Shown: piece after piece, positions 1-64,000 of the stretch
Layout of the letters: each line of letters opens with the position of its first letter
Position numbering within the stretch: the first letter of the stretch is position 1
Assembly: GCA_015231885.1 (NCBI GenBank)
Contig: JADGAT010000009.1
Span: 1-64,000 of the forward strand
DNA length: 64,000 nt
DNA from: SAR324 cluster bacterium
GTDB lineage: Bacteria; SAR324; NAC60-12
Reading direction: 5' to 3'
The notes under the pieces: model-generated
What the model was told of the DNA's origin: nothing
Database searches by the model: none
The model's input: only the letters and a program-made list of their open reading frames with translations
Position numbers and translations under genes: made by a program

Positions 1-69
1 CCTTTGAAGACAACACCGTAGACGAGGAAAAAGACAAGTCATCTGTAAAGGTTATTTATGTACGAGCCC
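1..69 (+). repeat. Right part of a ~158-bp palindromic MITE-like element, sub-family A
   Basis: These bases are nearly identical to 53819-53887, the right half of the complete copy at 53730-53887. The copy ends in CCC followed by TTA. Its left half lies outside the window. The rest of the gap up to 217 shows nothing recognisable. Confidence 0.85.
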
Positions 70-216
70 TTAGGTGGGTAAAGCTTTCAGTTGCTCAATT
101 TTCCAATCCACCAGTAAGACCCGGATACTTTCATTTTCCTTTTATCGAAAAAAGTATCTTGTTAAATCGCCTTACGGTATATAAAATTGACTGTCATTAT
201 GAAAAACGAGGAACAG

Positions 217-2625
217 ATGACGTGGCTATTTCATTCATGCAAAAACAACCGCATCCAAAAGTATTTTGTATTTCTTTCTTTCGTGATCCTTTTGCTGAGT
301 GCCTGTGTGCGTGATGACAAATCCAGCATCAGTGCCCTTTCAACAAATGATGCACTGCCACTAGCTGACGGATCCACCGATCAGGCAGTCGAAGTGTCAG
401 TTGAAGGGGGCACTGAACTTATGGACGATGAAATGTTCGCGGTCACCTCCTCGACATCCATAAATGCAACGATTGCTCAATCCAATGCAATGGATGTGAT
501 GACCAGCGAAGATTTTTCGTTACCTGGTCTTGACAACAGACCTGACAATCAAACCTGTGTAGCTCCAGATCGCCCCAATGAAAACTCAAGCGTGTCGATC
601 ATTGATCCTTTCCCAAGCTTACCCAATATCTCTGAACCGACAAAAATGATTCTCGAACCCGTTTCAGGTCCGCGTTGGTTTGTATTGAGGAAATCGGGGC
701 AGCTGGTCACTTTTGATCCTGACAACGCCACATCGATTTCGCCCTACATCGATCTTTCCGGCATTGTTCGCACTGCATCAGAAGGAGGTTTGCTTGGGAT
801 GGCATTTCACCCCAATTACCCCAATACGCCGGAGATATTCCTATCGTACACGATTGACCATAGCGGACCCGCAATGCGCTCAGTCATTTCACGCTTCATT
901 CTGGACAATGTGACCAATCCCGGTGACGGGACGATAGAACAAGTAATACTGCAGGTGGATCAGGACTTTGACAATCATGACGGCGGTGATATTGCCTTTG
1001 GCCCCGATGGTTACCTTTATATCGGTTTCGGAGACGGAGGAAGTGGCGGTGATCCCTATTTTCGAGCACAGGACACAACACGGTTACTCGGCTCGATGTT
1101 ACGTATTGATGTTCTGGGATCGGGTGTGTCCTACCCTGATAATCCTTACAGCATACCGGGTGACAATCCTTTTGCAGGGAACGCCAGGTGTGGAGCTGGG
1201 GCAAACTCGAATAGCTGTCCTGAAATTTATGCCTGGGGCTTGCGCAATCCGTGGCGTTGGAGTTTTGATCCCGATACCGGCAATCTCTGGCTTGCCGATG
1301 TGGGCCAGGGAGACTATGAAGAGGTCAATATCATCGAACGGGGTGGAAATTACGGCTGGCGTTGTCGCGAAGGGACCCATGATTACAATACAGCTGGATG
1401 CGGCACTGGCCTGATAGACCCCGTTTCCGAATATTCTCACAGCGAGGGCAATTCGATCACAGGAGGCTATGTGTATCGAGGTTCAGCGATTCCCGAGCTG
1501 GTTGGCCGCTACGTGTTTTCTGATTACGGATCCGGCCGTTTTTGGGCATTACAATCGGATAGCCAAGGTGGCTATACGAATGATCTGCTCATCGATACAA
1601 ATTTTGGTCCGACCTCGTTTGCTGTTGATCAGCAGGGTGAACTTTATTTTACTGATATCAACAACAGTCGAGTACGCATGCTCATCCCCTCTAGATCACC
1701 GACCCCGGATGCTATTCCGACCCTCCTTTCAGAGACGGGCTGCCGCAGTCCATCGGATATCACGCAGCCTTACTCAGGGTTATTGCCTTATGACCTCAAT
1801 GCCCCCTTCTGGTCTGATGGTGCGGACAAGGTGCGCTACATCGGTTTGCCCAATGGCACTACGATTACGCGAAATGTCGATAACGACTGGGAATTCCCGA
1901 ATGGCACCGTCATCGTGAAAGACTTCCGCTTGAACGGGAATCTTGTTGAAACCCGTCATTTGATGCGGCATCCGGATGGTGTCTGGGCCGGATACACCTA
2001 TGAATGGAATGCTCAACAAACGGAAGCCACTCGGGTAAAAGGAGGCAAAACCGTTTTTACTAATGCTCACCTTTGGATTTATCCATCCGAGAGCCAGTGC
2101 ATGGAGTGCCACACCAGTGCTGCCGGCTTCGCTCTGGGGCCAGAAACAGCACAGCTGAATAAAGTATTTACCTATCCATCGACTTCAAGAGCTGAGAATC
2201 AGTTGGAAACGATCGACCATCTTTTGATGTTCACATCACCATTGACGGAGTCTGCTTCGAACCTTCCTATCTTGACGGACCCCTCTGACGTTGATGCCAG
2301 CAGTTCCCTGCGTGCACGCGCTTATCTGCATACGAACTGCTCACAATGTCACCGGCCAGGCGGCCCAACACCATCAACAATGGATTTGCGATATACCACT
2401 TCACTTTCTGATACGAACGCATGCGATAAAGCACCATTGAATGGTAATCTCGGAATAGCTGATGCTCGCCTCATTGCCCCTGGTGATGCGGCACGCTCAT
2501 TGATCATTGAAAGGGCGAGACTCCGAGACAGTCACGGTATGCCTCCATTGGGTTCCAACTCAGTCGATACGAATGGAATTGATTTGCTGAGTGCCTGGAT
2601 AAATGGGGTGAGCGGTTGTAACTAG
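217..2625 (+). CDS. Secreted lipoprotein: glucose/sorbosone dehydrogenase-like propeller fused to a CxxCH haem region
   Basis: A predicted lipoprotein: a hydrophobic stretch ends in the lipobox LLSAC about 30 residues from the start. Next comes a GSDH/PQQ-dependent sugar dehydrogenase-type beta-propeller (motifs EGGLLGMAFHPNY, GPDGYLYIGFGDGG, WGLRNPWRWSFD). The C-terminal third carries two CxxCH haem-binding sites (CMECH and CSQCH) and resembles the C-terminal part of the HNE_0200/SO_2930-type family. It is probably an exported oxidoreductase that passes electrons to its own c-type haems; the substrate cannot be told from sequence. ATG 217 is preferred because GAGG lies five bases upstream; ATG 199 and TTG 187 are in-frame alternatives. 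Its haems would need the cytochrome c maturation proteins encoded at 36.6-39.7 kb. No cofactor-biosynthesis gene is adjacent. Confidence 0.85.
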   Translation: MTWLFHSCKNNRIQKYFVFLSFVILLLSACVRDDKSSISALSTNDALPLADGSTDQAVEVSVEGGTELMDDEMFAVTSSTSINATIAQSNAMDVMTSEDFSLPGLDNRPDNQTCVAPDRPNENSSVSIIDPFPSLPNISEPTKMILEPVSGPRWFVLRKSGQLVTFDPDNATSISPYIDLSGIVRTASEGGLLGMAFHPNYPNTPEIFLSYTIDHSGPAMRSVISRFILDNVTNPGDGTIEQVILQVDQDFDNHDGGDIAFGPDGYLYIGFGDGGSGGDPYFRAQDTTRLLGSMLRIDVLGSGVSYPDNPYSIPGDNPFAGNARCGAGANSNSCPEIYAWGLRNPWRWSFDPDTGNLWLADVGQGDYEEVNIIERGGNYGWRCREGTHDYNTAGCGTGLIDPVSEYSHSEGNSITGGYVYRGSAIPELVGRYVFSDYGSGRFWALQSDSQGGYTNDLLIDTNFGPTSFAVDQQGELYFTDINNSRVRMLIPSRSPTPDAIPTLLSETGCRSPSDITQPYSGLLPYDLNAPFWSDGADKVRYIGLPNGTTITRNVDNDWEFPNGTVIVKDFRLNGNLVETRHLMRHPDGVWAGYTYEWNAQQTEATRVKGGKTVFTNAHLWIYPSESQCMECHTSAAGFALGPETAQLNKVFTYPSTSRAENQLETIDHLLMFTSPLTESASNLPILTDPSDVDASSSLRARAYLHTNCSQCHRPGGPTPSTMDLRYTTSLSDTNACDKAPLNGNLGIADARLIAPGDAARSLIIERARLRDSHGMPPLGSNSVDTNGIDLLSAWINGVSGCN

Positions 2626-2641
2626 TAAATGATATGTCTTC

Positions 2642-2661
2642 TTGTTAAAATCTTTTAACAA
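2642..2661 (+). terminator. AT-rich perfect hairpin downstream of the dehydrogenase gene
   Basis: TTGTTAAAA and TTTTAACAA form a 9-bp perfect stem with a 2-nt spacer, 16 bases after the stop codon. There is no clear T-run afterwards, so its role as a terminator is inferred from position only. Confidence 0.4.
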
Positions 2662-2763
2662 AACATTCTATCCAAAATATAAGATTTTTTATCAACATTA
2701 GGAACTCATTTTGCATAACTCAAGAACCAAAAATGATTTACCACAAAGAATAAATTATTTTTA

Positions 2764-2820
2764 AAAACAGTGGCCTCTGTGACTCAGTGGCTAAACTTTC
2801 TTGCCGTTTTGACAAAAATT
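2764..2820 (+). repeat. Intergenic CTCTGTG..CAGTGGCTAAA repeat, copy 1
   Basis: About 57 bp similar to 3083-3150. Shared blocks are GTGG(C/T)CTCTGTG, GACTCAGTGGCTAAA and TTGCC/CTGCC followed by a T-rich stretch. Copy 2 has seven extra bases in the middle. It lies just upstream of the 28-residue reading frame. Confidence 0.6.
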
Positions 2821-2877
2821 TCAGAACGAAAGGACTCACCAACCCATACAATTATTATCTATCAAAAGGAGAAAACG

Positions 2878-2964
2878 ATGGAAAAATTTGCTATAGAGAT
2901 GGAAGAAAAGAAGAAGGACAATGATTTTTATTTTGATCCGGAAGATTTTCCCTGCACAGATTAA
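2878..2964 (+). CDS. Possible 28-residue acidic peptide, unknown
   Basis: A short frame with a strong ribosome binding site (AAAAGGAG, 6 bases before the ATG) and a perfect hairpin 12 bases after the stop. The peptide starts MEKFAIEMEEKKK and ends PEDFPCTD: a lysine/glutamate-rich leader-like half followed by an aromatic, acidic half with one cysteine. The layout (good RBS, tiny frame, terminator-like hairpin, flanking repeats) favours a real transcript. No family is recognised. Precursor peptides of modified natural products can look like this, but no maturase gene is nearby, so that is speculation. Confidence 0.4.
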   Translation: MEKFAIEMEEKKKDNDFYFDPEDFPCTD

Positions 2965-2976
2965 GCATTCCTTGAT

Positions 2977-2999
2977 CCTGGCACCAATACTGTGCCAGG
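2977..2999 (+). terminator. GC-rich hairpin after the short peptide frame
   Basis: CCTGGCAC and GTGCCAGG make a perfect 8-bp stem with a 7-nt loop. It lies 12 bases after the stop at 2964. No T-run follows, so it may be either a terminator or an RNA-stabilising hairpin. Confidence 0.5.
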
Positions 3000-3082
3000 G
3001 TGTCAAATTACGATAAAAATAAATTGACTTTATCCTGCCCAATCTACTTTATCCTAACCCAGCATAGCCGGAACCATTTTTT

Positions 3083-3150
3083 TTAAAACCCGTGGTCTCT
3101 GTGATTCTGCGACTCAGTGGCTAAATTTGCCTGCCATTTCGCACAGAATA
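3083..3150 (+). repeat. Intergenic CTCTGTG..CAGTGGCTAAA repeat, copy 2
   Basis: Second copy of the motif at 2764-2820, with the additional bases ATTCTGC inside. The two copies bracket the peptide frame and its hairpin. The 2626-3201 gap otherwise holds only the elements listed here. Confidence 0.6.
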
Positions 3151-3201
3151 TTATTGTGAGGAAACTAAAAAATACACACAAATAGGTGATGTTCCTCTGT
3201 T

Positions 3202-3546
3202 TTAAATATGAAACGAAGCAAAAGCCTCATTTTCTGTCTGGAACAAAGGAATCATGCTGCCCATGCGTGCAAATTTAAAAGCCTTTGTGACATATCCCGT
3301 ATCAGACTGGTGGAACACCATCTTGATGCTGTTATCCTGCAGTAGCTTGAACAAATGCACGAGCGATCCCAATCCAGCCGAATCAATACTGGCTATTTGA
3401 GTTGTATTGATAATAATTGCGTTCAATTTTTGCTTGTTTATCAATTCAAGGATATAGGACTTGAATGCTGGGAGGTATTCCTCCACAAGATGTCCCTTGA
3501 CATTGACAATATATACATTGTTTTCGATGCGATGCGAAAAATTCAT
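3202..3546 (-). CDS. STAS-domain anti-sigma factor antagonist-like protein
   Basis: 114 residues, a single STAS domain of the SpoIIAA/RsbV type. The motif IDSAGLGSLVHL contains the serine that is phosphorylated in family members. In partner switching the unphosphorylated form binds an anti-sigma/kinase protein and frees its target; PP2C phosphatases reverse the phosphorylation. No anti-sigma kinase is adjacent. The start is supported by AAGGAG six bases upstream. It is transcribed divergently from the LysR gene, with an AT-rich 254-bp gap between them. It is one of four such orphan STAS genes in this window. Confidence 0.85.
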   Translation of the reverse strand: MNFSHRIENNVYIVNVKGHLVEEYLPAFKSYILELINKQKLNAIIINTTQIASIDSAGLGSLVHLFKLLQDNSIKMVFHQSDTGYVTKAFKFARMGSMIPLFQTENEAFASFHI

Positions 3547-3800
3547 ACTTCTCCTTTATTGTGCTGTTAGTGTGAAAATCATAAAATGTTTTCTCTCTGT
3601 ACCTGTATAAAATCTTTCAGAATTGGAGCGTTTAATTATTTTGGGTAGAGATTTAAATCTACCACCCTATATCGTATAATAAAAGTACTATTATTATATC
3701 CTAATAGTAAAATAATTTTACCTTATGTAATATCTTGACATTAAATTAAAAAAACTATTGTATTCGTTTTAAAGTAAAATTTATTTACCATTATAAAAAA

Positions 3801-4667
3801 ATGACACTGGAACAACTCAAAACACTGGCTGCTGTTGCAGAAACAGGCAGTTTTCAAGCCGCTTCTGAAAAGCTTTACAAAAGCAGGCCGGCATTAAGCA
3901 TTGCTATAAAGAACCTGGAAGAAGAAATGGGTTTTGAGATTTTTTCCAGAGACACCTACCGGCCTGAACTGACAGCAAAAGGGAAAGCCTTTCATGAAAA
4001 AGCCCAGCGAGTGCTGGACCAGGCAGATCATCTTTCAATTCTTGGAGAGCATCTTGCGTTAGGGCATGAAGCAAAAATCACCATTGCCGTTAATGCCATC
4101 TGTCCTTTGCTTTCAGTGATGACCATCATCCATCTTTTTCAAGACAGCCACCCTCACACCAAATTGAACTTAAAAATAGAATATGGGTCAGGCGCCTTAG
4201 AAGAACTCTACGCAGGAAAGGCCGATTTGGCTGTGACCGAATTACCCAACCCTGATCCCAATTTAGAAGCGATCAATTGGAGTACGATTCGCTTTCTGCC
4301 GGTAGCGGCCCCTTCCTTTCCTCTGGCAGAATACAAACACGAGTTGAATTATGAGGAGCTGTCTGAATTTGTGCGCATCATTGTTGGTGAAAACACCGAA
4401 CATCCGCAAAAATTTTTTGCACAGAACAAAACAACAGGAGAATATTGGACGGTCAGTGATTATTACGTAAAAAAACAAATGCTGTTGTCTTCCTTAGGCT
4501 GGGGAATCATGCCCATGCATCTGATCCAGAAAGATCTGCATGCAGGCAGTCTGGTACCGCTCCGTATCAAAACGCTCAAACAAATTAATGTTGAAACCTA
4601 CCTGCTGCGCAAAACAAACATGGAAGTTGGGCCAGTTGCTCAAGAAATATGGAAAAGCTTACAGTGA
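3801..4667 (+). CDS. LysR-family transcriptional regulator
   Basis: 288 residues, the usual LysR length. Residues 1-60 form the winged HTH (MTLEQLKTLAAVAETGSFQ, then AASEKLYKSRPALS and the ELTAKG segment). Residues about 88-285 form the effector-binding domain. No good RBS precedes the ATG. The next genes downstream, an SBP and a hybrid kinase, are on the same strand after 83 bp and may be controlled by it, but no binding site was identified. The effector is unknown. Confidence 0.88.
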   Translation: MTLEQLKTLAAVAETGSFQAASEKLYKSRPALSIAIKNLEEEMGFEIFSRDTYRPELTAKGKAFHEKAQRVLDQADHLSILGEHLALGHEAKITIAVNAICPLLSVMTIIHLFQDSHPHTKLNLKIEYGSGALEELYAGKADLAVTELPNPDPNLEAINWSTIRFLPVAAPSFPLAEYKHELNYEELSEFVRIIVGENTEHPQKFFAQNKTTGEYWTVSDYYVKKQMLLSSLGWGIMPMHLIQKDLHAGSLVPLRIKTLKQINVETYLLRKTNMEVGPVAQEIWKSLQ

Positions 4668-4750
4668 TTCAGCTTTTTCTTTGGGTCATTCCAGGGGATG
4701 GCGATAAATTGGAAATCGTGGTAAAAGATGAATAAATTCGAAAGGTTACT

Positions 4751-6004
4751 ATGCAAAAACGATTGGACCGCTATAAAATTCTAGCACTTTGTTTATTCTT
4801 CATAGTCGGAATAGGTATTTTCCCTCAGCTTATCAAAGCAGATTCCCATCTGAGCAAACAACCGATTGTGATTGGACTGAATGCCGACATGAGCTCCGGA
4901 TCTGCCCAGGCAGGCGAATCCATCAAGCGAGGAATTCTGGTGGCCATTGAGGAACTCAACCAGGACGGTGGTTTGTTGGGACGCCTCCTCCAACTGAAAG
5001 TTGCGGACCACCGCGGCATTCCAGCAAGAGGACGGGCCAATGTTAAAAAATTTGCAGCAAATTCAAATGTTGTTGCCATTGTGGGCGGATTGCACACTCC
5101 AGTCATGCTGGCAGAGAAAAAAGCCTTGTTTGACACCGGCAAAGTGAAGATTCCTTACCTCACTCCCTGGGCGGCAGGAACACCTGTGGTTGACAACCCC
5201 TGGATATTCAGGGTTTCGGTACGTGATGAATACGCCGGTCCCTTTCTTGTTGAAAAAGCCCTGTCCCTCGGTTACAAAAATATCGCGATGCTCCTGGAAA
5301 GAACTCCCTGGGGGCGGGGAAATGAGAAAAGCATCACAGCCGCCTTAAAAAAATCTGGAATGGTTCCCAATACCGTCCAATGGTTTCGCTGGAAAATTAC
5401 GGAAGCCCAGGTGATCCAAAAACTGAATGAAATCAGTAAAAGCCAGGCCGATGTTATTTTGCTGGTGGCCAATGCGCCTGAAGGGGCCACTGTGATCAAA
5501 AGCCTCGCTAAACAACCAAAAGAACAACGCTTACCCGTTATCTCCCACTGGGGTATCACGGGAGGAGGATTTCCAGAGCGAGTTGGTAGTGATTTAGGTA
5601 AAGTGAATTTAAGTTTCCTGCAGACCTATTCTTTTATGAACCCCACCAATGCCTCTAAAGCCCGTCAATTCATGCAGCAGGCCATACAGTTATTTCCAGA
5701 GGAGATCAAAAGTCCTGCAGACTTGACAAGCCCTGTTGGTACAGCACATGCCTACGACCTGATCCATTTATTGGCACGGGCCATTCGTCAGGCCAAGTCA
5801 GCGGACCGCTCCCTGATTCGTGATAACCTGGAGCGACTGAAACGCTACCAAGGCTTAGTTCGGATATACGCTCCTCCTTTTCAGGCTGGACAGGGCCGAA
5901 ATCATGATGCTCTTGATGTATCCGACTTCAACCTGTCCCGTTTTGTCTTTGTTAATGAGCAGCAAGGCTGGGTGATTCAGCCGGTAACTGCCAAAGCACC
6001 ATGA
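4751..6004 (+). CDS. Periplasmic binding protein, branched-chain amino acid type (Peripla_BP_6-like)
   Basis: 417 residues with an N-terminal signal (hydrophobic core ILALCLFFIVGIGIF). The mature start follows the type I SBP pattern: PIVIGLNADMSSGSAQAGES, then a GIPARGRANVKKF segment and later GTAHAYDLIHLLARAI. This family binds amino acids, amides or similar small molecules in a two-lobed cleft. No ABC permease or ATPase gene accompanies it. Instead a membrane hybrid kinase begins 15 bp downstream, so the likely job is ligand recognition for that sensor. RBS AAAGG lies upstream. The ligand cannot be predicted. Confidence 0.85.
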   Translation: MQKRLDRYKILALCLFFIVGIGIFPQLIKADSHLSKQPIVIGLNADMSSGSAQAGESIKRGILVAIEELNQDGGLLGRLLQLKVADHRGIPARGRANVKKFAANSNVVAIVGGLHTPVMLAEKKALFDTGKVKIPYLTPWAAGTPVVDNPWIFRVSVRDEYAGPFLVEKALSLGYKNIAMLLERTPWGRGNEKSITAALKKSGMVPNTVQWFRWKITEAQVIQKLNEISKSQADVILLVANAPEGATVIKSLAKQPKEQRLPVISHWGITGGGFPERVGSDLGKVNLSFLQTYSFMNPTNASKARQFMQQAIQLFPEEIKSPADLTSPVGTAHAYDLIHLLARAIRQAKSADRSLIRDNLERLKRYQGLVRIYAPPFQAGQGRNHDALDVSDFNLSRFVFVNEQQGWVIQPVTAKAP

Positions 6005-6019
6005 CATCTTAAGAGCACC

Positions 6020-9000
6020 ATGAAAAAATTTTCTTTGAATATTAAAGCCATTGTTTCTATCGCATTAATATGCATGAGCCTTACTAATGTTGTGATACTC
6101 AGCCTGCTGTTATCTCATGACAGCAGTCAAATCATGCATGAACAGATCAAAAAATATTACAATACCTCTACGCGCTACATCAGTGATGAAATCGCACTGC
6201 ATTTACGATTGTTTGAAGAAGAATCTGTGGTACTGTCAAAAAATAACGTTCTGGTCAATGCGATCATTGATGAACTCGGACGAGACGACTATCTTCCACA
6301 ATTCATGGCAAGCCTTGAATTTCCCGGGTTAACAAACCTCGTTCATGTCAGCCTGCATGATTTTGAATTCAATAAAATTGGCGAAGCCCCAAAAACCATT
6401 GATATTCCGGAACCTCAGTTTTTTTTAGACCAGCAGCAAATCGTGAGAACTGTCATTGAGCAGGAAACCCATTACAAAGCATTCAAAAAAAGCCCTTCCT
6501 ATCAAACTCTTTATGTCGTGGCATTGCCTGTCAATTACGAAGGAAGACCCGAAGGGGTGCTGCTGGCAATTTTACAATGGGAAACACTTTGGAACAAACT
6601 CTTTGGCGAAAGTGATATTTCATTGTCTTTGCATGATCAGCAAAACGAAATCATACGTATTGGTTCAATGGAAATTGCCGGGGAACTCAAAAGCTTTCCT
6701 ATCCCTGATTTTTCTAATTTGACCCTGATGAGCAAAGTTTCTGAAGATAAAATTCAAAATCCTATTCAAGTAATGGAGAAACGCATATGGCTCTCCAGTT
6801 TGGTTTTGGTCATCGTCATGGTTTTGATCAGTATCCTTTTTGTCGCACGGTGGATTTCCCATCCCATTGTTGAGTTGAAGGAGGCTGCGGCCAACGTGGC
6901 CAAAGGGACATGGTCCACCGTTGTGTTAAAAACTGCTAGTAAAGAAGTGATGGAACTGGCCGACACGTTTAACCTGATGACTGAGCGTCTGCAGGCAAGT
7001 GAAAGAGAGCTTCATAAATACCAGGCATCCCTGGAAAGGCAGGTAACAACACGAACAAAAGAGCTCCAGGAAACCACCGATGAACTGAAAAAACGTACCG
7101 CCCAATACCAGGCAATCTTTGAAACAGTGCCAAATGGGATCATTACCATCAATGCAAAAGGACTGATCCAATCCTTCAATGCTGCTGCTGAACAAATGTT
7201 CGGGTATTCGCCAAAGGAAGTGTTTGGCAAAAATGTCCATATGCTGATGCCGGAACCCTACCATAGCGAACATGACGGCTACCTGGAAAATTACCAAAAA
7301 ACCAATAAGGCAAAAATCATAGGAGTTGGCAGGGAAGTGACGGGATTGCGCAAAAATGGAAAAAAATTTCCCATGTACCTCGCAGTCGGTGAGGTGAAGC
7401 TGGAAAGTGAATCTCTATTTGCTGGCATTGTGATCGATATTACGGAGAGCAAACAAAAAGAACAGGAACTTCAAGAGGCAAATCAACGCATGTCTCTGGC
7501 AGCGGATGCTGCAAAATTTGGGGTTTGGGATTGGGACCTGCTTAAAAATGAATTGATTTGGGATGGATGGATGTACCGCCTCTACGGTATTGAAGCGGAT
7601 CAATTTGAAGGAGCCTATGAAGCATGGGAAAAAGGAGTTCATCCAGAAGACTTGGACAGAGCCAGTAAAGAAATCAACCAGGCCATCCATGGAGAAAAAG
7701 ACTTTGATACCAACTTCCGTGTTATACATCCAAATGGGCAAATACGTCATATTAAAGCTGCTGCCATTGTCATGCGTGACACCAACGGCACTGCTTTTCG
7801 CATGATCGGAATCAATTTTGATATCAGCGAACGTATATCTGCAGAGCAGGACATCCGGCAAGCCAAAGAAGCGGCTGAAAAAAATGCCCAAAAGATCAAT
7901 GACTATGCGATGGAAATGGAACTCAAAAATCTGGAACTAGACCATTCTCGTACCAATGCTGAGTCTGCAAATAAGGCTAAAAGCCAATTTTTAGCCAACA
8001 TGAGCCATGAAATCCGCACTCCCATGAATGCGGTGATTGGATTTAGCGAGCTGCTGTCCTCCCTGCTCACCGATCCACAACATAAAAGTTACATTCAATC
8101 CATCCAAACTGCTGGTAAAAGCCTGCTGACCCTGATCAATGATATCCTGGATCTCTCTAAAATCGAAGCAGGGAAGCTGAAAATCCAATATGAACCCATA
8201 TCGCTATCCCAATTGATTGAGGAAATAAAACAGATCTTCAACGCCAAAATCCAGGAAAAGAATCTGCAGTTCCTGGTAGAGATTGATCTGGAATTGCCAA
8301 AAAGCCTGATGCTTGATGAAGTCCGGATTCGACAGGCCTTGATCAACCTGATTGGCAATTCCCTCAAATTTACAGAAACCGGCCACATCAAGCTGAGTGC
8401 AAGCAAAGTGTACCGCAACAGCGACCATAGTATGCTGGATCTCACCATCGCCGTTGAAGACAGCGGAATCGGAATTCCTCCTGATCAGCAAGATCTCATT
8501 TTTGAATCATTTCGTCAGCAGGATGGTCAAAGCACTCGCAAGTTTGGCGGAACAGGACTGGGACTGAACTTGACTAAAAAAATGGTTGAGTTGATGAATG
8601 GTCAGATCTCCGTTGACAGTGTACCAGGCAAAGGGAGTATTTTCCGCATTGTCCTTCAGGATGTGAATGTTTCCTCTCTGGCATCTTCTGTTAACGAAAA
8701 TAGAGCAACGTTTGATATAAATCAATACCATTTTGACTCGGGTTGTGTTCTGGTGGTCGATGATATTCAAGCCAACCGATCTCTCATTCGGGAAACATTA
8801 ATCCGTACTGGGCTGGAAGTCCTGGAAGCCGACAATGGGCAAAACGCACTGAGTGTTGTTGAAGAATACCATCCGGATCTGATCTTGATGGACATCCGCA
8901 TGCCCGTCATGGACGGATATGAAGCCACCCGACAGCTGAGAGACAATCCTGCAACGGCTGATATTCCCATCATTGCCCTGACCGCATCGGTCACCAGAGA

Positions 9001-9442
9001 TCAAATTGCCATTGCTAAAGATTACGCGTTTGATGAGTACTTACCCAAACCTGTTGATTTAAAAGAACTTTTTACCCAACTGACTCAGCATTTTCAACCA
9101 AGTGAAAATGTATTGGCTGACCAGGGCAACCAAGTCGAATCTCAGGAGAAAGGCTCCTCTGCGGAACAATGGGAGACGCCTCCGGAGTTGATGAGCCGCC
9201 TGGAAAATGAAATCATGAAACAATGGGAGACGGTCAAAAATGAAAATGTCTTTGATGCCATTGAAGCATTTGGGAAACAGCTACAGCAGCTGGGACAGGA
9301 GCACCAGATTCCACCGCTACAAGATTTTGGAGCAACCTTACAGTCCCAGGCTGAAATATTTGATATCGAAGGAATGAATCTCACCCTGAACGCTTATCCT
9401 CGGTTATTGGAACTGCTCAAGTCTGGCACGACGACCATGTAA
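6020..9442 (+). CDS. Membrane hybrid histidine kinase (HAMP-PAS-PAS-HisKA-HATPase-REC)
   Basis: 1140 residues. Order: TM about 8-30; extracytoplasmic sensor about 31-254; TM about 255-278; HAMP to about 330; coiled coil; PAS about 362-480; a second PAS (PAS_3-like) about 485-610; HisKA with phosphoacceptor His663 in [13 protein letters not shown]; HATPase (NLIGNSLKFTE, DSGIGIPPD, GGTGLGL); receiver with Asp958 in [15 protein letters not shown]-terminal helical tail of about 100 residues shows no HPt histidine motif, so the final phosphotransfer partner must be elsewhere. It follows the SBP gene by 15 bp and probably senses that SBP in the periplasm. Confidence 0.92.
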   Translation: MKKFSLNIKAIVSIALICMSLTNVVILSLLLSHDSSQIMHEQIKKYYNTSTRYISDEIALHLRLFEEESVVLSKNNVLVNAIIDELGRDDYLPQFMASLEFPGLTNLVHVSLHDFEFNKIGEAPKTIDIPEPQFFLDQQQIVRTVIEQETHYKAFKKSPSYQTLYVVALPVNYEGRPEGVLLAILQWETLWNKLFGESDISLSLHDQQNEIIRIGSMEIAGELKSFPIPDFSNLTLMSKVSEDKIQNPIQVMEKRIWLSSLVLVIVMVLISILFVARWISHPIVELKEAAANVAKGTWSTVVLKTASKEVMELADTFNLMTERLQASERELHKYQASLERQVTTRTKELQETTDELKKRTAQYQAIFETVPNGIITINAKGLIQSFNAAAEQMFGYSPKEVFGKNVHMLMPEPYHSEHDGYLENYQKTNKAKIIGVGREVTGLRKNGKKFPMYLAVGEVKLESESLFAGIVIDITESKQKEQELQEANQRMSLAADAAKFGVWDWDLLKNELIWDGWMYRLYGIEADQFEGAYEAWEKGVHPEDLDRASKEINQAIHGEKDFDTNFRVIHPNGQIRHIKAAAIVMRDTNGTAFRMIGINFDISERISAEQDIRQAKEAAEKNAQKINDYAMEMELKNLELDHSRTNAESANKAKSQFLANMSHEIRTPMNAVIGFSELLSSLLTDPQHKSYIQSIQTAGKSLLTLINDILDLSKIEAGKLKIQYEPISLSQLIEEIKQIFNAKIQEKNLQFLVEIDLELPKSLMLDEVRIRQALINLIGNSLKFTETGHIKLSASKVYRNSDHSMLDLTIAVEDSGIGIPPDQQDLIFESFRQQDGQSTRKFGGTGLGLNLTKKMVELMNGQISVDSVPGKGSIFRIVLQDVNVSSLASSVNENRATFDINQYHFDSGCVLVVDDIQANRSLIRETLIRTGLEVLEADNGQNALSVVEEYHPDLILMDIRMPVMDGYEATRQLRDNPATADIPIIALTASVTRDQIAIAKDYAFDEYLPKPVDLKELFTQLTQHFQPSENVLADQGNQVESQEKGSSAEQWETPPELMSRLENEIMKQWETVKNENVFDAIEAFGKQLQQLGQEHQIPPLQDFGATLQSQAEIFDIEGMNLTLNAYPRLLELLKSGTTTM

Positions 9443-9528
9443 TCTTATCTGATCCATCGGGTTTGCGGGCGAGGCTACATTGTGGGCCCGTTTGTTTTGT
9501 AAACACTAATTATCATGTATATTGTGTA

Positions 9529-9581
9529 GTGACAAAATGTCACCATTAATGTATATTGCAACTAAAGTGTCATTCTGTCAC
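9529..9581 (+). promoter_or_regulatory. Two operator-like palindromes upstream of the TacA/TacT-like pair
   Basis: GTGACA-AAA-TGTCAC (9529-9543) is a perfect 6-bp inverted repeat. GTGTCA-TTC-TGTCAC (9567-9581) is the same site with one mismatch, centred 38 bp further on. TATATT boxes lie around both. Ribbon-helix-helix antitoxins bind such short inverted repeats, so these are probably autoregulatory sites. Confidence 0.6.
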
Positions 9582-9630
9582 CAATTGAGAAATTTCATAC
9601 TCTACAACTCATTGGCTGTAAAAGGTAAAG

Positions 9631-9927
9631 ATGTTGTCTACAAGTAGAAAAACAGAGCGCATTACTGCACGAGTATCTACAGATATAAGAGAACAGCTCA
9701 TTGAAGCTGCTGCTTTTTCTGGATCGACCTTAAATCAATTTTTAGTCCAAGCAGCTCTTGAAAAAGCACACGCTGTCATTGAAAAAGAACGAAATATTAA
9801 ACTATCTTACAAAGATGCTGAAGTTTTTTTCAATGCTCTCGAAAATCCACCAGAACCCAATAAAAAACTAAAAGACGCTGTAAAAAAATACAAAATTTCA
9901 GAATTGTATGAACAAGCTCAAAGTTGA
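9631..9927 (+). CDS. DUF1778 (TacA-type) ribbon-helix-helix antitoxin
   Basis: 98 residues. The N-terminal half (ERITARVSTDIREQLIEAA, then SGSTLNQFLVQAALEKA) matches the DUF1778/TacA ribbon-helix-helix fold that binds DNA. The C-terminal tail is lysine-rich and presumably wraps the toxin. The stop overlaps the start of the GNAT toxin by 20 nt, the normal arrangement. By eye the pair is more AT-rich than the neighbouring genes, consistent with acquisition by transfer. The two palindromes at 9529-9581 are likely its own operators. Confidence 0.88.
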   Translation: MLSTSRKTERITARVSTDIREQLIEAAAFSGSTLNQFLVQAALEKAHAVIEKERNIKLSYKDAEVFFNALENPPEPNKKLKDAVKKYKISELYEQAQS

Positions 9928-10414
9928 ACGACTAAGTAACCATCATAACAAGAAGAATTTTGATTGTGGTGTCATCGAGCTTAATCATTACTTGCAAACA
10001 ATGGCCTCTCAACATGCAAAGAAGGGAGTTTCAAGAACGTTTGTACTTGTTGAAGAAAGTAACTCTAACTGCATTTTAGGTTTTGTTACTTTGACAGCAT
10101 GTGAAATAGAATCTGAAATGTTACCAGCGCCATATTCAAAAAAATATCCTTCAAAAATTCCTGGTGCGAAAATTGGAAGATTAGCCATCTCTGAAAAATT
10201 TCAAAGACAGGGTTTTGGTGAACAACTAATGGTTTTTGCAATGCATCAAGCGATTATTGTCCATGAAACATTAGGATTAGCAGGCATGCTTGTAGATGCC
10301 AAAGATAAACACGCTCTAAAATATTATGAAAAATATGGTTTCCTTTCTCTTCTTGAGCTTCCTTTAACTCTATTCCTCCCGATCAAATCAATCCTGAATG
10401 CATTTGACAGCTAA
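9908..10414 (+). CDS. GNAT-family toxin (TacT-like)
   Basis: 168 residues. It has the TacT-type N-terminus FDCGVIELNHYL, the acetyl-CoA pyrophosphate loop QRQGFG after GRLAIS, and the YYEKYGF segment with the conserved tyrosine. Characterised members acetylate the amino group of charged tRNAs and block translation; the antitoxin neutralises and co-represses. All usual motifs are present and the frame is intact, so the toxin is probably active. It is convergent with pelG, 81 bp apart. Confidence 0.87.
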   Translation: MNKLKVERLSNHHNKKNFDCGVIELNHYLQTMASQHAKKGVSRTFVLVEESNSNCILGFVTLTACEIESEMLPAPYSKKYPSKIPGAKIGRLAISEKFQRQGFGEQLMVFAMHQAIIVHETLGLAGMLVDAKDKHALKYYEKYGFLSLLELPLTLFLPIKSILNAFDS

Positions 10415-10495
10415 TCGGAACCAGTGCCCTTTCGAACACAGATGTGGGGATTGCAAACACCGTTTATAATAAAAGAACAGCGAGAAGCCTGGTTG

Positions 10496-11863
10496 TCAAA
10501 GAACCATCGGAGGGTTGGCAAATGTTTTATAGTGCAGTTTTTGCAAATGGCTGCATGCCATCAAAAATCCCACACCCGCTGTGACGAAGCCGGCCAGCAC
10601 ATAACCCAAACCATAATTCCAGTAATTACCCAGAGTCCACCAGGTTGCGGCAATGTTTGTTGCCAGAAAGAGTGCTCCCACCACAAACAGCTCCATACGG
10701 CAGTCAAAATAGGCCAGCACAATGCTGATCAAGGACATGGCCATGTGAAAAAACGCCCCCACACAGGCCAAACGAAAAATGCCCCATTGGCTCCAGTCCA
10801 AATGCAGGACCAGCATGAGCCACGGAGAAATAAATAAAATAACGGAAGTCAGGATGATCTGAAAAATCAGGATGCGGACACTGTTGAACTTCAGTTCCCG
10901 GATAAGATCATTGCGGGCATGCTCCAGGACGAGATAGGCCGCTTTGTTCTCTATTAAAAAGAAATAACGCCGCAGGTCTTCATAAAAGTCGGTTTCAATG
11001 ATCATGACAAAATAGGCCATGGAGGGAATGACGGTCAAATAGGCCACAAACATGGCACCGTCATAGGCTGGGTAAATGCGGAGAGGTCCCAGTACCGAAA
11101 TTCCTTCTCCATACCAAAACAACATTTTATCAGCCCAAATGCCCAGGCTGCCGATGGCTCCTGTCAGGTACAGAATCCAATACTTTTTGTGCGCCTGCAG
11201 CACCAGTTTGCTGGGTCTGAAGGAACCGTCAAATTCGATGGAGATGCTGCTGATCAGAATAAACACAATAAAAGTTAAGCCTAAATTCAATCCGATCAGA
11301 AAGCCGTCCAGCCCTAAATAGCGTCCTCCGACCAATGCCGCGGGAACTGCTGAAAAAAAACCGATCAAAAAAGCCCAGACAATGCGCATGTAAGCTTTCA
11401 GAGTAGAAATATAGACCATCGTCACCCACATGATGTTGGCGAGTACAAACAGGACAAACACCTGGAGGCTTGTCCAGAAAGGAAGCTGCAGAATCCACAA
11501 AACCGGAAATCCAACCAGACAGGCTAAAACCAGGGTCAGCAGCAGTGTCCCCGTAAACATTCCAGCGATTTTTGATTCTTCATGATCGTAGAGGCAGTCC
11601 GATATCTGACGCGTGATGGCCATTTGAGTCCCTCCGGTTAAAATCATGGAACCCGCAAAAGAATAAATGGCCAGTCCCATGAATTGGCTGACGATCACTT
11701 CGGAGGTAAAGACTTTGCCCTGCAGGGTGATCAGGGAAAGAGAAATCACCGAAAACAGCCAGGGGCCTGAAGTCACCAGAGCTGTATAGAAATATGCTGA
11801 TAACGTGGATTGAATGCTGTCTGATTTGATCAGTTTTTTTAAATTAAACGCGATTCCCGCCAT
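10496..11863 (-). CDS. pelG: PelG-like inner-membrane exopolysaccharide transporter
   Basis: 455 residues, a polytopic membrane protein with about a dozen hydrophobic segments. The N-terminus (MAGIAFNLKKLIKSDS) and the tract SAYFYTALVTSGPWLFSVIS are typical of PelG, a MATE/Wzx-like protein that with PelD and PelE moves the Pel polymer (partly deacetylated, GalNAc-rich) over the inner membrane. The length matches the family. Its start overlaps the 3' end of pelF by 20 nt. It is the last gene of the minus-strand pel operon. Confidence 0.93.
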   Translation of the reverse strand: MAGIAFNLKKLIKSDSIQSTLSAYFYTALVTSGPWLFSVISLSLITLQGKVFTSEVIVSQFMGLAIYSFAGSMILTGGTQMAITRQISDCLYDHEESKIAGMFTGTLLLTLVLACLVGFPVLWILQLPFWTSLQVFVLFVLANIMWVTMVYISTLKAYMRIVWAFLIGFFSAVPAALVGGRYLGLDGFLIGLNLGLTFIVFILISSISIEFDGSFRPSKLVLQAHKKYWILYLTGAIGSLGIWADKMLFWYGEGISVLGPLRIYPAYDGAMFVAYLTVIPSMAYFVMIIETDFYEDLRRYFFLIENKAAYLVLEHARNDLIRELKFNSVRILIFQIILTSVILFISPWLMLVLHLDWSQWGIFRLACVGAFFHMAMSLISIVLAYFDCRMELFVVGALFLATNIAATWWTLGNYWNYGLGYVLAGFVTAGVGFLMACSHLQKLHYKTFANPPMVL

Positions 11864-13355
11864 AACAATACTTTTCGTAGAGTGCGTGGTATTTTTGGTA
11901 GAGAATGGGGAGATCGTAGAATTGTTTCATCCGTTCTCTTCCGGCTTCCCCCAGGGTTTTTGCTTTTTCAGGAGATTTCAAAATAGACAGGATGGCCATT
12001 CCTGACTCTTCTGGGTCGGCCAGGCCTGTGACAATGCCTCCGTGTCCCAGGTGTTTGTCATCGGCCATGCCTTCGAGCAGATCACGGCAAGAACCAACGT
12101 CTGTTGCCACAACTGGAATTTCAAGGCATTGCGCTTCCAGAATTACCAAAGGCTGCCCTTCGCTGATGCTGGTCAGGACCAGCACGTCAATTTTGGGATA
12201 ATATTCCATCAGGTTGACATTTCCGGTAAATTGGATGGTGGATTCTAAATTAAAGTTTTTCACCAATTGCACACATTCTTCGTAATAATCCTCTTCTTCT
12301 TCGGTAGGTCCCATAATCCAGACTTCTACGTTTTTGATAACGTTGGCCACCACCCTGACCGCACGAATGAAGGTTTTCACATCCTTAATTGAGACGACTC
12401 GTCCGACAAACCCAATCACAGGATTTTGCTGAGGCTGGCGTGTGAGTGCACTCAGGCGGGCATAATCGACACCATTTGGGATCACCTTCAGTTTGTCCGC
12501 AGGAGCGCCATCTTCCATCTGAAGTCGCTGATTTCCTTCATACAGGGTGATGATTTCTGAGGCATGTTCATAGCAAAAGTAAGCCATTGCCTGGAATGCG
12601 TGAATCCAGATTTGTTTGAAGGTGCTCATCTGTTTTTCGGCCATGAAGCGTTCTCGGGATTTCTCAAAAATCCAGCCTGCTCTGGAAATTTCAATACGAC
12701 GTTCTTTGCTGTAAATTCCATGTTCGGTCACGATCATGGGAGAACCGGTCAGCACTTTGGCTTTGGCAGCGAGCATCCCCGCATAGCCCGTAGACACCGT
12801 GTGGTACATTCGGCAAAGGGGAATTTCCTGTTTCATCACGGAAAAAATCCCGGCATGCAGATAGCGCCAGGTCCAAAAGTAATCCAAAAAAGAAACTTCA
12901 GGGCTACGGAAATGATAGAGTTTGACCAGTAGCTCCCAGTTTTTTTTCGAATACATCATGGATGGAGGCGACCAGTTTTTTTTATTCAGACACTGTGTCA
13001 TCTCTTCAAATTCTTCGCGGGCTGCGTGGGGCGGAGGGGTTTGTTCGCTGACAAACGGCATGGCCGTATGCAGATTCCAAACGGTATTCAGATCTTTCTT
13101 GGACAAATGCTTCTTCCATAGCGGTTTTTTGAAGACGGATTTGTCCTGCAGGTACATGGTATGGATTTTCCGGATATTGGGAGGCAGTTTGAATTTCTGT
13201 TCTCGCTCCTGGCGATCCGGCAAAATAACCAGCAAACTGAAGGTAAAGTCGTCCATGCCCTCGATGATAGAGTGGACCCAGCTGCTCACACCGCCCCGTA
13301 CATAAGGGTAGGTTCCTTCTAAAATAAGACAAATGTCGGCTTCATAAGAGGACAT
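11844..13355 (-). CDS. pelF: PelF-like cytosolic glycosyltransferase
   Basis: 503 residues. The N-terminal PelF signature ADICLILEGTYPYVRGGVSS is followed by a GT4-type C-terminal domain (VIPNGVDYARL, IGFVGRVVSIKDVKTFIRA, then TSISEGQPLVILEAQC with the nucleotide-sugar-binding glutamates). PelF polymerises the Pel chain from UDP-GalNAc/GlcNAc. It lies 4 bp after pelE and overlaps pelG. No truncation is seen. Confidence 0.94.
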   Translation of the reverse strand: MSSYEADICLILEGTYPYVRGGVSSWVHSIIEGMDDFTFSLLVILPDRQEREQKFKLPPNIRKIHTMYLQDKSVFKKPLWKKHLSKKDLNTVWNLHTAMPFVSEQTPPPHAAREEFEEMTQCLNKKNWSPPSMMYSKKNWELLVKLYHFRSPEVSFLDYFWTWRYLHAGIFSVMKQEIPLCRMYHTVSTGYAGMLAAKAKVLTGSPMIVTEHGIYSKERRIEISRAGWIFEKSRERFMAEKQMSTFKQIWIHAFQAMAYFCYEHASEIITLYEGNQRLQMEDGAPADKLKVIPNGVDYARLSALTRQPQQNPVIGFVGRVVSIKDVKTFIRAVRVVANVIKNVEVWIMGPTEEEEDYYEECVQLVKNFNLESTIQFTGNVNLMEYYPKIDVLVLTSISEGQPLVILEAQCLEIPVVATDVGSCRDLLEGMADDKHLGHGGIVTGLADPEESGMAILSILKSPEKAKTLGEAGRERMKQFYDLPILYQKYHALYEKYCYGGNRV

Positions 13356-13359
13356 GATT

Positions 13360-14394
13360 TCACTTTTGCCCAGCGTTTAGCTGGGCTTCCTGATATTGAA
13401 AAACTTCTGATCCAAACGCCCAGTAATTGAAAGGTTCTGCCAGATTGTCCGGCAATTCCATAGAAAATGAGCATTTTCGGGTGAATTTTTCTAATTCCAC
13501 AAAACGCTTTCCTTTGTATAAGGCTTCTGCGTACCAACCTAAAATAGGTATGGATTCGGGATGATATTCCAGCCCTTCACGCAGCACTTCAATGGCACGG
13601 TCAATCTGTCTGCGGCGTACCAGCAGTCGGCCCAGTGCATAGCGCACCTTCTCATGATCAGGCTGAAGGGCGAGGCAGGTTTGATAACAGCCTTCTGTTT
13701 CTTTGAGAAAATATTCCATATCATCACTGGCAGGTAATTCCCAAAAGCAATACTGGTCATAGGCCGAACCCAACTGATACCAGAAATCAGCATCGTTGGA
13801 AGTGTGCCCCACTTTTTCTTTCAGCAGCTGCAGACGTTTTTGAAATAAATCATTGAGTTGTATCAAACCGCTTGCCGCATAGTAGCGCACATCGGAATCA
13901 TTATCTGATAACCCTTCACGCAACACCCTGACAGACAGTTGGCTGGGATGCTGAATCACTTTGTCAATGGCCCGTTGCTTGAGAACACGATCGGAACCTT
14001 TCATGATATCTAGAAACGGTTCTGCCTGCTGCTCATTGTCTTCTGTCCATAGATTTTCTGTCAGTTGAAAACGGACTTTGTCCATTTCGGTGACATGAAT
14101 TGCACCACTGAGCTGGTCGTGATAATGGTCCAGCTGCTTTTGCTGATGGCGAGACAAGATGAGTATGGAAATCGAGGCTCCGAAGGTCGCAAAAGGGCCA
14201 AGAAAGGGAACCAGCATCAGATAATAGCCATAAATGCGTCCCATTCCGGTTTGAGGTGCTTGAAAACGTGTGACCAGTAATCCCAAAACCAGAGGGGCAA
14301 GACAAATAAAAAATATATTCTGAGGTATGGGGAGCCAGAGGAATCCTCCTGCCTGCAAAGCTCCGCTAAAAAAAAGAAGAACCAGGTAACGCAT
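13360..14394 (-). CDS. pelE: PelE-like membrane protein with helical repeats
   Basis: 344 residues. Two or three hydrophobic segments lie in the first 85 residues (LVLLFFSGALQAGGFLWL and LVPFLGPFATFGASISILIL), followed by a soluble helical-repeat region: HEAT-like about 115-185, TPR-like about 200-310 (YQTCLALQPDHEKVRYALG, VLREGLEYHPES). PelE forms the inner-membrane synthase complex with PelD, PelF and PelG. Its start shares one base with the stop of pelD. Confidence 0.88.
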   Translation of the reverse strand: MRYLVLLFFSGALQAGGFLWLPIPQNIFFICLAPLVLGLLVTRFQAPQTGMGRIYGYYLMLVPFLGPFATFGASISILILSRHQQKQLDHYHDQLSGAIHVTEMDKVRFQLTENLWTEDNEQQAEPFLDIMKGSDRVLKQRAIDKVIQHPSQLSVRVLREGLSDNDSDVRYYAASGLIQLNDLFQKRLQLLKEKVGHTSNDADFWYQLGSAYDQYCFWELPASDDMEYFLKETEGCYQTCLALQPDHEKVRYALGRLLVRRRQIDRAIEVLREGLEYHPESIPILGWYAEALYKGKRFVELEKFTRKCSFSMELPDNLAEPFNYWAFGSEVFQYQEAQLNAGQK

Positions 14395-15833
14395 TAATTT
14401 TCACTCAAAAGACGTGCTATCATTTCATCAGTACGATCATGTGCATCCTCTGGGATGATGTCCAAAACAACGGGATGAACAAACAGAGATTGATCCCCTG
14501 TAGAAGCAACCTCCCACGTGAGCAGCAGCAAGTCATCTTCATTTTTGAAGGGTTTGAATTCATAACCGACTATTTCTTTGGTACATCGTTCTATTCCCAT
14601 TTCGACACCTTCCATACTGGTGAAGGGGAGAATCAAACAGAATTGATACTTCTCATCATCTCCTCGAGTGATGATGTCATCCCCGCGTACTTGAAACTCG
14701 ATCACTCGATAGATAATGCGAAGCACCGTGTTTTGTGTCTCCTTGTCCATCAGATCAAAATTCATCACAGAAACAAACAGGACCGATAAATCCAGGTTGT
14801 ATCGTCTGGCCAGACGAATTTCCCGCTGCAGACGTTCTTTGAAATAAAAAAATGTATAGGCACCCGTCTCCTCATCATGAACCTGTGCTTTTTTACTCGC
14901 CCCAAACGATTGAGCATTTTCAAGTGCTTTGATGGTCCAGTCACTCAACATTTGGATGATTTGAAAAGAGGCGGGGTGCAGATTCATGAAAGAGATTTGT
15001 TCAATCTTCAAAATGCCATAGACTTGCTGTTCCTGGGTGATCAACGGTGCTGTGATGATGGAGTCATCAACTCCTTCCAGTTCTCGTTCTGAAAGGATGC
15101 GTTTTTTTTGCTGTACCAGCTTGTAAAGCGGGTGATTTTGGTCATACACGCGAGGATACTGTTCATCATTGTCCCAGTTTTTCTGAGATGCCAGAACCAA
15201 TTGATGATTTTCGTGAATATAAATGGAGCAGGACTCGGCATGCAGATAATCTGTCAATAAACTTGGAATATGTTCAAAAATTTCTTTTACTTCCAAGCTT
15301 CCCAGTTTTTGAGCAGACTCATATAAGGTCAACACCGTATCTTCGCGGGAAACCGCTTTTTTTTCCAATGCCAGGTTGGCTTCAATCAATCGCTGGCGAT
15401 CTCCTTCCATATCGGTAACTCGATTTGTTAAGTCATCTACCGTGGTTTGCGCTTCTGCCAGGCTGGACTGATCTCGATTAAAAAATATTCCAACCAGAAT
15501 TCCCTCCAGTAAAAATAAAAAGGGGGGGGACAATTCGGATGCCAGCTGGATGGCATACAAGTCATGAATCCCCCTCCAGTTGATGGTCACTAATCCTGCT
15601 ATGGAGGCCGTCAACACGGAAATCGAAAATCCATAAACATAACCAAACCCTAAAATTCCAAGCCAGTAGAGATGATCCTTAAATGGAGCGAGACTGAGCT
15701 GGACGGTTTGCAGGTAGAGTTCAAATCCTTCGATAAATAGAAAAAATAAAGGAATCTCCAAAATAAGAACCCTCATTTTGGAAAAATTTTGCCACAGTTT
15801 ATTCATTGATTTTACTGTTAAGTGCCGGGTCAA
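14394..15833 (-). CDS. pelD: PelD-like c-di-GMP receptor (TM, GAF, degenerate GGDEF)
   Basis: 479 residues. Four TM segments lie in about 22-118, then a coiled coil to about 165, a GAF domain about 170-305 and a degenerate GGDEF domain about 320-450. The inhibitory-type site RxxD is kept as R383-G-D-D386, while the position of GGDEF reads GDDEKY, so the domain should bind c-di-GMP without making it. Arg416 sits at about the distance expected for the second c-di-GMP-contacting arginine of PelD; that is an inference. Binding would activate Pel synthesis post-translationally. The operon continues into pelE with a 1-nt overlap. Confidence 0.92.
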   Translation of the reverse strand: MTRHLTVKSMNKLWQNFSKMRVLILEIPLFFLFIEGFELYLQTVQLSLAPFKDHLYWLGILGFGYVYGFSISVLTASIAGLVTINWRGIHDLYAIQLASELSPPFLFLLEGILVGIFFNRDQSSLAEAQTTVDDLTNRVTDMEGDRQRLIEANLALEKKAVSREDTVLTLYESAQKLGSLEVKEIFEHIPSLLTDYLHAESCSIYIHENHQLVLASQKNWDNDEQYPRVYDQNHPLYKLVQQKKRILSERELEGVDDSIITAPLITQEQQVYGILKIEQISFMNLHPASFQIIQMLSDWTIKALENAQSFGASKKAQVHDEETGAYTFFYFKERLQREIRLARRYNLDLSVLFVSVMNFDLMDKETQNTVLRIIYRVIEFQVRGDDIITRGDDEKYQFCLILPFTSMEGVEMGIERCTKEIVGYEFKPFKNEDDLLLLTWEVASTGDQSLFVHPVVLDIIPEDAHDRTDEMIARLLSEN

Positions 15834-15878
15834 AAATGTTCTAACCTCTTATTTGACTGTCATTTAGAAAGCCGATCA

Positions 15879-16886
15879 CTATTGACCAGGAGTATGCCCT
15901 GGTGGGAAGGTGAATTGGCTCAATTCCCTGCTATTGACGTAAGGGATGTAACGTGCCTCCTGTGCCAGCTCGTAAAACTTTTCAATCTTATCAGGATCGG
16001 TCAAATAGTCGATTGCCAAAATGAATTTTTCATCTGCCTGGTAGTCTTTCACCACATCAATCACCAGCTGTTGAGGTGCCAGGTCATTATTGATTTCTTT
16101 TTCTCCAAAAAAGAACGTGTCTTCCAACCCCAGACCGTCAATGGCCGCTAAATAATCAGCACGATGCTGGGGAGAGGCTGAGCGGATAATGAAGGTTCCA
16201 TTTTGAGGTACGACCAGAAAGTTGGTTTGTTGACGCTGCTGACGGGCGTATTGAGTCAACTTGAGAACCAATTCAACCATCCGGTTGGCAGTTACTTCTT
16301 CACTCTCAAGTTCAGGCCCTTCTCCATCAGGGCCAAAATAGTAAAAAGCATCAATGATATCAAGATAGATTCCATCAAATCCAGCATCAATGATACGGTC
16401 CAAGTAACTTTTTTGAATTCCTTCCCGGACACCATACAAAACCGAATGCCATTCGGGCATCCAGTAGCGCACTTTGAAATTATCCGGCCATTTCGGATTG
16501 GCAGCAGCCAAAAAAGCAGGGGCATTTTCATTCGGTTGTCCGTCAGTGATCCAGGAATCCTGCCAATAAAACCGAACTTGCTCTGCTTCGCCAACACTCA
16601 AATAACTCAAAATGACTTTGGAAGACTCTGAACCAGTGCCCTGCCGGATTTGTTGAATTTCTGATGGTGTGATTTCTTTAGCGGCGGTACCGTCATGAGA
16701 ATAATCCATCACAATCAGCTCAACCTGAGATTCTGCCATGAGTTCGATATCATACGAATCGGCGGCTTGCAGCTGATAAGCCCAGCTTTGAAATTTTGGT
16801 TCCCATGATGATGCTTCTTCAGGAACCGTCACACAGGAGATTAACACCAGCCCCATGACAAGGCCGCAAATCAAATCAATCCTCAT
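15879..16886 (-). CDS. GH114 (endo-alpha-1,4-polygalactosaminidase-like) lipoprotein; free-standing PelA hydrolase half
   Basis: 335 residues. Signal peptide with lipobox LISC (Cys18). The rest is a GH114 TIM-barrel: VILSYLSVGEAEQVRFYW (about 91-108), VRYWMPEW (139-146), then GFDGIYLDIIDAFYYF (169-184). In Pseudomonas PelA this fold is the N-terminal glycoside hydrolase domain of a protein that also carries the deacetylase. Here it is a separate lipid-anchored protein that ends cleanly. It overlaps the SUMF1-fold gene by 4 nt and precedes pelD by 45 bp, so it is part of the pel operon. Confidence 0.88.
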   Translation of the reverse strand: MRIDLICGLVMGLVLISCVTVPEEASSWEPKFQSWAYQLQAADSYDIELMAESQVELIVMDYSHDGTAAKEITPSEIQQIRQGTGSESSKVILSYLSVGEAEQVRFYWQDSWITDGQPNENAPAFLAAANPKWPDNFKVRYWMPEWHSVLYGVREGIQKSYLDRIIDAGFDGIYLDIIDAFYYFGPDGEGPELESEEVTANRMVELVLKLTQYARQQRQQTNFLVVPQNGTFIIRSASPQHRADYLAAIDGLGLEDTFFFGEKEINNDLAPQQLVIDVVKDYQADEKFILAIDYLTDPDKIEKFYELAQEARYIPYVNSRELSQFTFPPGHTPGQ

Positions 16887-17746
16887 CTGTTCCTTTCTTT
16901 TTTAGAATAAGACAATGCACAGCGAAATCCCACATCATTGACTGAATACAGGGGTTTTGCATAATCACGGCTGGTGACACTCAAGCGATTGGGACCATCG
17001 TTCCAGCCTCCTCCGCGAATCACCTTACCCGTCCCGGATGCAGGGCCAGGAGGATTTTGTTTTGGAGAAATATTGTAATAATCTGCCGAGTACCAGTCCT
17101 GAACCCATTCCCACACATTTCCCTGTAAATGATAAATCCCCCAGATATTAGGAGCCTTGCTTTTGACAGGATGAGGAGACTGGAGAGAATTGAAATAAAA
17201 CCAGGCAGACCTCTGCAATGATTTTAAAGATTTACTGCGATTGTGGGAGCTGCCCGCACGAGCGGCTCTCTCCCACTCAGCTTCAGTGGGAAGACGCTTG
17301 TTCAAAAATTTGCAGTACGCTTCTGCGGCAAACCATGATACATAGATGACAGGGAATGCCTTTCCCGCAAAATCGGGCCGATTTTCGGGGTTCCAGTGCC
17401 GCAGATAGTTTTGATCGGCTTTTCCTGCTTTTCCACGGGCATTGACAATATTCCATTGAGGAGATGCCTGCACGAATTTTTGAAAATCCCCATTGGACAC
17501 TTCATGGATATCAAAGTAATAGGCATTCAAAAAAACGGAGTGCACTGGAGATTCCGGCATGGGTTTGAACTGTTTTAAAAAATAGGGACTTTTTTCTTTT
17601 GTTAGAGAGGCTGATTGTGATAAATGTCCCATCTGGAACTTTCCTGCCGGAATGAGTACCATATTTTCTAATGCCTGACCATTAAGACGGTCTGCACCTA
17701 CTGACATGACAAGAATAAAGCTGTAAATAACGATTAGGGTTTTCAT
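16883..17746 (-). CDS. Secreted SUMF1/formylglycine-generating-enzyme-fold protein lacking the catalytic cysteine pair
   Basis: 287 residues with an N-terminal signal segment (LIVIYSFILVMSVGA). The SUMF1 fold is clear: MVLIPAGKFQMG, PVIYVSWFAAEAYCKFLN, RLPTEAEWERAARAG, LQGNVWEWVQDW and a final GGGWNDGPNR...VGFRCA. By alignment from memory, the two active-site cysteines of true formylglycine-generating enzymes fall on non-cysteine residues in the GPNRLSVTSR stretch. It is therefore unlikely to activate sulfatases and may be a binding or scaffold protein. It is the first gene of the minus-strand pel operon, 26 bp from the divergent PelA-like gene. SUMF1 proteins are not part of the described pel gene sets known to me. 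Confidence 0.85.
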   Translation of the reverse strand: MKTLIVIYSFILVMSVGADRLNGQALENMVLIPAGKFQMGHLSQSASLTKEKSPYFLKQFKPMPESPVHSVFLNAYYFDIHEVSNGDFQKFVQASPQWNIVNARGKAGKADQNYLRHWNPENRPDFAGKAFPVIYVSWFAAEAYCKFLNKRLPTEAEWERAARAGSSHNRSKSLKSLQRSAWFYFNSLQSPHPVKSKAPNIWGIYHLQGNVWEWVQDWYSADYYNISPKQNPPGPASGTGKVIRGGGWNDGPNRLSVTSRDYAKPLYSVNDVGFRCALSYSKKERNR

Positions 17747-17772
17747 ACTCCAATTTTGAAAGAGAATCGTTC

Positions 17773-19632
17773 ATGAATCAAGTTAAACTGTTGACATTTT
17801 TCCAAATCATTTTTTTAGGGATACCTGGTTATTTTTTGTTGTTTGTTTCCGAATCATCGGCAGACACACCTGTTTTGCGTCATGTCTTGGGCATCTACGA
17901 CAGTGAAGAAAAGCACCCTAAACTGATTCCATTGGGGGAACCTCCTGAAGAAAACAGTTCTATTTATGGAGAACGCAATCCCATTCAAGACAACCTGGCA
18001 GTAGCTCTCAACCACTTGGGCTACATCGTGGAACAGCTGGACATTCACAATGAGCCCTTGCCCAACTCAGAACAGATGCAGCGCTACCGTTTGATCATCA
18101 GCTGGTTTGGAAAAAATTCAGAAATCCCTCAGCCAGAATCATTTGTGCAATGGATCGAAACTCAGGTACAGGCAGAGAAAAAATACCTCATGATGGAATA
18201 CTCCGGAATGGCAGATGATTCTTTACCAGGCATTGTTCAACTGAAAAAACGGCTGTATCGCGCCATTGACATTGATTACGGCAACCTCTACTACGACAAA
18301 AAGAACCGTATCCAGCTGGTGGAAAAAGATTCGGCAATGGTTGAATTTGAACACCGTCTGGCCTATCCCTTTCCCTGGTATGATCAATACACACCCTTGT
18401 CTTCAGATGTCATCAGCTACTTGAAAGTCAAATACCTGCTGCTGGCAGACAGTCAAAGCAGTATGGTCATGATCGGAAAAAAAGGAGGCATGGTCGCACC
18501 CGGATATGCTCTCTATAAAGAAACCGCTCCTCCTTTTCGAAGAAAATGGAGGATTGACCCGTTTCGTTTTTTAAAAACGCTACTGCCTCCCATATCTCCA
18601 GTCCCTGACGTGACGACATCTGAGGGAAAACGACTGTTTTATGCCCACATCGATGGCGATGGGGTTCGGAATCGTTCTGAGGTTAATTTCAAGAAATATT
18701 CTTCTGAAATCATTTTGGAGCATATCCTCCAGAAGTACCCTGATGTTCCCATCGGTATCTCTATGATTGTCGGAGATATTGATCCGAACTGGTGGGGAAG
18801 TCAGCAGCTGATAGACATTGCCCGAAAAATCTATCAGCAGCCTAATGTGGAGGCGGCCACCCACACTTACACTCACCCCTTTCAATGGCAGCGATGGGAT
18901 CGCACTTCAGCCTATGCTCCCCTGGGGACATTTCGCTATGAACGGGAAGTCGATGAGTCCGTTGAATGGATTGCCGATCACCTTCTTCCAGAAAATAAAG
19001 CGGTGAAACTGGTCTACTGGAGCGGGGACACTGTTCCTCCTGAAGAAGCATTGATCCGTACCAGTGAACTGGGTCTGGACAATCTCAATGGTGGTGATTC
19101 CAAATTTGATACTGCCTTTCCTTCCTACACTTCGGTCGCTCCGTTGATGCGTCCTGTCGGAAGAAACTGGCAAATCTTTACCAGTGCTTCCAATGAAAAC
19201 CTGTACACCAAACTATGGACCGACAACTTTCATGGATTTCGCAATGTCATCGAGACTTTCGAAAACACAGAGTCGCCCATCCGATTGGCAGCAGTCAATG
19301 TGTACTATCATTTTTATATTGCTGATAAAATTGCATCCCTGGCTTCTTTAGATCGCGTGTACCAGTGGTGTTTTCAGCACAATTTGAAAATGATTTTTCC
19401 TTCAGAGTACGTTCAGCTGGTGCGCGGGTTTATTGCTGCCCGGATTGTTGAAAAGCAGCCGGGGGTCTACGAAATAAGTGATCGTGGTGCGCTGAATACA
19501 CTGCGGCTGGATCATGGAACGGTGGACTTGGACAAATCTAAGGGAGTGACGGGTGTCCATCGAGTCAATCAAAGTCTATACATTGACCTGGATTCTCAAG
19601 TGACAACACCCCTCATTGTCGTTCTGGAATGA
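17773..19632 (+). CDS. PelA-like periplasmic polysaccharide deacetylase without the hydrolase domain
   Basis: 619 residues with a signal peptide (hydrophobic FFQIIFLGIPGYFLLFV). The middle matches the PelA deacetylase: FYAHIDGDG gives Asp294 and Asp296, and HTYTHPF gives His364 and His368. The spacing is almost that of the four catalytic/metal residues of Pseudomonas PelA. The region before it (about 35-270) matches in position the middle domain of PelA, and the last ~100 residues look beta-rich. The GH114 domain that should precede it is encoded separately at 15879-16886 on the other strand. Likely role: partial deacetylation of Pel in the periplasm, which makes the polymer cationic. Confidence 0.88.
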   Translation: MNQVKLLTFFQIIFLGIPGYFLLFVSESSADTPVLRHVLGIYDSEEKHPKLIPLGEPPEENSSIYGERNPIQDNLAVALNHLGYIVEQLDIHNEPLPNSEQMQRYRLIISWFGKNSEIPQPESFVQWIETQVQAEKKYLMMEYSGMADDSLPGIVQLKKRLYRAIDIDYGNLYYDKKNRIQLVEKDSAMVEFEHRLAYPFPWYDQYTPLSSDVISYLKVKYLLLADSQSSMVMIGKKGGMVAPGYALYKETAPPFRRKWRIDPFRFLKTLLPPISPVPDVTTSEGKRLFYAHIDGDGVRNRSEVNFKKYSSEIILEHILQKYPDVPIGISMIVGDIDPNWWGSQQLIDIARKIYQQPNVEAATHTYTHPFQWQRWDRTSAYAPLGTFRYEREVDESVEWIADHLLPENKAVKLVYWSGDTVPPEEALIRTSELGLDNLNGGDSKFDTAFPSYTSVAPLMRPVGRNWQIFTSASNENLYTKLWTDNFHGFRNVIETFENTESPIRLAAVNVYYHFYIADKIASLASLDRVYQWCFQHNLKMIFPSEYVQLVRGFIAARIVEKQPGVYEISDRGALNTLRLDHGTVDLDKSKGVTGVHRVNQSLYIDLDSQVTTPLIVVLE

Positions 19633-19657
19633 CAAATTTGCTGAAGCCTGTCTTCGT

Positions 19658-22009
19658 TTATTTTGAATCATGATTCTGTGTTTTAATCTGCAGCGCAGGG
19701 GGCTCCAGCATCTCTAAAGACGGAGCCGGATCAACCGGATGATCTGCAGATTCGTCATCCATCATTTGCTGCTGAAGTTTAAACTGTAATACCAATTCTT
19801 TCAATCCCTGAGACTGGCTGGACAAAGAAGTAATAATCGTTGCGGTGTCCTCAGAATTTTTTGCATTCTGTTGTGTCACATGATTGAGCAGCGTCAGTCC
19901 TTTGTTGATTTCACTAGCACCAGTGGCTTGCTCATTGCTGGCACTGGCAATGTCACTGACTAAATTGGTGACTTTCGTTGATTCTTTGACAATCCCTTTC
20001 AAAAACAACGCGGTTTCGTTTGCAATGGAGGCGCCAGCTCTCACTTTTTCTATGGAGTCTTCAATCATCTCGGTTGTTTCCTTGGCTGCTCTTGCACTGC
20101 GTTGAGCAAGATCCCGCACTTCTGATGCAACGACAGCAAATCCTTTTCCATGAGCACCGGCTCTTGCTGCTTCTACCGCTGCGTTAAGTGCCAATAAATT
20201 AGTTTGAAAAGCAATTTCATCGATAGTTTTGATAATTTTAGAAATGTTTTCTGAAGATACATTAATGTCATCCATAGCTTCCAGCATACGTCCCATATGG
20301 ACATTTCCTTCTTCTGCCTGCTTGCAGGCGGAAGATGACAATTTGTTCGCTTGAGCAGCATTTCCTGCATTTTGCTGAATCTGCGCCCCGATTTGTTCCA
20401 TAGTAGCAGAGATTTGTTCCAGATTCGCCGCTTGCGTTGAAGCCCCCTGGGCAATAATGCGACCCGATTCGGAAATTTGTCCAGTCTTACTATTGACCTG
20501 CATCGCCGCTGTATTGACTTGCCCCAGCACACGACTAAGAGAATCAACCATAGTCTGCATAGACATCAGTAATTGTCCGATTTCATCAGTGGTATTGATT
20601 TCAAATTGAACAGCAAAGTTTCCTTCCGCGAGCTGCCGGTTCACTTCAACAGCCGTTTTCAAGTTCTTCAGAATGTTACTTATAATGAAAAAAGTTAACA
20701 GCAAAGTGATCAGCAATCCTCCTGCAGAAATGAAAATAAATAAAAGTTTTTCGTTGCTGGCTTTCTTTTTTAACTCCACAGTCCGCCCTACTAAATGGTG
20801 AGCCAGCTGATCTTCTAAAGTTTTCAGTAAATTGATTCTTGCTGTTGCCACCTGCCACCACTTGGCCGCATCGACACCCAAATCTCCTCCTTCCACGAGA
20901 TGATTAATGGCTTTGATTGCCGGGCTGTCATTGATTTGCACGGAGCGGTCAATGTCCTCAATGCTTAAATGGGCTTGATACATACCACGGGCTTTTATTA
21001 AAGCCGTTTGATAGGCATCAAATGTTGTTTCAATGGTTCTGACATTCTCCAAATCTTTTTTCGAAATATGGGGAATATCCCGGAACTGCTGAAAAAGTTC
21101 TTTAATTGTTCCATATTGCTCCATAAAATGATCAACATACTTTTCCTGCCCTCGTAAAATGTAGTTTTTGAATTGATGAATGATTCCTCCATAACCTGCA
21201 TGTGTGAAAAGGTCCAAAGCAATTTTATTCTTAACAGGAGACGAAAGCACAATGTTTCTCATTGTTTCGACTTCCTCAGCTTCAGGAGTCGCCAGCAATT
21301 CTTTAAAAGAATTTCGTTGTTCCGGTGTCGTAAGAGAAAGAAAGACTTCAAAAAAATTCTTCTGAGCGATCACCAGCGAAAAAAATCTATTGAATTCCGT
21401 TCGGCTGAAATGCCCGATCGTGAACGCGTTAGTCACCACCGCACGTTCAATACCGGCGCGTTCTTTCCCTTGTTGAAAATTCACATAGGCGGTGAGCATT
21501 CCAGAAATTTCAGGGTTTTTAGAAAGTGCTACCATATTGGTGATCATATTGAAAATAGCAGTATTGATGCTGGTATAATATCCAAGGGCCTCATTCAGAG
21601 AAAGTTCCAGTTTCGTGATCGCATTTCGTTTGTTTTCCATTTGCCGGAGAAGTTCCAAAACTTCTTCAAGTCCAAACTTTACTTCAGAGGCTTGATGGTT
21701 AAACTGGTTGACAAAATTCATCAAATTCTGATGTTTTTGATTCACCATCACTCGCTGCTTCAGAAGTGCTTCCTGAAATTTTTTGCCATCGCCTCCAATA
21801 AATCCTGCGGTGAGTCCCCTTTCTTTTTGGACTTCATGGACTAATTCACCGGATAGTGTCGCTAATTTTGTCAGCTTTTCCAAATCGTCCAAATGATCAA
21901 CAAAATGGAATTTTTCAACAAGGCCCGTAATTGTAAAATAAGAGATCACAATAATTGGAATGGCGATGATTAAAATAAGTTTTTGAGATATATTCAAATT
22001 ATTCAGCAT
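19658..22009 (-). CDS. Methyl-accepting chemotaxis protein with NIT sensor domain
   Basis: 783 residues. TM about 9-28; a helical nitrate/nitrite-sensing (NIT) type domain about 55-300 ([19 protein letters not shown] is its signature); a second helical stretch; TM about 425-450; HAMP; cytoplasmic signalling domain about 520-740 with the hairpin tip [18 protein letters not shown]. It should feed a CheA/CheW array, but no che genes are in the window. The start is supported by GAGGAATAAT just before ATG. It is convergent with the PelA-like gene (25 bp apart). The C-terminal tail after the signalling domain is proline-rich. Confidence 0.92.
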
Positions 22010-22050
22010 ATTATTCCTCGTTTAACCGGTTTCCTCTGTAAAATATTTTA

Positions 22051-22137
22051 GGAATGCTCAAACAATAACTTACCAAATCTACTGGTCTGTTCAACGATCT
22101 TCTGCGTAACTTTAGCATGTTATTATTTTCGTCTTCC
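22051..22137 (-). repeat. Internally deleted copy (87 bp) of the palindromic MITE-like element, sub-family B
   Basis: Both ends of the 155-bp element are present (GGAATGCTCAAACAATAACTT at the left, TTATTATTTTCGTCTTCC at the right), but about 68 bp of the middle is missing. The junction is at CTGCGTAAC. In the full copies CTGCGT occurs on both sides of the missing part. The flanks are TTA and TAA. The rest of the 354-bp gap 22010-22363 shows nothing I recognise. Confidence 0.85.
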
Positions 22138-22363
22138 TAAATGGATGAAGTCTCCTGGTAACCGGTATTTGAAAAGCTCCTGAAACTCCATATTGTCTTT
22201 CTGCTGGATGTTTGTTATTCAATAAATACGAGTATGAGCAGAAGCATGTCAGGACATCCTGGATTCTGGCTCAATACTTGGAATGACATAAAAGCCCGAT
22301 GTCAAGCCAACGGGTTTAATATTTTGCAGAGCACTACACCGCATACTTGAAAAAAGGGATGAC

Positions 22364-23989
22364 ATGACCAAGGCAACAGAATCATTATTGAAAAACATTG
22401 AACAGTTGGAAAAAGAAAATGCGCAGTTGAAGAAACAACTGGAACAACTGAATACAGAAATGGGCAAAGAAACCAAACTGCGTTATTTTTCCCGTGCCGT
22501 CGAACAAAGCCCCGCCTCTATTGTTATCACCAACTTACAGGGAGAAATTGAGTACGTCAATCCTAAATTCATTGAACTGACGGGTTACCGACTAGACGAA
22601 GTCATTGGTCAAAATCCTCGGGTCCTTAAATCAGGAGAAACCTCTTCTGACGAATACAAAGGGTTATGGGAAAGTATCATGGCGGGTCAAGAATGGCATG
22701 GAGAATTCCACAACCGCAAAAAGAATGGGGAACTCTATTGGGAATTTGCCTCCATTTCTCCCATTATTGATGATGAGGGGAACGTCACCCATTTCCTGGC
22801 TGTTAAGGAAGACATTACAGAACGCAAGGCCATGGAAGCAGAATTGCTTAAGTTGTATCAGGCCGTGGAACAGAGTCCGGCTTCTATTGTCATTACCAGC
22901 CTTGAAGGCAATATTGAGTATGTCAATCCTAAATTCTTGGAAGTCACCGGCTATCGTAAAGAAGAAGTGATAGGGAAGAATCCTCGGGTCCTCAAATCAG
23001 GAGAAACCTCTTCTAACGAATACAAAGGGTTATGGGAAAGTATTACGGCGGGTAAAGAATGGCATGGAGAATTCCACAACCGCAAAAAGAATGGAGAACT
23101 GTACTGGGAATTTGCGGCGATTTCCCCTGTCGTTGATGAAAAAGGGAGCATCATGTACTTCCTGGCCATCAAGGAGGATATCACCAAGCGTAAAGAAATG
23201 GAGGAAAAGCTCATCAATGCCTACAATCGGATCAAGGCACAGCAAAATCAGATGCTGGACGAGCTGGAGCAGGCCAGAGACACACAACGCAGTCTGCTCC
23301 CTGACGAACTCCCGGTCATCTCCGGAGCCAAAATTGCTTGTAAATATGTGCCCATGGAGCAAATAGGCGGCGATTATTACAATATCTTTCCGGTGGAAGA
23401 AAATAAATTTGGAATAATTGTCGCCGATGTCACCGGACATGGTGTCTCAGCCGCCCTCATTTCTTTCATGATTTCTGCTATCTTCTCTGAGAGCTGCAAA
23501 GCAGGCATATCCACTAAACTGATTTTGGAATTAGTCAATGAATCCCTGCAGAATAAACTTCAGGAAGGGAAATTTGCCACGATGGTATACGGAGTCTATG
23601 ACGCCTCCACACAAACATTAGCCTATACGAGTGCGGGTCATCCTGATGGGCTGGTCATTCGCCCACCGGATCATGAAGTCGTGCCTCTGCAAACCGAAGG
23701 CATGCTGATCGGTCTATTTCCCAATGAAATTGCCAACTATGAAGAAAAAACTTTCCATTTGCAGCCTGGAGACAAGGTTTTATTTTATACGGACGCCATC
23801 ATCGAAGTCATGGATGAGAACAGGCAATTATTGGGAGTCAAGCGTTTGTCCGATTTTTTAGTGGAGCACAGCAAGCTGCCTGTCGATATTTTGTTGGAAA
23901 AGGTATATGAATACGGGTTGGAATATTCTGGACGTTCTTCGTATGACGATGATTTTACAATGATTGGATTGGAAGTTAGCAAGGAATGA
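22364..23989 (+). CDS. PAS-PAS-PP2C (SpoIIE/RsbU-type) serine phosphatase
   Basis: 541 residues, no TM segment. A short coiled coil (4-45) is followed by two consecutive PAS/PAC units (about 40-160 and 162-282) with nearly identical central parts (NPRVLKSGETSS, EWHGEFHNRKKNGELYWEFA), then a linker coil and a PP2C domain about 310-540 with the metal-binding motifs GGDYYN and VADVTGHGVSAAL, then TSAGH and DDDFTMIGLE. Such phosphatases dephosphorylate STAS proteins in response to a PAS-detected signal. Four STAS genes lie in this window, none adjacent. It is convergent with the next hybrid kinase, 9 bp apart. Confidence 0.92.
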   Translation: MTKATESLLKNIEQLEKENAQLKKQLEQLNTEMGKETKLRYFSRAVEQSPASIVITNLQGEIEYVNPKFIELTGYRLDEVIGQNPRVLKSGETSSDEYKGLWESIMAGQEWHGEFHNRKKNGELYWEFASISPIIDDEGNVTHFLAVKEDITERKAMEAELLKLYQAVEQSPASIVITSLEGNIEYVNPKFLEVTGYRKEEVIGKNPRVLKSGETSSNEYKGLWESITAGKEWHGEFHNRKKNGELYWEFAAISPVVDEKGSIMYFLAIKEDITKRKEMEEKLINAYNRIKAQQNQMLDELEQARDTQRSLLPDELPVISGAKIACKYVPMEQIGGDYYNIFPVEENKFGIIVADVTGHGVSAALISFMISAIFSESCKAGISTKLILELVNESLQNKLQEGKFATMVYGVYDASTQTLAYTSAGHPDGLVIRPPDHEVVPLQTEGMLIGLFPNEIANYEEKTFHLQPGDKVLFYTDAIIEVMDENRQLLGVKRLSDFLVEHSKLPVDILLEKVYEYGLEYSGRSSYDDDFTMIGLEVSKE

Positions 23990-23998
23990 ATCACCAAC

Positions 23999-26014
23999 TC
24001 AGTCTCTTTCATGCTGATCGGCTAACACTTTCTCAATCAGGTTTTTGACTTTTTCCGCATTTCGATTGAACACCGCCTTTTCAATGTCATGTAAAACTTG
24101 TGGGAAAATGGATTCATAAGAGGCACAAAGCCTGTGCATGTTTTGGATTTGGCTGGAAATCTTACTTGTCATAAAATGGGGAATGGTTGCCAGTGTTCTC
24201 AATTCTGCCTCCATCTGTCTCTTGACATCATTGGGGAGTGCGTCCTTGTTCTTATCTGATTGTATATCGTCCGGCCTTTCGCATTCGAGATATTTGACCA
24301 GGATGCGGACTAGCTTGGCAATGTCCAAGGGTTTGGTCAAATAGTCTGATACTCCTGCCCGAAATGCGGTTTGCTGCTGTTCTTGAAAAGCCTCAGCAGA
24401 GATAGCAATAATGGGAATATCATGGATACTGGGGATTTGGCGAATTTTCTGGGTGGCTTCAATGCCGCTCATGCCAGGCATGGAAATATCCATCAAAATC
24501 ACATGAGGGGGGAAACCATCAGCAGCCAGTTTTTGAGCGCGTGCAACGGCATCTGCTCCATTATCCACTATTTCAAGATCCAGCTGCAATTCCCGAAACA
24601 GAGAGGTGAGCATTTGTTGATTGGGCAGTTCATCATCAACAGCTAGAATTTTGTTGTGCGAGGTGAATCGGATTGTTTCCCAGTCCGTTTCTTCAACAGC
24701 AGATCTTTCCAAATCTGCTGCGACCAAAGGCAGCCTCACCGTAAAGACAGTCCCTTTTCCTAGATCGCTTGCTATTTCAATGGAACCCTCCATCAGTGTG
24801 GTCAACTGCTTGACCAGTGACAATCCCAAGCCCGTCCCCCCAAACCGCCGAGCTATTTTTTGATCTCCCTGTTCAAATGGTTTAAAAATGTGTTTTTGAT
24901 TGTCTGGAGAAATGCCAATCCCTTCATCGATCACCTGCATGAGCAGCTGCCCTGTCTCTACTTTTGCAAGGATTGTTACTTTTTTTCCTTCTGGAGTGAA
25001 CTTGATAGCATTTGTTGTCAGATTCATCAAAATTTGATTCAGCTTGGTACGGTCGATATAGATCAAATCGGGTATGTTAGGATCCAACTCATAGTTGAAT
25101 TTCAGTCCCCTTTGCAATGCGTTTGCTTTATTGATATGAAAAATCCCTTGAAACAGCAGCTTGAAATTCAAAGTTTCTGGTACAACTTCCACTTTTCCTG
25201 CCTCAATTTTTGAAAGGTCCAGGATGTTGTTGATCAATTCAGAAAGAGCATTACCGCTCATTTCAATATGCTTCAAAGGCTGCATGAGTTCTTCAGAGGA
25301 GCCCTTCATTTTTTTGATTAGGATTTGGGTAAAGCCCACAATGCTGTTGAGGGGGGAACGAATTTCATGACTCATGTTGGCCAAAAAATAGCTTTTTGCC
25401 TGATTAGCAAACTCCGCTTGCTTTTTGGCTTCTATTAATTCCAGCTGACTGTCTTCCAATTCTCGGGTACGTTTGGCCACCAGCACTTCCAGATCCTCAC
25501 GATAGTTTTTCAGCTCATTTAATGAGTTTTCCAGCTGTTCATTCGATTCCTGTAGTTCCTCCGTTCGCTGCTCTACCTTTTTTTCCAATTCATGATTGAG
25601 ACGTTCAATTTTTTGACGGTTCGTATAAAGCTCCAGGAAGATACGAACTTTTGCCAGTAGAATTTTGTTCTGGACAGGTTTGACAATATAATCCACAGCA
25701 CCCGAATCATATGCCTTCAGGTGATGCCGTTCATCGGAGAAGGCTGCGGTAATGAAAATAATCGGCATATCCTGTGTCTGCTCATAACCCCGAATCATCG
25801 CCGCAACTTCATAACCGTCCATTTCCGGCATGTCCACATCCAAAAGCACCAGCGCAAAATGATGTTCCAGGCACAGTTTCAGAGCTTGTTCTCCCGAACT
25901 TGCCTCAATCACCCGGGCATCGACTTGCTTCAACAGTACCCGCAAGGCATCCAGATTCTTTGGTTTATCGTCAACCGTTAAAATTTTAGGAGTGTTTTCT
26001 GTAGCCATTGACAA
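23999..26014 (-). CDS. Soluble hybrid histidine kinase (REC-HisKA-HATPase-REC)
   Basis: 671 residues without membrane segments. N-terminal receiver about 10-125 ([17 protein letters not shown]; phospho-Asp in [15 protein letters not shown]); long coiled coil about 130-215; HisKA ([16 protein letters not shown]); HATPase ([33 protein letters not shown]); second receiver ([28 protein letters not shown]). The C-terminal ~70 residues are helical without a convincing HPt histidine. The input is probably phosphorylation of the first receiver by another kinase. The next gene upstream on the same strand is a membrane hybrid kinase 77 bp away, a plausible partner. Confidence 0.92.
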
Positions 26015-26091
26015 TTTGTTTTATTTCTTAGTAGTGGGATTTTGCATTCCTCCTCGCAAGGGCGGAGTGTTAAAAATATATGGCCAGGTAC

Positions 26092-28941
26092 TTATATACT
26101 TTTTGAATTTTCATGTTTGAGAAGCCATTCCTGGATTTTGTTCGTTAAAATATCGAGTTCAATGGGTTTGGCAAGATAATCATCCGCACCGGCTTTGATG
26201 CATTTTTCGCGATCTCCCTGCATGGTTTTTGCGGTCAAGGCAATCACGGGCAAATCTTTGAAGCGAGAATCGTCCCGGATCCTGCGCAAGGTTTCATATC
26301 CATCCATACGAGGCATCATTATATCCAGAAGCACAAGGCTCACATCAGGTTCTTCCTCCAGTTGATCCAGTGCTTTTGAACCATCATGGGCCAGCAAAAC
26401 CTTACCCGCTTTTTTTTGTAAAAAAGAGGCCAGCGAAAAGATATTGCGCACATCATCGTCGACGACCAGGATTGTGACAGGGGTTGGCTCGAAATTAGCG
26501 GTTTCAAGCCCTGTAGCGTCTATTCCGTTTTTCACAATCGAGATTTCAGAGAATGTATTTCGCTGGTCATCATTCTGTACCGGAGCGGCTGCGAGTGTTT
26601 CGGTTTTTTGAGGTTTCTGGTCGAGCAGCTCAAGCATGGTTTGAAACAACCGGACTGCATCCACCGGCTTTGGCAAATAATCACTAGCCCCGGCATTCAT
26701 ACATTTTTCACGGTCTCCCTTCAGCGCTTTTGCCGTCAATGCAATAATGGGCAGGTTTTCCCACTTAGGAACTTCACGGATATGCTCTATTGCCTCATAA
26801 CCGCTCATAACCGGCATCATGATATCCATCAATACGATGTCTACGTTGTTGCACGTGGAGAGGAGCTCTAAGGCTTTCTGCCCATTAGCGGCGGTTTTAA
26901 TGTTCCCATGGATAGGATTCAGGATTTGCTGAATAGCAAATATATTACGCTTATCGTCATCAACAACGAGAATTGTTAAATTTTTGTTGAGCAGTTGTTC
27001 TTTAACACGATCCAGCGAATATCCACCCGCCTCAGATACTGTTGTAACAGAAGACCTCGTATCATTTGTTCTGGTTGTTGAAAGCTCTAAAGGCAAATAA
27101 AGGGTAAATGAGGAGCCTTCTCCCTCTTTGCTCTCCACTTGAATTTCCCCACCCATCAATTGGGAAAATTTACGGGAGATGGAAAGCCCCAGACCCGTGC
27201 CTCCATATTTGCGGCTTGTGGTCCCATCCACCTGACGGAACGCTTCAAAGATCTGTTCTTTTTTATCTTGAGGAATTCCAATCCCTGTATCTCGGATCCT
27301 GATTCCAATCGTATTGCCTGAGTGCAGCTCCGTATCCATAAACACGGTTTTCCTAGAAGGTTCGTGTAAATCGATGTAAACCCCTCCTTCAGTAGTAAAT
27401 TTGAAGGCATTGGATAACAAATTCCGGATGATTTGCTCCAATTTGCTCCAATCGGTGTGAAGGGTTTGTGGCACTCCGCCATCAATGTTTGTTTGAAATT
27501 CCAGGTCTCTGGCAGCAGCCATATGCTTGAATTGCCGTTCCATGCGCGAACAGAATAATCGTAAATCGCCATCTTCTGTTACCAATTCCATGCGGCCTGC
27601 TTCGACTTTGGAAAGATCCAGGATATCATTGATCAAGCTTAGCAAATCCTTACCACTTTCATAAATGATTAAAGCCGATTCCACTTGATCCTGGGTCAAA
27701 TTTTGTTCTTCATTGTCTGACAGCATTTTTGCCAGAATCAGCAAACTATTCAAGGGAGTACGCAGTTCATGAGACATATTGGCCAAAAATTCTGATTTGT
27801 AACGGCTGGCATTTTCCAGTTCATCGGCTTTCTCCTTAAAAACATTGGCAGCAATTGCCATGGCTCCAATCTCATCACTACGCTCCTGACTGGGAATTTC
27901 TACGTTTTTGCTGCCGCGTGCCAGGCTGGTGAGGCTCCTGGTCATTTGTGTGATTGGTTTTGACGTATTTTGTATGATCCACCACGCCAAAATCAGGCCC
28001 ATCAGCACAGCAGCTGCAGAAAGGGCTGCATTGAAATCTCTCAAAAAGTTCACATTGTCATGAAAATCCGACTCTACTTTTTTACGTTCCTGCAACGTGA
28101 ATTTTTTAAGGTCTTGCGCCAAATGGGCAATTTCAGCAGCCTGACCTGCCATGACAACATAGACCAGATGCATGTAAGTGCGAGTTGCCTGGACCTGGCC
28201 AGAAAAAGCTTCTTCATATTTTGGAGCCATCAGAGTCACCTGAGTCAGCATGCTTCGTGATTCCTTATCAAGAGGCTGTTCCTGCAGTTGAACCAGTTTT
28301 TTTCGGAAAGAAATCAGTTTTTCTTTTGTACTTTTTTCCAGAATCGAATCCGGACTGTGAATAAAATTTTGAGCGTCCTTATGGGCAAGGAGGAATGTTT
28401 GCAGTGCGTCTCCAGTTACAGCCGATATGGCCATGTACCGTTGCAGTAAATTCCAATCCAGGGCTTGACTCAACATGCCGCTCATGTCGTTTGCTAGCGT
28501 ACTCATCTGATCGTGAATGTAATATTCCCGGCTCTGGTATTCATCGACAGCAGCTTCAAAACTTTCTTTATAGGATTGAAAATGTTCTCTCATTCGTTTG
28601 AGAATATTTTTCCTTTTCTCATCGGTAATCAAAACATCCACTTGGTTCAATTGCCCATCCAGGCTGTTCTGAAGCATGTGAACCCTTGTGATCATCCCAC
28701 TGTAACCCGAATAGGTAAAAGCCAGTACAATTCGCTGCAATTCAAGGGCATTGCGTTCAATCTCTAAAATAGCAATGGTTTCAGCATTGGTGGCCCCATA
28801 TTGTCCTAAACTATTGTTGACTTCATCGAATCCACGATGGGCAACAACCGATTGCAACACCAGGATTCCAATAATCGCTCCAAAGCCCAAAAAGATCCGT
28901 GTGCTAATACGAAAGCGAAGTTTTCTAGACCAATCCAGCAT
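26092..28941 (-). CDS. Membrane hybrid histidine kinase with two receivers
   Basis: 949 residues. TM about 15-33; a large helical extracytoplasmic sensor about 34-303; TM about 304-324 (AALSAAAVLMGLILAWWII); HAMP about 325-378; HisKA with His391 in NMSHELRTPLNSL; HATPase ([32 protein letters not shown]); receiver 1 (LVVDDDKRNIFAI; LMDIMMPVMSGYE); receiver 2 (LVVDDDVRNIFSL; LLDIMMPRMDGYE). It lies 18 bp downstream of a Tat-exported SBP gene on the same strand, so the SBP and sensor are likely co-expressed. A DNA-binding output is not encoded nearby. Confidence 0.92.
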   Translation of the reverse strand: MLDWSRKLRFRISTRIFLGFGAIIGILVLQSVVAHRGFDEVNNSLGQYGATNAETIAILEIERNALELQRIVLAFTYSGYSGMITRVHMLQNSLDGQLNQVDVLITDEKRKNILKRMREHFQSYKESFEAAVDEYQSREYYIHDQMSTLANDMSGMLSQALDWNLLQRYMAISAVTGDALQTFLLAHKDAQNFIHSPDSILEKSTKEKLISFRKKLVQLQEQPLDKESRSMLTQVTLMAPKYEEAFSGQVQATRTYMHLVYVVMAGQAAEIAHLAQDLKKFTLQERKKVESDFHDNVNFLRDFNAALSAAAVLMGLILAWWIIQNTSKPITQMTRSLTSLARGSKNVEIPSQERSDEIGAMAIAANVFKEKADELENASRYKSEFLANMSHELRTPLNSLLILAKMLSDNEEQNLTQDQVESALIIYESGKDLLSLINDILDLSKVEAGRMELVTEDGDLRLFCSRMERQFKHMAAARDLEFQTNIDGGVPQTLHTDWSKLEQIIRNLLSNAFKFTTEGGVYIDLHEPSRKTVFMDTELHSGNTIGIRIRDTGIGIPQDKKEQIFEAFRQVDGTTSRKYGGTGLGLSISRKFSQLMGGEIQVESKEGEGSSFTLYLPLELSTTRTNDTRSSVTTVSEAGGYSLDRVKEQLLNKNLTILVVDDDKRNIFAIQQILNPIHGNIKTAANGQKALELLSTCNNVDIVLMDIMMPVMSGYEAIEHIREVPKWENLPIIALTAKALKGDREKCMNAGASDYLPKPVDAVRLFQTMLELLDQKPQKTETLAAAPVQNDDQRNTFSEISIVKNGIDATGLETANFEPTPVTILVVDDDVRNIFSLASFLQKKAGKVLLAHDGSKALDQLEEEPDVSLVLLDIMMPRMDGYETLRRIRDDSRFKDLPVIALTAKTMQGDREKCIKAGADDYLAKPIELDILTNKIQEWLLKHENSKSI

Positions 28942-28959
28942 GAGACTCCTTAATTCAAT

Positions 28960-30216
28960 CTAAGCCAAAAGAAATTCGTACCACCGAGGCAAACTATATT
29001 CATAAGTATCCATCACCGTATTCCAAACAGCCACATTACTGAAACGTTTCCAATAGGACCCTCCATTCCGGACGACTCCTTTTTTTACAGCAATTTTCCC
29101 ATTGGGCCCTTTCATTGCAATAGCCGATGGTTTTCCTTCATACCAGTAGTCCCACTCTGCCTGACTCAAATAGGGACGGGCTCTTTCCGGAATAGAAATA
29201 TAATATCCCTGTCTGGCCACAAAGGCTCCGGGCCATCCGGACAACCACCAGTTCATGAACTCATAGGCCGCATCTTTCACACGGCCTGTTGTTCTTGAAG
29301 AAAGGCACATCACACCATGCCAGGCACGGTAGCCTTCTTTGGGGGCGGCATAGACTGCAGGAATACCCCGTTCGTTCAAATCGGCCACTGCCGGAGAAAA
29401 CATGCTGGCAATGGAAGCACGTCCACTGGACAGAAAATCTGCCGACTCAGGAACCGAGTTCCAAAAACCGCTGAAATGACCATTTTGTTTTTTCTTAATC
29501 AAAATCGAAAAGAGCCGATCGATTTCTTCTTTGGTCATGTTTCCCATGTCCCCGAATTTCATCAAACCCTGTGCTTCTGCAGCCAAAGCAACATCAAAAA
29601 GGCCAATGGTCGGATCATTAACCAGCGCCACTTTTCCTTTATAGCGATCATCGAGCAGCCATCCCCAGCTTTCTGTTTCATAAGCAGTTCCGCGTTCGAT
29701 GGTGCGGGTGTCATAACCAAAGGAGTCGACATTGTGGACATAGGGCAAAAAACTGATTTGCTCCGTTTGATGTTTCCCCAATTGATTGGCATCCTGCACA
29801 TAAAGCAGTTTGTATGGGGCATCACCCAAACCAAGGTTCGCATCAGGTGTGAGTTTCCCCTTTTTTGTCAGATCATTGATTTCGTCCCATAATTTGATAC
29901 GTTTGATGGAGATGGGCTGAATCGCATTAGAGCGCCACAGGACATTGATGCTATTGGACCACTGTTCATAAATATCAAAGGATTGTGGACGGGAAGAGGC
30001 TTTTTGCAAAACCTGGGCACTTCCTCCCGGCGCAAATTCAATACGAAATCCGAGTTCCTTTTCGGCACGGGTACGTAAGGCTTCTTTCAAAGTCACATGC
30101 GTCCCCAGCACTCGCAGAGTAATTTTTTTCTGAGCAAAAACGTAAGGGGCCGCAAATTGTCCTGCCAGCCCTACAGTGCCAGCCTTTTTTAAAAAATTGC
30201 GCCGATTCAACAGCAT
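28960..30216 (-). CDS. Tat-exported extracellular solute-binding protein (PotD/SBP_bac-like)
   Basis: 418 residues. The N-terminus carries a twin-arginine signal (RRNFLKKAGTVGLAG). The mature part begins ITLRVLGTHVT and resembles the polyamine/iron SBP group; signatures include SFDIYEQWSN and a C-terminal DAAYEFMNWWLSGWPGAF. No permease or ATPase gene is adjacent; the next gene on the strand is a membrane hybrid kinase. The ligand is unknown. The 288 bp upstream presumably hold its promoter and that of the divergent thioesterase. Confidence 0.85.
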   Translation of the reverse strand: MLLNRRNFLKKAGTVGLAGQFAAPYVFAQKKITLRVLGTHVTLKEALRTRAEKELGFRIEFAPGGSAQVLQKASSRPQSFDIYEQWSNSINVLWRSNAIQPISIKRIKLWDEINDLTKKGKLTPDANLGLGDAPYKLLYVQDANQLGKHQTEQISFLPYVHNVDSFGYDTRTIERGTAYETESWGWLLDDRYKGKVALVNDPTIGLFDVALAAEAQGLMKFGDMGNMTKEEIDRLFSILIKKKQNGHFSGFWNSVPESADFLSSGRASIASMFSPAVADLNERGIPAVYAAPKEGYRAWHGVMCLSSRTTGRVKDAAYEFMNWWLSGWPGAFVARQGYYISIPERARPYLSQAEWDYWYEGKPSAIAMKGPNGKIAVKKGVVRNGGSYWKRFSNVAVWNTVMDTYEYSLPRWYEFLLA

Positions 30217-30504
30217 ACATCTCCTTTACCAACCATCAGCCTGATGAAAATTTCTATACAGAGTCATTAAAAAAGTCTACCCTATTTGAGCAAAAGTGTC
30301 TACTTCATCCCTAGTCAGAACGGTTTTTGTTGTGGAAACGGTCGATTTTTGAAACGATTCATACTATTGAACCTCTCGACATCAGAGCCCTATCGATGCT
30401 ATGATTCATCTTATTGAGGGAGAAAAAAGGACTTTGCCGTTATTCAAATTTCATTCAAGGGTATTGGGCTTAAAACGGGATTGAAGAAAAATAGGAGCAA
30501 TGGG

Positions 30505-30912
30505 ATGAAAGACATCATAAAATTTTTCACAGAGAAAGACCAGTTTGCCAGACACACAGGGATTGAGCTGCTGGAAATTTCAGAAGGGTATGCAAGAGCT
30601 AAGCTGGAGATCCAAAAACAGCACTTGAATGGGGTTGGGATAGCCCATGGCGGTGCCTTGTTCACCCTGGCCGATCTGGCATTTGCTGCTGCTTCCAATT
30701 CCGATGGTCAGGTGTCTGTTGCCATTAATGCCAATGTCTCTTTTTTGAAAGCCCTCTCAACAGGAACCTTGTATGCGGAGGCAAAAGAAGTGTCGAAAAA
30801 TAGAAAAATTGCTTCTTATGATGTTTTGATTATGGATCAAGACAACGATATCATTGCTACTTTCCAAGGGATGGTATATAGGAAGCAGGAGCTAATTTCA
30901 GAGTACAGGTAA
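30505..30912 (+). CDS. PaaI-type hotdog-fold thioesterase
   Basis: 135 residues, the usual length. The hotdog signature NGVGIAHGGALFTLADLAFA contains the HGG and Asp that mark the PaaI acyl-CoA thioesterases. It begins with the typical region FARHTGIELLEISEGYARAKLEI. ATG 30505 is chosen because AGGAG lies seven bases upstream; an in-frame TTG at 30481 would add eight residues. The substrate acyl-CoA is unknown. The reductase gene follows 60 bp downstream in the same direction. Confidence 0.88.
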   Translation: MKDIIKFFTEKDQFARHTGIELLEISEGYARAKLEIQKQHLNGVGIAHGGALFTLADLAFAAASNSDGQVSVAINANVSFLKALSTGTLYAEAKEVSKNRKIASYDVLIMDQDNDIIATFQGMVYRKQELISEYR

Positions 30913-30972
30913 ATGGACGATTGTAACCAATACATATTTGGTATGAAATAATCTTTTCTTAGGGAGGCGTAG

Positions 30973-32403
30973 ATGCAATATAAAATTGGCTGCCAACAGC
31001 GGCCACTGCAAATTGCCATCATTGGTTCGGGACCCTCCGGGTTTTATGCAGCCGAAGGTTTGTTCAGGCAGAAGGAATTTCACGTCGAAGTGGACATGTT
31101 TGAGCGATTACCAACGCCATACGGTTTGATCAGGGCAGGAGTTGCTCCAGACCATCAGTTGATCAAGTCGGTGACAAAAATTTATGAAAAAATTGCGTTA
31201 CGCCCCGAGTTCCGTTTCTGGGGAAACGTGGAGTTGGGCAAGCATGTCACAAAAGCAGAGCTGCTGGAGCGATTTGATGCCGTGCTTTATGCCGTTGGTG
31301 CACAGGTCGACCGTGGACTTGGAATTCCAGGGGCTGATTTACTGGGCAGCTATTCGGCCACTGAATTCATTGGATGGTATAACGGCCATCCGGACTATAA
31401 AGACATGAAGTTCGATTTTTCTGCCAGAAAAGTTGCGGTGATTGGGATGGGAAATGTGGCCATTGATATTGCAAGAATTCTGGCGAAAACCCCAGAAGAA
31501 TTAGCAGTAACAGACATTCCACAGCATGTCTTAGACCAGATCCGCCGCAGTCAGGTGGAGGATATTTATCTATTCGCACGCCGAGGCCCAATGCAAGTCG
31601 CCTTCACACCACCAGAGGCCAAGGAACTGATGGAATTGGAAAAAGCCATTCCTGTTGTCAATCCTACTGAATTGAAGCTTGAATACTTCAGTGAAAAAAT
31701 TCTGGAAAAATCCCAGGAACGCAGAGTCATTCAGCTTCTTGAATTTTTAAACACCATTTCCAAAAATGATCCTGCTTCCAAACCACGGAGAATTCATTTT
31801 TGTTTTCGACGATCTCCCCAGGAAATATACGGAAACAAGGGAACCGTATGCGGTCTCAAAGTTGCCCGAAATGAACTATTTGAAGATGAGGAGGGTTCTT
31901 TGAAGTCACGTGAAACCGATGTGTTTGAAGAACTGGGCATTCAACTGGTCTTCCGCTGCATTGGTTATAAAGTGGAGCCTCTGCCTGATGTTGCCTTTGA
32001 TTCGGCACGGGGTACCATTGCCAATATTGGAGGTCGTGTGGTTGAAGTAGGAAGTCAGAAGCCTTGTCCTGGTGAATATGTGACCGGTTGGGCAAAAAGA
32101 GGACCAACCGGGGTCATTGGCACCAACAAGCCGGATGCTTTGGAAACCGTTGGTTTTTTGCTCAAGGATTTTCGCAACCGGGAGACAGAGGTCAACAAAC
32201 GTCCTCAGGAAGAAGTGATTGCAGACCTTCTTAAAACGCATCAGGTTCCATTTGTTCCTTTTGAAGAATGGAAAATATTAGATCAGTTGGAACTCGAGGA
32301 AGGAGAGAGAAAGGATAAACCTCGTGAAAAAGTAACGACGGTGGAAGAGATGTTGAAAATCATTCAGGAAAAAAAATCAGAAGACGCCAATCATGGAAAA
32401 TGA
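30973..32403 (+). CDS. FprA/adrenodoxin-reductase-like ferredoxin-NADP+ reductase
   Basis: 476 residues. FAD-binding Rossmann motif IAIIGSGPSGFYAAEGL near residue 14; conserved PTPYGLIRAGVAPDHQ; NADP-binding motif VAVIGMGNVAIDIARIL near 155; C-terminal YVTGWAKRGPTGVIGTNKPDA. All are hallmarks of the mycobacterial FprA/mitochondrial adrenodoxin reductase family, which exchanges electrons between NADPH and ferredoxin. RBS AGGGAGG is seen upstream. The ferredoxin partner is not in the window. Confidence 0.92.
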   Translation: MQYKIGCQQRPLQIAIIGSGPSGFYAAEGLFRQKEFHVEVDMFERLPTPYGLIRAGVAPDHQLIKSVTKIYEKIALRPEFRFWGNVELGKHVTKAELLERFDAVLYAVGAQVDRGLGIPGADLLGSYSATEFIGWYNGHPDYKDMKFDFSARKVAVIGMGNVAIDIARILAKTPEELAVTDIPQHVLDQIRRSQVEDIYLFARRGPMQVAFTPPEAKELMELEKAIPVVNPTELKLEYFSEKILEKSQERRVIQLLEFLNTISKNDPASKPRRIHFCFRRSPQEIYGNKGTVCGLKVARNELFEDEEGSLKSRETDVFEELGIQLVFRCIGYKVEPLPDVAFDSARGTIANIGGRVVEVGSQKPCPGEYVTGWAKRGPTGVIGTNKPDALETVGFLLKDFRNRETEVNKRPQEEVIADLLKTHQVPFVPFEEWKILDQLELEEGERKDKPREKVTTVEEMLKIIQEKKSEDANHGK

Positions 32404-32424
32404 AATGTCATTTTGTAGTTTTTA

Positions 32425-32478
32425 GGAAGGAGAAAATATAAATAATAACATGTGAAAGTTATGCAGGGGTTTCATCAA
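32425..32478 (+). repeat. Truncated left end of the MITE-like element, sub-family B
   Basis: GGAAGG..GAAAATA..AATAATAACATG, then GAAAGTTATGCAGGGGTTTCATC, matches the left 50 bp of the copies at 40928 and 55623, with a small insertion. The rest of the element is absent. Nothing else is recognised in the 260-bp gap. Confidence 0.75.
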
Positions 32479-32663
32479 AATGCATTCGATTCGAAACCGC
32501 TATCCCCCAGTTTATCTGAGAGACAGACCTTAATTATTTCTTGCTGAATCGCTGGAATTAACAGATATTCTTGATATTACCATAACTTTGTTGTTTTTCT
32601 CAGAAATCAGTAATATGCTGGATCAGGGACAAATTAATCAGGATGTATGCATAAGGGGGAACT

Positions 32664-33809
32664 ATGAAACAAGTATCGACAAGTATACTTCAAGGCCGTT
32701 TGTTTGATTGTCTGGTCATAGCAACCATGATGTTGTGGATGACAGCTCTATCAGGATGTGAAAAGAAAGCTCCGATCAAGATTGGGTTTGTTGGCAATCT
32801 GACAGGGCGTCTCTCTCTTTTGGGGACAGGAGGGCGAGATGGAACGACCCTGGCTGTAGAGAATATCAACAAAACCGGTGGTATCTTGGGCCGCAAGGTT
32901 GAACTCATTGTGAAAGATGATAGAAATGACCCCGAAGTTGTATGGCAGGTTGATCAAGAGTTGATTGACAAAAAAGTAGTTGCCATCATTGGACATATGC
33001 TCAGTGACATGTCTCTGCAAGCACTTCCGCTAATCAACCAAGAACAGATGGTCATGATTAGTCCCACCAGCACTTCCAACAGTTTGACAGGATTGGATGA
33101 TTATTTTTTTCGCATAGCTCTGCCTGACAAAAGACAGACCGATCAGCTGGCCCAATATGCCTATCACCAAATACCACTTAAAAAAATAGCGGGTATCTAT
33201 GATCAATCCAACCAATCGTTTACAGAAGGTTGGTATCATAATTTTCAATCAGCATACAAAAAAAATGGCGGCATGGTTACTTCTACAGTGACCTTTACCT
33301 CAGGAGAGAAAGCTAGTTATTTTTCATTTGCCCAGCAGCTCTTGAATTCAAAGCCAGATGGAGTCGTCATTGTAGCATCTGCCCTGGACACAGCATTGCT
33401 TTGTCAGCAAATCCGAAAATTGGGATCTCGCATTCCAATTCTCTCCAGCGGTTGGGCAAAGGCTCCTGATCTGCTTCAACATGGAGGTTCCGCTGTAGAG
33501 GGGTTGACCTTACCTCAGACCCACAATGAAGAAAACCCGACCGAATCCTACCTATTATTTACTAAGCAGTTTGAAAAGCGTTTTGGGAAACTACCTAATT
33601 TTGCGGCTGCTGGTGCTTACGATGCAGCACAACTGCTGTTTGAGACACTTTCAAAAAACAGTGATCCTAACCAACTCAAGCAATCCCTCCTGACGCAGCA
33701 CATGTTTCAAGGGTTGCAAGGTGAGATCAATATTGATCAATATGGTGACGCGGAACGTCAGACTTTTTTGATCCAGGTCAACCATGGTCAATTCAAGACA
33801 ATAGAGTGA
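32664..33809 (+). CDS. Lipoprotein-type periplasmic binding protein (Peripla_BP_6-like)
   Basis: 381 residues. Signal with lipobox ALSGC. The mature region starts IKIGFVGNLTGRLSLLGTGG, typical of branched-chain amino acid SBPs, followed by ENINKTGGILGRKVELIVKDD and a VVAIIGHMLSDMS segment. As with the other SBPs of this window no transporter genes are adjacent; a membrane histidine kinase starts 3 bp after its stop. It probably acts as the ligand-binding part of that sensor. RBS AAGGGGGA is present. Confidence 0.87.
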   Translation: MKQVSTSILQGRLFDCLVIATMMLWMTALSGCEKKAPIKIGFVGNLTGRLSLLGTGGRDGTTLAVENINKTGGILGRKVELIVKDDRNDPEVVWQVDQELIDKKVVAIIGHMLSDMSLQALPLINQEQMVMISPTSTSNSLTGLDDYFFRIALPDKRQTDQLAQYAYHQIPLKKIAGIYDQSNQSFTEGWYHNFQSAYKKNGGMVTSTVTFTSGEKASYFSFAQQLLNSKPDGVVIVASALDTALLCQQIRKLGSRIPILSSGWAKAPDLLQHGGSAVEGLTLPQTHNEENPTESYLLFTKQFEKRFGKLPNFAAAGAYDAAQLLFETLSKNSDPNQLKQSLLTQHMFQGLQGEINIDQYGDAERQTFLIQVNHGQFKTIE

Positions 33810-33812
33810 AAA

Positions 33813-36038
33813 GTGAGATTTCATAGTAGTCTGAAACACATTTTAACTTATAGTTTTATTGCCATTGCTGTCTTGCCTTTAATGCTCACCGGAATAATTG
33901 CGGTTCAAAGTCTGGAATCGAGTATGAAACAAGAGATTTCCAGTAAAAACTATCTACTGGCCCAATCGATTGCAGAAGAATTAGGAGCATTTTTGGATTA
34001 TCATTTATTACTTTTGCACCAAGTGGCAGAAATTGTTGAAAAAAAGAAATTAATTCAGCCTGCCCAAATCAATCAGTATTTGGATTCATTTGTCCAAAAT
34101 GATGGTTTTTTTAACATGATTCAAATTCTTGATAAAAGAGGCATTGTCCTCCACCTTGCTCCATTGAACCTTGATTTTTTAGGGATGGATATGTCAGGGC
34201 AATCCTTCTTCCAAACAAGCAATATCCATGGGGGACCTTATTGGTCAGAAACTTTTATTTCCCTGGACACAGGAAACCCGACTCTGACGTTGAGCATACC
34301 TATCGAGCGGGGGATGTTGGTGGGTTTTTTGAACCTTGATGTGTTGGGGTATATCACAGAAAAAATAAAAATTGGGCTTAATGGTTATGGTATGGTTGTT
34401 GATCAAAATGGAATTGTCATTGGACATCCTGATTCAGAGCTGGTCGCACAAAGAACTAATTTACGACACATGGAGATGATTGAAAAAGGGTTAGCTGCTC
34501 AAGAAGGGACTTATGAATACCGACTCGAAGGAGTTTTAAATATTAGCAGCGTTGGGACTGTCGCCCATTCCGGATGGCTGGTCGTAATCACCCAGACGGC
34601 AAAAGACGCATTTGCTCCTATCCGACACATTAGCACTACGATTTTAGTTGGCATTTCAACAGCACTTGTATTAGCACTTCTCATTTCCTTGTTCAGTCTG
34701 AAAAAAACACTCACCCCACTTATGCGACTGACAGAAGATACAAAGAGAGTGGCTGAAGGAGATTATCGGCTGTCCACAGAAGAAAAAAGCTATCAGGAGG
34801 TCAATGATTTGACAAACAATTTCCAATTGATGATAGAAGCTGTTAAACATCGTGAAGATGAATTGAAACATTTACGTAATTTGCTCAGCAATATTGTCAA
34901 TTCCATGCCCTCTATTCTGATTGGAGTCGATGCCGACAGCAGAGTAACCCATTGGAATCAAGAAGCAGAAATAACAACAGGGATTCAGGAAGCTGATGCT
35001 AAGGGGCAGAAAATTCAACAAGTATTCCCTCAATTAAGAGGACTGCAGGATAATATTCATGTGGCCATACAACAAGGAAAACCAGTAAAAACAAAACGGG
35101 TGATGAATGATCAGAATGAAACAACACAATACTCCGATGTCATGATTTACCCTTTAGTGGGTAGTGAAGTGAGAGGAGTCGTCTTGCGCATTGATGATGT
35201 AACTGATCGAGTGTATTTGGAAGAGATGATGGTACAAACCGAAAAGATGATGTCTGTGGGAGGCCTTGCAGCAGGGATGGCCCATGAAATCAATAACCCC
35301 TTGAGTGTGATCTTGCAAAGCGTTCAGAATATTAAAAGATTTCTGACATTGAACCATCAACAGAATAGGGTTGTCGCACAGACGCTTGGTATTGAACTCG
35401 AACATGTTTGGGCCTACATGAAAGAACGTAGAACATTCGACATTTTGGAGGGAATGCAAGAGTCTGCCGAACGGGCAGCAAAAATTGTCCGAGATATGCT
35501 GAAATTCAGTCGTCCCAGTGAATTTCAGAAAGAATTCGTTGATATTGAAGAATTGATTGAAAGCACCATCAACTTGGCATCAACCGATTATGATCTAAAA
35601 AAACAGTATGATTTCCGCACCATCCAGATTATTCGAGAGTTCGACCCTAATTTACCAAAAGTGTTTTGTGTGGCTATAGAGATTCAGCAGGTATTATTGA
35701 ACCTTTTGCGTAATGCGGCTCAGGCCCTACACAGCATCTTTGAAACTGAAGACGAGAATGATTCTAAAATAATTTTAAGAACATTGAAGCAAGGAAGCAT
35801 GATTCAAATTGAAGTAGAAGATAATGGCACTGGCATGAATGAAATTCAGCGAAAACGTGTATTTGAACCATTTTATACGACTAAAAAAGTTGGCATCGGA
35901 ACAGGATTAGGGCTTTCAGTTTCATATTTTATTATTACCTCCAACCATGGTGGGAAAATTATGGTCGAGACAGCGGAGGGAGAAGGTTCTAAATTTGTGA
36001 TTCAGTTGCCTTGGAATAAAAATATAGATAGTCGATAG
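33813..36038 (+). CDS. Membrane histidine kinase (Cache-HAMP-PAS-HisKA-HATPase, NtrB-like)
   Basis: 741 residues, GTG start. TM about 10-32; extracytoplasmic Cache-like domain about 33-268 (GPYWSETFISLDTGNPTLTL is typical); TM about 270-294; HAMP to about 345; PAS about 350-460; HisKA with His491 in GMAHEINNPLSVILQS; HATPase (NLLRNAAQALHSI, DNGTGMNE, EPFYTTKKVGIGTGLGL). There is no receiver, so a separate response regulator is needed; none is adjacent. A STAS gene follows 88 bp downstream in the same direction. Confidence 0.92.
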   Translation: MRFHSSLKHILTYSFIAIAVLPLMLTGIIAVQSLESSMKQEISSKNYLLAQSIAEELGAFLDYHLLLLHQVAEIVEKKKLIQPAQINQYLDSFVQNDGFFNMIQILDKRGIVLHLAPLNLDFLGMDMSGQSFFQTSNIHGGPYWSETFISLDTGNPTLTLSIPIERGMLVGFLNLDVLGYITEKIKIGLNGYGMVVDQNGIVIGHPDSELVAQRTNLRHMEMIEKGLAAQEGTYEYRLEGVLNISSVGTVAHSGWLVVITQTAKDAFAPIRHISTTILVGISTALVLALLISLFSLKKTLTPLMRLTEDTKRVAEGDYRLSTEEKSYQEVNDLTNNFQLMIEAVKHREDELKHLRNLLSNIVNSMPSILIGVDADSRVTHWNQEAEITTGIQEADAKGQKIQQVFPQLRGLQDNIHVAIQQGKPVKTKRVMNDQNETTQYSDVMIYPLVGSEVRGVVLRIDDVTDRVYLEEMMVQTEKMMSVGGLAAGMAHEINNPLSVILQSVQNIKRFLTLNHQQNRVVAQTLGIELEHVWAYMKERRTFDILEGMQESAERAAKIVRDMLKFSRPSEFQKEFVDIEELIESTINLASTDYDLKKQYDFRTIQIIREFDPNLPKVFCVAIEIQQVLLNLLRNAAQALHSIFETEDENDSKIILRTLKQGSMIQIEVEDNGTGMNEIQRKRVFEPFYTTKKVGIGTGLGLSVSYFIITSNHGGKIMVETAEGEGSKFVIQLPWNKNIDSR

Positions 36039-36126
36039 TCGAATGCAAACCAGAAAAATAAGAAATGATTCTTATTTCCCATTACAGCATACAGTTTGAT
36101 ATGTAGAATTGAATCAGGAACGAGAC

Positions 36127-36471
36127 ATGACAATCATTTACAATCATCACATTGAAAATGACATATGTGTCATTACGGTCATGGGAGAAATCGGCGAGGA
36201 CCTGTGTCGCTATATTGAAGAATGCCTGACACACTACCTGAAAGGAGTTGTTATCAATCTGAAAAAATTGGAAAAATTAAATTCCTCTGCTTTCGGAATG
36301 TTGATGCAAGTCGACAAAAAACTACGTTCGTACCAAGTGAAATTAGCCATATGTGAGTTGAGTGCCGGGAATGCCAGGCTTTTTCAAAACACTCTTCTTG
36401 GAGAAATCATCGATGTCTATGCTATTGAAGGAGAAGCAATAAAGAGTGTACTCAATGCTACAGATCCATAG
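36127..36471 (+). CDS. STAS-domain protein
   Basis: 114 residues from ATG 36127, chosen because AGGA lies eight bases upstream; a TTG at 36109 would add six residues. Single STAS fold; the phosphorylation loop reads KLNSSAFGMLMQV, keeping serine though the usual Asp is Asn. Probably an anti-sigma antagonist or a scaffold. It lies downstream of the kinase at 33813-36038 and may be its co-transcribed output. Confidence 0.8.
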   Translation: MTIIYNHHIENDICVITVMGEIGEDLCRYIEECLTHYLKGVVINLKKLEKLNSSAFGMLMQVDKKLRSYQVKLAICELSAGNARLFQNTLLGEIIDVYAIEGEAIKSVLNATDP

Positions 36472-36637
36472 TAAACCAATCTGGTGAAATCTAAAAGATC
36501 TTGTAGAAACCTTCCTTTTGACGTATTTTAATACGATCTACCGCTTCCTCACATAAACATCTTTTGTTTTTTGTTCTGCATATTTTATATCGTACTCACC
36601 TCCTTTCTTGCTCGGGGTGACTGAAAAGGAGAATCGA

Positions 36638-38635
36638 ATGGCTGATATTGGTTTTATTGCGATGGTGATGGCACTCGCTGTGGCAATGTATGGTGTCATT
36701 GTTCCTCATATGGGAGTTCGACAAAACAATTGGAACCTGATCCGTTCTGCACAGTACGCAACCATTTTTAATTTTCTATTAGTGTCTTTAGCGACCGGAA
36801 TCCTCGTGCATGCCTTTGTGATCAGTGATTTTCGTTTTCAGTATGTTTGGGCCAATTCCAGTACGGATATGCCCATTTTCTACAAAGTCACGGGTTTTTG
36901 GGGGGCTCTGGATGGATCATTGCTTTTGTGGGCATTGGTACAAAGTGGATTTTCCATGATTGTGGCTTTTCGCTATCAACACACCAACCGGGAACTCATC
37001 CCGTATGTCATTGCTGTCTTGAATATGATCATGGCATTTTTGCTATGCCTGCTGGTGATATGGTCCAATCCTTTTGCCGTCCAGGCGGTTGTGCCTGCAG
37101 AAGGACGAGGCTTGAATCCGTTGCTCCAGAATCCGGGGATGATCGCCCACCCGCCCTCATTATATCTTGGATATATTGGTTTCAGTGTTCCTTTTGCATT
37201 TGCGATGGCAGGTCTCATTCATGGTAAACTGGACAGTCAATGGATACTAACTACCCGACGATGGACTTTGCTCTCCTGGTATTTTCTGACGCTGGGCTTG
37301 ATTTTAGGAGGACAATGGGCCTATGAAGAGTTGGGATGGGGTGGCTATTGGGCTTGGGATCCTGTGGAAAACGCGGCATTCATGCCCTGGTTGACGGGAA
37401 CTGCATTTTTACATTCAGTGATGGTCCAGGAAAAGCGGGATATGCTCAAAATCTGGAACATTGTGTTAATCATCATGACATTTGGTTTGAGTATCCTGGG
37501 AACATTTCTGACGCGCTCAGGGGTTGTCAATTCGGTACATTCGTTCACTCAATCCCAAATTGGACCGTTTTTCCTGATATTTTTGGCAGTGGTGCTTTTG
37601 TTTTCGTTCACCCTGCTGTTCTTACGTGTCCGCCAACTGGAATCCGATCATCGTTTAGAATCGGTATTTTGCAGGGAAAACGCATTCATTGCCCAGAATG
37701 TTATGTTTGTTGGGGTAGCATTTACAGTGTTGCTGGGGACAACATTCCCTTTACTGGCAGAAGCCATTCAAGGGACCAAACTTTCCATCCAGGCACCTTT
37801 CTTTAACACAATCACGGCCCCCATGGGATACATTATTTTCTTTTTGATGGGGGTAGGCACTTTGATTGCCTGGCGACGTGCCAGTATAGAAAATTTAAAG
37901 AAAAATTTTTTATTTCCTGCTGTCGCAGCAACTGTGGGCACAGCAGGAATTGCTTTTGTGATTCCATTCAATCCTGAAGCATTATTGATCATCTGGATTG
38001 CCATGTTTGTCACAATGACCGTCTTGATTGAACTGTTCAAAGCGACCCGTATCAAAAGCCTCCAGCTGTCAACTAATTTTTTGATGGGATTCATCTATGT
38101 CATATTACGCAATACCCGCCGTTATGGAGGCTTGATCATCCACATGGGCGTGGTGTTGATGTTCATAGGTTTTGCCGGACGTCTTTTTGATATAGAAAAG
38201 GACATCACCATGGAAATGGATATCCCTGTCACAGTAGGAAAATATGACTTGGTTTTTCAAGGGATTGAGGAATTTCCGGTCCGTAATGCTGTGCACCGTG
38301 CCGCTATCATTGAAGTCTATCAAGATGGCAAAATGCTGGAAGTGATGAAGCCGGCGAGGAGCTTTTATCCAACGCAGCCGGATCCTTTGACTGAGGTTGC
38401 CATTCGCCGCAGTTTTTGGGAAGATTTGTATCTGGTGATCCACAGCGAAGCACCTGATGGAAAATCGGCTACCATTAAAATTCATATCAATCCTTTGGTC
38501 GGATGGGCCTGGATGTCTTTGCCTTTCTTTACCCTGGGAGTAGGAATTTCGATGATGTATCGTCCCAAAAGGCTGGTCGCCAAGTCTCCTATACTGGAAG
38601 GCAAATACATACCTGAATCCAGTAGTCCCACATAA
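36638..38635 (+). CDS. ccmF: Cytochrome c maturation haem lyase subunit CcmF
   Basis: 665 residues from ATG 36638 (AAAGGAG upstream). Polytopic membrane protein with the tryptophan-rich haem-handling WWD region WGGYWAWDPVENAAFMPWL, the upstream GRGLNPLLQNPGMIAHPP segment with conserved His, and a C-terminal periplasmic domain. CcmF attaches haem to CxxCH apocytochromes in System I. It is the first gene of ccmF-ccmG-ccmH; ccmA-E are not in the window. Clients here include the dehydrogenase lipoprotein at 217-2625 and the protein at 47210-47713. Confidence 0.95.
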   Translation: MADIGFIAMVMALAVAMYGVIVPHMGVRQNNWNLIRSAQYATIFNFLLVSLATGILVHAFVISDFRFQYVWANSSTDMPIFYKVTGFWGALDGSLLLWALVQSGFSMIVAFRYQHTNRELIPYVIAVLNMIMAFLLCLLVIWSNPFAVQAVVPAEGRGLNPLLQNPGMIAHPPSLYLGYIGFSVPFAFAMAGLIHGKLDSQWILTTRRWTLLSWYFLTLGLILGGQWAYEELGWGGYWAWDPVENAAFMPWLTGTAFLHSVMVQEKRDMLKIWNIVLIIMTFGLSILGTFLTRSGVVNSVHSFTQSQIGPFFLIFLAVVLLFSFTLLFLRVRQLESDHRLESVFCRENAFIAQNVMFVGVAFTVLLGTTFPLLAEAIQGTKLSIQAPFFNTITAPMGYIIFFLMGVGTLIAWRRASIENLKKNFLFPAVAATVGTAGIAFVIPFNPEALLIIWIAMFVTMTVLIELFKATRIKSLQLSTNFLMGFIYVILRNTRRYGGLIIHMGVVLMFIGFAGRLFDIEKDITMEMDIPVTVGKYDLVFQGIEEFPVRNAVHRAAIIEVYQDGKMLEVMKPARSFYPTQPDPLTEVAIRRSFWEDLYLVIHSEAPDGKSATIKIHINPLVGWAWMSLPFFTLGVGISMMYRPKRLVAKSPILEGKYIPESSSPT

Positions 38636-38648
38636 TCAGGAAAGAGTC

Positions 38649-39203
38649 ATGTTCACAACATCTATCAAGTTTTGGGGGGCGGTTGCCATCATTCTTGGTT
38701 TTATTGGAATTCTGGCTTATGGTCTAAACAAAGATCCTAAAAAAGTACCATCTCCTTTGATTAATAAGGAAGCTGCTGATTTTGAAGTGTCTTCGCTGGG
38801 TGGAACCAGTTCTCTCAGGCTGAGTGATTTGCGGGGAAAACCGGTTATTTTAAACTTTTGGGCATCCTGGTGTGTGGAGTGCCAGACGGAAGCTCATGTG
38901 CTGGAATCATTTTATCAGCAGTATGACAAGAAAAAACAACAAATACGAGTGATCGGGATTGCTATCCAGGATACACCGGAACGTGCAAACGCTTTTGCCA
39001 ATCAGTTTGGGAAAAACTATTTTCTTGCTCTCGATTATGAAGATGGACGTATTGCCCTGGATTATGGAATTTATGGAGTACCCGAAACATTTTTTATTGA
39101 TGCCAGGGGCATCATTCGATTTAAAAAAGTGGGAGGAGTGACTCCTCAATTGATGACACAGCAAATTCAGACCCTTCTTCGCTCTTCTGCAACAGACGGT
39201 TGA
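38649..39203 (+). CDS. ccmG: Thiol-disulfide oxidoreductase CcmG/DsbE-like
   Basis: 184 residues. A signal anchor (AVAIILGFIGILAYGL) is followed by a TlpA/CcmG thioredoxin fold with active site WCVEC in NFWASWCVECQTE and the cis-proline segment YGVPETFFIDARG. It keeps apocytochrome cysteines reduced for haem attachment. It lies 13 bp after ccmF and its stop overlaps the region of the ccmH start. Confidence 0.92.
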   Translation: MFTTSIKFWGAVAIILGFIGILAYGLNKDPKKVPSPLINKEAADFEVSSLGGTSSLRLSDLRGKPVILNFWASWCVECQTEAHVLESFYQQYDKKKQQIRVIGIAIQDTPERANAFANQFGKNYFLALDYEDGRIALDYGIYGVPETFFIDARGIIRFKKVGGVTPQLMTQQIQTLLRSSATDG

Positions 39204-39205
39204 TC

Positions 39206-39670
39206 ATGAAATATATCATTATTTTGATTTCAGCATTCTTTTTTTTGATTGCTCCAGGGGGGGCCGCAGACAGTCCGACAGAAGCTCGATTGAAATCCCT
39301 TTATAACGAGTTTCGCTGTCCCACATGCCAGGGACTTTCGGTCAAGGATTCAGAGGCTGGTTTTTCGGTTCAGATTCGAAATAAAATTGGCGAGATGGTC
39401 GCTGCAGGAGCTTCTGATGAAATGATTCGTGAGTATTTTGTAAAGCGCTATGGCGTATGGATTTTAAGAAGCCCGCCAAAAGAAGGATTCAATTTGCTGC
39501 TTTGGGGGTTGCCTGCCATTGGTATTGTGCTGGGGTTGCTGCTGCTGTATGTAAAAAGTAAAAAGTGGGTGCAAAAAGAACAGGAAACCATTAAGGGTGA
39601 ACCCGATCCACTTACAGCAGAAGAGCAACAGCTGCTGGACTCCGATATGAAACGTTTTGAGAACAGCTAG
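39206..39670 (+). CDS. ccmH: Cytochrome c maturation protein CcmH (short form)
   Basis: 154 residues from ATG 39206 (a TTG at 39200 is an alternative). Signal peptide, then the redox motif FRCPTC in the usual (L/F)RCxxCQGLS context, then KRYGVWILRSPPKEG and a C-terminal TM segment (LLLWGLPAIGIVLGLLLLYV). This is the N-terminal CcmH domain only; the TPR part (CcmI-like) found in fused forms is absent. Confidence 0.93.
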   Translation: MKYIIILISAFFFLIAPGGAADSPTEARLKSLYNEFRCPTCQGLSVKDSEAGFSVQIRNKIGEMVAAGASDEMIREYFVKRYGVWILRSPPKEGFNLLLWGLPAIGIVLGLLLLYVKSKKWVQKEQETIKGEPDPLTAEEQQLLDSDMKRFENS

Positions 39671-39673
39671 ACC

Positions 39674-40735
39674 TCAATGCTTGAATCGAAACGCGTGGAG
39701 GTTGTCAAAATTTACGGTTTCTTTTATACAGGCAGAGACTTCATGTTTTCGTAAATAATCACTGTAAAGCTGCCCATCGGTTTCTTCATATTTCCGAACA
39801 AAATCAGGATCAAAATTTTCCCTTTCGTCAATTCCATAGAGCCTTGCTGTTGCGGCTCTGGGTGAGAGTTCGAGCAGAATATTCCAATCCATGATTTCCT
39901 GTAGTGGTGGTACAAAAAGGGTGGTTCCCCAAACCACCAGAATCATCTCTGGCGCCAAGAAGAATGGATAGGCATTCGTTTCGTAGCGCTCTATCCATGT
40001 TGGAGCTTCTTCAATAAAGATTCGTTGGCCTTTTGCAAAAGGGGCCAATATTTCATCCATCATCCAGTTTTTTAATCCCGAAGATCTCCAATATCCAGCA
40101 CCATGGTATTCGATGCCAAGTAGCTCTGTCAAGTCGATGCCTTCCACCAAAAATTCACTGCGGCCCAATTCTTCTGTCAGGATATCAATAAAAAAAGCAT
40201 GACCGCATTCGTCAGGACCTCCAATGCCAACAATCAGAGGCTGTTTTGGAGATTTTCGCTTGACCTCTAAAATAGCATCACACAGCCGCATCGCAGTATG
40301 TCGGCTCGGATTGAAAAGCTCCAGTAGATCTTGGATATGCTGGTACTGAATGCCATGGTTGTGCAATTCAACATGAACAGAACTGGCGAAATATAGTTTT
40401 TGCCGGGACAGGTGTTTTTGAATATCCTGGTTTTCTGAAATCCAGAAACATTCCTGCGAAAAGAGGGCTTTGTTTTGGAATAGCACTGCAGTATCATCCT
40501 TAGGCATTTGGAGTATCGCCACCTTTTCCACTTTTTGCCATTCTGGTAAGTATTCTAAATTTTCAGAAATCAACGTGACCTTAAAATCCCGATCTACCAA
40601 TATCTTGATGATCTGTTGGAATAATTGTTTTTCGTTTTCTGTCTCTACCGAAGGAATGCTATTGAGGTCAAAAATGGCATGATTTACGCTGTTCATGACA
40701 AAAAATAAATCGATGGTATCATCCCGATAGGTCAT
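39674..40735 (-). CDS. Unknown two-part protein resembling a P-loop nucleoside kinase with no Walker A
   Basis: 353 residues from the preferred ATG at 40735; an in-frame ATG at 40834 would add 33. The first ~180 residues show no clear family (a Rossmann/HAD-like alternation LFFVMNSVNHAIFDLNS, FKVTLISEN is suggestive). The last ~190 follow the uridine-kinase-like pattern, PLIVGIGGPDECGHAFFIDIL where the P-loop should be, and a C-terminal lid-like RAATARLYGIDERENFD. The Walker A glycine-lysine-serine is replaced by GGPDECGH, so ATP use in the normal way is unlikely. A palindrome GGAAATAATTTCC lies within the optional N-terminal extension (about 40817-40829). It ends 3 bp from ccmH, convergent. 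Confidence 0.6.
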   Translation of the reverse strand: MTYRDDTIDLFFVMNSVNHAIFDLNSIPSVETENEKQLFQQIIKILVDRDFKVTLISENLEYLPEWQKVEKVAILQMPKDDTAVLFQNKALFSQECFWISENQDIQKHLSRQKLYFASSVHVELHNHGIQYQHIQDLLELFNPSRHTAMRLCDAILEVKRKSPKQPLIVGIGGPDECGHAFFIDILTEELGRSEFLVEGIDLTELLGIEYHGAGYWRSSGLKNWMMDEILAPFAKGQRIFIEEAPTWIERYETNAYPFFLAPEMILVVWGTTLFVPPLQEIMDWNILLELSPRAATARLYGIDERENFDPDFVRKYEETDGQLYSDYLRKHEVSACIKETVNFDNLHAFRFKH

Positions 40736-40927
40736 AATTTGTGTCTCTTTGTTGTGCTTTGTCTGCAGCCTGTTGAGCATTATCTGAAAGTAATATTTCC
40801 CAAAATACCTTACAATGGAAATTATTTCCATCATTTCATCACGGACTTTTTATTAAAATCCACTCTCCCCGCATTTTTGAGTACCTCGTCCCCATATACA
40901 AAACACGGTTTTTGTGTAAAATAATTA

Positions 40928-41082
40928 GGAAGGCGAAATTAATAACATGCGAAAGTTACGCAGGATTTCATCGAGGTTCAAGGCCTTTTATCGGGCGCAT
41001 AGCTTGCTATGTCACTGGTAAAACAACGCCGAAGATCGATGAAAAGACAAGTAGATTTGCTAAGTTATTGTTTGAGCATTCC
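40928..41082 (+). repeat. Full-length MITE-like palindromic element, sub-family B
   Basis: 155 bp from GGAAGGCGAAATTAATAAC to TTGTTTGAGCATTCC. The two ends are imperfect inverted repeats and the similarity continues inward to a GCATAGCTTGCTATG core, so one strand can fold on itself over nearly its whole length. The flanks are TTA and TAA. It accounts for most of the 448-bp gap 40736-41183; the remainder shows no recognised feature. Confidence 0.88.
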
Positions 41083-41183
41083 TAAGATGCTTGATTAACG
41101 GATTGAGTGACTGCCAAAGAGGATATCTGATCCTATGAGCAGAGAAATACCATAAAATCATATCAGAGGATCGTGTAGAAAAC

Positions 41184-42509
41184 ATGGCTGCAAAACTAAA
41201 TTCTGCTCAAAAAGAAAAACAAGTTATAGTAACCGATGGAAAAATCGAACACCGTCTGGCGCGTTCTAATGTCATTCCAAGTTTTGAAGAAGCATTTCAC
41301 ACAGAGATGGATAAGCTGAACACCGAAGTTAGAGAATGGAAAGAAAAAAGTGAACTGTCATTACGAGGGCAGTTGTCCGCAAGGATGGGATTTCGTCCAG
41401 ATTTTTCAGAAGAAGTTACTGCTGAAAATATTAAAGTCCATGTTGCCGATCAAACAGGCCACAAGCACCTTAAAATTCTGAATAAAGATCCACAGATCTA
41501 TGCTTCTCGGATTGCAGTTGCTGTGAGTTCCATCCGTAAAGGCTCCTCCCTCTCTGATCAAGCATTGAAAAAAATATTAATACAAGCCGCTGCTGGTAAT
41601 TACAATACAGAAACAAAAACAGACCAGAATGTCATGGCCGAGAATATTTCCAGTGTCAATCTTCAGGTAGTGATCAGGATTCAGTCTCTCTACTTTGAGG
41701 CTGTTCTTCTTGCGTGCAGGAAGACGATTTCAGACCTACTGGGGAAGATTGTTAAAGGAGATAGCGAGAATATTTATAAGCAACAAAGGATACAAATAAG
41801 ACGGTTGATTGAAAAAATTCAAGGCAATGCCCGTGTTATTCAAAAATACAGGCAGTTTGTGCTGCAAAAACAGCCCGACGAAAAAAAGAGAAAACTTCTC
41901 TACAATCAAGATATTATTCTCAACTTGAATGAACTGGAAAAAGAAGATTTAGATAAAAAACGGCTTAAAGTCATCATCCATAATGCATACTACCTGGTGC
42001 GTACTATTAGACATTGTCCACTACTTTTTCCGATTGGCCATAAAATTGCGGATAAATTGATAAAGCATGGTCGATTGACAGGCAAGGAACACTCCATGGG
42101 GTATTTTCTAAAAGCCCAACTTTTTGCAGATGCTTATGTGCTCGCTTTCATGGAATTTGAAAATTGTTTTGATGAAAGAAGACAGCATTACGGCAAAAAG
42201 ACGATCGATTCCTTTAAGAGCCTGGCCAGTAATTATGGAACTGCATATTCGAAGATTAATGAGAAAACGGAAACAGGCTTAAAAACCGCGATTGCTGTTG
42301 AATTTGCTGACTACATTGTCAATTTTTATGAGAACTACAATAATGCTCTGTTACCTGCACTGGGGATGGAACCCTTACCCAAAGCATGGATAAAAACGCT
42401 GTTGTCTAAAACAAAACAGGCATTGATGTCCATCGACAGCAGCCCAAAAATAGAAAAGCTGTACCTGAAATTGGAAAATATTGGAGGGGAAATAGGAATT
42501 CCTATGTAG
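41184..42509 (+). CDS. Unknown soluble helical protein
   Basis: 441 residues, no signal peptide or TM segment. It is strongly alpha-helical and rich in Lys/Glu/Gln. The middle contains an ARVIQKYRQFVLQKQPDE stretch and two Tyr/Phe-rich helical segments (AYYLVRTIRHCPLLFPIGH; FADAYVLAFMEFENCFDE). I recognise no domain. Codon use looks like the neighbours, so it is probably a real lineage-specific gene. The SBP-kinase pair follows 71 bp downstream in the same direction, but a link is unproven. Confidence 0.6.
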   Translation: MAAKLNSAQKEKQVIVTDGKIEHRLARSNVIPSFEEAFHTEMDKLNTEVREWKEKSELSLRGQLSARMGFRPDFSEEVTAENIKVHVADQTGHKHLKILNKDPQIYASRIAVAVSSIRKGSSLSDQALKKILIQAAAGNYNTETKTDQNVMAENISSVNLQVVIRIQSLYFEAVLLACRKTISDLLGKIVKGDSENIYKQQRIQIRRLIEKIQGNARVIQKYRQFVLQKQPDEKKRKLLYNQDIILNLNELEKEDLDKKRLKVIIHNAYYLVRTIRHCPLLFPIGHKIADKLIKHGRLTGKEHSMGYFLKAQLFADAYVLAFMEFENCFDERRQHYGKKTIDSFKSLASNYGTAYSKINEKTETGLKTAIAVEFADYIVNFYENYNNALLPALGMEPLPKAWIKTLLSKTKQALMSIDSSPKIEKLYLKLENIGGEIGIPM

Positions 42510-42580
42510 AAAAATGAATGATCCTGTGGTAGTTAATGGCCTGCCTTTTAAAAAATTATTCACCCGAAAGAGAGAGGTTG

Positions 42581-43360
42581 ATGAAAATCGCCATTTCTAT
42601 CATTTTTTGTATCTTCTTATTGTCTCACAACAGCCTCGCTCAAACAAGTCCTTCGTCCCAAACCATCCGCATCACAACAGGAGAATGGCCTCCTTATCAT
42701 TCCCAAGAGAGAGAACAGCACAACATCGGCAATCAGATTGTGACAAAAGCCTTTGCTCTGGTTGGAATTGAAGTCAAATATGGATTTTTCGGTTGGAAAC
42801 GGGCTTATGATCAGGCAAAATCCGGCAGATGGGATGGTTCTTCAGCCTGGAGATATATCCAAGAACGCGAAAACGATTTTTATTACAGCGACTCCATTTA
42901 TGAAGGCAACATGGTTTTTTTTCATCTGAAAAATTTTCCTTTCGATTGGGAATCTGTGAGTGATCTGAAAAGAATTCGTATTGGTGCGACTAGACCATAC
43001 AGCTATGGAGAAGCATTTGATGCTGCAGCAAAAGCTCGACAAATCAAGGTTCAATGGACTAATAGCGACAAACTCAACTTTAAAAAATTATTGAAAGGAA
43101 AAATTCAGTTATTTCCCAATCAAAAAAACGTAGGCTATTATCAATTGAAGCAGCTGTTCATTCCTAAAGTGGTCCAACAAATCACCCACCACCCCAGGGC
43201 CATCACAAAATACCCACTTTATCTCATTTTGTCAAAAAAGAATCCTGATAATCAGTACTTGATCGAGCTATTCAATAGAGGGTTGAGGCAATTGCAAGCA
43301 ACGAGAGAAATTGAAGAATTGTATAAAGACTTACGAGAAAATCAGCAAAAGGAGAACTGA
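42581..43360 (+). CDS. Periplasmic substrate-binding protein, SBP_bac_3 (amino-acid-binding) type
   Basis: 259 residues from ATG 42581 (GAGAGG upstream; ATG 42536 is a less likely alternative). The signal peptide is obvious ([21 protein letters not shown]). The mature domain begins [13 protein letters not shown], the classic family-3 SBP opening, and includes [24 protein letters not shown] near residue 60. The 3' end overlaps the start of a hybrid kinase by one base (TGATG), so translation is coupled. With no transporter genes nearby the likely role is sensing. Confidence 0.87.
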
Positions 43361-46300
43361 TGGCAGCACAACCCATTGTCCATTTGAAAGATTCCATTGC
43401 GACCAGGTTATTGAAATTTGTATTTTCGATTTACGTGCTCATTGCATTGGGAGTGACCATCGTGCACATGACATTTGAATTTTATGAACAAAAGCGTGCC
43501 ATCATGGAAGAACTCAAAACATTACACAGTACCATGGAGACAGGACTATCCAGGGCCATTTGGGATGAAAACATGGGGCAGCTGACAGACAGCGTCACCG
43601 GAGTCGTTCAACTTCCCAACGTCACCGGCATCCGTGTTGATAATGAATTTGGGGAAACGATTGAAAAGTTCGGTAATATCATCAACACACAAGGAGAATA
43701 TATTTCAACCAATCCCACCAAAAGTAACAATTTTTCCAAGGAAAATTTATTTTGGTATCAAGCCCCTTTGATTTACAAAGATGAGGAAGAACAGATTAAA
43801 GTTGGAAAAGCCACCATCTATTCCAGTTCTTTGATTGTCTTTGATCGAGTTCAATGGGGTTTTCTCTTTATCATCATCAATTCTATTATCAAAACCACGG
43901 CACTGTGGATCATTTTCTTATGGGGAGGGCGTGTTTTATTGACAAAGCCGTTGGGGATTTTGACCGCTGCGGCCAATCAAGTGGAACTGGAGAATGTAAA
44001 AGATATTACCATTGACATCCAGACAAAAGGCCGAAATGAGTTGAAGATTCTGGAAGAATCCTTCAATGCGATGATCAAAAAATTATTTCAAGCAAGAAAG
44101 AAGCTTAGTCAAATCCATGAAAACTTGGAAGATCAAGTCAAACAGAGAACTATGGAACTGGAGCAATCATTACAAAAGTTAGAACATACAAATAAAAAAA
44201 TTACACACAATGAACAACGATTCAGAAACCTGGTCGAAGGGTTTGAGGAAGGGTATTTCTTTTTTTCTCACAATAAAGAAGGGGTGATCGACTATAGCAG
44301 TCCTGCCATCACCGAAATATTAGGATTTTCCCAGCAGGAAACCAAAACCAATTTCCGTAATTTTTTGACCAGCAACCCTGTCAATGAAATGATGGAATTC
44401 CACTTGGCTGCTGCTATGGAAGGAGTTTTGCAGCCGGCTTTCGAATGTGAAGTACATCATAAAAATGGAGAGACCCGATGGTTAGAAATTTCAGAAGTGC
44501 CAACACATGATGAGGCTGGTAATATCATTGGTGTGGAAGGCATTGCCCATGATATCACCGAACGAAAAATTGCCGAAGACGAGCTGAAAAAAGCCAAATT
44601 GGATGCAGAAGAAACTGCTGACCGACTGAACCTGTATTCGACAGAATTGGAAACGAAAAACCAGGAATTGGACCAAGCCCGCTTCACAGCAGAAGAAGCG
44701 ACCAAAGCCAAAAGTGATTTTTTGGCAAACATGAGCCATGAAATCCGCACTCCAATGAATGCTATTATCGGCATGTCCCACCTCTGTCTGCAAACGGAAC
44801 TCACTCCCAAACAACAGGATTATTTAAAAAAAGTACACAATGCCTCCAATTCCCTGCTGGGCATCATCAACGATATTCTGGATTTTTCCAAAATCGAGGC
44901 TGGTAAGCTCGACATGGAACGCGCTGATTTTCATCTGGACGATGTTGTCGATCATGTTTCCACCCTCATTTCTATTAAGGCCCAGGAAAAAGAATTAGAA
45001 TTTTTAGTCCAACTTTCTCCGAATCTCCCTAAATTTTTGATTGGTGATCCCCTGCGGCTTGGGCAGATTCTGGTCAACCTTGCCAACAATGCGGTCAAAT
45101 TTACTGCAGCAGGAGAGATTGTTATTCATGTGGAACCGCATCATCGAACTGAAGAGCCCATCGCCTTCGAGCAAACAGACCCCAACCAAATTACTCTAAA
45201 ATTCACCGTCAGAGACACAGGCATCGGATTAACAGAAGAACAAATCAGCAAACTCTTTCAATCCTTTTCTCAGGCTGATAGCTCCACGACACGTAAATAT
45301 GGAGGAACAGGACTGGGGTTGACCATCTGCAAACGGCTGGTGGAGATGATGAACGGAAAAATATGGGTAGAGAGCGAACCTGGTATGGGAAGCGCTTTTA
45401 TCTTCACTGCCGTCTTTGGTCTTCAGGAAAACCAAAAACAAGAAATGCTTGTTCCTGAAATAGACTTAGAAGGATTGAGGGTGTTGGTGGTTGATGACAA
45501 CCTGACTGCTCGTGAGATTTTTAAAACCATGCTGGAGTCTTTTTCCATTAAAGTCAATTCCGCCCGCTCTGGCAAGGATGCCATTCAGGAATTGCAGACC
45601 TGCCAGGAGGAATATGATCTATTGCTGCTCGATTGGCAAATGCCTGTAATGACCGGTTTGGAAACAGCCCGCTACATCAGAGAAAATCCGGATGGAGAGC
45701 TCTCCTTATCCAAACAGCCAAAAATCATTATTGCGACCGCTTATGGAATGGAAGAAATCAGCAGAAAAGTACAAAAAGACGGATTGGACGGATTTCTTTT
45801 GAAACCGGCCAGCCCCTCCCAATTAATGGATGCCATCATGCAGGCTTTTGGGAAAAAAAGCCATCAACAGTCCACCCAAAGCATGCACAAAGGAAATGAG
45901 GAATCTCTTGAAAAAATCAGAGGCGCTCGGATTTTACTGGTAGAAGACAATGAGATCAATCAACAAGTAGCTCTGGAGCTGCTGGAAAGCGCCGGCTTTT
46001 TTGTTGAAGTTGCCAATCATGGACAGGAAGCTGTTGAGATGATCAAGAACAACTCCTATGATACCGTACTGATGGATGTTCAAATGCCGGTCATGGATGG
46101 ATATGAAGCAACTCGTGAAATCCGCAGACAAGACCGGTTCAATGCGCTGCCAATCCTGGCCATGACGGCCAATGCCATGGCCAGTGATAAGGAAGATGCC
46201 AAATCCTCAGGGATGAACGATCATATCGCCAAACCCATTAATCCCCAAAAATTGTTTGCCACACTGACCCAATGGATCGTGCCTGGAGAACGCAAGCTGC

Positions 46301-46950
46301 CCGAGACCTTCATCAGCAAAGCACAAGAACCTCAAAAAAATGAGAAACCGTTACCTGAAAAAGTGCCGGGAATCCATGTTTCCGCAGGATTAACCAGGGT
46401 AGGAGGAAACCAGAAAACCTACCTGGATATTTTGAAGATGTTTCAACGGAATCAAGCACAGACCCTCCAGGAAATTGAGACTTCCCTGGAACACAGGGAT
46501 ATCGAGTTGGCACTCCGGCTTGCCCACACCATCAAAGGCGTTGCCGGAAACATTGGTGCCATGGAATTGAATGAAGCGGTAAAGGAACTGGAGGCAGGAA
46601 TAAAAAAAGAAGAAGATAAAATTAGCAAGACACTGATTACTTCCGCACAAACCCATTTGCAGCAGGTGCTCACTGCTATTGAGGAATTGCTGCCGATATC
46701 GGAAGAAAAGGAATCCACAGAAATTCGTCCTGTTGACCCAGCCAAAGTAGAAGCACTTCTCAGGGAATTGAAGGGGCTGCTGGAAGACCATGACACCGAA
46801 GCATTGGAAGTTCTTGAATCGCTGCAGGATCATCTGAAAGGGAGTGATTTGGCTGCTGTACTACAAAAATTAGTAAATTGTGTCAATGAGTTCCGTTTCA
46901 AAGAAGCTGTGGGACACCTGACAAACCTTGAAAATAATCTATCTGTTTGA
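43360..46950 (+). CDS. Membrane hybrid histidine kinase (HAMP-PAS-HisKA-HATPase-REC-REC-HPt)
   Basis: 1196 residues. TM about 14-36; periplasmic sensor about 37-165; TM about 167-192; HAMP about 190-245; coiled coil; PAS about 285-410; HisKA with His460 in [14 protein letters not shown]; HATPase ([32 protein letters not shown]); receiver 1 with Asp758 ([14 protein letters not shown]); receiver 2 with Asp906 ([14 protein letters not shown]); HPt with His1056 ([14 protein letters not shown]). It therefore carries a full phosphorelay and needs only a separate output regulator. It is translationally coupled to the SBP upstream. Confidence 0.95.
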
Positions 46951-47006
46951 ACGGTTATCATCCCTCGATAACATATTGATATAGTTTTACATTTGAAGGA
47001 CCTCAC

Positions 47007-47195
47007 ACAGCCGAATCACATTTTAACCTCAGTCGTCAAGGTTTCGATCAACGTATCAACGAGCAAGCGGTAGAGTTTTTTGAACTTTTGCTATCGAAGG
47101 TATTCCATCTTCAACGACCCTCAGAGTTGTCAATAAATCTCTTAAAGCCTTTTACCAAAGTAGTACTACATCTAGTTTCAGGCCAAAAAAAGGGT
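47007..47195 (+). pseudogene. Remnant of an IS4-like transposase gene
   Basis: Reading the frame starting at 47025 gives NLSRQGFDQRINEQAVEFF, then ELLLSKVF and LLKPFTKVVLHLVSG. This resembles the N-terminal part of IS4-type DDE transposases (the 'Q..D.R.N..AV.F...LL' region followed by 'K.FT.V...DS'). There is no start codon, no catalytic domain and no terminal repeats. I judge it a decayed fragment; the identification rests on pattern memory only. Confidence 0.5.
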
Positions 47196-47209
47196 ATTGA
47201 GCTACTGAA

Positions 47210-47713
47210 TCAGTCATCATCATGATCATCTCTACTTTTGTCGCTTGACATTTCCTTGGGCATAGAGATTTCTAACTTTAAAAGTTCCTTCTTCAAAAGA
47301 GAGAGTTCTTCTGGTGCGATGACAGCATAAGGATGAGTCCATGTATATATTTTCATAGGCATTTCGCCTTCTGAGATTTCTTCAATAGACTCTTTCAGTT
47401 TGTGCTTCTGTTTTTTAACTGAATATCTCGACCATTCTGAAAAATTCATTTCATCTCTTCCTTCAGCGACATCATGGGCAAGGAGTACTGAAATAATCGG
47501 CATATAGCTGTACCATGGCCACTGAGTTTCGTTGCTGTGACAATCAAAACACGATCTTTGTAAAATCAAGTCACTTTGTTTGCCTATGATAGGGCCCTGG
47601 TACAGGACAGGAGGGTTTCTTTCTGGAACCAGAATTTTGGCTATTCCAATACTTCCACCCCATACGATAAATCCAGCTATTACCATAATAAAACCAATCT
47701 TTTGACTCGTCAT
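47210..47713 (-). CDS. Membrane-anchored haem-binding (Haem_bd) protein
   Basis: 167 residues. N-terminal membrane anchor (IGFIMVIAGFIVWGGSIGIA), then the Haem_bd pattern CFDCHSNETQWPWYSYMP with one CxxCH haem site, followed by MNFSEWSRY and the PYAVIAPEELSLLKKE segment typical of the family. It probably carries one covalently bound haem at the periplasmic face; the electron partner is unknown. The start is supported by GAGGAGG. It is divergent from the membrane LuxR-type gene over 153 bp. Confidence 0.85.
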   Translation of the reverse strand: MTSQKIGFIMVIAGFIVWGGSIGIAKILVPERNPPVLYQGPIIGKQSDLILQRSCFDCHSNETQWPWYSYMPIISVLLAHDVAEGRDEMNFSEWSRYSVKKQKHKLKESIEEISEGEMPMKIYTWTHPYAVIAPEELSLLKKELLKLEISMPKEMSSDKSRDDHDDD

Positions 47714-47866
47714 TTTACCTCCTCAATGTAAATATGCAGTGTACTAAATTTAGAACAGAGTTCACTATCTCGATATGACTTTGCCACATAACCTATAGCA
47801 ATGGTTTGAATTTTACAATCCCTCAAAAGACTCTATCAATAAAGTATTTTATAAAAATGGTTTACA

Positions 47867-48400
47867 ATGATTAATCGAACAAATGACATACATTGGGAAC
47901 AGCAAATCTGGAAATTATTTATTGGAGTGATTCTGGTTTTTGGAATGTTGATGCTTGATTTGATTTTAGATTATTTTGATTGGTACACAGTATTTCATGT
48001 TCTTGGAGAGATTTTGGCCATTGTCGGTTTAATGATCATGATGGTTTATATGATTATTTTATTGAGTAAATCCCAGATTGAAATACAGATCTGGAAAAAA
48101 CAAGCTCATCAGGCTGAAGAAGAAGTCTTGCGCTGGAGAAAGGAAACGGAAACCATTCTTAGAGGATTAGGAACTGCCATTGACAAACAATTCATGGAAT
48201 GGAGAATGACTCCTGCCGAGAAAGAAATCGGACTGCTTATGTTGAAAGGTCTTTCATTTAAAGAAATTGCATCCATTCGCCAGGTGAATGAACGAACCGT
48301 TCGTCAGCAAGCAACTCTGATCTATAAAAAATCTGGTATGGGAAGCCGCAGTGAATTTTCTGCCTTCTTTCTGGAAGATCTGTTATTGCCCTCTGCATAG
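47867..48400 (+). CDS. Membrane-anchored LuxR/GerE-type HTH regulator
   Basis: 177 residues. Two TM segments (about 15-34, FIGVILVFGMLMLDLILDYF; about 43-66, LGEILAIVGLMIMMVYMIILL) are followed by a coiled coil (about 68-105) and a C-terminal GerE HTH (LTPAEKEIGLLMLKGLSF-like, here TPAEKEIGLLMLKGLSFKEI and the recognition part VNERTVRQQATLIYKKSG). There is no receiver or ligand-binding domain, so control may come through the membrane. It is divergent from the haem-binding protein gene and may regulate it. No clear RBS. Confidence 0.82.
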   Translation: MINRTNDIHWEQQIWKLFIGVILVFGMLMLDLILDYFDWYTVFHVLGEILAIVGLMIMMVYMIILLSKSQIEIQIWKKQAHQAEEEVLRWRKETETILRGLGTAIDKQFMEWRMTPAEKEIGLLMLKGLSFKEIASIRQVNERTVRQQATLIYKKSGMGSRSEFSAFFLEDLLLPSA

Positions 48401-48538
48401 GTGGGGTTTTCAACCCAAAATTGGGACATACGATCTTCCGGAATTCCGACGTTGAATTAGATTCTTTTGATGAAGGCATTGCTTAGTTCCTTCTATTCCC
48501 GCGATAACTATAATAAAAAATGACTCGCGAGGAGATAA

Positions 48539-48634
48539 ATGAACGATAGCTATCGGAATGACATTTGCTATTTAGATACCAATATATTTCTATTGTTTTC
48601 TAATTTGACAAGATTCAGGACTTGTCGTATATAG
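48539..48634 (+). other. Short frame with strong RBS, resembling a PIN-domain N-terminus (doubtful)
   Basis: A 31-codon frame begins 6 bases after GAGGAG. Its peptide contains YLDTNIFLLF, like the start of PIN-domain nucleases, but it stops soon after. It may be a decayed toxin gene, a real short peptide or chance. The rest of the gap 48401-48692 shows nothing clear. Confidence 0.2.
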
Positions 48635-48692
48635 GTATTATAGCTGATTGAACATATTGGCAAAATAATAGAAGTTTTATTTAGGGGGAATT

Positions 48693-49061
48693 ATGAAAGA
48701 AACCATAACGTGTGCGGTTGAAGGGGAAGTTGCAATTATTATGCTGCCGGAAAGTTTTGAGGGGAATAAAGACCGTAAAATGTTGGAAACAGCCGTGACC
48801 GCTTTTTTGCAAAAGAAATTTTGTGGAGTTGCCGTAGATTTTGAAAAGACACAATACATTGATTCCTCGGCAATTGGAGCCATGATCATGGTGACCAATA
48901 AAGCAAGGAAACAAGAGCTGCCCTTCGCTCTGTGTGCGATCAAAAAAGATATGGCAGAAATGATTGCACCAAACCTGGGTATCCTTTTCCAGACTTTTCC
49001 AACAAAAGCAGCCGCCATTGAAGCCTTAGCCAATGGCGAAGTCGAGTCTATTGCGGCCTGA
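48693..49061 (+). CDS. STAS-domain anti-sigma antagonist-like protein
   Basis: 122 residues, single STAS domain with YIDSSAIGAMIMVTNKARK containing the phosphorylatable serine. RBS AGGGGGAA precedes ATG. The last ~10 residues (ANGEVESIAA) extend beyond the fold. There is no partner kinase in the neighbourhood. Convergent with pgm. Confidence 0.85.
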   Translation: MKETITCAVEGEVAIIMLPESFEGNKDRKMLETAVTAFLQKKFCGVAVDFEKTQYIDSSAIGAMIMVTNKARKQELPFALCAIKKDMAEMIAPNLGILFQTFPTKAAAIEALANGEVESIAA

Positions 49062-49120
49062 GTGGGGAAACAGCCAGGGAGTATTAAAAAATGAGAACCC
49101 CCTTGGCAGTCTTTTCTTTT

Positions 49121-50764
49121 TTAGCCGTTTAAGGCTGTATCTACGATGCTTTGTGCTTCTTTCTGAATTTTTTTCAAATGCTCAGAACTTTGGAAGCTTT
49201 CTGCATAAATTTTGTAGACATCTTCTGTACCAGAAGGGCGGGCGGCAAACCATCCATTTTCTGTGACTACTTTTAAGCCGCCGATTGCCGCATTGTTACC
49301 AGGAGCATTGGTCAGCTTCATAGTAATGGGTTCTCCTGCAAGTTCATTCGCTTTGACCTCGTCAGGAGAAAGCTTCTTCAATTTATCTTTTTGCTCACGA
49401 TTGGCCGGCGCATCAATTCTTTCATAGACAGGCGAACCAAATTTTTCTTCCATCATCTGGTAATGCTCCCCCGGATCTTTTCCTGTTTTTGCCGTAATTT
49501 CCGCCGCCAGTAAATCCATGATGATTCCATCCTTATCCGTTGTCCAAACCGTTCCGTCTTTGCGTAGAAAGGAGGCTCCTGCGCTTTCTTCTCCCCCAAA
49601 GCCAAACGATCCGTCAACCAGACCATCCACAAACCATTTGAATCCAACCGGTACTTCTACCAGTTTTTTGCCCATATCGGCAGCCACTCGATCAATCATG
49701 GCACTGGAGACAAGCGTTTTTCCAATGGCAGTACCGTCCTTCCAGCCGGCTCGATTTTGAAACAGATAAGAAATGGCTACGGCCAGGTAATGATTGGGAT
49801 TCATCAGCCCCACACTTTTGGTCACAATGCCATGCCGGTCATAATCGGCATCATTGCCAAAGGCTACATCAAACCGATCTTTCAATTCAATCAAACCAGC
49901 CATGGCATAAGGAGACGAACAATCCATCCTGATTTTTCCATCCCGATCGACACGCATGAATGAAAATGTGGGATCTACATACGGGTTCACCACTTCCAAA
50001 TTCAGAGAATATTCTTCGGCAATGGGTGCCCAGAAATCCACCCCAGACCCTCCCATCGGATCCACTCCAATTTTCAAACCGGCTGATGCAATGGCCTCCA
50101 TATCAACAACATTCTTCAAATCAGCAACATAGGGTCGAATGAAATCATATTCTTCGGTAGTGGAGGCTTTCAGAGCTTTTTCAAATGGAGTGCGTTTCAC
50201 GTCTTTAAGCCCACTTTTCATGATGTCATTCGCCCGGTTCTGGATCAACGTTGTCAGATCAGAGTCAGCAGGCCCACCATTGATTGGATTGTACTTAAAT
50301 CCGCCATCATCCGGAGGATTGTGGGAAGGGGTGATCACTACGCCATCTGCCAACCCTGTTGTTTTTCCACGGTTGTAGGTTAAAATCGCATGAGAAATGA
50401 CGGGGGTTGGGGTATAGCCCATTCCTGCCTGGATACGGATGTTCATTCCGTTAGCGGCAAACACTTCAATGGAAGTCGCCAAGGCTGCTTCTGATAACGC
50501 ATGGGTATCCATTCCTACGAACATAGGTCCCTTCAAACCTTGTTTTATGCGATACTCACAAAGAGCCTGGCTGATTGCTAAAATATGATCTTCGTTGAAT
50601 TTATTTTTCAAAGAAGAGCCACGGTGCCCTGAAGTGCCAAAAGCCACCTGCTGATCCGGATTATGAGGATCAGGTTTTTTTGCATAATATGCGGTAAGGA
50701 GTCTGGGAATATTGACGAGTATTTCATGGGGGGCTGGTTTGCCTGCTAGTTCATGTAATGCCAT
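49121..50764 (-). CDS. pgm: Phosphoglucomutase, alpha-D-glucose phosphate-specific
   Basis: 547 residues, colinear with E. coli Pgm. Conserved: [21 protein letters not shown] (39-59), the phosphoserine loop [14 protein letters not shown] (Ser147), metal loop [12 protein letters not shown], sugar-binding [10 protein letters not shown] and the phosphate-binding end [12 protein letters not shown]. It interconverts glucose-1-P and glucose-6-P, feeding glycogen (glgB is at 56.9 kb) and nucleotide-sugar synthesis. Confidence 0.96.
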
Positions 50765-51012
50765 AAAGAATCCTGAAAAATGGGTGAAATAAAATGGTTG
50801 TCCTACAGATGATCTTGCTAATTTGTATAAGAATCATACCAATTTTTCAACCTTAAATCCGAATAGAGATAGGGTATTTTATGAAGCAGCCTCCTGCTTG
50901 GTTTATGTTATGATTTTTTGAATCGAACAAGATTCAAGCTTGTGATGCAATTCCAAAATCAATACCATACAGTATTCATCCTTGTTACTGGCATTCAAAA
51001 AGAAAGGTGGTT

Positions 51013-52581
51013 GTGAAAAAACAAGAAAAAACAATGGAGGAATTCCTGGGTTCATTAACACCAGAGGCAAAACGCTGGTTTGCTAAAGCCATTGCTGGAG
51101 TGATCATATCCGATGGGGTTGTTGATAAATATGAATTGGAATTCCTGCGGCAAATTTTATCTTTCTTAGACAATCAGGAAGATATTAATGCATTATTGAA
51201 ACTCGTGAAATTGATGAAATCCCCCAATTTGGGGATGTTAGAGATTGAACAGGAGAAAGCACTCACCATCTTAAAATACCTGGTTCAGTTTATAATCATT
51301 GATGATGATTTTCATCCAGAGGAAGAAAAATTTTTCAGGCATGCGGTAAAGCAGTTGGGCTTTCCCTCCAATGTCGCTGATAAATTTTTAAAAATTGCTG
51401 ACCACTTGACCAAGGTGGCGATTCAATGCAGGACAAAAATTGATGGAAATCTGGAAACCGTACGCTGTGTCTATATTAGCGAAGAAGGGTGTGTGCTGTC
51501 CATGAAAAACGTAGTCAATCCACGCACCATTATCACTTTGGAATTTTTTCCTCCGAATACGCCCCCTGATGAGGAGCCTGCAATCTTCTACGCTCCCATT
51601 TCAGGAAAAGTGCACCGGTTCGATAAAAAAAAGGAAGGGATCATCCATGTGAAGGTTCTTTATAACCACTCGGTCAGCATCAATCATGGGGTCCCTCAGT
51701 ATTATGACCCTGAATCCTACCAAGGCGAAGTCCAGCCAATCGCTACCAGCAATAAATCCCTTTCCGGGATCAAGATGCAATGTCGGAACTGCAGACAAAA
51801 AGACATTCCCTTCTGGACTTTGAACAAAGGGAGTATGGTCACCCAGGATAATATTTTTGGCACCACTGTTTATACGGAGGCTCATGAAGGTTTTGACGTT
51901 TGTGATTATAATCGAATACAGGTGATGGTGTGCCCCAACTGTTTTTTTGCTTCGACCCTGGATTCGCTGTTTCACCGCCAGGGAACCTGGCCCTTTCCGT
52001 TGACTTATGACCTGGATCTCTTCACTCGACAATGGGACGCCGGTTTTGGCAGACGCCAGGAAGATATTAAAAACCCTGGAACTCCCCCCTGGATGCTGCA
52101 GGAAACTCGCACTGAAGAACAAGCCCTTTTAGCATTTGATCGGGCAATCGAAACACATGATATATTGAGCGGATGCGATTCAGAAAATGATAATGTGTTT
52201 CACCAGATTCTGATAGGAGTCTACCTGATGATTCAAGCAGAAATCTTCATGGAAATGGAGAAACCATTGGATGCAGACCGTCGATTGGCTCAGGTAATCC
52301 GACGTTTGACTCCTCTTTTTGCTTCCATGAATCCAGTCATGCAAATCAGAATGGCAAGAAGCCTGGGGATGATCCATTTATACCGGATGGAAGACAATAA
52401 ATTCAACCGGTATAAACAGTTTCTGGACACAGCCAGTCAATCCAGCAAATTTAAGCCAAATTCTTCTGGAGACAGAACCCTCAAAGCCAGTCTGGAGACC
52501 ATGGAACACGCTAATCAAAACAAGACTGAATACCAAAAGGGAAACCGTTCCAATTTTTTGAGAGAGAAAAAAACTAAATGA
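51013..52581 (+). CDS. Unknown protein: TerB-like N-domain, PilZ-like middle and DUF2225-like zinc C-domain
   Basis: 522 residues from GTG 51013 (AGAAAGG upstream; GTG 51007 is the alternative). Residues about 10-140 look like a TerB/tellurite-resistance-like helical bundle (AIAGVIISDGVVDKYELEFLR; FIIIDDDFHPEEEKFFRHAV). About 145-225 contain a PilZ-like beta region. From about 255 the DUF2225 pattern appears: MQCRNCRQKDIPFW and later VCPNCFFASTLDSLF, two CxxC pairs that may bind zinc. The C-terminal ~170 residues are helical. Function unknown. The 3' end overlaps the convergent arsC-like gene by 8 bp. Confidence 0.7.
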   Translation: MKKQEKTMEEFLGSLTPEAKRWFAKAIAGVIISDGVVDKYELEFLRQILSFLDNQEDINALLKLVKLMKSPNLGMLEIEQEKALTILKYLVQFIIIDDDFHPEEEKFFRHAVKQLGFPSNVADKFLKIADHLTKVAIQCRTKIDGNLETVRCVYISEEGCVLSMKNVVNPRTIITLEFFPPNTPPDEEPAIFYAPISGKVHRFDKKKEGIIHVKVLYNHSVSINHGVPQYYDPESYQGEVQPIATSNKSLSGIKMQCRNCRQKDIPFWTLNKGSMVTQDNIFGTTVYTEAHEGFDVCDYNRIQVMVCPNCFFASTLDSLFHRQGTWPFPLTYDLDLFTRQWDAGFGRRQEDIKNPGTPPWMLQETRTEEQALLAFDRAIETHDILSGCDSENDNVFHQILIGVYLMIQAEIFMEMEKPLDADRRLAQVIRRLTPLFASMNPVMQIRMARSLGMIHLYRMEDNKFNRYKQFLDTASQSSKFKPNSSGDRTLKASLETMEHANQNKTEYQKGNRSNFLREKKTK

Positions 52582-52924
52582 GGGATAAGACATTTTCTGG
52601 AGGACGCCCCATCACGGCTTTATCTCCGCTGACAACAATAGGGCGCTCAATCAGGATTGGGTGACTGATCATCAATTCTAACCATCCCTCCAGATCTCTG
52701 TCATCCTCTGCAGAGAGGTTCAGATCCCTGGCCTCCTTTTCTTTAAACCGGATGATCTCTTGTGGTTTTTTGTCCAAAAGCTGCAGTATTCTCTTTAAAT
52801 CTGCTTGAGAAGGTGGGGCGTCCAGGTAATTGATAATCGTGAGTTCTACATTTTTTTCTTCTAAAATTTGCAGCGTCGCACGGCTCTTGCTGCATTTGGG
52901 ATTATGGTAGATAGTCGTTGTCAT
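52574..52924 (-). CDS. arsC: ArsC-family arsenate reductase (glutaredoxin type)
   Basis: 116 residues, the typical length. It begins with HNPKCSKSRATLQIL, whose Cys11 is the nucleophile, and has LIERPIVVSGDKAVMGRPPE near the end with the conserved arginines. It would reduce arsenate to arsenite using glutathione/glutaredoxin. No ArsB, ArsA or ArsR gene is present in the window, so it is a solitary copy; Spx/YffB-like functions are less likely. Confidence 0.9.
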   Translation of the reverse strand: MTTTIYHNPKCSKSRATLQILEEKNVELTIINYLDAPPSQADLKRILQLLDKKPQEIIRFKEKEARDLNLSAEDDRDLEGWLELMISHPILIERPIVVSGDKAVMGRPPENVLSLI

Positions 52925-53135
52925 GATTCCCTTTTCTTTTTATCAAGTTGATCAAAATCCAGAACAAGCGTTGATGTTCTGGCAGAACAAACAAAAAATT
53001 CACTTTGCAGAGCGTTGTACCCTGTTGCTATACTGCAATCATATTATCATCATATTGATCCGCAAAACAATTCCATTCTTCTCTAAAGTTTGTTAAGTGT
53101 AGTTGGAATGATATACCTATTGAAAAGGAACTCCG

Positions 53136-53705
53136 ATGCAACAACTTGCTGTTTTTATAATAATGATCAGTTTATCCACAGGAATCTGTATGGGAAATGA
53201 GATGCCGCAAGCTAATAACACATTGCCGGTCTCTGCAAAAGTACAGCAATTTTTAGGAGAATCGTTGCTTGAGATTTTGCAGGCCCCCAATCACGTGGAA
53301 AGCTATCTGGTGGAACCGAAAAAAAAAGAAGCGCCCAACAGGCTGCATGATTTTCCCATCATCGGCAAGGGACCCCGTTTGGCAGACTCGGCCTTACTGC
53401 AATTCCAAACGCTTGTTTTTGATGAAAAGAATTATATCTGGGACTATGCCAAAAAATGCCCGTTTTTTCCTGAAAGCGGCTTGCGATTTGTGAAAGGAAA
53501 AGAGGAAGCCATTGTCCTCCTATCCATGTCTTGCCAGCAATGGGTCTTTGTCCACAAGGGAGAAACGAAACTGGAAGATTTCGACCCGGCCTATCTGCCA
53601 ATACTGCAATTGCTTCAGGAACTTTTTCCGAAGGAAACTCGTTTTCGAAATTTAAAATCAAAAGAAATGAACGAGAATCGACCCGAAAACCACTCCAAAC
53701 CTTAA
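53136..53705 (+). CDS. Secreted protein of unknown function
   Basis: 189 residues with a signal peptide (LAVFIIMISLSTGICMG). The mature part is small and mixed alpha/beta, with VESYLVEPKKKEAPNRLHDF followed by two cysteines in CPFFPESGLRF and MSCQQWVF. It resembles small periplasmic/lipoprotein-like hypothetical proteins, but I recognise no family. AAAGGA precedes the start. The gene is followed directly by a MITE-like repeat. Confidence 0.65.
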   Translation: MQQLAVFIIMISLSTGICMGNEMPQANNTLPVSAKVQQFLGESLLEILQAPNHVESYLVEPKKKEAPNRLHDFPIIGKGPRLADSALLQFQTLVFDEKNYIWDYAKKCPFFPESGLRFVKGKEEAIVLLSMSCQQWVFVHKGETKLEDFDPAYLPILQLLQELFPKETRFRNLKSKEMNENRPENHSKP

Positions 53706-53729
53706 AGAAATTTCTGCTGGATGCTCTAA

Positions 53730-53887
53730 GGGTTCTTGCAGAAATAACGTTGACAAAGATGAGGAAGTATTTTTTCTTGGCTACAAGGCGTCTTCAATTG
53801 TGCATACTGGAGTATGTGCCTTTGAAGACAACACCGTAGACGAGGAAAAAGACAAGTCATCTGTAAAGGTTATTTATGTACGAGCCC
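53730..53887 (+). repeat. Full-length MITE-like palindromic element, sub-family A (~158 bp)
   Basis: From GGGTTCTTGCAGAAATAACG to TTATTTATGTACGAGCCC. Its ends pair as an imperfect inverted repeat of about 30 bp and it is flanked by TAA on both sides, consistent with a 3-bp target duplication. The interior shares blocks (CAAGGC..TTT, GCATA.....TATG, ACAAC.CCG.AGA, AAAAGACAAGT) with sub-family B. The remaining bases to 54003 show nothing else. Confidence 0.88.
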
Positions 53888-54003
53888 TAAATACATAGGA
53901 ACCAAAATTAAATAACTGCTCTTTTTTAGAAAATCCACCCTTGTCTCCTTTACTAAAGGAGGGATTGTTGTTGGAAGTTATATAATTTTCATTCCATAGC
54001 GTT

Positions 54004-55575
54004 TCATGATCTAATTTCTACTTTGTCAGCCAGATAGTTTTTAACATCGCCTACGGTAGTTTCTTGTCGATGGAAAATACCTGCGGCCAATGCGGACTCA
54101 GCCTCTGATTTCACAAAAACCTCTTGGAAATGTTCGGCACAGCCGGCACCACTGGAAGCAATGACGGGGATCGAAACTGCACCTTTTACCGCATTGATCA
54201 ATTCAAGATCAAACCCTGCGTTGGTGCCGTCCCGGTCAATACAATTCAAAAGGATTTCTCCTGCCCCCAACTCTTCACACGCGTGAGCAAAGGTAATGGC
54301 ATCCAGTTCCCTTCCTTCCCGTCCTCCTTTGATCGTACACTGATACCAACAGTACTGTTCTCCATTGGGTCCGGGAATGGATGTTTGGATGACCTGATGA
54401 GGCACCGCATCTGGGGACGCCACATAAACTCTTCTCGGGTCAATGGAGATGACAACGGCCTGGTTTCCATAAACACGGGCAATTTCCTCAATGGCACTCT
54501 TTCCTGTTTTTATGTTGTTTTTCAAGTATTCTTCTACAATCAAAACCGCATCACTGCCGATGGAAACCTTATCGGCACCAGAACGAAAATACTCAGCGGC
54601 CACTTCCAAGGCAGAATACGATTTGCCGTTCTGGTCAGTAAAATTTCGAATCCCCCCTCCAATAGTCAAAGGGACAAAGACATTTTTGGAGGTTTGCTTC
54701 AAAACTTCCAGCATGGGCATGTCTTCCAGGGGAAAATCCCGGAAACCGGTAATATTAAGAAACGTGATCTCGTCAGCACCTTCCCCATAGTACCGCTGTG
54801 CTAATTCAACCGGTTTACCAAGGTTTCTCACATCACCTTCTTCCCGTACATCATACTGGTCGCCTTTGGTCACCACCAGATCGCCATGATCATTGGTCCG
54901 CACATCCAGGCAGGCAATGATGCGCTTGGAAAGTTTTGTCTTTCCTGTGATCTGCAAAGGCTTTTCTTCTTTGCGCTGCCTGCTTAGATAGTTTCCCAGC
55001 AACCTCAATCCGGCTTGTCCGCTTTTTTCGGGGTGAAACTGGGTAGCCACAATATTTCCCTTCTGAATACTGCTGACAAAGGAATAGCCATAGTCGGTTT
55101 TGGTTAAAGCAACCGTATCGTCTTTTGGAACAACATGGTAAGAATGAACAAAATAAAACTTCTCATTGCCTTGCAATCCTCCAAAAAGAGGAGAGGCCTG
55201 CTGAATATTCAGACCATTCCAGCCAATATGAGGAACGGCCAGATCAACGGAAAACCGTTTGACGGTCCCCTGAAGGAATCCCAGCCCTGCTAAATCCGGA
55301 GCTTCTTCACTGCCTTCAAAAAGGGCCTGCAGTCCCAGACAAATGCCAAAAAAAGGGCGATTCGACTGCAGGTACTCCAACAGGGGTTTGGCATAATTTT
55401 TTTGATGAAGGATCTGCATCATGCTTCCAAAAGCACCCACCCCAGGGAATACCAACTTGTCGGCATGTCTGATATCATCAGCATTTTGGACAGCTTTCAC
55501 GGTCTCCCCTAAACTTTCTATGGCGTTGATGACGCTCCGGACGTTGCCGGCACCATAATCCAATAAAGTAATCAT
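54004..55575 (-). CDS. hisHF: Fused imidazole glycerol phosphate synthase HisH-HisF (eukaryotic HIS7-like)
   Basis: 523 residues. HisH glutaminase at 1-200 with Cys79 (GICLGLQALFEGSE), and His181/Glu183 in QFHPEKS. HisF cyclase from about 218 (RIIACLDVRTNDHG) to the end with ITFLNITGFRDFPLED, TIGGGIRNFTDQNG and VVISIDPRRVYV. The long insertions (FTDQNGKSYSALEVAAEYFR and PNGEQYCWYQCTIKGGREG) are those of the fused eukaryotic enzyme; bacterial HisF usually lacks them. It makes imidazole glycerol phosphate and AICAR in histidine synthesis. No other his gene is in the window. Confidence 0.95.
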   Translation of the reverse strand: MITLLDYGAGNVRSVINAIESLGETVKAVQNADDIRHADKLVFPGVGAFGSMMQILHQKNYAKPLLEYLQSNRPFFGICLGLQALFEGSEEAPDLAGLGFLQGTVKRFSVDLAVPHIGWNGLNIQQASPLFGGLQGNEKFYFVHSYHVVPKDDTVALTKTDYGYSFVSSIQKGNIVATQFHPEKSGQAGLRLLGNYLSRQRKEEKPLQITGKTKLSKRIIACLDVRTNDHGDLVVTKGDQYDVREEGDVRNLGKPVELAQRYYGEGADEITFLNITGFRDFPLEDMPMLEVLKQTSKNVFVPLTIGGGIRNFTDQNGKSYSALEVAAEYFRSGADKVSIGSDAVLIVEEYLKNNIKTGKSAIEEIARVYGNQAVVISIDPRRVYVASPDAVPHQVIQTSIPGPNGEQYCWYQCTIKGGREGRELDAITFAHACEELGAGEILLNCIDRDGTNAGFDLELINAVKGAVSIPVIASSGAGCAEHFQEVFVKSEAESALAAGIFHRQETTVGDVKNYLADKVEIRS

Positions 55576-55622
55576 GTGTTCCTGATGGTTATGTGTTATG
55601 ACTTGGCAGCAATATTTTCTAA

Positions 55623-55778
55623 GGAAGACAAAAATAATAACATGCGAAAGTTATGCAGGGTTTTCATCGAGATTCAAGGCGTTTTATCAGGCGCATCGCT
55701 TGCTATGTCACCGGTAAAGCAACGCAGAAGATCGTTGAAAAGATAAGTAGATTTGCTAAGTTATTGTTTGAGCATTCC
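55623..55778 (+). repeat. Full-length MITE-like palindromic element, sub-family B
   Basis: 156 bp, GGAAGACAAAAATAATAAC to TTGTTTGAGCATTCC, flanked by TAA on both sides (possible 3-bp target duplication). It occupies nearly half of the 335-bp gap 55576-55910. The rest of that gap shows no recognised feature. Confidence 0.9.
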
Positions 55779-55910
55779 TAAATAGTATCAGAAGAAAATA
55801 CCAAAGTAAATTTTGAGAAGATAAATATTTTCTCTTTTGAGGGTAATTTTGATAGTCTTATGTTTTTTCCAGTCGCCATTTCCCCGATTGCCGCATAAAT
55901 ACCAGAGCCC

Positions 55911-56882
55911 ATGTCAAAAAACAAAGGATACCACGGAGAAAAACCTGAAAATTACTTCCGGCAGAATCAGCCGACGACACCCCCTGGTCAACCGAACAGG
56001 AATGGCACCGTAATTCAGGAAGATTCCGTTCTAAAGCTGCAAAAATTTAACGAATTGATAGGGGGTATTGCCCTGGCTCTGGACAGTTCCCACAAATCCG
56101 GCCCCACAATGCAGTCAGCCGACAACAAGACCTCCGCGCCTGAACCTTCTGAAAACAAAGAGCAGTTTATGGCACCTGTGATGCGGGGATATCTCTATCA
56201 AATCAAATATGCTGTTTGCCAAAAAGGAAAATCCGCAATCTATGTTTTAATAGATCCTGATACAAAAGAAATCCGGTTTGCGGCCCGCAGTGAAACGCCG
56301 GCAGGAAGTTATGCACTACATATTGCATCGTCCCGTAGTTACCAGCCTCCTCAAAACAGCGAAACCCGAAAAAACAGTCTGCAGGCATGGATTCAAGCTT
56401 TGGAAACACATGGAAAATTCCCAGAAATCTATGTCATTGAAGAATCCAACGTAACTACCATCATTCAACGGGAGAGAGCCATCATTTCCCAATTGAAAAA
56501 GCATGGTGCCAAGCTGTTGACTGACATGGAAAAAAAGCCTTCTGGTTTGTATTCAATGGGGGAAATACAGTACATTGCCAAAATTTACGGAGGCGCCTGC
56601 CTCTCAGCAGAACATATTTTTTCCACCGAAACTTTAGAGTGGACCTGCACCCAGGGGCACCAGTGGTCTCAAACTCTTGCTGATGTTCTTGCAGGCAATT
56701 GGTGTCCTCAATGCGACCAAATATTGGAAAAAGAAAAAGGGACTCAGGCCTTCCAGGAACTATGCACCCGACGAAGCATCATGGCCCTTGATGTTGTGGG
56801 CTATCCACTTCAAGAAATTTCCAGACAGAAAAAACTGGACCTTCAGATGGTGGAAGAAATTATTGACAGTGCAAATTTCTGA
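55911..56882 (+). CDS. Unknown protein with GIY-YIG-like region and a CxxGHxW..CPxC zinc-ribbon
   Basis: 323 residues. The N-terminal ~90 are low-complexity and polar. About 100-200 resemble a GIY-YIG fold (AIYVLIDPDTKEIRFAARS; then the helical ETHGKFPEIYVIEESN and RERAIISQLKKHGAKLL), but the GIY and YIG residues are not seen. About 245-275 carry a zinc-ribbon found with some homing-type endonucleases: TCTQGHQWSQTLADVL, then GNWCPQC. Possibly a nucleic-acid-binding protein; catalytic activity is doubtful. The stop codon is followed after 1 bp by the convergent glgB stop. Confidence 0.55.
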   Translation: MSKNKGYHGEKPENYFRQNQPTTPPGQPNRNGTVIQEDSVLKLQKFNELIGGIALALDSSHKSGPTMQSADNKTSAPEPSENKEQFMAPVMRGYLYQIKYAVCQKGKSAIYVLIDPDTKEIRFAARSETPAGSYALHIASSRSYQPPQNSETRKNSLQAWIQALETHGKFPEIYVIEESNVTTIIQRERAIISQLKKHGAKLLTDMEKKPSGLYSMGEIQYIAKIYGGACLSAEHIFSTETLEWTCTQGHQWSQTLADVLAGNWCPQCDQILEKEKGTQAFQELCTRRSIMALDVVGYPLQEISRQKKLDLQMVEEIIDSANF

Positions 56883-56883
56883 C

Positions 56884-58857
56884 TCACTTCTTCTGAAATG
56901 CCATCGCCCCCAATGGAGGCAAATCCAGGAGTAATCGGTGAGGACGTCCTTGACTTTCAGAGGGCTCTGACCACACTTCCTGTTGCTGATTATAGCCTGC
57001 CCCTCCATATAAAACTTCGTCGCTGTCAAAACATTTGCGATACATCCCTTCATCCGGCACTCCAATCGAATAGGAATCTCTTGGCACCGGGGTGAAGTTG
57101 AAGATAAAAAGAAGCGGTGCTTCCAGATGGGAGGGGTAACTTTTCCGCAGAAAAGCATAAACACTGCGTTCGGCATCCTGATCGTGGACCCATTCAAAGC
57201 CTTCAGCTGTAAAATCGCTGGAATACAGGCCGGGATGGCTGGAATACAGCCCGTTGACAGCCTCACTGAATTGCAGGAGCTGCTGATGCTCGATTTGATC
57301 CAGCAGATGCCAGTCTAACTCTTTTGAGGCATTCCATTCATTCCATTGACCAAATTCGCTTCCCATGAATATGATTTTTTTGCCGGGAAAAGCCATTTTG
57401 AAAGTCAGATATGCCCTGAAATTAGCACGCTGCTGCCATTCATCTCCTGGCATTTTGTTCACTAGTGACTTTTTTCCATAGACCACCTCATCATGAGAAA
57501 TGGGCAGGACAAAGTTCTCGGCAAAAGCATAAGAGAAGGTATGAGACAATAAAAAATGTTCATTCTTCCGCTCAATAGGATCCTTTTCAATGTAGCGTAA
57601 CGAATCATTCATCCAGCCCATATTCCATTTCATGGAAAATCCCAATCCTCCCAGGCAGGAAGGATGGCTCACCCCGGGCCAGACCGTGGATTCTTCAGCA
57701 ACGGTGATGACCCCCGGATAATATTGGGCAATGCTATCATTCAGCTCTTTCATGTAGGAAATGGCATGCAGATTGATGTTATCACCATGATAATTGGGCA
57801 GCCATTGGTCATGAGCTCTGCTGTAATCGAGATAGAGCATGGATGCTACAGCATCCATCCGAATGCCATCAATATGGTAGTAATCCAACCAGAATAAGGC
57901 ATTGGCAATCAGAAAATTCCGAACCTCCTCCCGTTCGTAGTTGAAGACTTTAGTCCCCCATTCTTTATGCTCTCCCATGCGGGGGTCCTCGTATTCATAA
58001 AGGGCGGTTCCATCAAAGAAACTCAATCCTGGAGCATCCATTGAAAAATGGCTGGGGACCATATCCATGAGCACCCCAATTCCAGCACAATGGCATTGAT
58101 CCACGAAGTACATGAAATCTTTTGGGGAGCCAAATCGTGATGTGGCTGCATAATACCCGATCACTTGATAACCCCAGGATTCATCTAGAGGGTGCTCGGC
58201 AATTCCCATCAACTCAATGTGGGAATAGCCCATTCGTTTGACATAAGGAATCAGCAAATTGGCGAGTTCCCGGTAAGATAAAAACCAGTTATTTTCCTGA
58301 TCACGTTTCCAGGATCCTGGATGAACTTCATAAATAAGGACAGGCTCGGTATTGAGGTTGCTGTTTTCTCTTGTGTGAATCCATTTCTGATCCTGCCATG
58401 AGTAATTTTCGATATCAGCAACCATGGAACAATTGCCCGGACGTACTTCTGCAGCAAACCCGTAAGGATCTGATTTCATCAACAGTTCTCCATCGTTTGT
58501 CTGTACCTCATACTTGTAGATGGAGCCAGGCCCCACATCAGGAATGAAGATTTCCCAAATGCCCGAATCCTCATGGAGCTTCATAACATGTTGACGACCA
58601 TCCCACTGGTTGAAGTCTCCCACTGTGCTGACTTGTTTGGCATTGGGAGCCCAAACCGAAAAAAAAGTTCCATCCGTTCCGCTCCCCTGGTTCCAGTGGG
58701 CACCCATTTTATGATAAATTCGATAATGGACTCCCTCCCCAAATAAAGCATAGTCCAGAGCCGTGAACAAAGATGACGGCTCCTCCGCTTCCTCAGTTCG
58801 GTGTAAAGATAGTTGTTTTTCTGTGTCTTCACCTGAATATAGTTTAGCTTTTGCCAC
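56884..58857 (-). CDS. glgB: 1,4-alpha-glucan branching enzyme
   Basis: 657 residues. CBM48-like domain about 50-150 (TFFSVWAPNAKQVSTVGDFNQWDG), GH13 barrel about 170-560 with DMVPSHF, DGIRMDAVASM (nucleophile Asp), ITVAEEST (acid/base Glu) and LPISHDEV, and a C-terminal beta domain. It introduces alpha-1,6 branches into glycogen. The E. coli-type extra N-terminal domain is missing, as in many bacterial GlgB proteins. With pgm at 49.1 kb it hints at glycogen storage. Confidence 0.95.
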   Translation of the reverse strand: MAKAKLYSGEDTEKQLSLHRTEEAEEPSSLFTALDYALFGEGVHYRIYHKMGAHWNQGSGTDGTFFSVWAPNAKQVSTVGDFNQWDGRQHVMKLHEDSGIWEIFIPDVGPGSIYKYEVQTNDGELLMKSDPYGFAAEVRPGNCSMVADIENYSWQDQKWIHTRENSNLNTEPVLIYEVHPGSWKRDQENNWFLSYRELANLLIPYVKRMGYSHIELMGIAEHPLDESWGYQVIGYYAATSRFGSPKDFMYFVDQCHCAGIGVLMDMVPSHFSMDAPGLSFFDGTALYEYEDPRMGEHKEWGTKVFNYEREEVRNFLIANALFWLDYYHIDGIRMDAVASMLYLDYSRAHDQWLPNYHGDNINLHAISYMKELNDSIAQYYPGVITVAEESTVWPGVSHPSCLGGLGFSMKWNMGWMNDSLRYIEKDPIERKNEHFLLSHTFSYAFAENFVLPISHDEVVYGKKSLVNKMPGDEWQQRANFRAYLTFKMAFPGKKIIFMGSEFGQWNEWNASKELDWHLLDQIEHQQLLQFSEAVNGLYSSHPGLYSSDFTAEGFEWVHDQDAERSVYAFLRKSYPSHLEAPLLFIFNFTPVPRDSYSIGVPDEGMYRKCFDSDEVLYGGAGYNQQQEVWSEPSESQGRPHRLLLDLPPLGAMAFQKK

Positions 58858-58878
58858 AATGATGCAATTGAATATTTA

Positions 58879-59033
58879 GGAATGCTCAAGCAATAAATTA
58901 TAAATCTACTTGTCTTTTCAACGATCTTCTGCGTTGCTTTACCGGTTACATAGCAAGCTATTCACCCGATAAAAAGCCTTGAACCTCGATGAAAATCCTG
59001 CGTAACTTTCACATGTTATTATTTTCGTCTTCC
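58879..59033 (-). repeat. Full-length MITE-like palindromic element, sub-family B, inverted
   Basis: 155 bp in the opposite orientation to the copies at 40928 and 55623, with TTA on both flanks. It sits 21 bp upstream of the glgB start. Confidence 0.9.
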
Positions 59034-59081
59034 TTAAGATAATCCGATTTATTAATAAAGAGAAAGGACAGCACTCGGTTT

Positions 59082-59429
59082 TTATCCTTTGTGCTGAAAA
59101 GAGGCAAGCGCATCTGCTTGAGTATCATAAATCTTCACCAATTCATCCAGGCCGATTCGTTGGGCTGCCAGTGTTACGGCTGCATTTGGCTGGCACAGAA
59201 CGAATTTGATATTTTCCTCTTTGAGTTCTTTGCGAAGCAGTATAATAACCGCCAACCCTGTAGAATCCATGATATCAACTTCTTTCAAATCAATGAGGAG
59301 TCCCTGAAATGTTTCTTCCTTGATCAAACGGGTCAAATAAGAACGCAGTTTTCCTGTGAACTGCATGTTGAGGCTGCCCTGAATAGATACCGTACAGATT
59401 TTATCTGCAATATCGTATGAAATCAGCAC
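59082..59429 (-). CDS. STAS-domain protein coupled to tldE
   Basis: 115 residues, GTG start directly after the tldE stop, sharing its GGAGG ribosome binding site, so it is translationally coupled to it. STAS fold with DIMDSTGLAVIILLRKEL containing the conserved serine. It forms the third gene of a tldD-tldE-STAS operon; a link between partner switching and these proteases is unknown to me. Confidence 0.87.
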   Translation of the reverse strand: MLISYDIADKICTVSIQGSLNMQFTGKLRSYLTRLIKEETFQGLLIDLKEVDIMDSTGLAVIILLRKELKEENIKFVLCQPNAAVTLAAQRIGLDELVKIYDTQADALASFQHKG

Positions 59430-60803
59430 TCATCCTCCAGTCACGCTAATACCATCAATCAAAATGTAGGGGGCTTGGGTTCCACCAATGGTTGTGTGCA
59501 GGGCAGCACCAATGGTTTGTATGTGCTTCAACGCCTCAAAGACGTTGCCGGACACCATTGTTTCATCCACCGCATGGTTTCGTTCTCCATTCTCCAGCCA
59601 CCATGAATTCTTGGCTACTCCGGAAAACTGCCCTGAAATGGGGTCTGCATTACCACTGAAGCGTTTTAATACCAAGCCGGTACCCAGTTGCTGGCAAAGG
59701 GCCCAATCCGAAATTTCCTGTTCTTTTGCATTTTCAATGATCAAATTGGAAAATCCTATTTGCGGCAAAGAGTTCGCATCACCAGCGGCATTTCCAGTGG
59801 GCTTCGTTCCTGATTGATGGGCACTGAAACAGTTATGTGCTACAAAATTCAACCGCCCGTCTTTGATTATTTCATGATTTGCTGTAGAAATTCCCTCCCG
59901 GTCGAAGGGGTTCCATCCTTCCGGACGGCTTTTGTCCAAAGGGTTTTCACGGACACTTAACCATCTTGAAGTCACCTGCTCACCCATCAGATTTTTCCAG
60001 GAGCTGATTCCATCCAAATGGTTTTTCCCATTGGCATTGAATCCAATTGCTTGTCCGAGGATATCGATCACCGCCACTGGATGCAGAAGAACCGCTCCAT
60101 TATATGCTTTTGCAGGACGAGGAGACAGCGAACCTGATAACGATTGACGAAAACGCTCCATTGTTTCAATGATTTTTCTCTCCAGACTGGCTTTATCCCA
60201 AACGCACCCTCCGTCATAATCAAAACTGGTGACTTCGGTTGCTGTTTTCCCCATCCCCATGGCATACCAGGAACAGTTGGTTGCTGATGCCCGCTGGGAC
60301 AACCCATGGGAGTTGCTCAAAGTCCAGAATTGCTGGACACAAGAAATCTCGGCACGATCCAAAGCAATGTTTTTTACTTTGAATACTTCATCGACCACCA
60401 ATTGCAAATAATGGTATAAGTCTGCCGGTGAGATAGCCTGTAATTCTGGATCAAAGTTTTCATAATATCCCGTATTTTTTATTTTTTCGGCAATCTGATG
60501 ATGATCACTGGGTACTGAAAGAGAGGCCAGTTGCCTGGTTTCAGCAGCAACATCCCGAAGCACCGAGGAATCACTGGAATTGGTAGTCATGAAGCCCAGT
60601 TTCCCGTCAACAATCGCACGAATTCCATAAATGGATGTGGTGTTGCTTTTGCTTACAGAAAAATCATTTCCCTCATAAACCACAGTCGATTCAATGAAAT
60701 GTTGAGCAAAAATGTCACTTTGCACTCCGGCGGCACGGGCTCCATCGAGCATGATCTCACTATTTTTTAATAGTGTGTCAATGGTCTCTTTCGGTGTTTT
60801 CAT
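59430..60803 (-). CDS. pmbA: TldE/PmbA-like metalloprotease partner
   Basis: 457 residues from ATG 60803, chosen because AGGAGG lies 8 bases upstream and the ATGA overlap with tldD fits. A longer frame running back to 60905 would add 34 residues inside tldD. TldE-type features include the N-terminal SIYGIRAIVDGKLGF region and the C-terminal DETMVSGNVFEALKHI. TldE lacks the zinc motif and forms a heterodimer with TldD; the pair degrades or trims unfolded peptides and processes some modified peptides. Confidence 0.92.
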   Translation of the reverse strand: MKTPKETIDTLLKNSEIMLDGARAAGVQSDIFAQHFIESTVVYEGNDFSVSKSNTTSIYGIRAIVDGKLGFMTTNSSDSSVLRDVAAETRQLASLSVPSDHHQIAEKIKNTGYYENFDPELQAISPADLYHYLQLVVDEVFKVKNIALDRAEISCVQQFWTLSNSHGLSQRASATNCSWYAMGMGKTATEVTSFDYDGGCVWDKASLERKIIETMERFRQSLSGSLSPRPAKAYNGAVLLHPVAVIDILGQAIGFNANGKNHLDGISSWKNLMGEQVTSRWLSVRENPLDKSRPEGWNPFDREGISTANHEIIKDGRLNFVAHNCFSAHQSGTKPTGNAAGDANSLPQIGFSNLIIENAKEQEISDWALCQQLGTGLVLKRFSGNADPISGQFSGVAKNSWWLENGERNHAVDETMVSGNVFEALKHIQTIGAALHTTIGGTQAPYILIDGISVTGG

Positions 60804-62203
60804 TGCTGAGATCCTCCTACCAAAAGTTGACAACGGATATAAGGTCCTCCCGCATCGACTTTTGCAGGCTGCCCTTTCCCGCAATAACCGGCCCCCAAAT
60901 CCCATTTAAAATCCTGGCTGACGGCATCCACGGATCGCAACACGTCAAAGGCTTTTCCAGAGACAGTCAATTCCTGAACATAGTCACCGAGCTCCCCATT
61001 GTGAATTTGCCGAACTTTCGAGGCTCCAAACATGAATTCTCCCGTTGCATCAGCCTGACCGCTTCCAGGGCCATCAATGTAATAACCGTTTTCAATACCG
61101 CCAATCATGTCCTCCAGTTGATCATCACCAGGTTCAATGTAGGTATTACGCATACGAATGAGCGGTTCGTCGCTAAAGACCCATGCTCTGGCATTGCCGG
61201 TAGGCTCCACTCCATATTCAGCAGCCGATTCACGATTGTGAAGATAACTCACCAGTTTTCCTTCTTGTATAATTGTTGTTTTTTGACACAGCACACCTTC
61301 ATCATCAACAGGCAGCTCACCACCAGCACCATCAGTATACTCACTGTGGCCGCTGTCACACAAGGTGACCATAGAAGAAGCCACCATGTCATTCATTGTT
61401 TTTGCTGCAACGGATCCGGATTTGACAAAATCAGCTTCTACGGTATGGCCAATGGCTTCATGACTCAACAATCCTACCATGGCAGGGGATAAAATAACCG
61501 TCTTTTTGCCACCTTCTCCTTCAGGTGCCTTGAGCATGGCAACCGCTTCTTCCGCAGCACCTGAAATGAAGGATTCTATTGATTTATTTCGGAACAAACA
61601 ATCCCAGTTGCCCGTCGCACCGACCGTTTCCATGCCCTTGGAATGTTTGCTGCCATCAGCACCAAAAGCAATGAGTCGAAATTCAGGGCGTGATAGCTTG
61701 ATGTGACAATCGGCACCATCGGAAGTCATGATAATTTTGTCTTCAAATACTTCGGAATAACGACAAATAGCCGCCTCAATGTTATTTGCTTCTTTACTGA
61801 GTTGTTCTTCGGCATTTCTCACAAAACCGAATTTTTCCTCTAGCGGCATTAGAAACAATTCGTCATAACCCTGTACAAAAAAATCGCCTTTTGCTAATTG
61901 AGAGGTGGCTGCCAGATGGATTTTTTGTCTTTTGCGGACGCTCAAGGCCTGCGCCAGTTGTTCCGCATCACGAAGTGCTTTCTCCAAACCATCCTTCGAT
62001 AAATCAGACGTGGAAGCAAACCCCCAGGAACCGCTTGCCAGTACACGAATTCCAACGCCTTCATAATGCTTGGAGTTCATCTCATCCACTTCTCCTTTAC
62101 GCACTCCCAATGAACGGCTTCTGCGATTGTGATAACGAATTTCCGTCCAATGTCCAGCACCAGACAATAACTGTTGAAGCCTTGTTCGGATTGAAGTAGC
62201 CAT
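60800..62203 (-). CDS. tldD: TldD metalloprotease
   Basis: 467 residues. The HExxxH zinc motif lies at His248-Glu249-His252 (SHEAIGHTVEADF); a later GVLCQKTTIIQEGKLV and GVEPTGNARA belong to the family. It overlaps tldE by 4 nt (ATGA). It forms the TldD/TldE protease, which cleaves unfolded or leader peptides. The 5' gap to 62349 is 145 bp. Confidence 0.94.
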   Translation of the reverse strand: MATSIRTRLQQLLSGAGHWTEIRYHNRRSRSLGVRKGEVDEMNSKHYEGVGIRVLASGSWGFASTSDLSKDGLEKALRDAEQLAQALSVRKRQKIHLAATSQLAKGDFFVQGYDELFLMPLEEKFGFVRNAEEQLSKEANNIEAAICRYSEVFEDKIIMTSDGADCHIKLSRPEFRLIAFGADGSKHSKGMETVGATGNWDCLFRNKSIESFISGAAEEAVAMLKAPEGEGGKKTVILSPAMVGLLSHEAIGHTVEADFVKSGSVAAKTMNDMVASSMVTLCDSGHSEYTDGAGGELPVDDEGVLCQKTTIIQEGKLVSYLHNRESAAEYGVEPTGNARAWVFSDEPLIRMRNTYIEPGDDQLEDMIGGIENGYYIDGPGSGQADATGEFMFGASKVRQIHNGELGDYVQELTVSGKAFDVLRSVDAVSQDFKWDLGAGYCGKGQPAKVDAGGPYIRCQLLVGGSQQ

Positions 62204-62348
62204 ACAACCTCCTCTGTGATATGAAGATTAACTTTTGTGTGAACAGTATATACTTGTTTTATGCTGACAGGACAAGCGCTTAAATATAACATGTCATTGC
62301 GTGTATAAACAAGAAAGACGCTCAGGTCATTTTAAAAGAAGAGGATTG

Positions 62349-64000
62349 CTACAAAATTTTTATTACACATTTCAAGGCACGCAGTTGAGATAAAATTTTG
62401 TGGAAATTTTTTAAAGGAAGGGGCTCCAAGCGAATAAAAACATAAGCATCTTTTTCCATGCGTCCGCTCTCGATATCCATAATATTGCCCCCCATGCTTT
62501 TGATAACTTTTGTGATTTGAAAAATCACCCCCTTGTCCTCCAGGGTAATCAGCCGGATATGATGTCCTGTTTGGTCTTCGTGATCAATAACATTCCAGCC
62601 AACCGAAATAGGCTGTTTTTCTTCTTCTTTGATATGGCTGCAATTGTGTCGGTGAATGACCAGATCTTCCATATCTGTAGGAAAACCAACCACTTTATCA
62701 CCTGGTAAGGGAGCACAGCATTCAGCAAAACGTAGAAAAGGATCTTTGATGTCTTCAATGATAAACTCCGGGGGTGTCGATTTAAAGAGAGGGTCCAGGA
62801 AGCGGACTTGCCAATCCCGACGATCCAACTTTGCTTTGCTGACCAATTGGTGTTTTTTTAAGAAACGTCTTACATGAATTTGCTTGGATCCTAATCTTTC
62901 CTGAAATTGCTGCAAGCTGATTTTTTCATGTTTTAAAGCATCCTGGAATTCATCAGAAGGGACAAGTGTCTCAACATTTTCTCCCAGCTTGATCATTTCC
63001 TTTTGAAAAAAATCTTTTCCTACCTGGCGAGTCCTCAGTTTATTTTGAACACTGATAGCACGTTGAATGGCAACTTTGCTTTTTGCGGTTGCCACATATG
63101 TCAGCCAGTCACGGTTCGGTTTTACACTGGAATCCGTTAGAATTTGGATTCTTTCTCCATCAGCAAGCAGGCATTCCCGTGGAACACGTTTGCTTTGGAT
63201 CGTGTTGGTACTATTATCCGATGAGGTACTCACCAGGGCCCCAGCGCATGTATTTCCAAGATCGGAATGGATGTGATATGCAAAGTCCAGAATAGAAGCA
63301 CCCTGAGGGAAAAAATAAATATCGCCTTTGGGTGTGAATACCTGAAACTGATCGGTTGTCGAGTAGCGCAGGACTTCATCCATGCGGGGTTCTTTTTCTC
63401 CAATGATATTGTCGATTTGCTCGAAGTAGACGCGATAATATTCTGCGAGTTCAGTGGATGTCCCTTTCCAGTGTGCCATGATACCATGCCAGTTCAATGA
63501 ATGCATCTGCCTGGTTGCAATTTCAATGAAAGTCACTTCTCCTTGCACAATAATTTCTGTTTGCAATCCCTGATAACCATCCCAACGAGGGTTGCTGATG
63601 AAATCTTTTATTTTTAAAGGAATTGCACTAAAATTGGTATGCAGGACACCCAAAACATAATAAGTGTCCAAAGGGTATTCCACCAGAATTCGAAATCCTT
63701 CCAAAACGTGATCCACTTCTTTTTTTAAAACATAGGATTCTGGATGTGTGAAAATGGGATCAACATCATTGTAAGGCAGCTTGGAGCGGGACAGGGTATT
63801 GTGGAGAAGCTCACTCATGCTCTGGATGGCAAATTGTCTTTCTTTTTTCAGCGTCTTTAATTTCTGAGTGGTCCGGTTGTATCGTTTGGGGTAGAGGTAA
63901 CGAAAGCAGAGATCGGATAGTTCCATACTGATTTTTTCCAACCCAAGACGTTTTGAGAGGGGAACATAAATATCCAGGGTTTCCTGGCTGATCCTTCTCT
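62349..64000 (-). CDS. RelA/SpoT-family (p)ppGpp enzyme with degenerate synthetase domain (5' end outside window)
   Basis: The frame stays open to the window edge; the last codons before it read ETLDIYVPLSKRLGLEKI, typical of the segment after the HD hydrolase domain. Then come a synthetase-like domain, a TGS domain (VFTPKGDIYFFPQGASILDFAYHIH), a zinc-finger-like region with CCAPLPGD and a C-terminal ACT domain. Compared with active synthetases, the catalytic region is altered: (D/E)GFRILV with no FDLIAIR, DGYQGLQT instead of NGYQSIHT, and the GRFKDY loop reads LKIKDF. Synthetase activity is doubtful; hydrolase status depends on the unseen HD domain. Confidence 0.85.
   Translation of the reverse strand, partial: RRISQETLDIYVPLSKRLGLEKISMELSDLCFRYLYPKRYNRTTQKLKTLKKERQFAIQSMSELLHNTLSRSKLPYNDVDPIFTHPESYVLKKEVDHVLEGFRILVEYPLDTYYVLGVLHTNFSAIPLKIKDFISNPRWDGYQGLQTEIIVQGEVTFIEIATRQMHSLNWHGIMAHWKGTSTELAEYYRVYFEQIDNIIGEKEPRMDEVLRYSTTDQFQVFTPKGDIYFFPQGASILDFAYHIHSDLGNTCAGALVSTSSDNSTNTIQSKRVPRECLLADGERIQILTDSSVKPNRDWLTYVATAKSKVAIQRAISVQNKLRTRQVGKDFFQKEMIKLGENVETLVPSDEFQDALKHEKISLQQFQERLGSKQIHVRRFLKKHQLVSKAKLDRRDWQVRFLDPLFKSTPPEFIIEDIKDPFLRFAECCAPLPGDKVVGFPTDMEDLVIHRHNCSHIKEEEKQPISVGWNVIDHEDQTGHHIRLITLEDKGVIFQITKVIKSMGGNIMDIESGRMEKDAYVFIRLEPLPLKNFHKILSQLRALKCVIKIL

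Follow-up and report, generated by a model that had tools for sequence, protein, structure and literature searches.

A SAR324 Pel locus with a stand-alone deacetylase, a GH191-family hydrolase and a putative split PelB encoded in trans

Among the closest described relatives of the locus studied here is the pelABCDEFG operon of Pseudomonas aeruginosa and other Proteobacteria, in which the hydrolase domain of PelA belongs to family GH166. The polymer made by Pel systems is a partially deacetylated alpha-1,4-GalNAc. PelB is an N-terminally anchored TPR scaffold that ends in a 16-stranded barrel (PMC12141448), and the active site of the PaPelA deacetylase is formed by H526, D528, D530, H600, H604, E723, and H761 (PMC12022489). 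Other arrangements are on record: separate deacetylase and hydrolase genes have been described for Gram-positive Pel clusters (PMC7112168, PMC13254593), and a survey of Pel operons noted both PelB fission and pelA rearrangement (PMC7112194). TM1410 is a founding member of the hydrolase family GH191, another member of which (Env-GH191) degrades Pel in vitro; no activity was seen for the T. maritima member (PMC12054363). As far as titles and abstracts tell, none of the literature found on SAR324 and Pel evidently concerns a SAR324 Pel locus.

The DNA analyzed here, referred to as the window, is a 64-kb stretch of the 82-kb contig C241 in a SAR324 cluster genome (G000; 5.13 Mb, 241 contigs, 92.6% complete); this genome and those with which it was compared are fragmented and incomplete. 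All seven genes of the locus were found at their positions in a check of open reading frames (Table 1), six of them forming a minus-strand operon and one being divergent. In the direction of transcription, the operon reads SUMF1-like gene, glycoside hydrolase (GH) lipoprotein gene, pelD, pelE, pelF, and pelG, most neighbors overlapping or nearly abutting. The Pel core set, PelF and PelG with PelD and PelE, is thus complete, and these proteins, along with the deacetylase chemistry of PelA (all catalytic residues), are common to the window and pelABCDEFG. However, the window holds neither a fused PelA (GH166 plus deacetylase) nor pelB and pelC in the operon, and differs further by its separate GH191 hydrolase and an added SUMF1-fold gene. 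An earlier note on this DNA had called the locus a non-canonical Pel locus, and this is borne out.

Table 1 Features of the Pel locus in the window (positions in the 64-kb stretch)
Feature	Position	Strand	Evidence
PelG inner-membrane transporter	10496..11863	-	PF16933, 372.3 bits
PelF glycosyltransferase	11844..13355	-	NF038011, 488.7 bits (cut-off 100)
PelE-like inner-membrane protein	13360..14394	-	HEAT and TPR repeats; homologs at the same place in relatives
PelD-like c-di-GMP receptor	14394..15833	-	Membrane helices, GAF, degenerate GGDEF, RxxD
GH191 (TM1410) family glycoside hydrolase lipoprotein, 335 aa	15879..16886	-	TIGR01370, 215.7 bits (cut-off 181.25); lipobox LISC by eye
SUMF1/FGE-fold secreted protein, 287 aa, first operon gene	16883..17746	-	PF03781, 175.6 bits
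Divergent gap	17747..17772	.	26 bp between the SUMF1-like and deacetylase start codons; purine-rich, ribosome-binding-like stretches on both strands
Secreted stand-alone PelA-type (CE21-like) deacetylase, 619 aa	17773..19632	+	PDB 9cgy (PelA), E 1.3e-71

The RxxD motif of PelD aligns with that of canonical PelD and its GGDEF signature is degenerate, a residue pattern as expected for a c-di-GMP receptor, which this protein would then be. For pelD, an ATG that lies in frame 27 nt downstream of the TTG start agrees better with the homologs. PelG is encoded by a single gene in the genome. At the divergence point, the start codons of the SUMF1-like and deacetylase genes lie so close together that their promoters must sit inside the opposite coding regions; a promoter scan there gave no match better than chance.

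The separate secreted hydrolase and deacetylase reported in the earlier note were both found, as the lipoprotein of the operon and the product of the divergent gene. The latter has a signal peptide, is encoded once in the genome, and matches the solved PelA (9cgy) within PelA residues 423-810 only. At the PaPelA active-site positions it has the full set of residues (H292, D294, D296, H364, H368, E475, and H513), four of which (D294, D296, H364, and H368) had been correctly named before. Its HxDxD and HxxxH motifs, its E and H motifs, and its overall homology to PelA are those of CE21. Its nearest relatives in the named collection are homologs from SAR324 cluster MAGs (78% identity in JANQHV, 64% in JANQJU, and 61% in JADGAV). 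In an unrooted maximum likelihood tree of 27 deacetylase domains, a branch supported at 100/100 divides all stand-alone deacetylases from those fused within PelA; the stand-alone side takes in two SAR324 types, Azospirillum, a gammaproteobacterial MAG, Rokubacteria, and Omnitrophota, and the window-type deacetylases form one clade within the tree (100/99). Since stand-alone forms from several phyla share one side of this branch, the stand-alone state of the PelA deacetylase is, on this phylogeny, old and widespread, the unrooted tree being neutral as to the order of fission or fusion.

The claim of the earlier note that PelA is split into two is not supported. The closest PDB match of the hydrolase is TM1410 (E 4.8e-42), no PelA chain was matched in the PDB at E<=1, and the protein belongs to the same sequence family as the GH191 enzymes TM1410 and Env-GH191 (PMC12054363). 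Because the family is GH191 and that of PelA is GH166, the hydrolase and deacetylase genes do not make up one PelA cut in two; the place of GH166 is taken by a different galactosaminidase-like family, and the deacetylase comes from an old stand-alone lineage. The linkage of the hydrolase to the locus seems to be optional, since another SAR324 genome (G006) has no GH gene at its window-type locus and has GH114-type matches elsewhere. A separate observation concerns the GH191-like hydrolases of SAR324 genome G003 (L104:3459-4754, directly upstream of pelD) and of Cetobacterium (L019:5196-6095), which align to the window hydrolase in two blocks of swapped order. In G003, residues 303-423 align to 50-184 of the window protein (E 1e-30) and residues 136-262 to 203-324 (E 7e-7). 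These Pel-locus hydrolases thus show an apparent circular permutation of the barrel; a literature search joining GH191 and circular permutation found no paper.

The gene that opens the operon does encode a SUMF1-fold protein, as had been noted before. The protein has a signal-peptide-like N-terminus and a basic pI of 9.7. It belongs to the fold family, and when aligned to the solved FGE it was found to lack the CxxxxC motif and, with it, both catalytic cysteines, so that a non-catalytic role as a binding or scaffold accessory is likely. An AlphaFold model built from 4 alignment rows was unusable (pLDDT 42). The SUMF1-like gene adjoins the deacetylase gene in 5/5 close relatives (G000, G001, G003, G005, and G006). 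The adjacency holds although the surrounding arrangement varies from genome to genome.

Profile searches of the 64-kb window gave no match to the PelB barrel or to PelC, and in this respect the absence noted earlier stands. No real match to PF24604 (PelB barrel) was obtained over 76 genomes; this silence says little, because the profile also misses bona fide PelB porins of SAR324. A split-porin profile (A3) matched in nearly all genomes, in all but four true cases only within the TPR segment. The PelC profile, which is weak for this phylum, gave only weak matches, mostly inside large ORFs and none in G000; CsgG-family matches in G000 were rejected as PelC candidates, being two short stretches of one large ORF. 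No BcsC porin exceeded the cut-off.

Near the deacetylase gene, relatives encode a beta-rich protein of 365-390 aa that carries a signal peptide and is preceded by a large TPR protein whose N-terminus forms an apolar helix. In G003, SUMF1 and one further gene come before this pair, whereas in G005 the pair lies 5.5 kb past the deacetylase; G006 has only a related barrel-like gene, which adjoins SUMF1. In G001, the pair shares its short contig with neither the pel genes nor the deacetylase group, which are themselves on separate short contigs, and linkage is therefore not judgeable there. In G000, a pair of this kind is found on contig C178, away from the pel genes, as a 1140-aa TPR protein that overlaps by 4 bp a 331-aa barrel-like protein with a signal peptide; its neighbors are a 440-aa protein of no assigned family and a histidine-kinase-like gene. 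Over 50 genomes, the barrel-like profile found G000 (1e-108), G001, G003, G005, and G006, with nothing else above noise. These are the same five genomes that have the window-type deacetylase and SUMF1, and the other 45 lack the gene (Fisher p 5e-7, a value that ignores shared ancestry, the five genomes being one family). The co-distribution of pair and locus type, itself directly observed, thus partly reflects shared ancestry. Two kinds of Pel locus are present in G006, one of the window type (L028, C35) and one Azospirillum-like (L032, C2: GH, deacetylase, PelB TPR, porin, and PelG), as well as a second, diverged TPR and barrel-like pair on contig C3, so the assignment of the pair is ambiguous in this genome.

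Several features fit a reading of the C178 pair as a split PelB. In the Pel operons of other SAR324 genomes and of Azospirillum, PelB is divided between a TPR protein and a separate porin, and the C178 pair combines TPRs and an apolar helix with a beta-rich partner carrying a signal peptide. The barrel-like profile aligned over its full length (269 columns) with the PelB porins that other Pel loci encode as proteins of their own (hhalign score 51.5, E 2.6e-6), against scores of at most 19.8 for 100 column shuffles and 27.9 for 100 block shuffles. These porins in turn gave a score of 42.3 (E 5e-5) against the C-termini of PelB, where shuffles reached no more than 19.1. Direct profile comparison of the barrel-like protein with PelB was not significant, and neither PF24604 nor the PDB sequences gave a match; the likeness to PelB is therefore transitive only. 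The AlphaFold model of the barrel-like protein (2 alignment rows) is beta-rich and unreliable (pLDDT 32). As in the PelBC export complex (PMC12141448), an inner-membrane-anchored TPR scaffold would be followed by an outer-membrane barrel; the pair differs in being two proteins encoded in trans, in lacking a direct sequence match to the PelB barrel, and in that no PelC was found. We conclude with moderate confidence that the pair works like a split PelB, and the statement that PelB is missing, true of the window, is probably untrue of the genome. The different export route that the earlier note had proposed is accordingly not supported in G000, whose diverged pair comes close to the pelB/pelC pair elsewhere in the genome that the note had named as speaking against its reading.

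In SAR324 genome G046, a diverged stand-alone deacetylase is followed by a TPR protein of 1127 aa (L029:11615-14998) that is beta-rich in its C-terminal part and has F as its last residue. This protein is a possible fused PelB analog; in profile comparisons it matched none of the other barrels.

The window is not the only Gram-negative locus in which GH and deacetylase are encoded by separate genes. The Azospirillum-type pel operon (L021; SAR324 G041, G043, G050, and G006 C2; gammaproteobacterial MAG L087) shares with the window type a stand-alone deacetylase, a separate GH, and, if the C178 pair is a split PelB, a PelB made of a TPR protein and a porin. However, its GH resembles that of PelA and all its genes form one operon, whereas the window type has GH191, a putative bare barrel without TPRs, and a putative exporter pair in trans. 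The Gram-positive pelDEADAFG cluster of Bacillus cereus (PMC7112168, PMC13254593) likewise has a separate deacetylase and hydrolase and no pelB or pelC at the locus, but its host is monoderm and its deacetylase is a membrane-anchored CE26 enzyme, unlike the CE21-like protein with a signal peptide found here. A Fusobacteriota locus on a Cetobacterium somerae plasmid (L019) also has a separate GH, a PelD-like protein, PelE, PelF, and PelG, with no pelB or pelC in the region; it differs by a DUF2194 deacetylase (16% identity to that of the window), an apparently circularly permuted GH, and the lack of a SUMF1 gene. Plasmids of Rhodobacterales (Cereibacter, L023:9054-10556; Sulfitobacter, L024:8852-10273) carry an OPX/Wza-type gene with pelF/pelG and a separate GH, with no pelB nearby, and this gene is a candidate for an alternative outer-membrane route for Pel-like polymers. 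In the pel operon of an Azonexus hydrophilus plasmid, pelB is separated from pelC by a 164-aa ORF (L017:10543-11037) that has a MazE-like and a MazF/PemK-like domain.

We consider it likely that the locus belongs to a Pel system whose PelB is diverged, split in two, and encoded in trans, and which uses GH191 instead of GH166, has no recognizable PelC, and includes a non-catalytic SUMF1-fold accessory. PelF would polymerize a polymer, presumably of the N-acetylgalactosamine type, that the PelD-PelE-PelF-PelG inner-membrane complex would move out, with c-di-GMP bound to PelD as the probable switch. In the periplasm, the stand-alone CE21-like deacetylase would strip acetyl groups, and the GH191 lipoprotein would be able to cut the polymer. 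The inner-membrane-anchored TPR protein and the separate small outer-membrane barrel of C178 would take over the role of the one-protein PelB in bringing the polymer across the periplasm and the outer membrane, the SUMF1-fold protein serving as a putative binding or scaffold accessory that travels with the deacetylase. More tentatively, this could be a diderm Pel machine with an independent part for each of the steps of deacetylation, hydrolysis, periplasmic guidance, and passage through the outer membrane: two separately folded exporter proteins encoded in trans (a TPR bridge anchored in the inner membrane and a bare, TPR-free outer-membrane barrel) would operate with PelC dispensed with or replaced by the SUMF1-fold protein.

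That there is no PelB-type exporter at all, the polymer leaving by another way, such as one of two OPX/Wza-type proteins of the genome, or staying bound to the cell, seems unlikely to us. The window without PelB or PelC, the two PF02563 proteins elsewhere in G000, and the Rhodobacterales plasmids would suit such a scheme; however, the OPX genes of G000 lie on contigs C39 and C54, neither near pel genes, and the TPR and barrel-like pair exists, with a matching distribution and linkage. A little less probable still is that this pair serves a different envelope process and shares the clade and the neighborhood by chance. Such a coincidence would be consistent with the transitive nature of the PelB similarity, with the pair being unlinked in G000 and G001, and with the second diverged pair of G006, but the absence of the pair from all 45 searched genomes without a window-type locus argues against it, as does the closeness of the pair or the barrel to the deacetylase/SUMF1 genes in three genomes in three different arrangements. 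A recent fission of an ordinary fused PelA as the source of both the GH and deacetylase genes would explain why the deacetylase is clearly PelA-like and why the GH gene is in the operon. We rejected it as very improbable on the basis of the deacetylase tree, given the multi-phylum stand-alone side of its 100/100 branch, and the GH191-type hydrolase, with no detectable PelA-chain match in the PDB, also speaks against it.

To the arrangements already described, the split-PelB reading adds a TPR and bare barrel pair encoded in trans, the use of GH191 instead of GH166, and a conserved SUMF1-fold partner. On this reading, a Gram-negative pel locus that lacks pelB and pelC does not by itself imply a missing exporter, as its outer-membrane components can be encoded elsewhere and be too diverged for Pfam to recognize; a recheck with such profiles would be warranted wherever Pel has been reported to lack PelB in other phyla. 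The SUMF1-fold partner, found beside the deacetylase in all the close relatives, is a new candidate Pel component. PelA and PelB would here be naturally dissected into minimal units (barrel, TPR bridge, and deacetylase), which may prove more tractable than their fused counterparts.

Follow-up and report, generated by a model that had tools for sequence, protein, structure and literature searches.

A SUMF1-fold gene paired with a PelA-type deacetylase gene in the pel loci of one SAR324 lineage

The window analysed here, a stretch of 64,000 nucleotides from a SAR324 cluster bacterium (genome G000, contig C241), contains a Pel exopolysaccharide biosynthesis cluster, recognized by pelF and pelG together with pelD and pelE (Table 1). 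A gene encoding a protein with the SUMF1 fold, the fold of formylglycine-generating enzymes (FGEs), is the first of a minus-strand run with the order SUMF1–GH114–pelD–pelE–pelF–pelG, and its stop is overlapped by the GH114 start by 4 bp. The ORF spans exactly the positions reported in an earlier note on this DNA, which did not give the strand, and the PelF, PelG, PelD-like, PelE-like and GH114 genes found around it bear out the Pel operon described there. Elsewhere in the genome, on another contig, lies a PelB-like TPR gene followed by a gene for 331 aa.

The deacetylase and SUMF1 genes stand head to head, with 26 bp between their start codons. The 619-aa deacetylase has no Pfam or NCBIfam match, and its HIDGDG, HTYTH and YYHFY motifs have aligned counterparts in PelA, the founding member of CE21, where they correspond to the catalytic base, the metal triad and the catalytic acid, respectively (PMC12022489, available portion). 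This similarity, with base, triad and acid aligned, places the protein among the PelA deacetylases (CE21). Inspection of the N termini suggested a lipoprotein-like signal for the GH114 protein and ordinary signal-like segments for the deacetylase and the SUMF1 protein. The latter is probably secreted, which would put it in the periplasm.

Table 1 Features of the pel locus and of related loci discussed in the text
Feature	Coordinates	Strand	Basis and remarks
SUMF1/FGE-fold protein gene	16883..17746	minus	287 aa; N-terminal hydrophobic signal-like segment, no evident lipobox (inspection)
Stand-alone PelA mixed alpha/beta + CE21 deacetylase (+ beta-rich) protein, 619 aa	17773..19632	plus	phmmer to PelA 9cgy 1.3e-71, residues 234-607
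GH114-family glycoside hydrolase (PelA hydrolase counterpart), TM1410-like	15879..16886	minus	PF03537 1.4e-17; TIGR01370 7.7e-64, over cut-off; TM1410 4.8e-42
PelD-like GAF + degenerate GGDEF protein	14394..15833	minus	Pfam; place in cluster
PelE-like HEAT/TPR protein	13360..14394	minus	Pfam; place in cluster
PelF glycosyltransferase	11844..13355	minus	NF038011 2.2e-146, over cut-off
PelG exporter	10496..11863	minus	PF16933 4.9e-111
Stretch GKVIRGGGWNDGPNR in place of the FGE C-x4-C loop	16985..17032	minus	Codons 239-254, alignment; coordinates calculated from ORF end
Insert-like loop PQWNIVNARGKAGKADQNYLRHW	17393..17461	minus	Codons 96-118; 10 of 25 clade-specific invariant positions
PelB-like pair, locus L138	2791-8115 and 1724-2896	minus	
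PelB-like pair, locus L256	1848-5270 and 856-1851	minus	

The SUMF1 protein matches a single Pfam family, PF03781, over residues 27–277 (1.9e-51; 175.6 bits against a cut-off of 23.3). An AlphaFold2 model computed from a 32-row alignment (mean pLDDT 78.3, pTM 0.81), weak at residues 45–52 and 105–112 and with pLDDT below 50 at 105–112, aligned best with FGE 6muj (Z 27.5, rmsd 2.5, 241 residues), so that the fold assigned in the earlier note is confirmed both by family search and by structure. Lower scores were obtained for Treponema variable protein 1 (Z 24.9), PorK 9mzu and PvdO 5hha (24.5 each), EgtB 4x8b (21.2) and Major Tropism Determinant (13.7). Among solved relatives by sequence, FGEs also came first (6muj, 2.4e-29), followed by Treponema variable protein, CalU17, SUMF2, PorK, PvdO, EgtB and others, and general scaffold motifs, among them RLPTEAEWE and GNVWEW, are shared with FGE. 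All eight NCBIfam models that the protein matched scored far below their cut-offs, including those for EgtB (85.4 bits against 360), OvoA (37.8 against 400), SenA (76.1 against 420), PvdO (NF051459, 52 against 500) and GldK (TIGR03525, 83.6 against 350).

In contrast to FGE, the window protein lacks the catalytic, copper-binding C-x4-C pair together with three residues of the loop that carries it. In the phmmer alignment to 6muj, the FGE loop GGSYLCHDSYCNR is set against GGGW..NDG.PNR, with the first catalytic cysteine falling on a gap, the second opposite a proline and no cysteine anywhere in the shorter loop. The earlier note was thus right that both positions are non-cysteine, although its description of the cysteines as replaced fits only in part, as the loop has been shortened by three residues rather than altered by point substitution. 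On sequence, FGE activity is excluded. The only cysteines in the protein, C145 and C276, are invariant across its five orthologs (see below), and 66% and 52% of 29 outgroup rows, respectively, also have cysteine at these positions. The same note held that a conserved cysteine pair would speak against its reading; such a pair exists in C145 and C276, but not at the catalytic positions, as their aligned counterparts in human FGE are the cysteines of AYC and GFRC, which we take to form a structural disulfide and not the catalytic pair.

Absence of the catalytic pair turned out to be ordinary. Across all distinct SUMF1 loops sampled, cut out with a profile made from relatives, C-x4-C was present in 2 of 131. 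It was present in none of the 35 distinct loops from a family-search subset of 37 loci, which scored better than the rest of the 96 places where PF03781 matched in nine SAR324 genomes. Both samples are biased, most loci overall having been chosen by similarity to the window protein. One of the two positive loops, L039, is short and its match looks coincidental; an earlier count by strict pattern matching (1 of 110 loops) was superseded by the profile alignment. None of the ten PF03781 proteins in the window's own genome has the motif. We therefore rejected the missing cysteines as a special trait of this protein, since they are absent from most sampled loops. Nor does their loss show a non-enzymatic role, as the earlier note had concluded, because the pair is missing in most sampled relatives and because the FGE-fold proteins that are not FGEs include enzymes (EgtB, OvoA, SenA and PvdO, by their NCBIfam names).

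A search of the whole genome for the sulfatase family PF00884 returned three matches, none of them on the window's contig, in agreement with the earlier statement that no sulfatase gene is seen; a nearby substrate is in any case no strict requirement for an FGE. This genome (92.6% complete) has three PF00884 matches yet no FGE cysteine pair in its ten PF03781 loops, an observation that stands apart from the pel locus.

We then considered how the SUMF1 gene is distributed. PelF scored over its cut-off at 10 places in 9 of 52 genomes of the phylum, and the deacetylase query matched in the same nine. Orthologs of the SUMF1 protein were found in five of the 52 (G000, G028, G029, G030 and G031), all of them among the nine Pel-positive genomes, with matches of 51–100% identity over nearly the full length and 47–76% identity in the ortholog alignment. 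Its closest named relatives are from SAR324 cluster MAGs (L011, 75%; L012, 61%), each of which was counted once with its counterpart (G028:C532 and G030:C19, respectively); the next relatives, from other phyla, are at 31–38%.

In all five genomes the SUMF1 ortholog adjoins the deacetylase gene, despite rearrangement elsewhere in the cluster. GH114 follows SUMF1 in G000 and in G028, where the contig then ends. In G031 (L140) the relative orientation of the pair differs and pelDEFG–GH114 lies next door. In G030 (L138, L139) the 489-kb contig that carries the pair is distinct from the 235-kb contig that carries pelDEFG and a GH114-like gene. In G029 (L141) the deacetylase gene stands at the head of pelDEFG, and the 20 kb around the pair yielded no GH114 gene. 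The constant element across the five genomes is SUMF1 plus deacetylase. Of the suggestion in the earlier note that the protein binds the PelA halves, linkage thus favours the deacetylase half, in five out of five genomes, and joint binding of both halves is disfavoured by the G029 locus. In G031 only, a sulfotransferase-family gene directly follows the pair (L140, 13529-14647, plus strand; PF13469, 9.8e-16).

A split PelB-like pair, consisting of a TPR protein of 1140–1774 aa and then a gene for 331–390 aa, recurs in the five genomes with the ortholog; in G030 and G031 the TPR gene and the following gene (365–390 aa) lie within about 8 kb of the SUMF1–deacetylase pair. The second gene may encode the outer-membrane barrel that goes with the TPR protein.

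A further five pel clusters of SAR324 (those of G044, G047, G050 and G051, and the second one of G029) showed no SUMF1 gene in the stretches examined, which indicates that SUMF1 is dispensable for Pel in general. The G047 deacetylase is the nearest (43%) among these SUMF1-less clusters and has no SUMF1 in its locus. The second, pel-like cluster of G029 (L142, G029:C2:117001-137000) is diverged, with a PelF that is 41% identical and a 796-aa deacetylase-like ORF. We also considered that SUMF1 might stand in for the detached hydrolase domain of PelA, which is disfavoured by two loci (L147 and L148) with split GH114-like and deacetylase genes and no SUMF1.

A tree of 94 rows groups the five pel-linked SUMF1 proteins in one clade (100/99) with a single origin (one change). 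The next clade (100/96) consists of SUMF1 proteins from the same bacterial family with a longer N-terminal part (ORFs at least 477 long), and this neighbouring SAR324 clade suggests that the pel-linked gene probably arose from a paralog inside SAR324. The neighbourhoods of this sister clade (L004, L164, L183) in G000 and G018 include a lipid-A Kdo-transferase-like gene and yielded no functional clue. Residues invariant in the five orthologs and rare in the 29 outgroup rows, which we term clade-specific, are concentrated in the loop at residues 96–118 (W98, A103, R104, G108, A110, D111, N113, Y114, L115 and H117, and also P96). Positions 96–117 are gapped in 0–86% of outgroup rows, depending on the position. 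The loop is a candidate contact surface.

Outside SAR324, the deacetylase query had no match at 1e-15 in any of the 21 tested genomes of distant SUMF1 relatives (the 31–42% identity class), although the same query did match in the SAR324 and Pseudomonadota searches. It matched in 31 of 398 genomes of Pseudomonadota (the phylum of G056, locus L030). In 35 PelA loci that cover all 31 of these genomes, several of which end at contig ends (the shortest being 3.2 kb), a SUMF1-domain ORF was present in one. This locus (L251, G082:C18:164001-183900) has a 696-aa ORF (13448-15535, plus strand) that carries PF03781 at its C terminus and shares 28% identity with the window protein, from which it differs in length and class. 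It is divergent from and beside the GH114 gene of the local pel-type cluster; the cluster has two deacetylase-like ORFs in tandem, with one ORF between the SUMF1 ORF and a deacetylase-like ORF. The genome contains nine matches to the 696-aa protein, and SUMF1 was not found in three PelA loci (L245, L247 and L252) of two other genomes from the same family. On account of the copy number and the lack of a repeat, we do not count this locus as a second, independent association, as which it first appeared; it is probably due to chance. Close pairing of SUMF1 and deacetylase is known here from one SAR324 lineage.

An additional SUMF1 gene, constantly paired with that of the deacetylase, sets the cluster apart from the Pel systems of Pseudomonas and of Gram-positive bacteria. 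The cluster otherwise resembles that of Pseudomonas (pelABCDEFG) in having pelD, pelE, pelF and pelG and a CE21 deacetylase similar to PelA 9cgy, and it resembles the Gram-positive pelDEA(DA)FG arrangement in its stand-alone deacetylase and separate hydrolase, which are also encoded by separate genes in pel loci of bacilli (PMC7112168, in the portion available). Here the GH114/deacetylase split occurs in a SAR324 bacterium. We found no report of a SUMF1 protein in a pel locus among the open-licence papers listed in our searches, and neither 'formylglycine' nor 'sulfatase' occurs in the available portions of PMC7112194 and PMC7112168.

A precedent for the fold comes from type IX secretion, in which PorK/GldK, like the window protein, has an FGE-like fold without the cysteine pair; PorK/GldK is exported, as is predicted for the window protein. 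In PorK, the groove has been reused for docking PorN and the protein serves as a docking hub (PMC12421860, available portion). The window protein differs from PorK/GldK in its 287-aa length and in having no large InsH-like insertion and no lipobox that we could see, and the GldK model remains under its cut-off.

Taken together with gene linkage and with the Pseudomonas precedent, in which a partner, PelB, increases deacetylation by PelA (PMC12022489, available portion), the PorK example leads us to favour a role for the SUMF1 protein as a periplasmic partner of the deacetylase that is confined to this lineage and acts as a docking subunit resembling PorK, a reading to which we assign a probability of roughly 0.5. 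An FGE-fold protein without FGE chemistry, derived from a SAR324 SUMF1 paralog, would have been recruited to a SAR324-specific form of Pel. It would dock onto the stand-alone deacetylase, with its mixed alpha/beta and CE21 parts, through the old substrate groove and the clade-specific 96–118 loop, and would position or stabilize the deacetylase on the passing polymer. Both the physical contact and an effect on deacetylation are inferred from linkage and precedents. Counting against such a partner are the PelB-like gene in all five genomes, which leaves no vacant role evident, and the common ancestry of the five genomes, which amounts to few independent events. In a stricter version, which we consider rather unlikely, the SUMF1 protein of this lineage would form a heterodimer with the CE21 PelA deacetylase and be indispensable to it for activation or positioning, taking the part that the fused hydrolase domain or the PelB TPR domain plays in Pseudomonas.

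Other roles have to be weighed against a docking partner. The protein could be lectin-like, tethering or guiding GalN/GalNAc chains near the deacetylase, in keeping with the ligand-binding variable proteins of this fold (Treponema variable protein 1 and Major Tropism Determinant) and with the aromatic residues W98, Y114, F183 and Y184 among the clade-specific invariants. We consider this unlikely, as conserved aromatics are common in the FGE/C-type-lectin-like fold and the linkage is to the deacetylase, not to pelDEFG or GH114. Comparably unlikely is a different, non-FGE activity in the old groove, perhaps one that adds or alters a substituent on the polymer or on a Pel protein. Several enzyme families share the fold (the EgtB, PvdO and SenA lineages), and all five orthologs share N113, H117, H206, D250, R254 and D271; however, the corresponding NCBIfam models score far under their cut-offs, and with PF03781 filling residues 27–277 of 287 an additional N-terminal, DinB-like domain such as that of EgtB, OvoA and SenA would not fit into the protein.

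That the gene is a neighbour without Pel function, retained through common ancestry and a shared divergent promoter region, would fit the restriction to five related genomes, the abundance of SUMF1 genes (96 places in the nine genomes) and the unrelated, seemingly chance SUMF1 gene beside the pel genes of L251. At 47–76% identity, however, the pairing persists where pelDEFG lies elsewhere, where no GH114 gene is near and where the relative orientation differs, which makes mere proximity very improbable. Scarcely credible is a working FGE for an unseen sulfatase: FGE is the best structural match and the genome does encode three PF00884 proteins, but neither catalytic cysteine is present, which for the known copper mechanism refutes this role by sequence, and the protein is predicted to be exported with Pel proteins from a contig that has no sulfatase-family match.

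The lost-cysteine observation is correct but ordinary; what deserves attention is the constant pairing with the PelA deacetylase. Proteins of the PF03781 family that lack the FGE cysteines abound, and most have no assigned role, whereas here there is a clear genetic partner. As this partner belongs to a well-studied exopolysaccharide system, the role is open to experiment with two purified proteins and the Pel assays already available. If the docking reading is true, a polysaccharide-modifying complex would join the short list of repurposed uses of the FGE fold.
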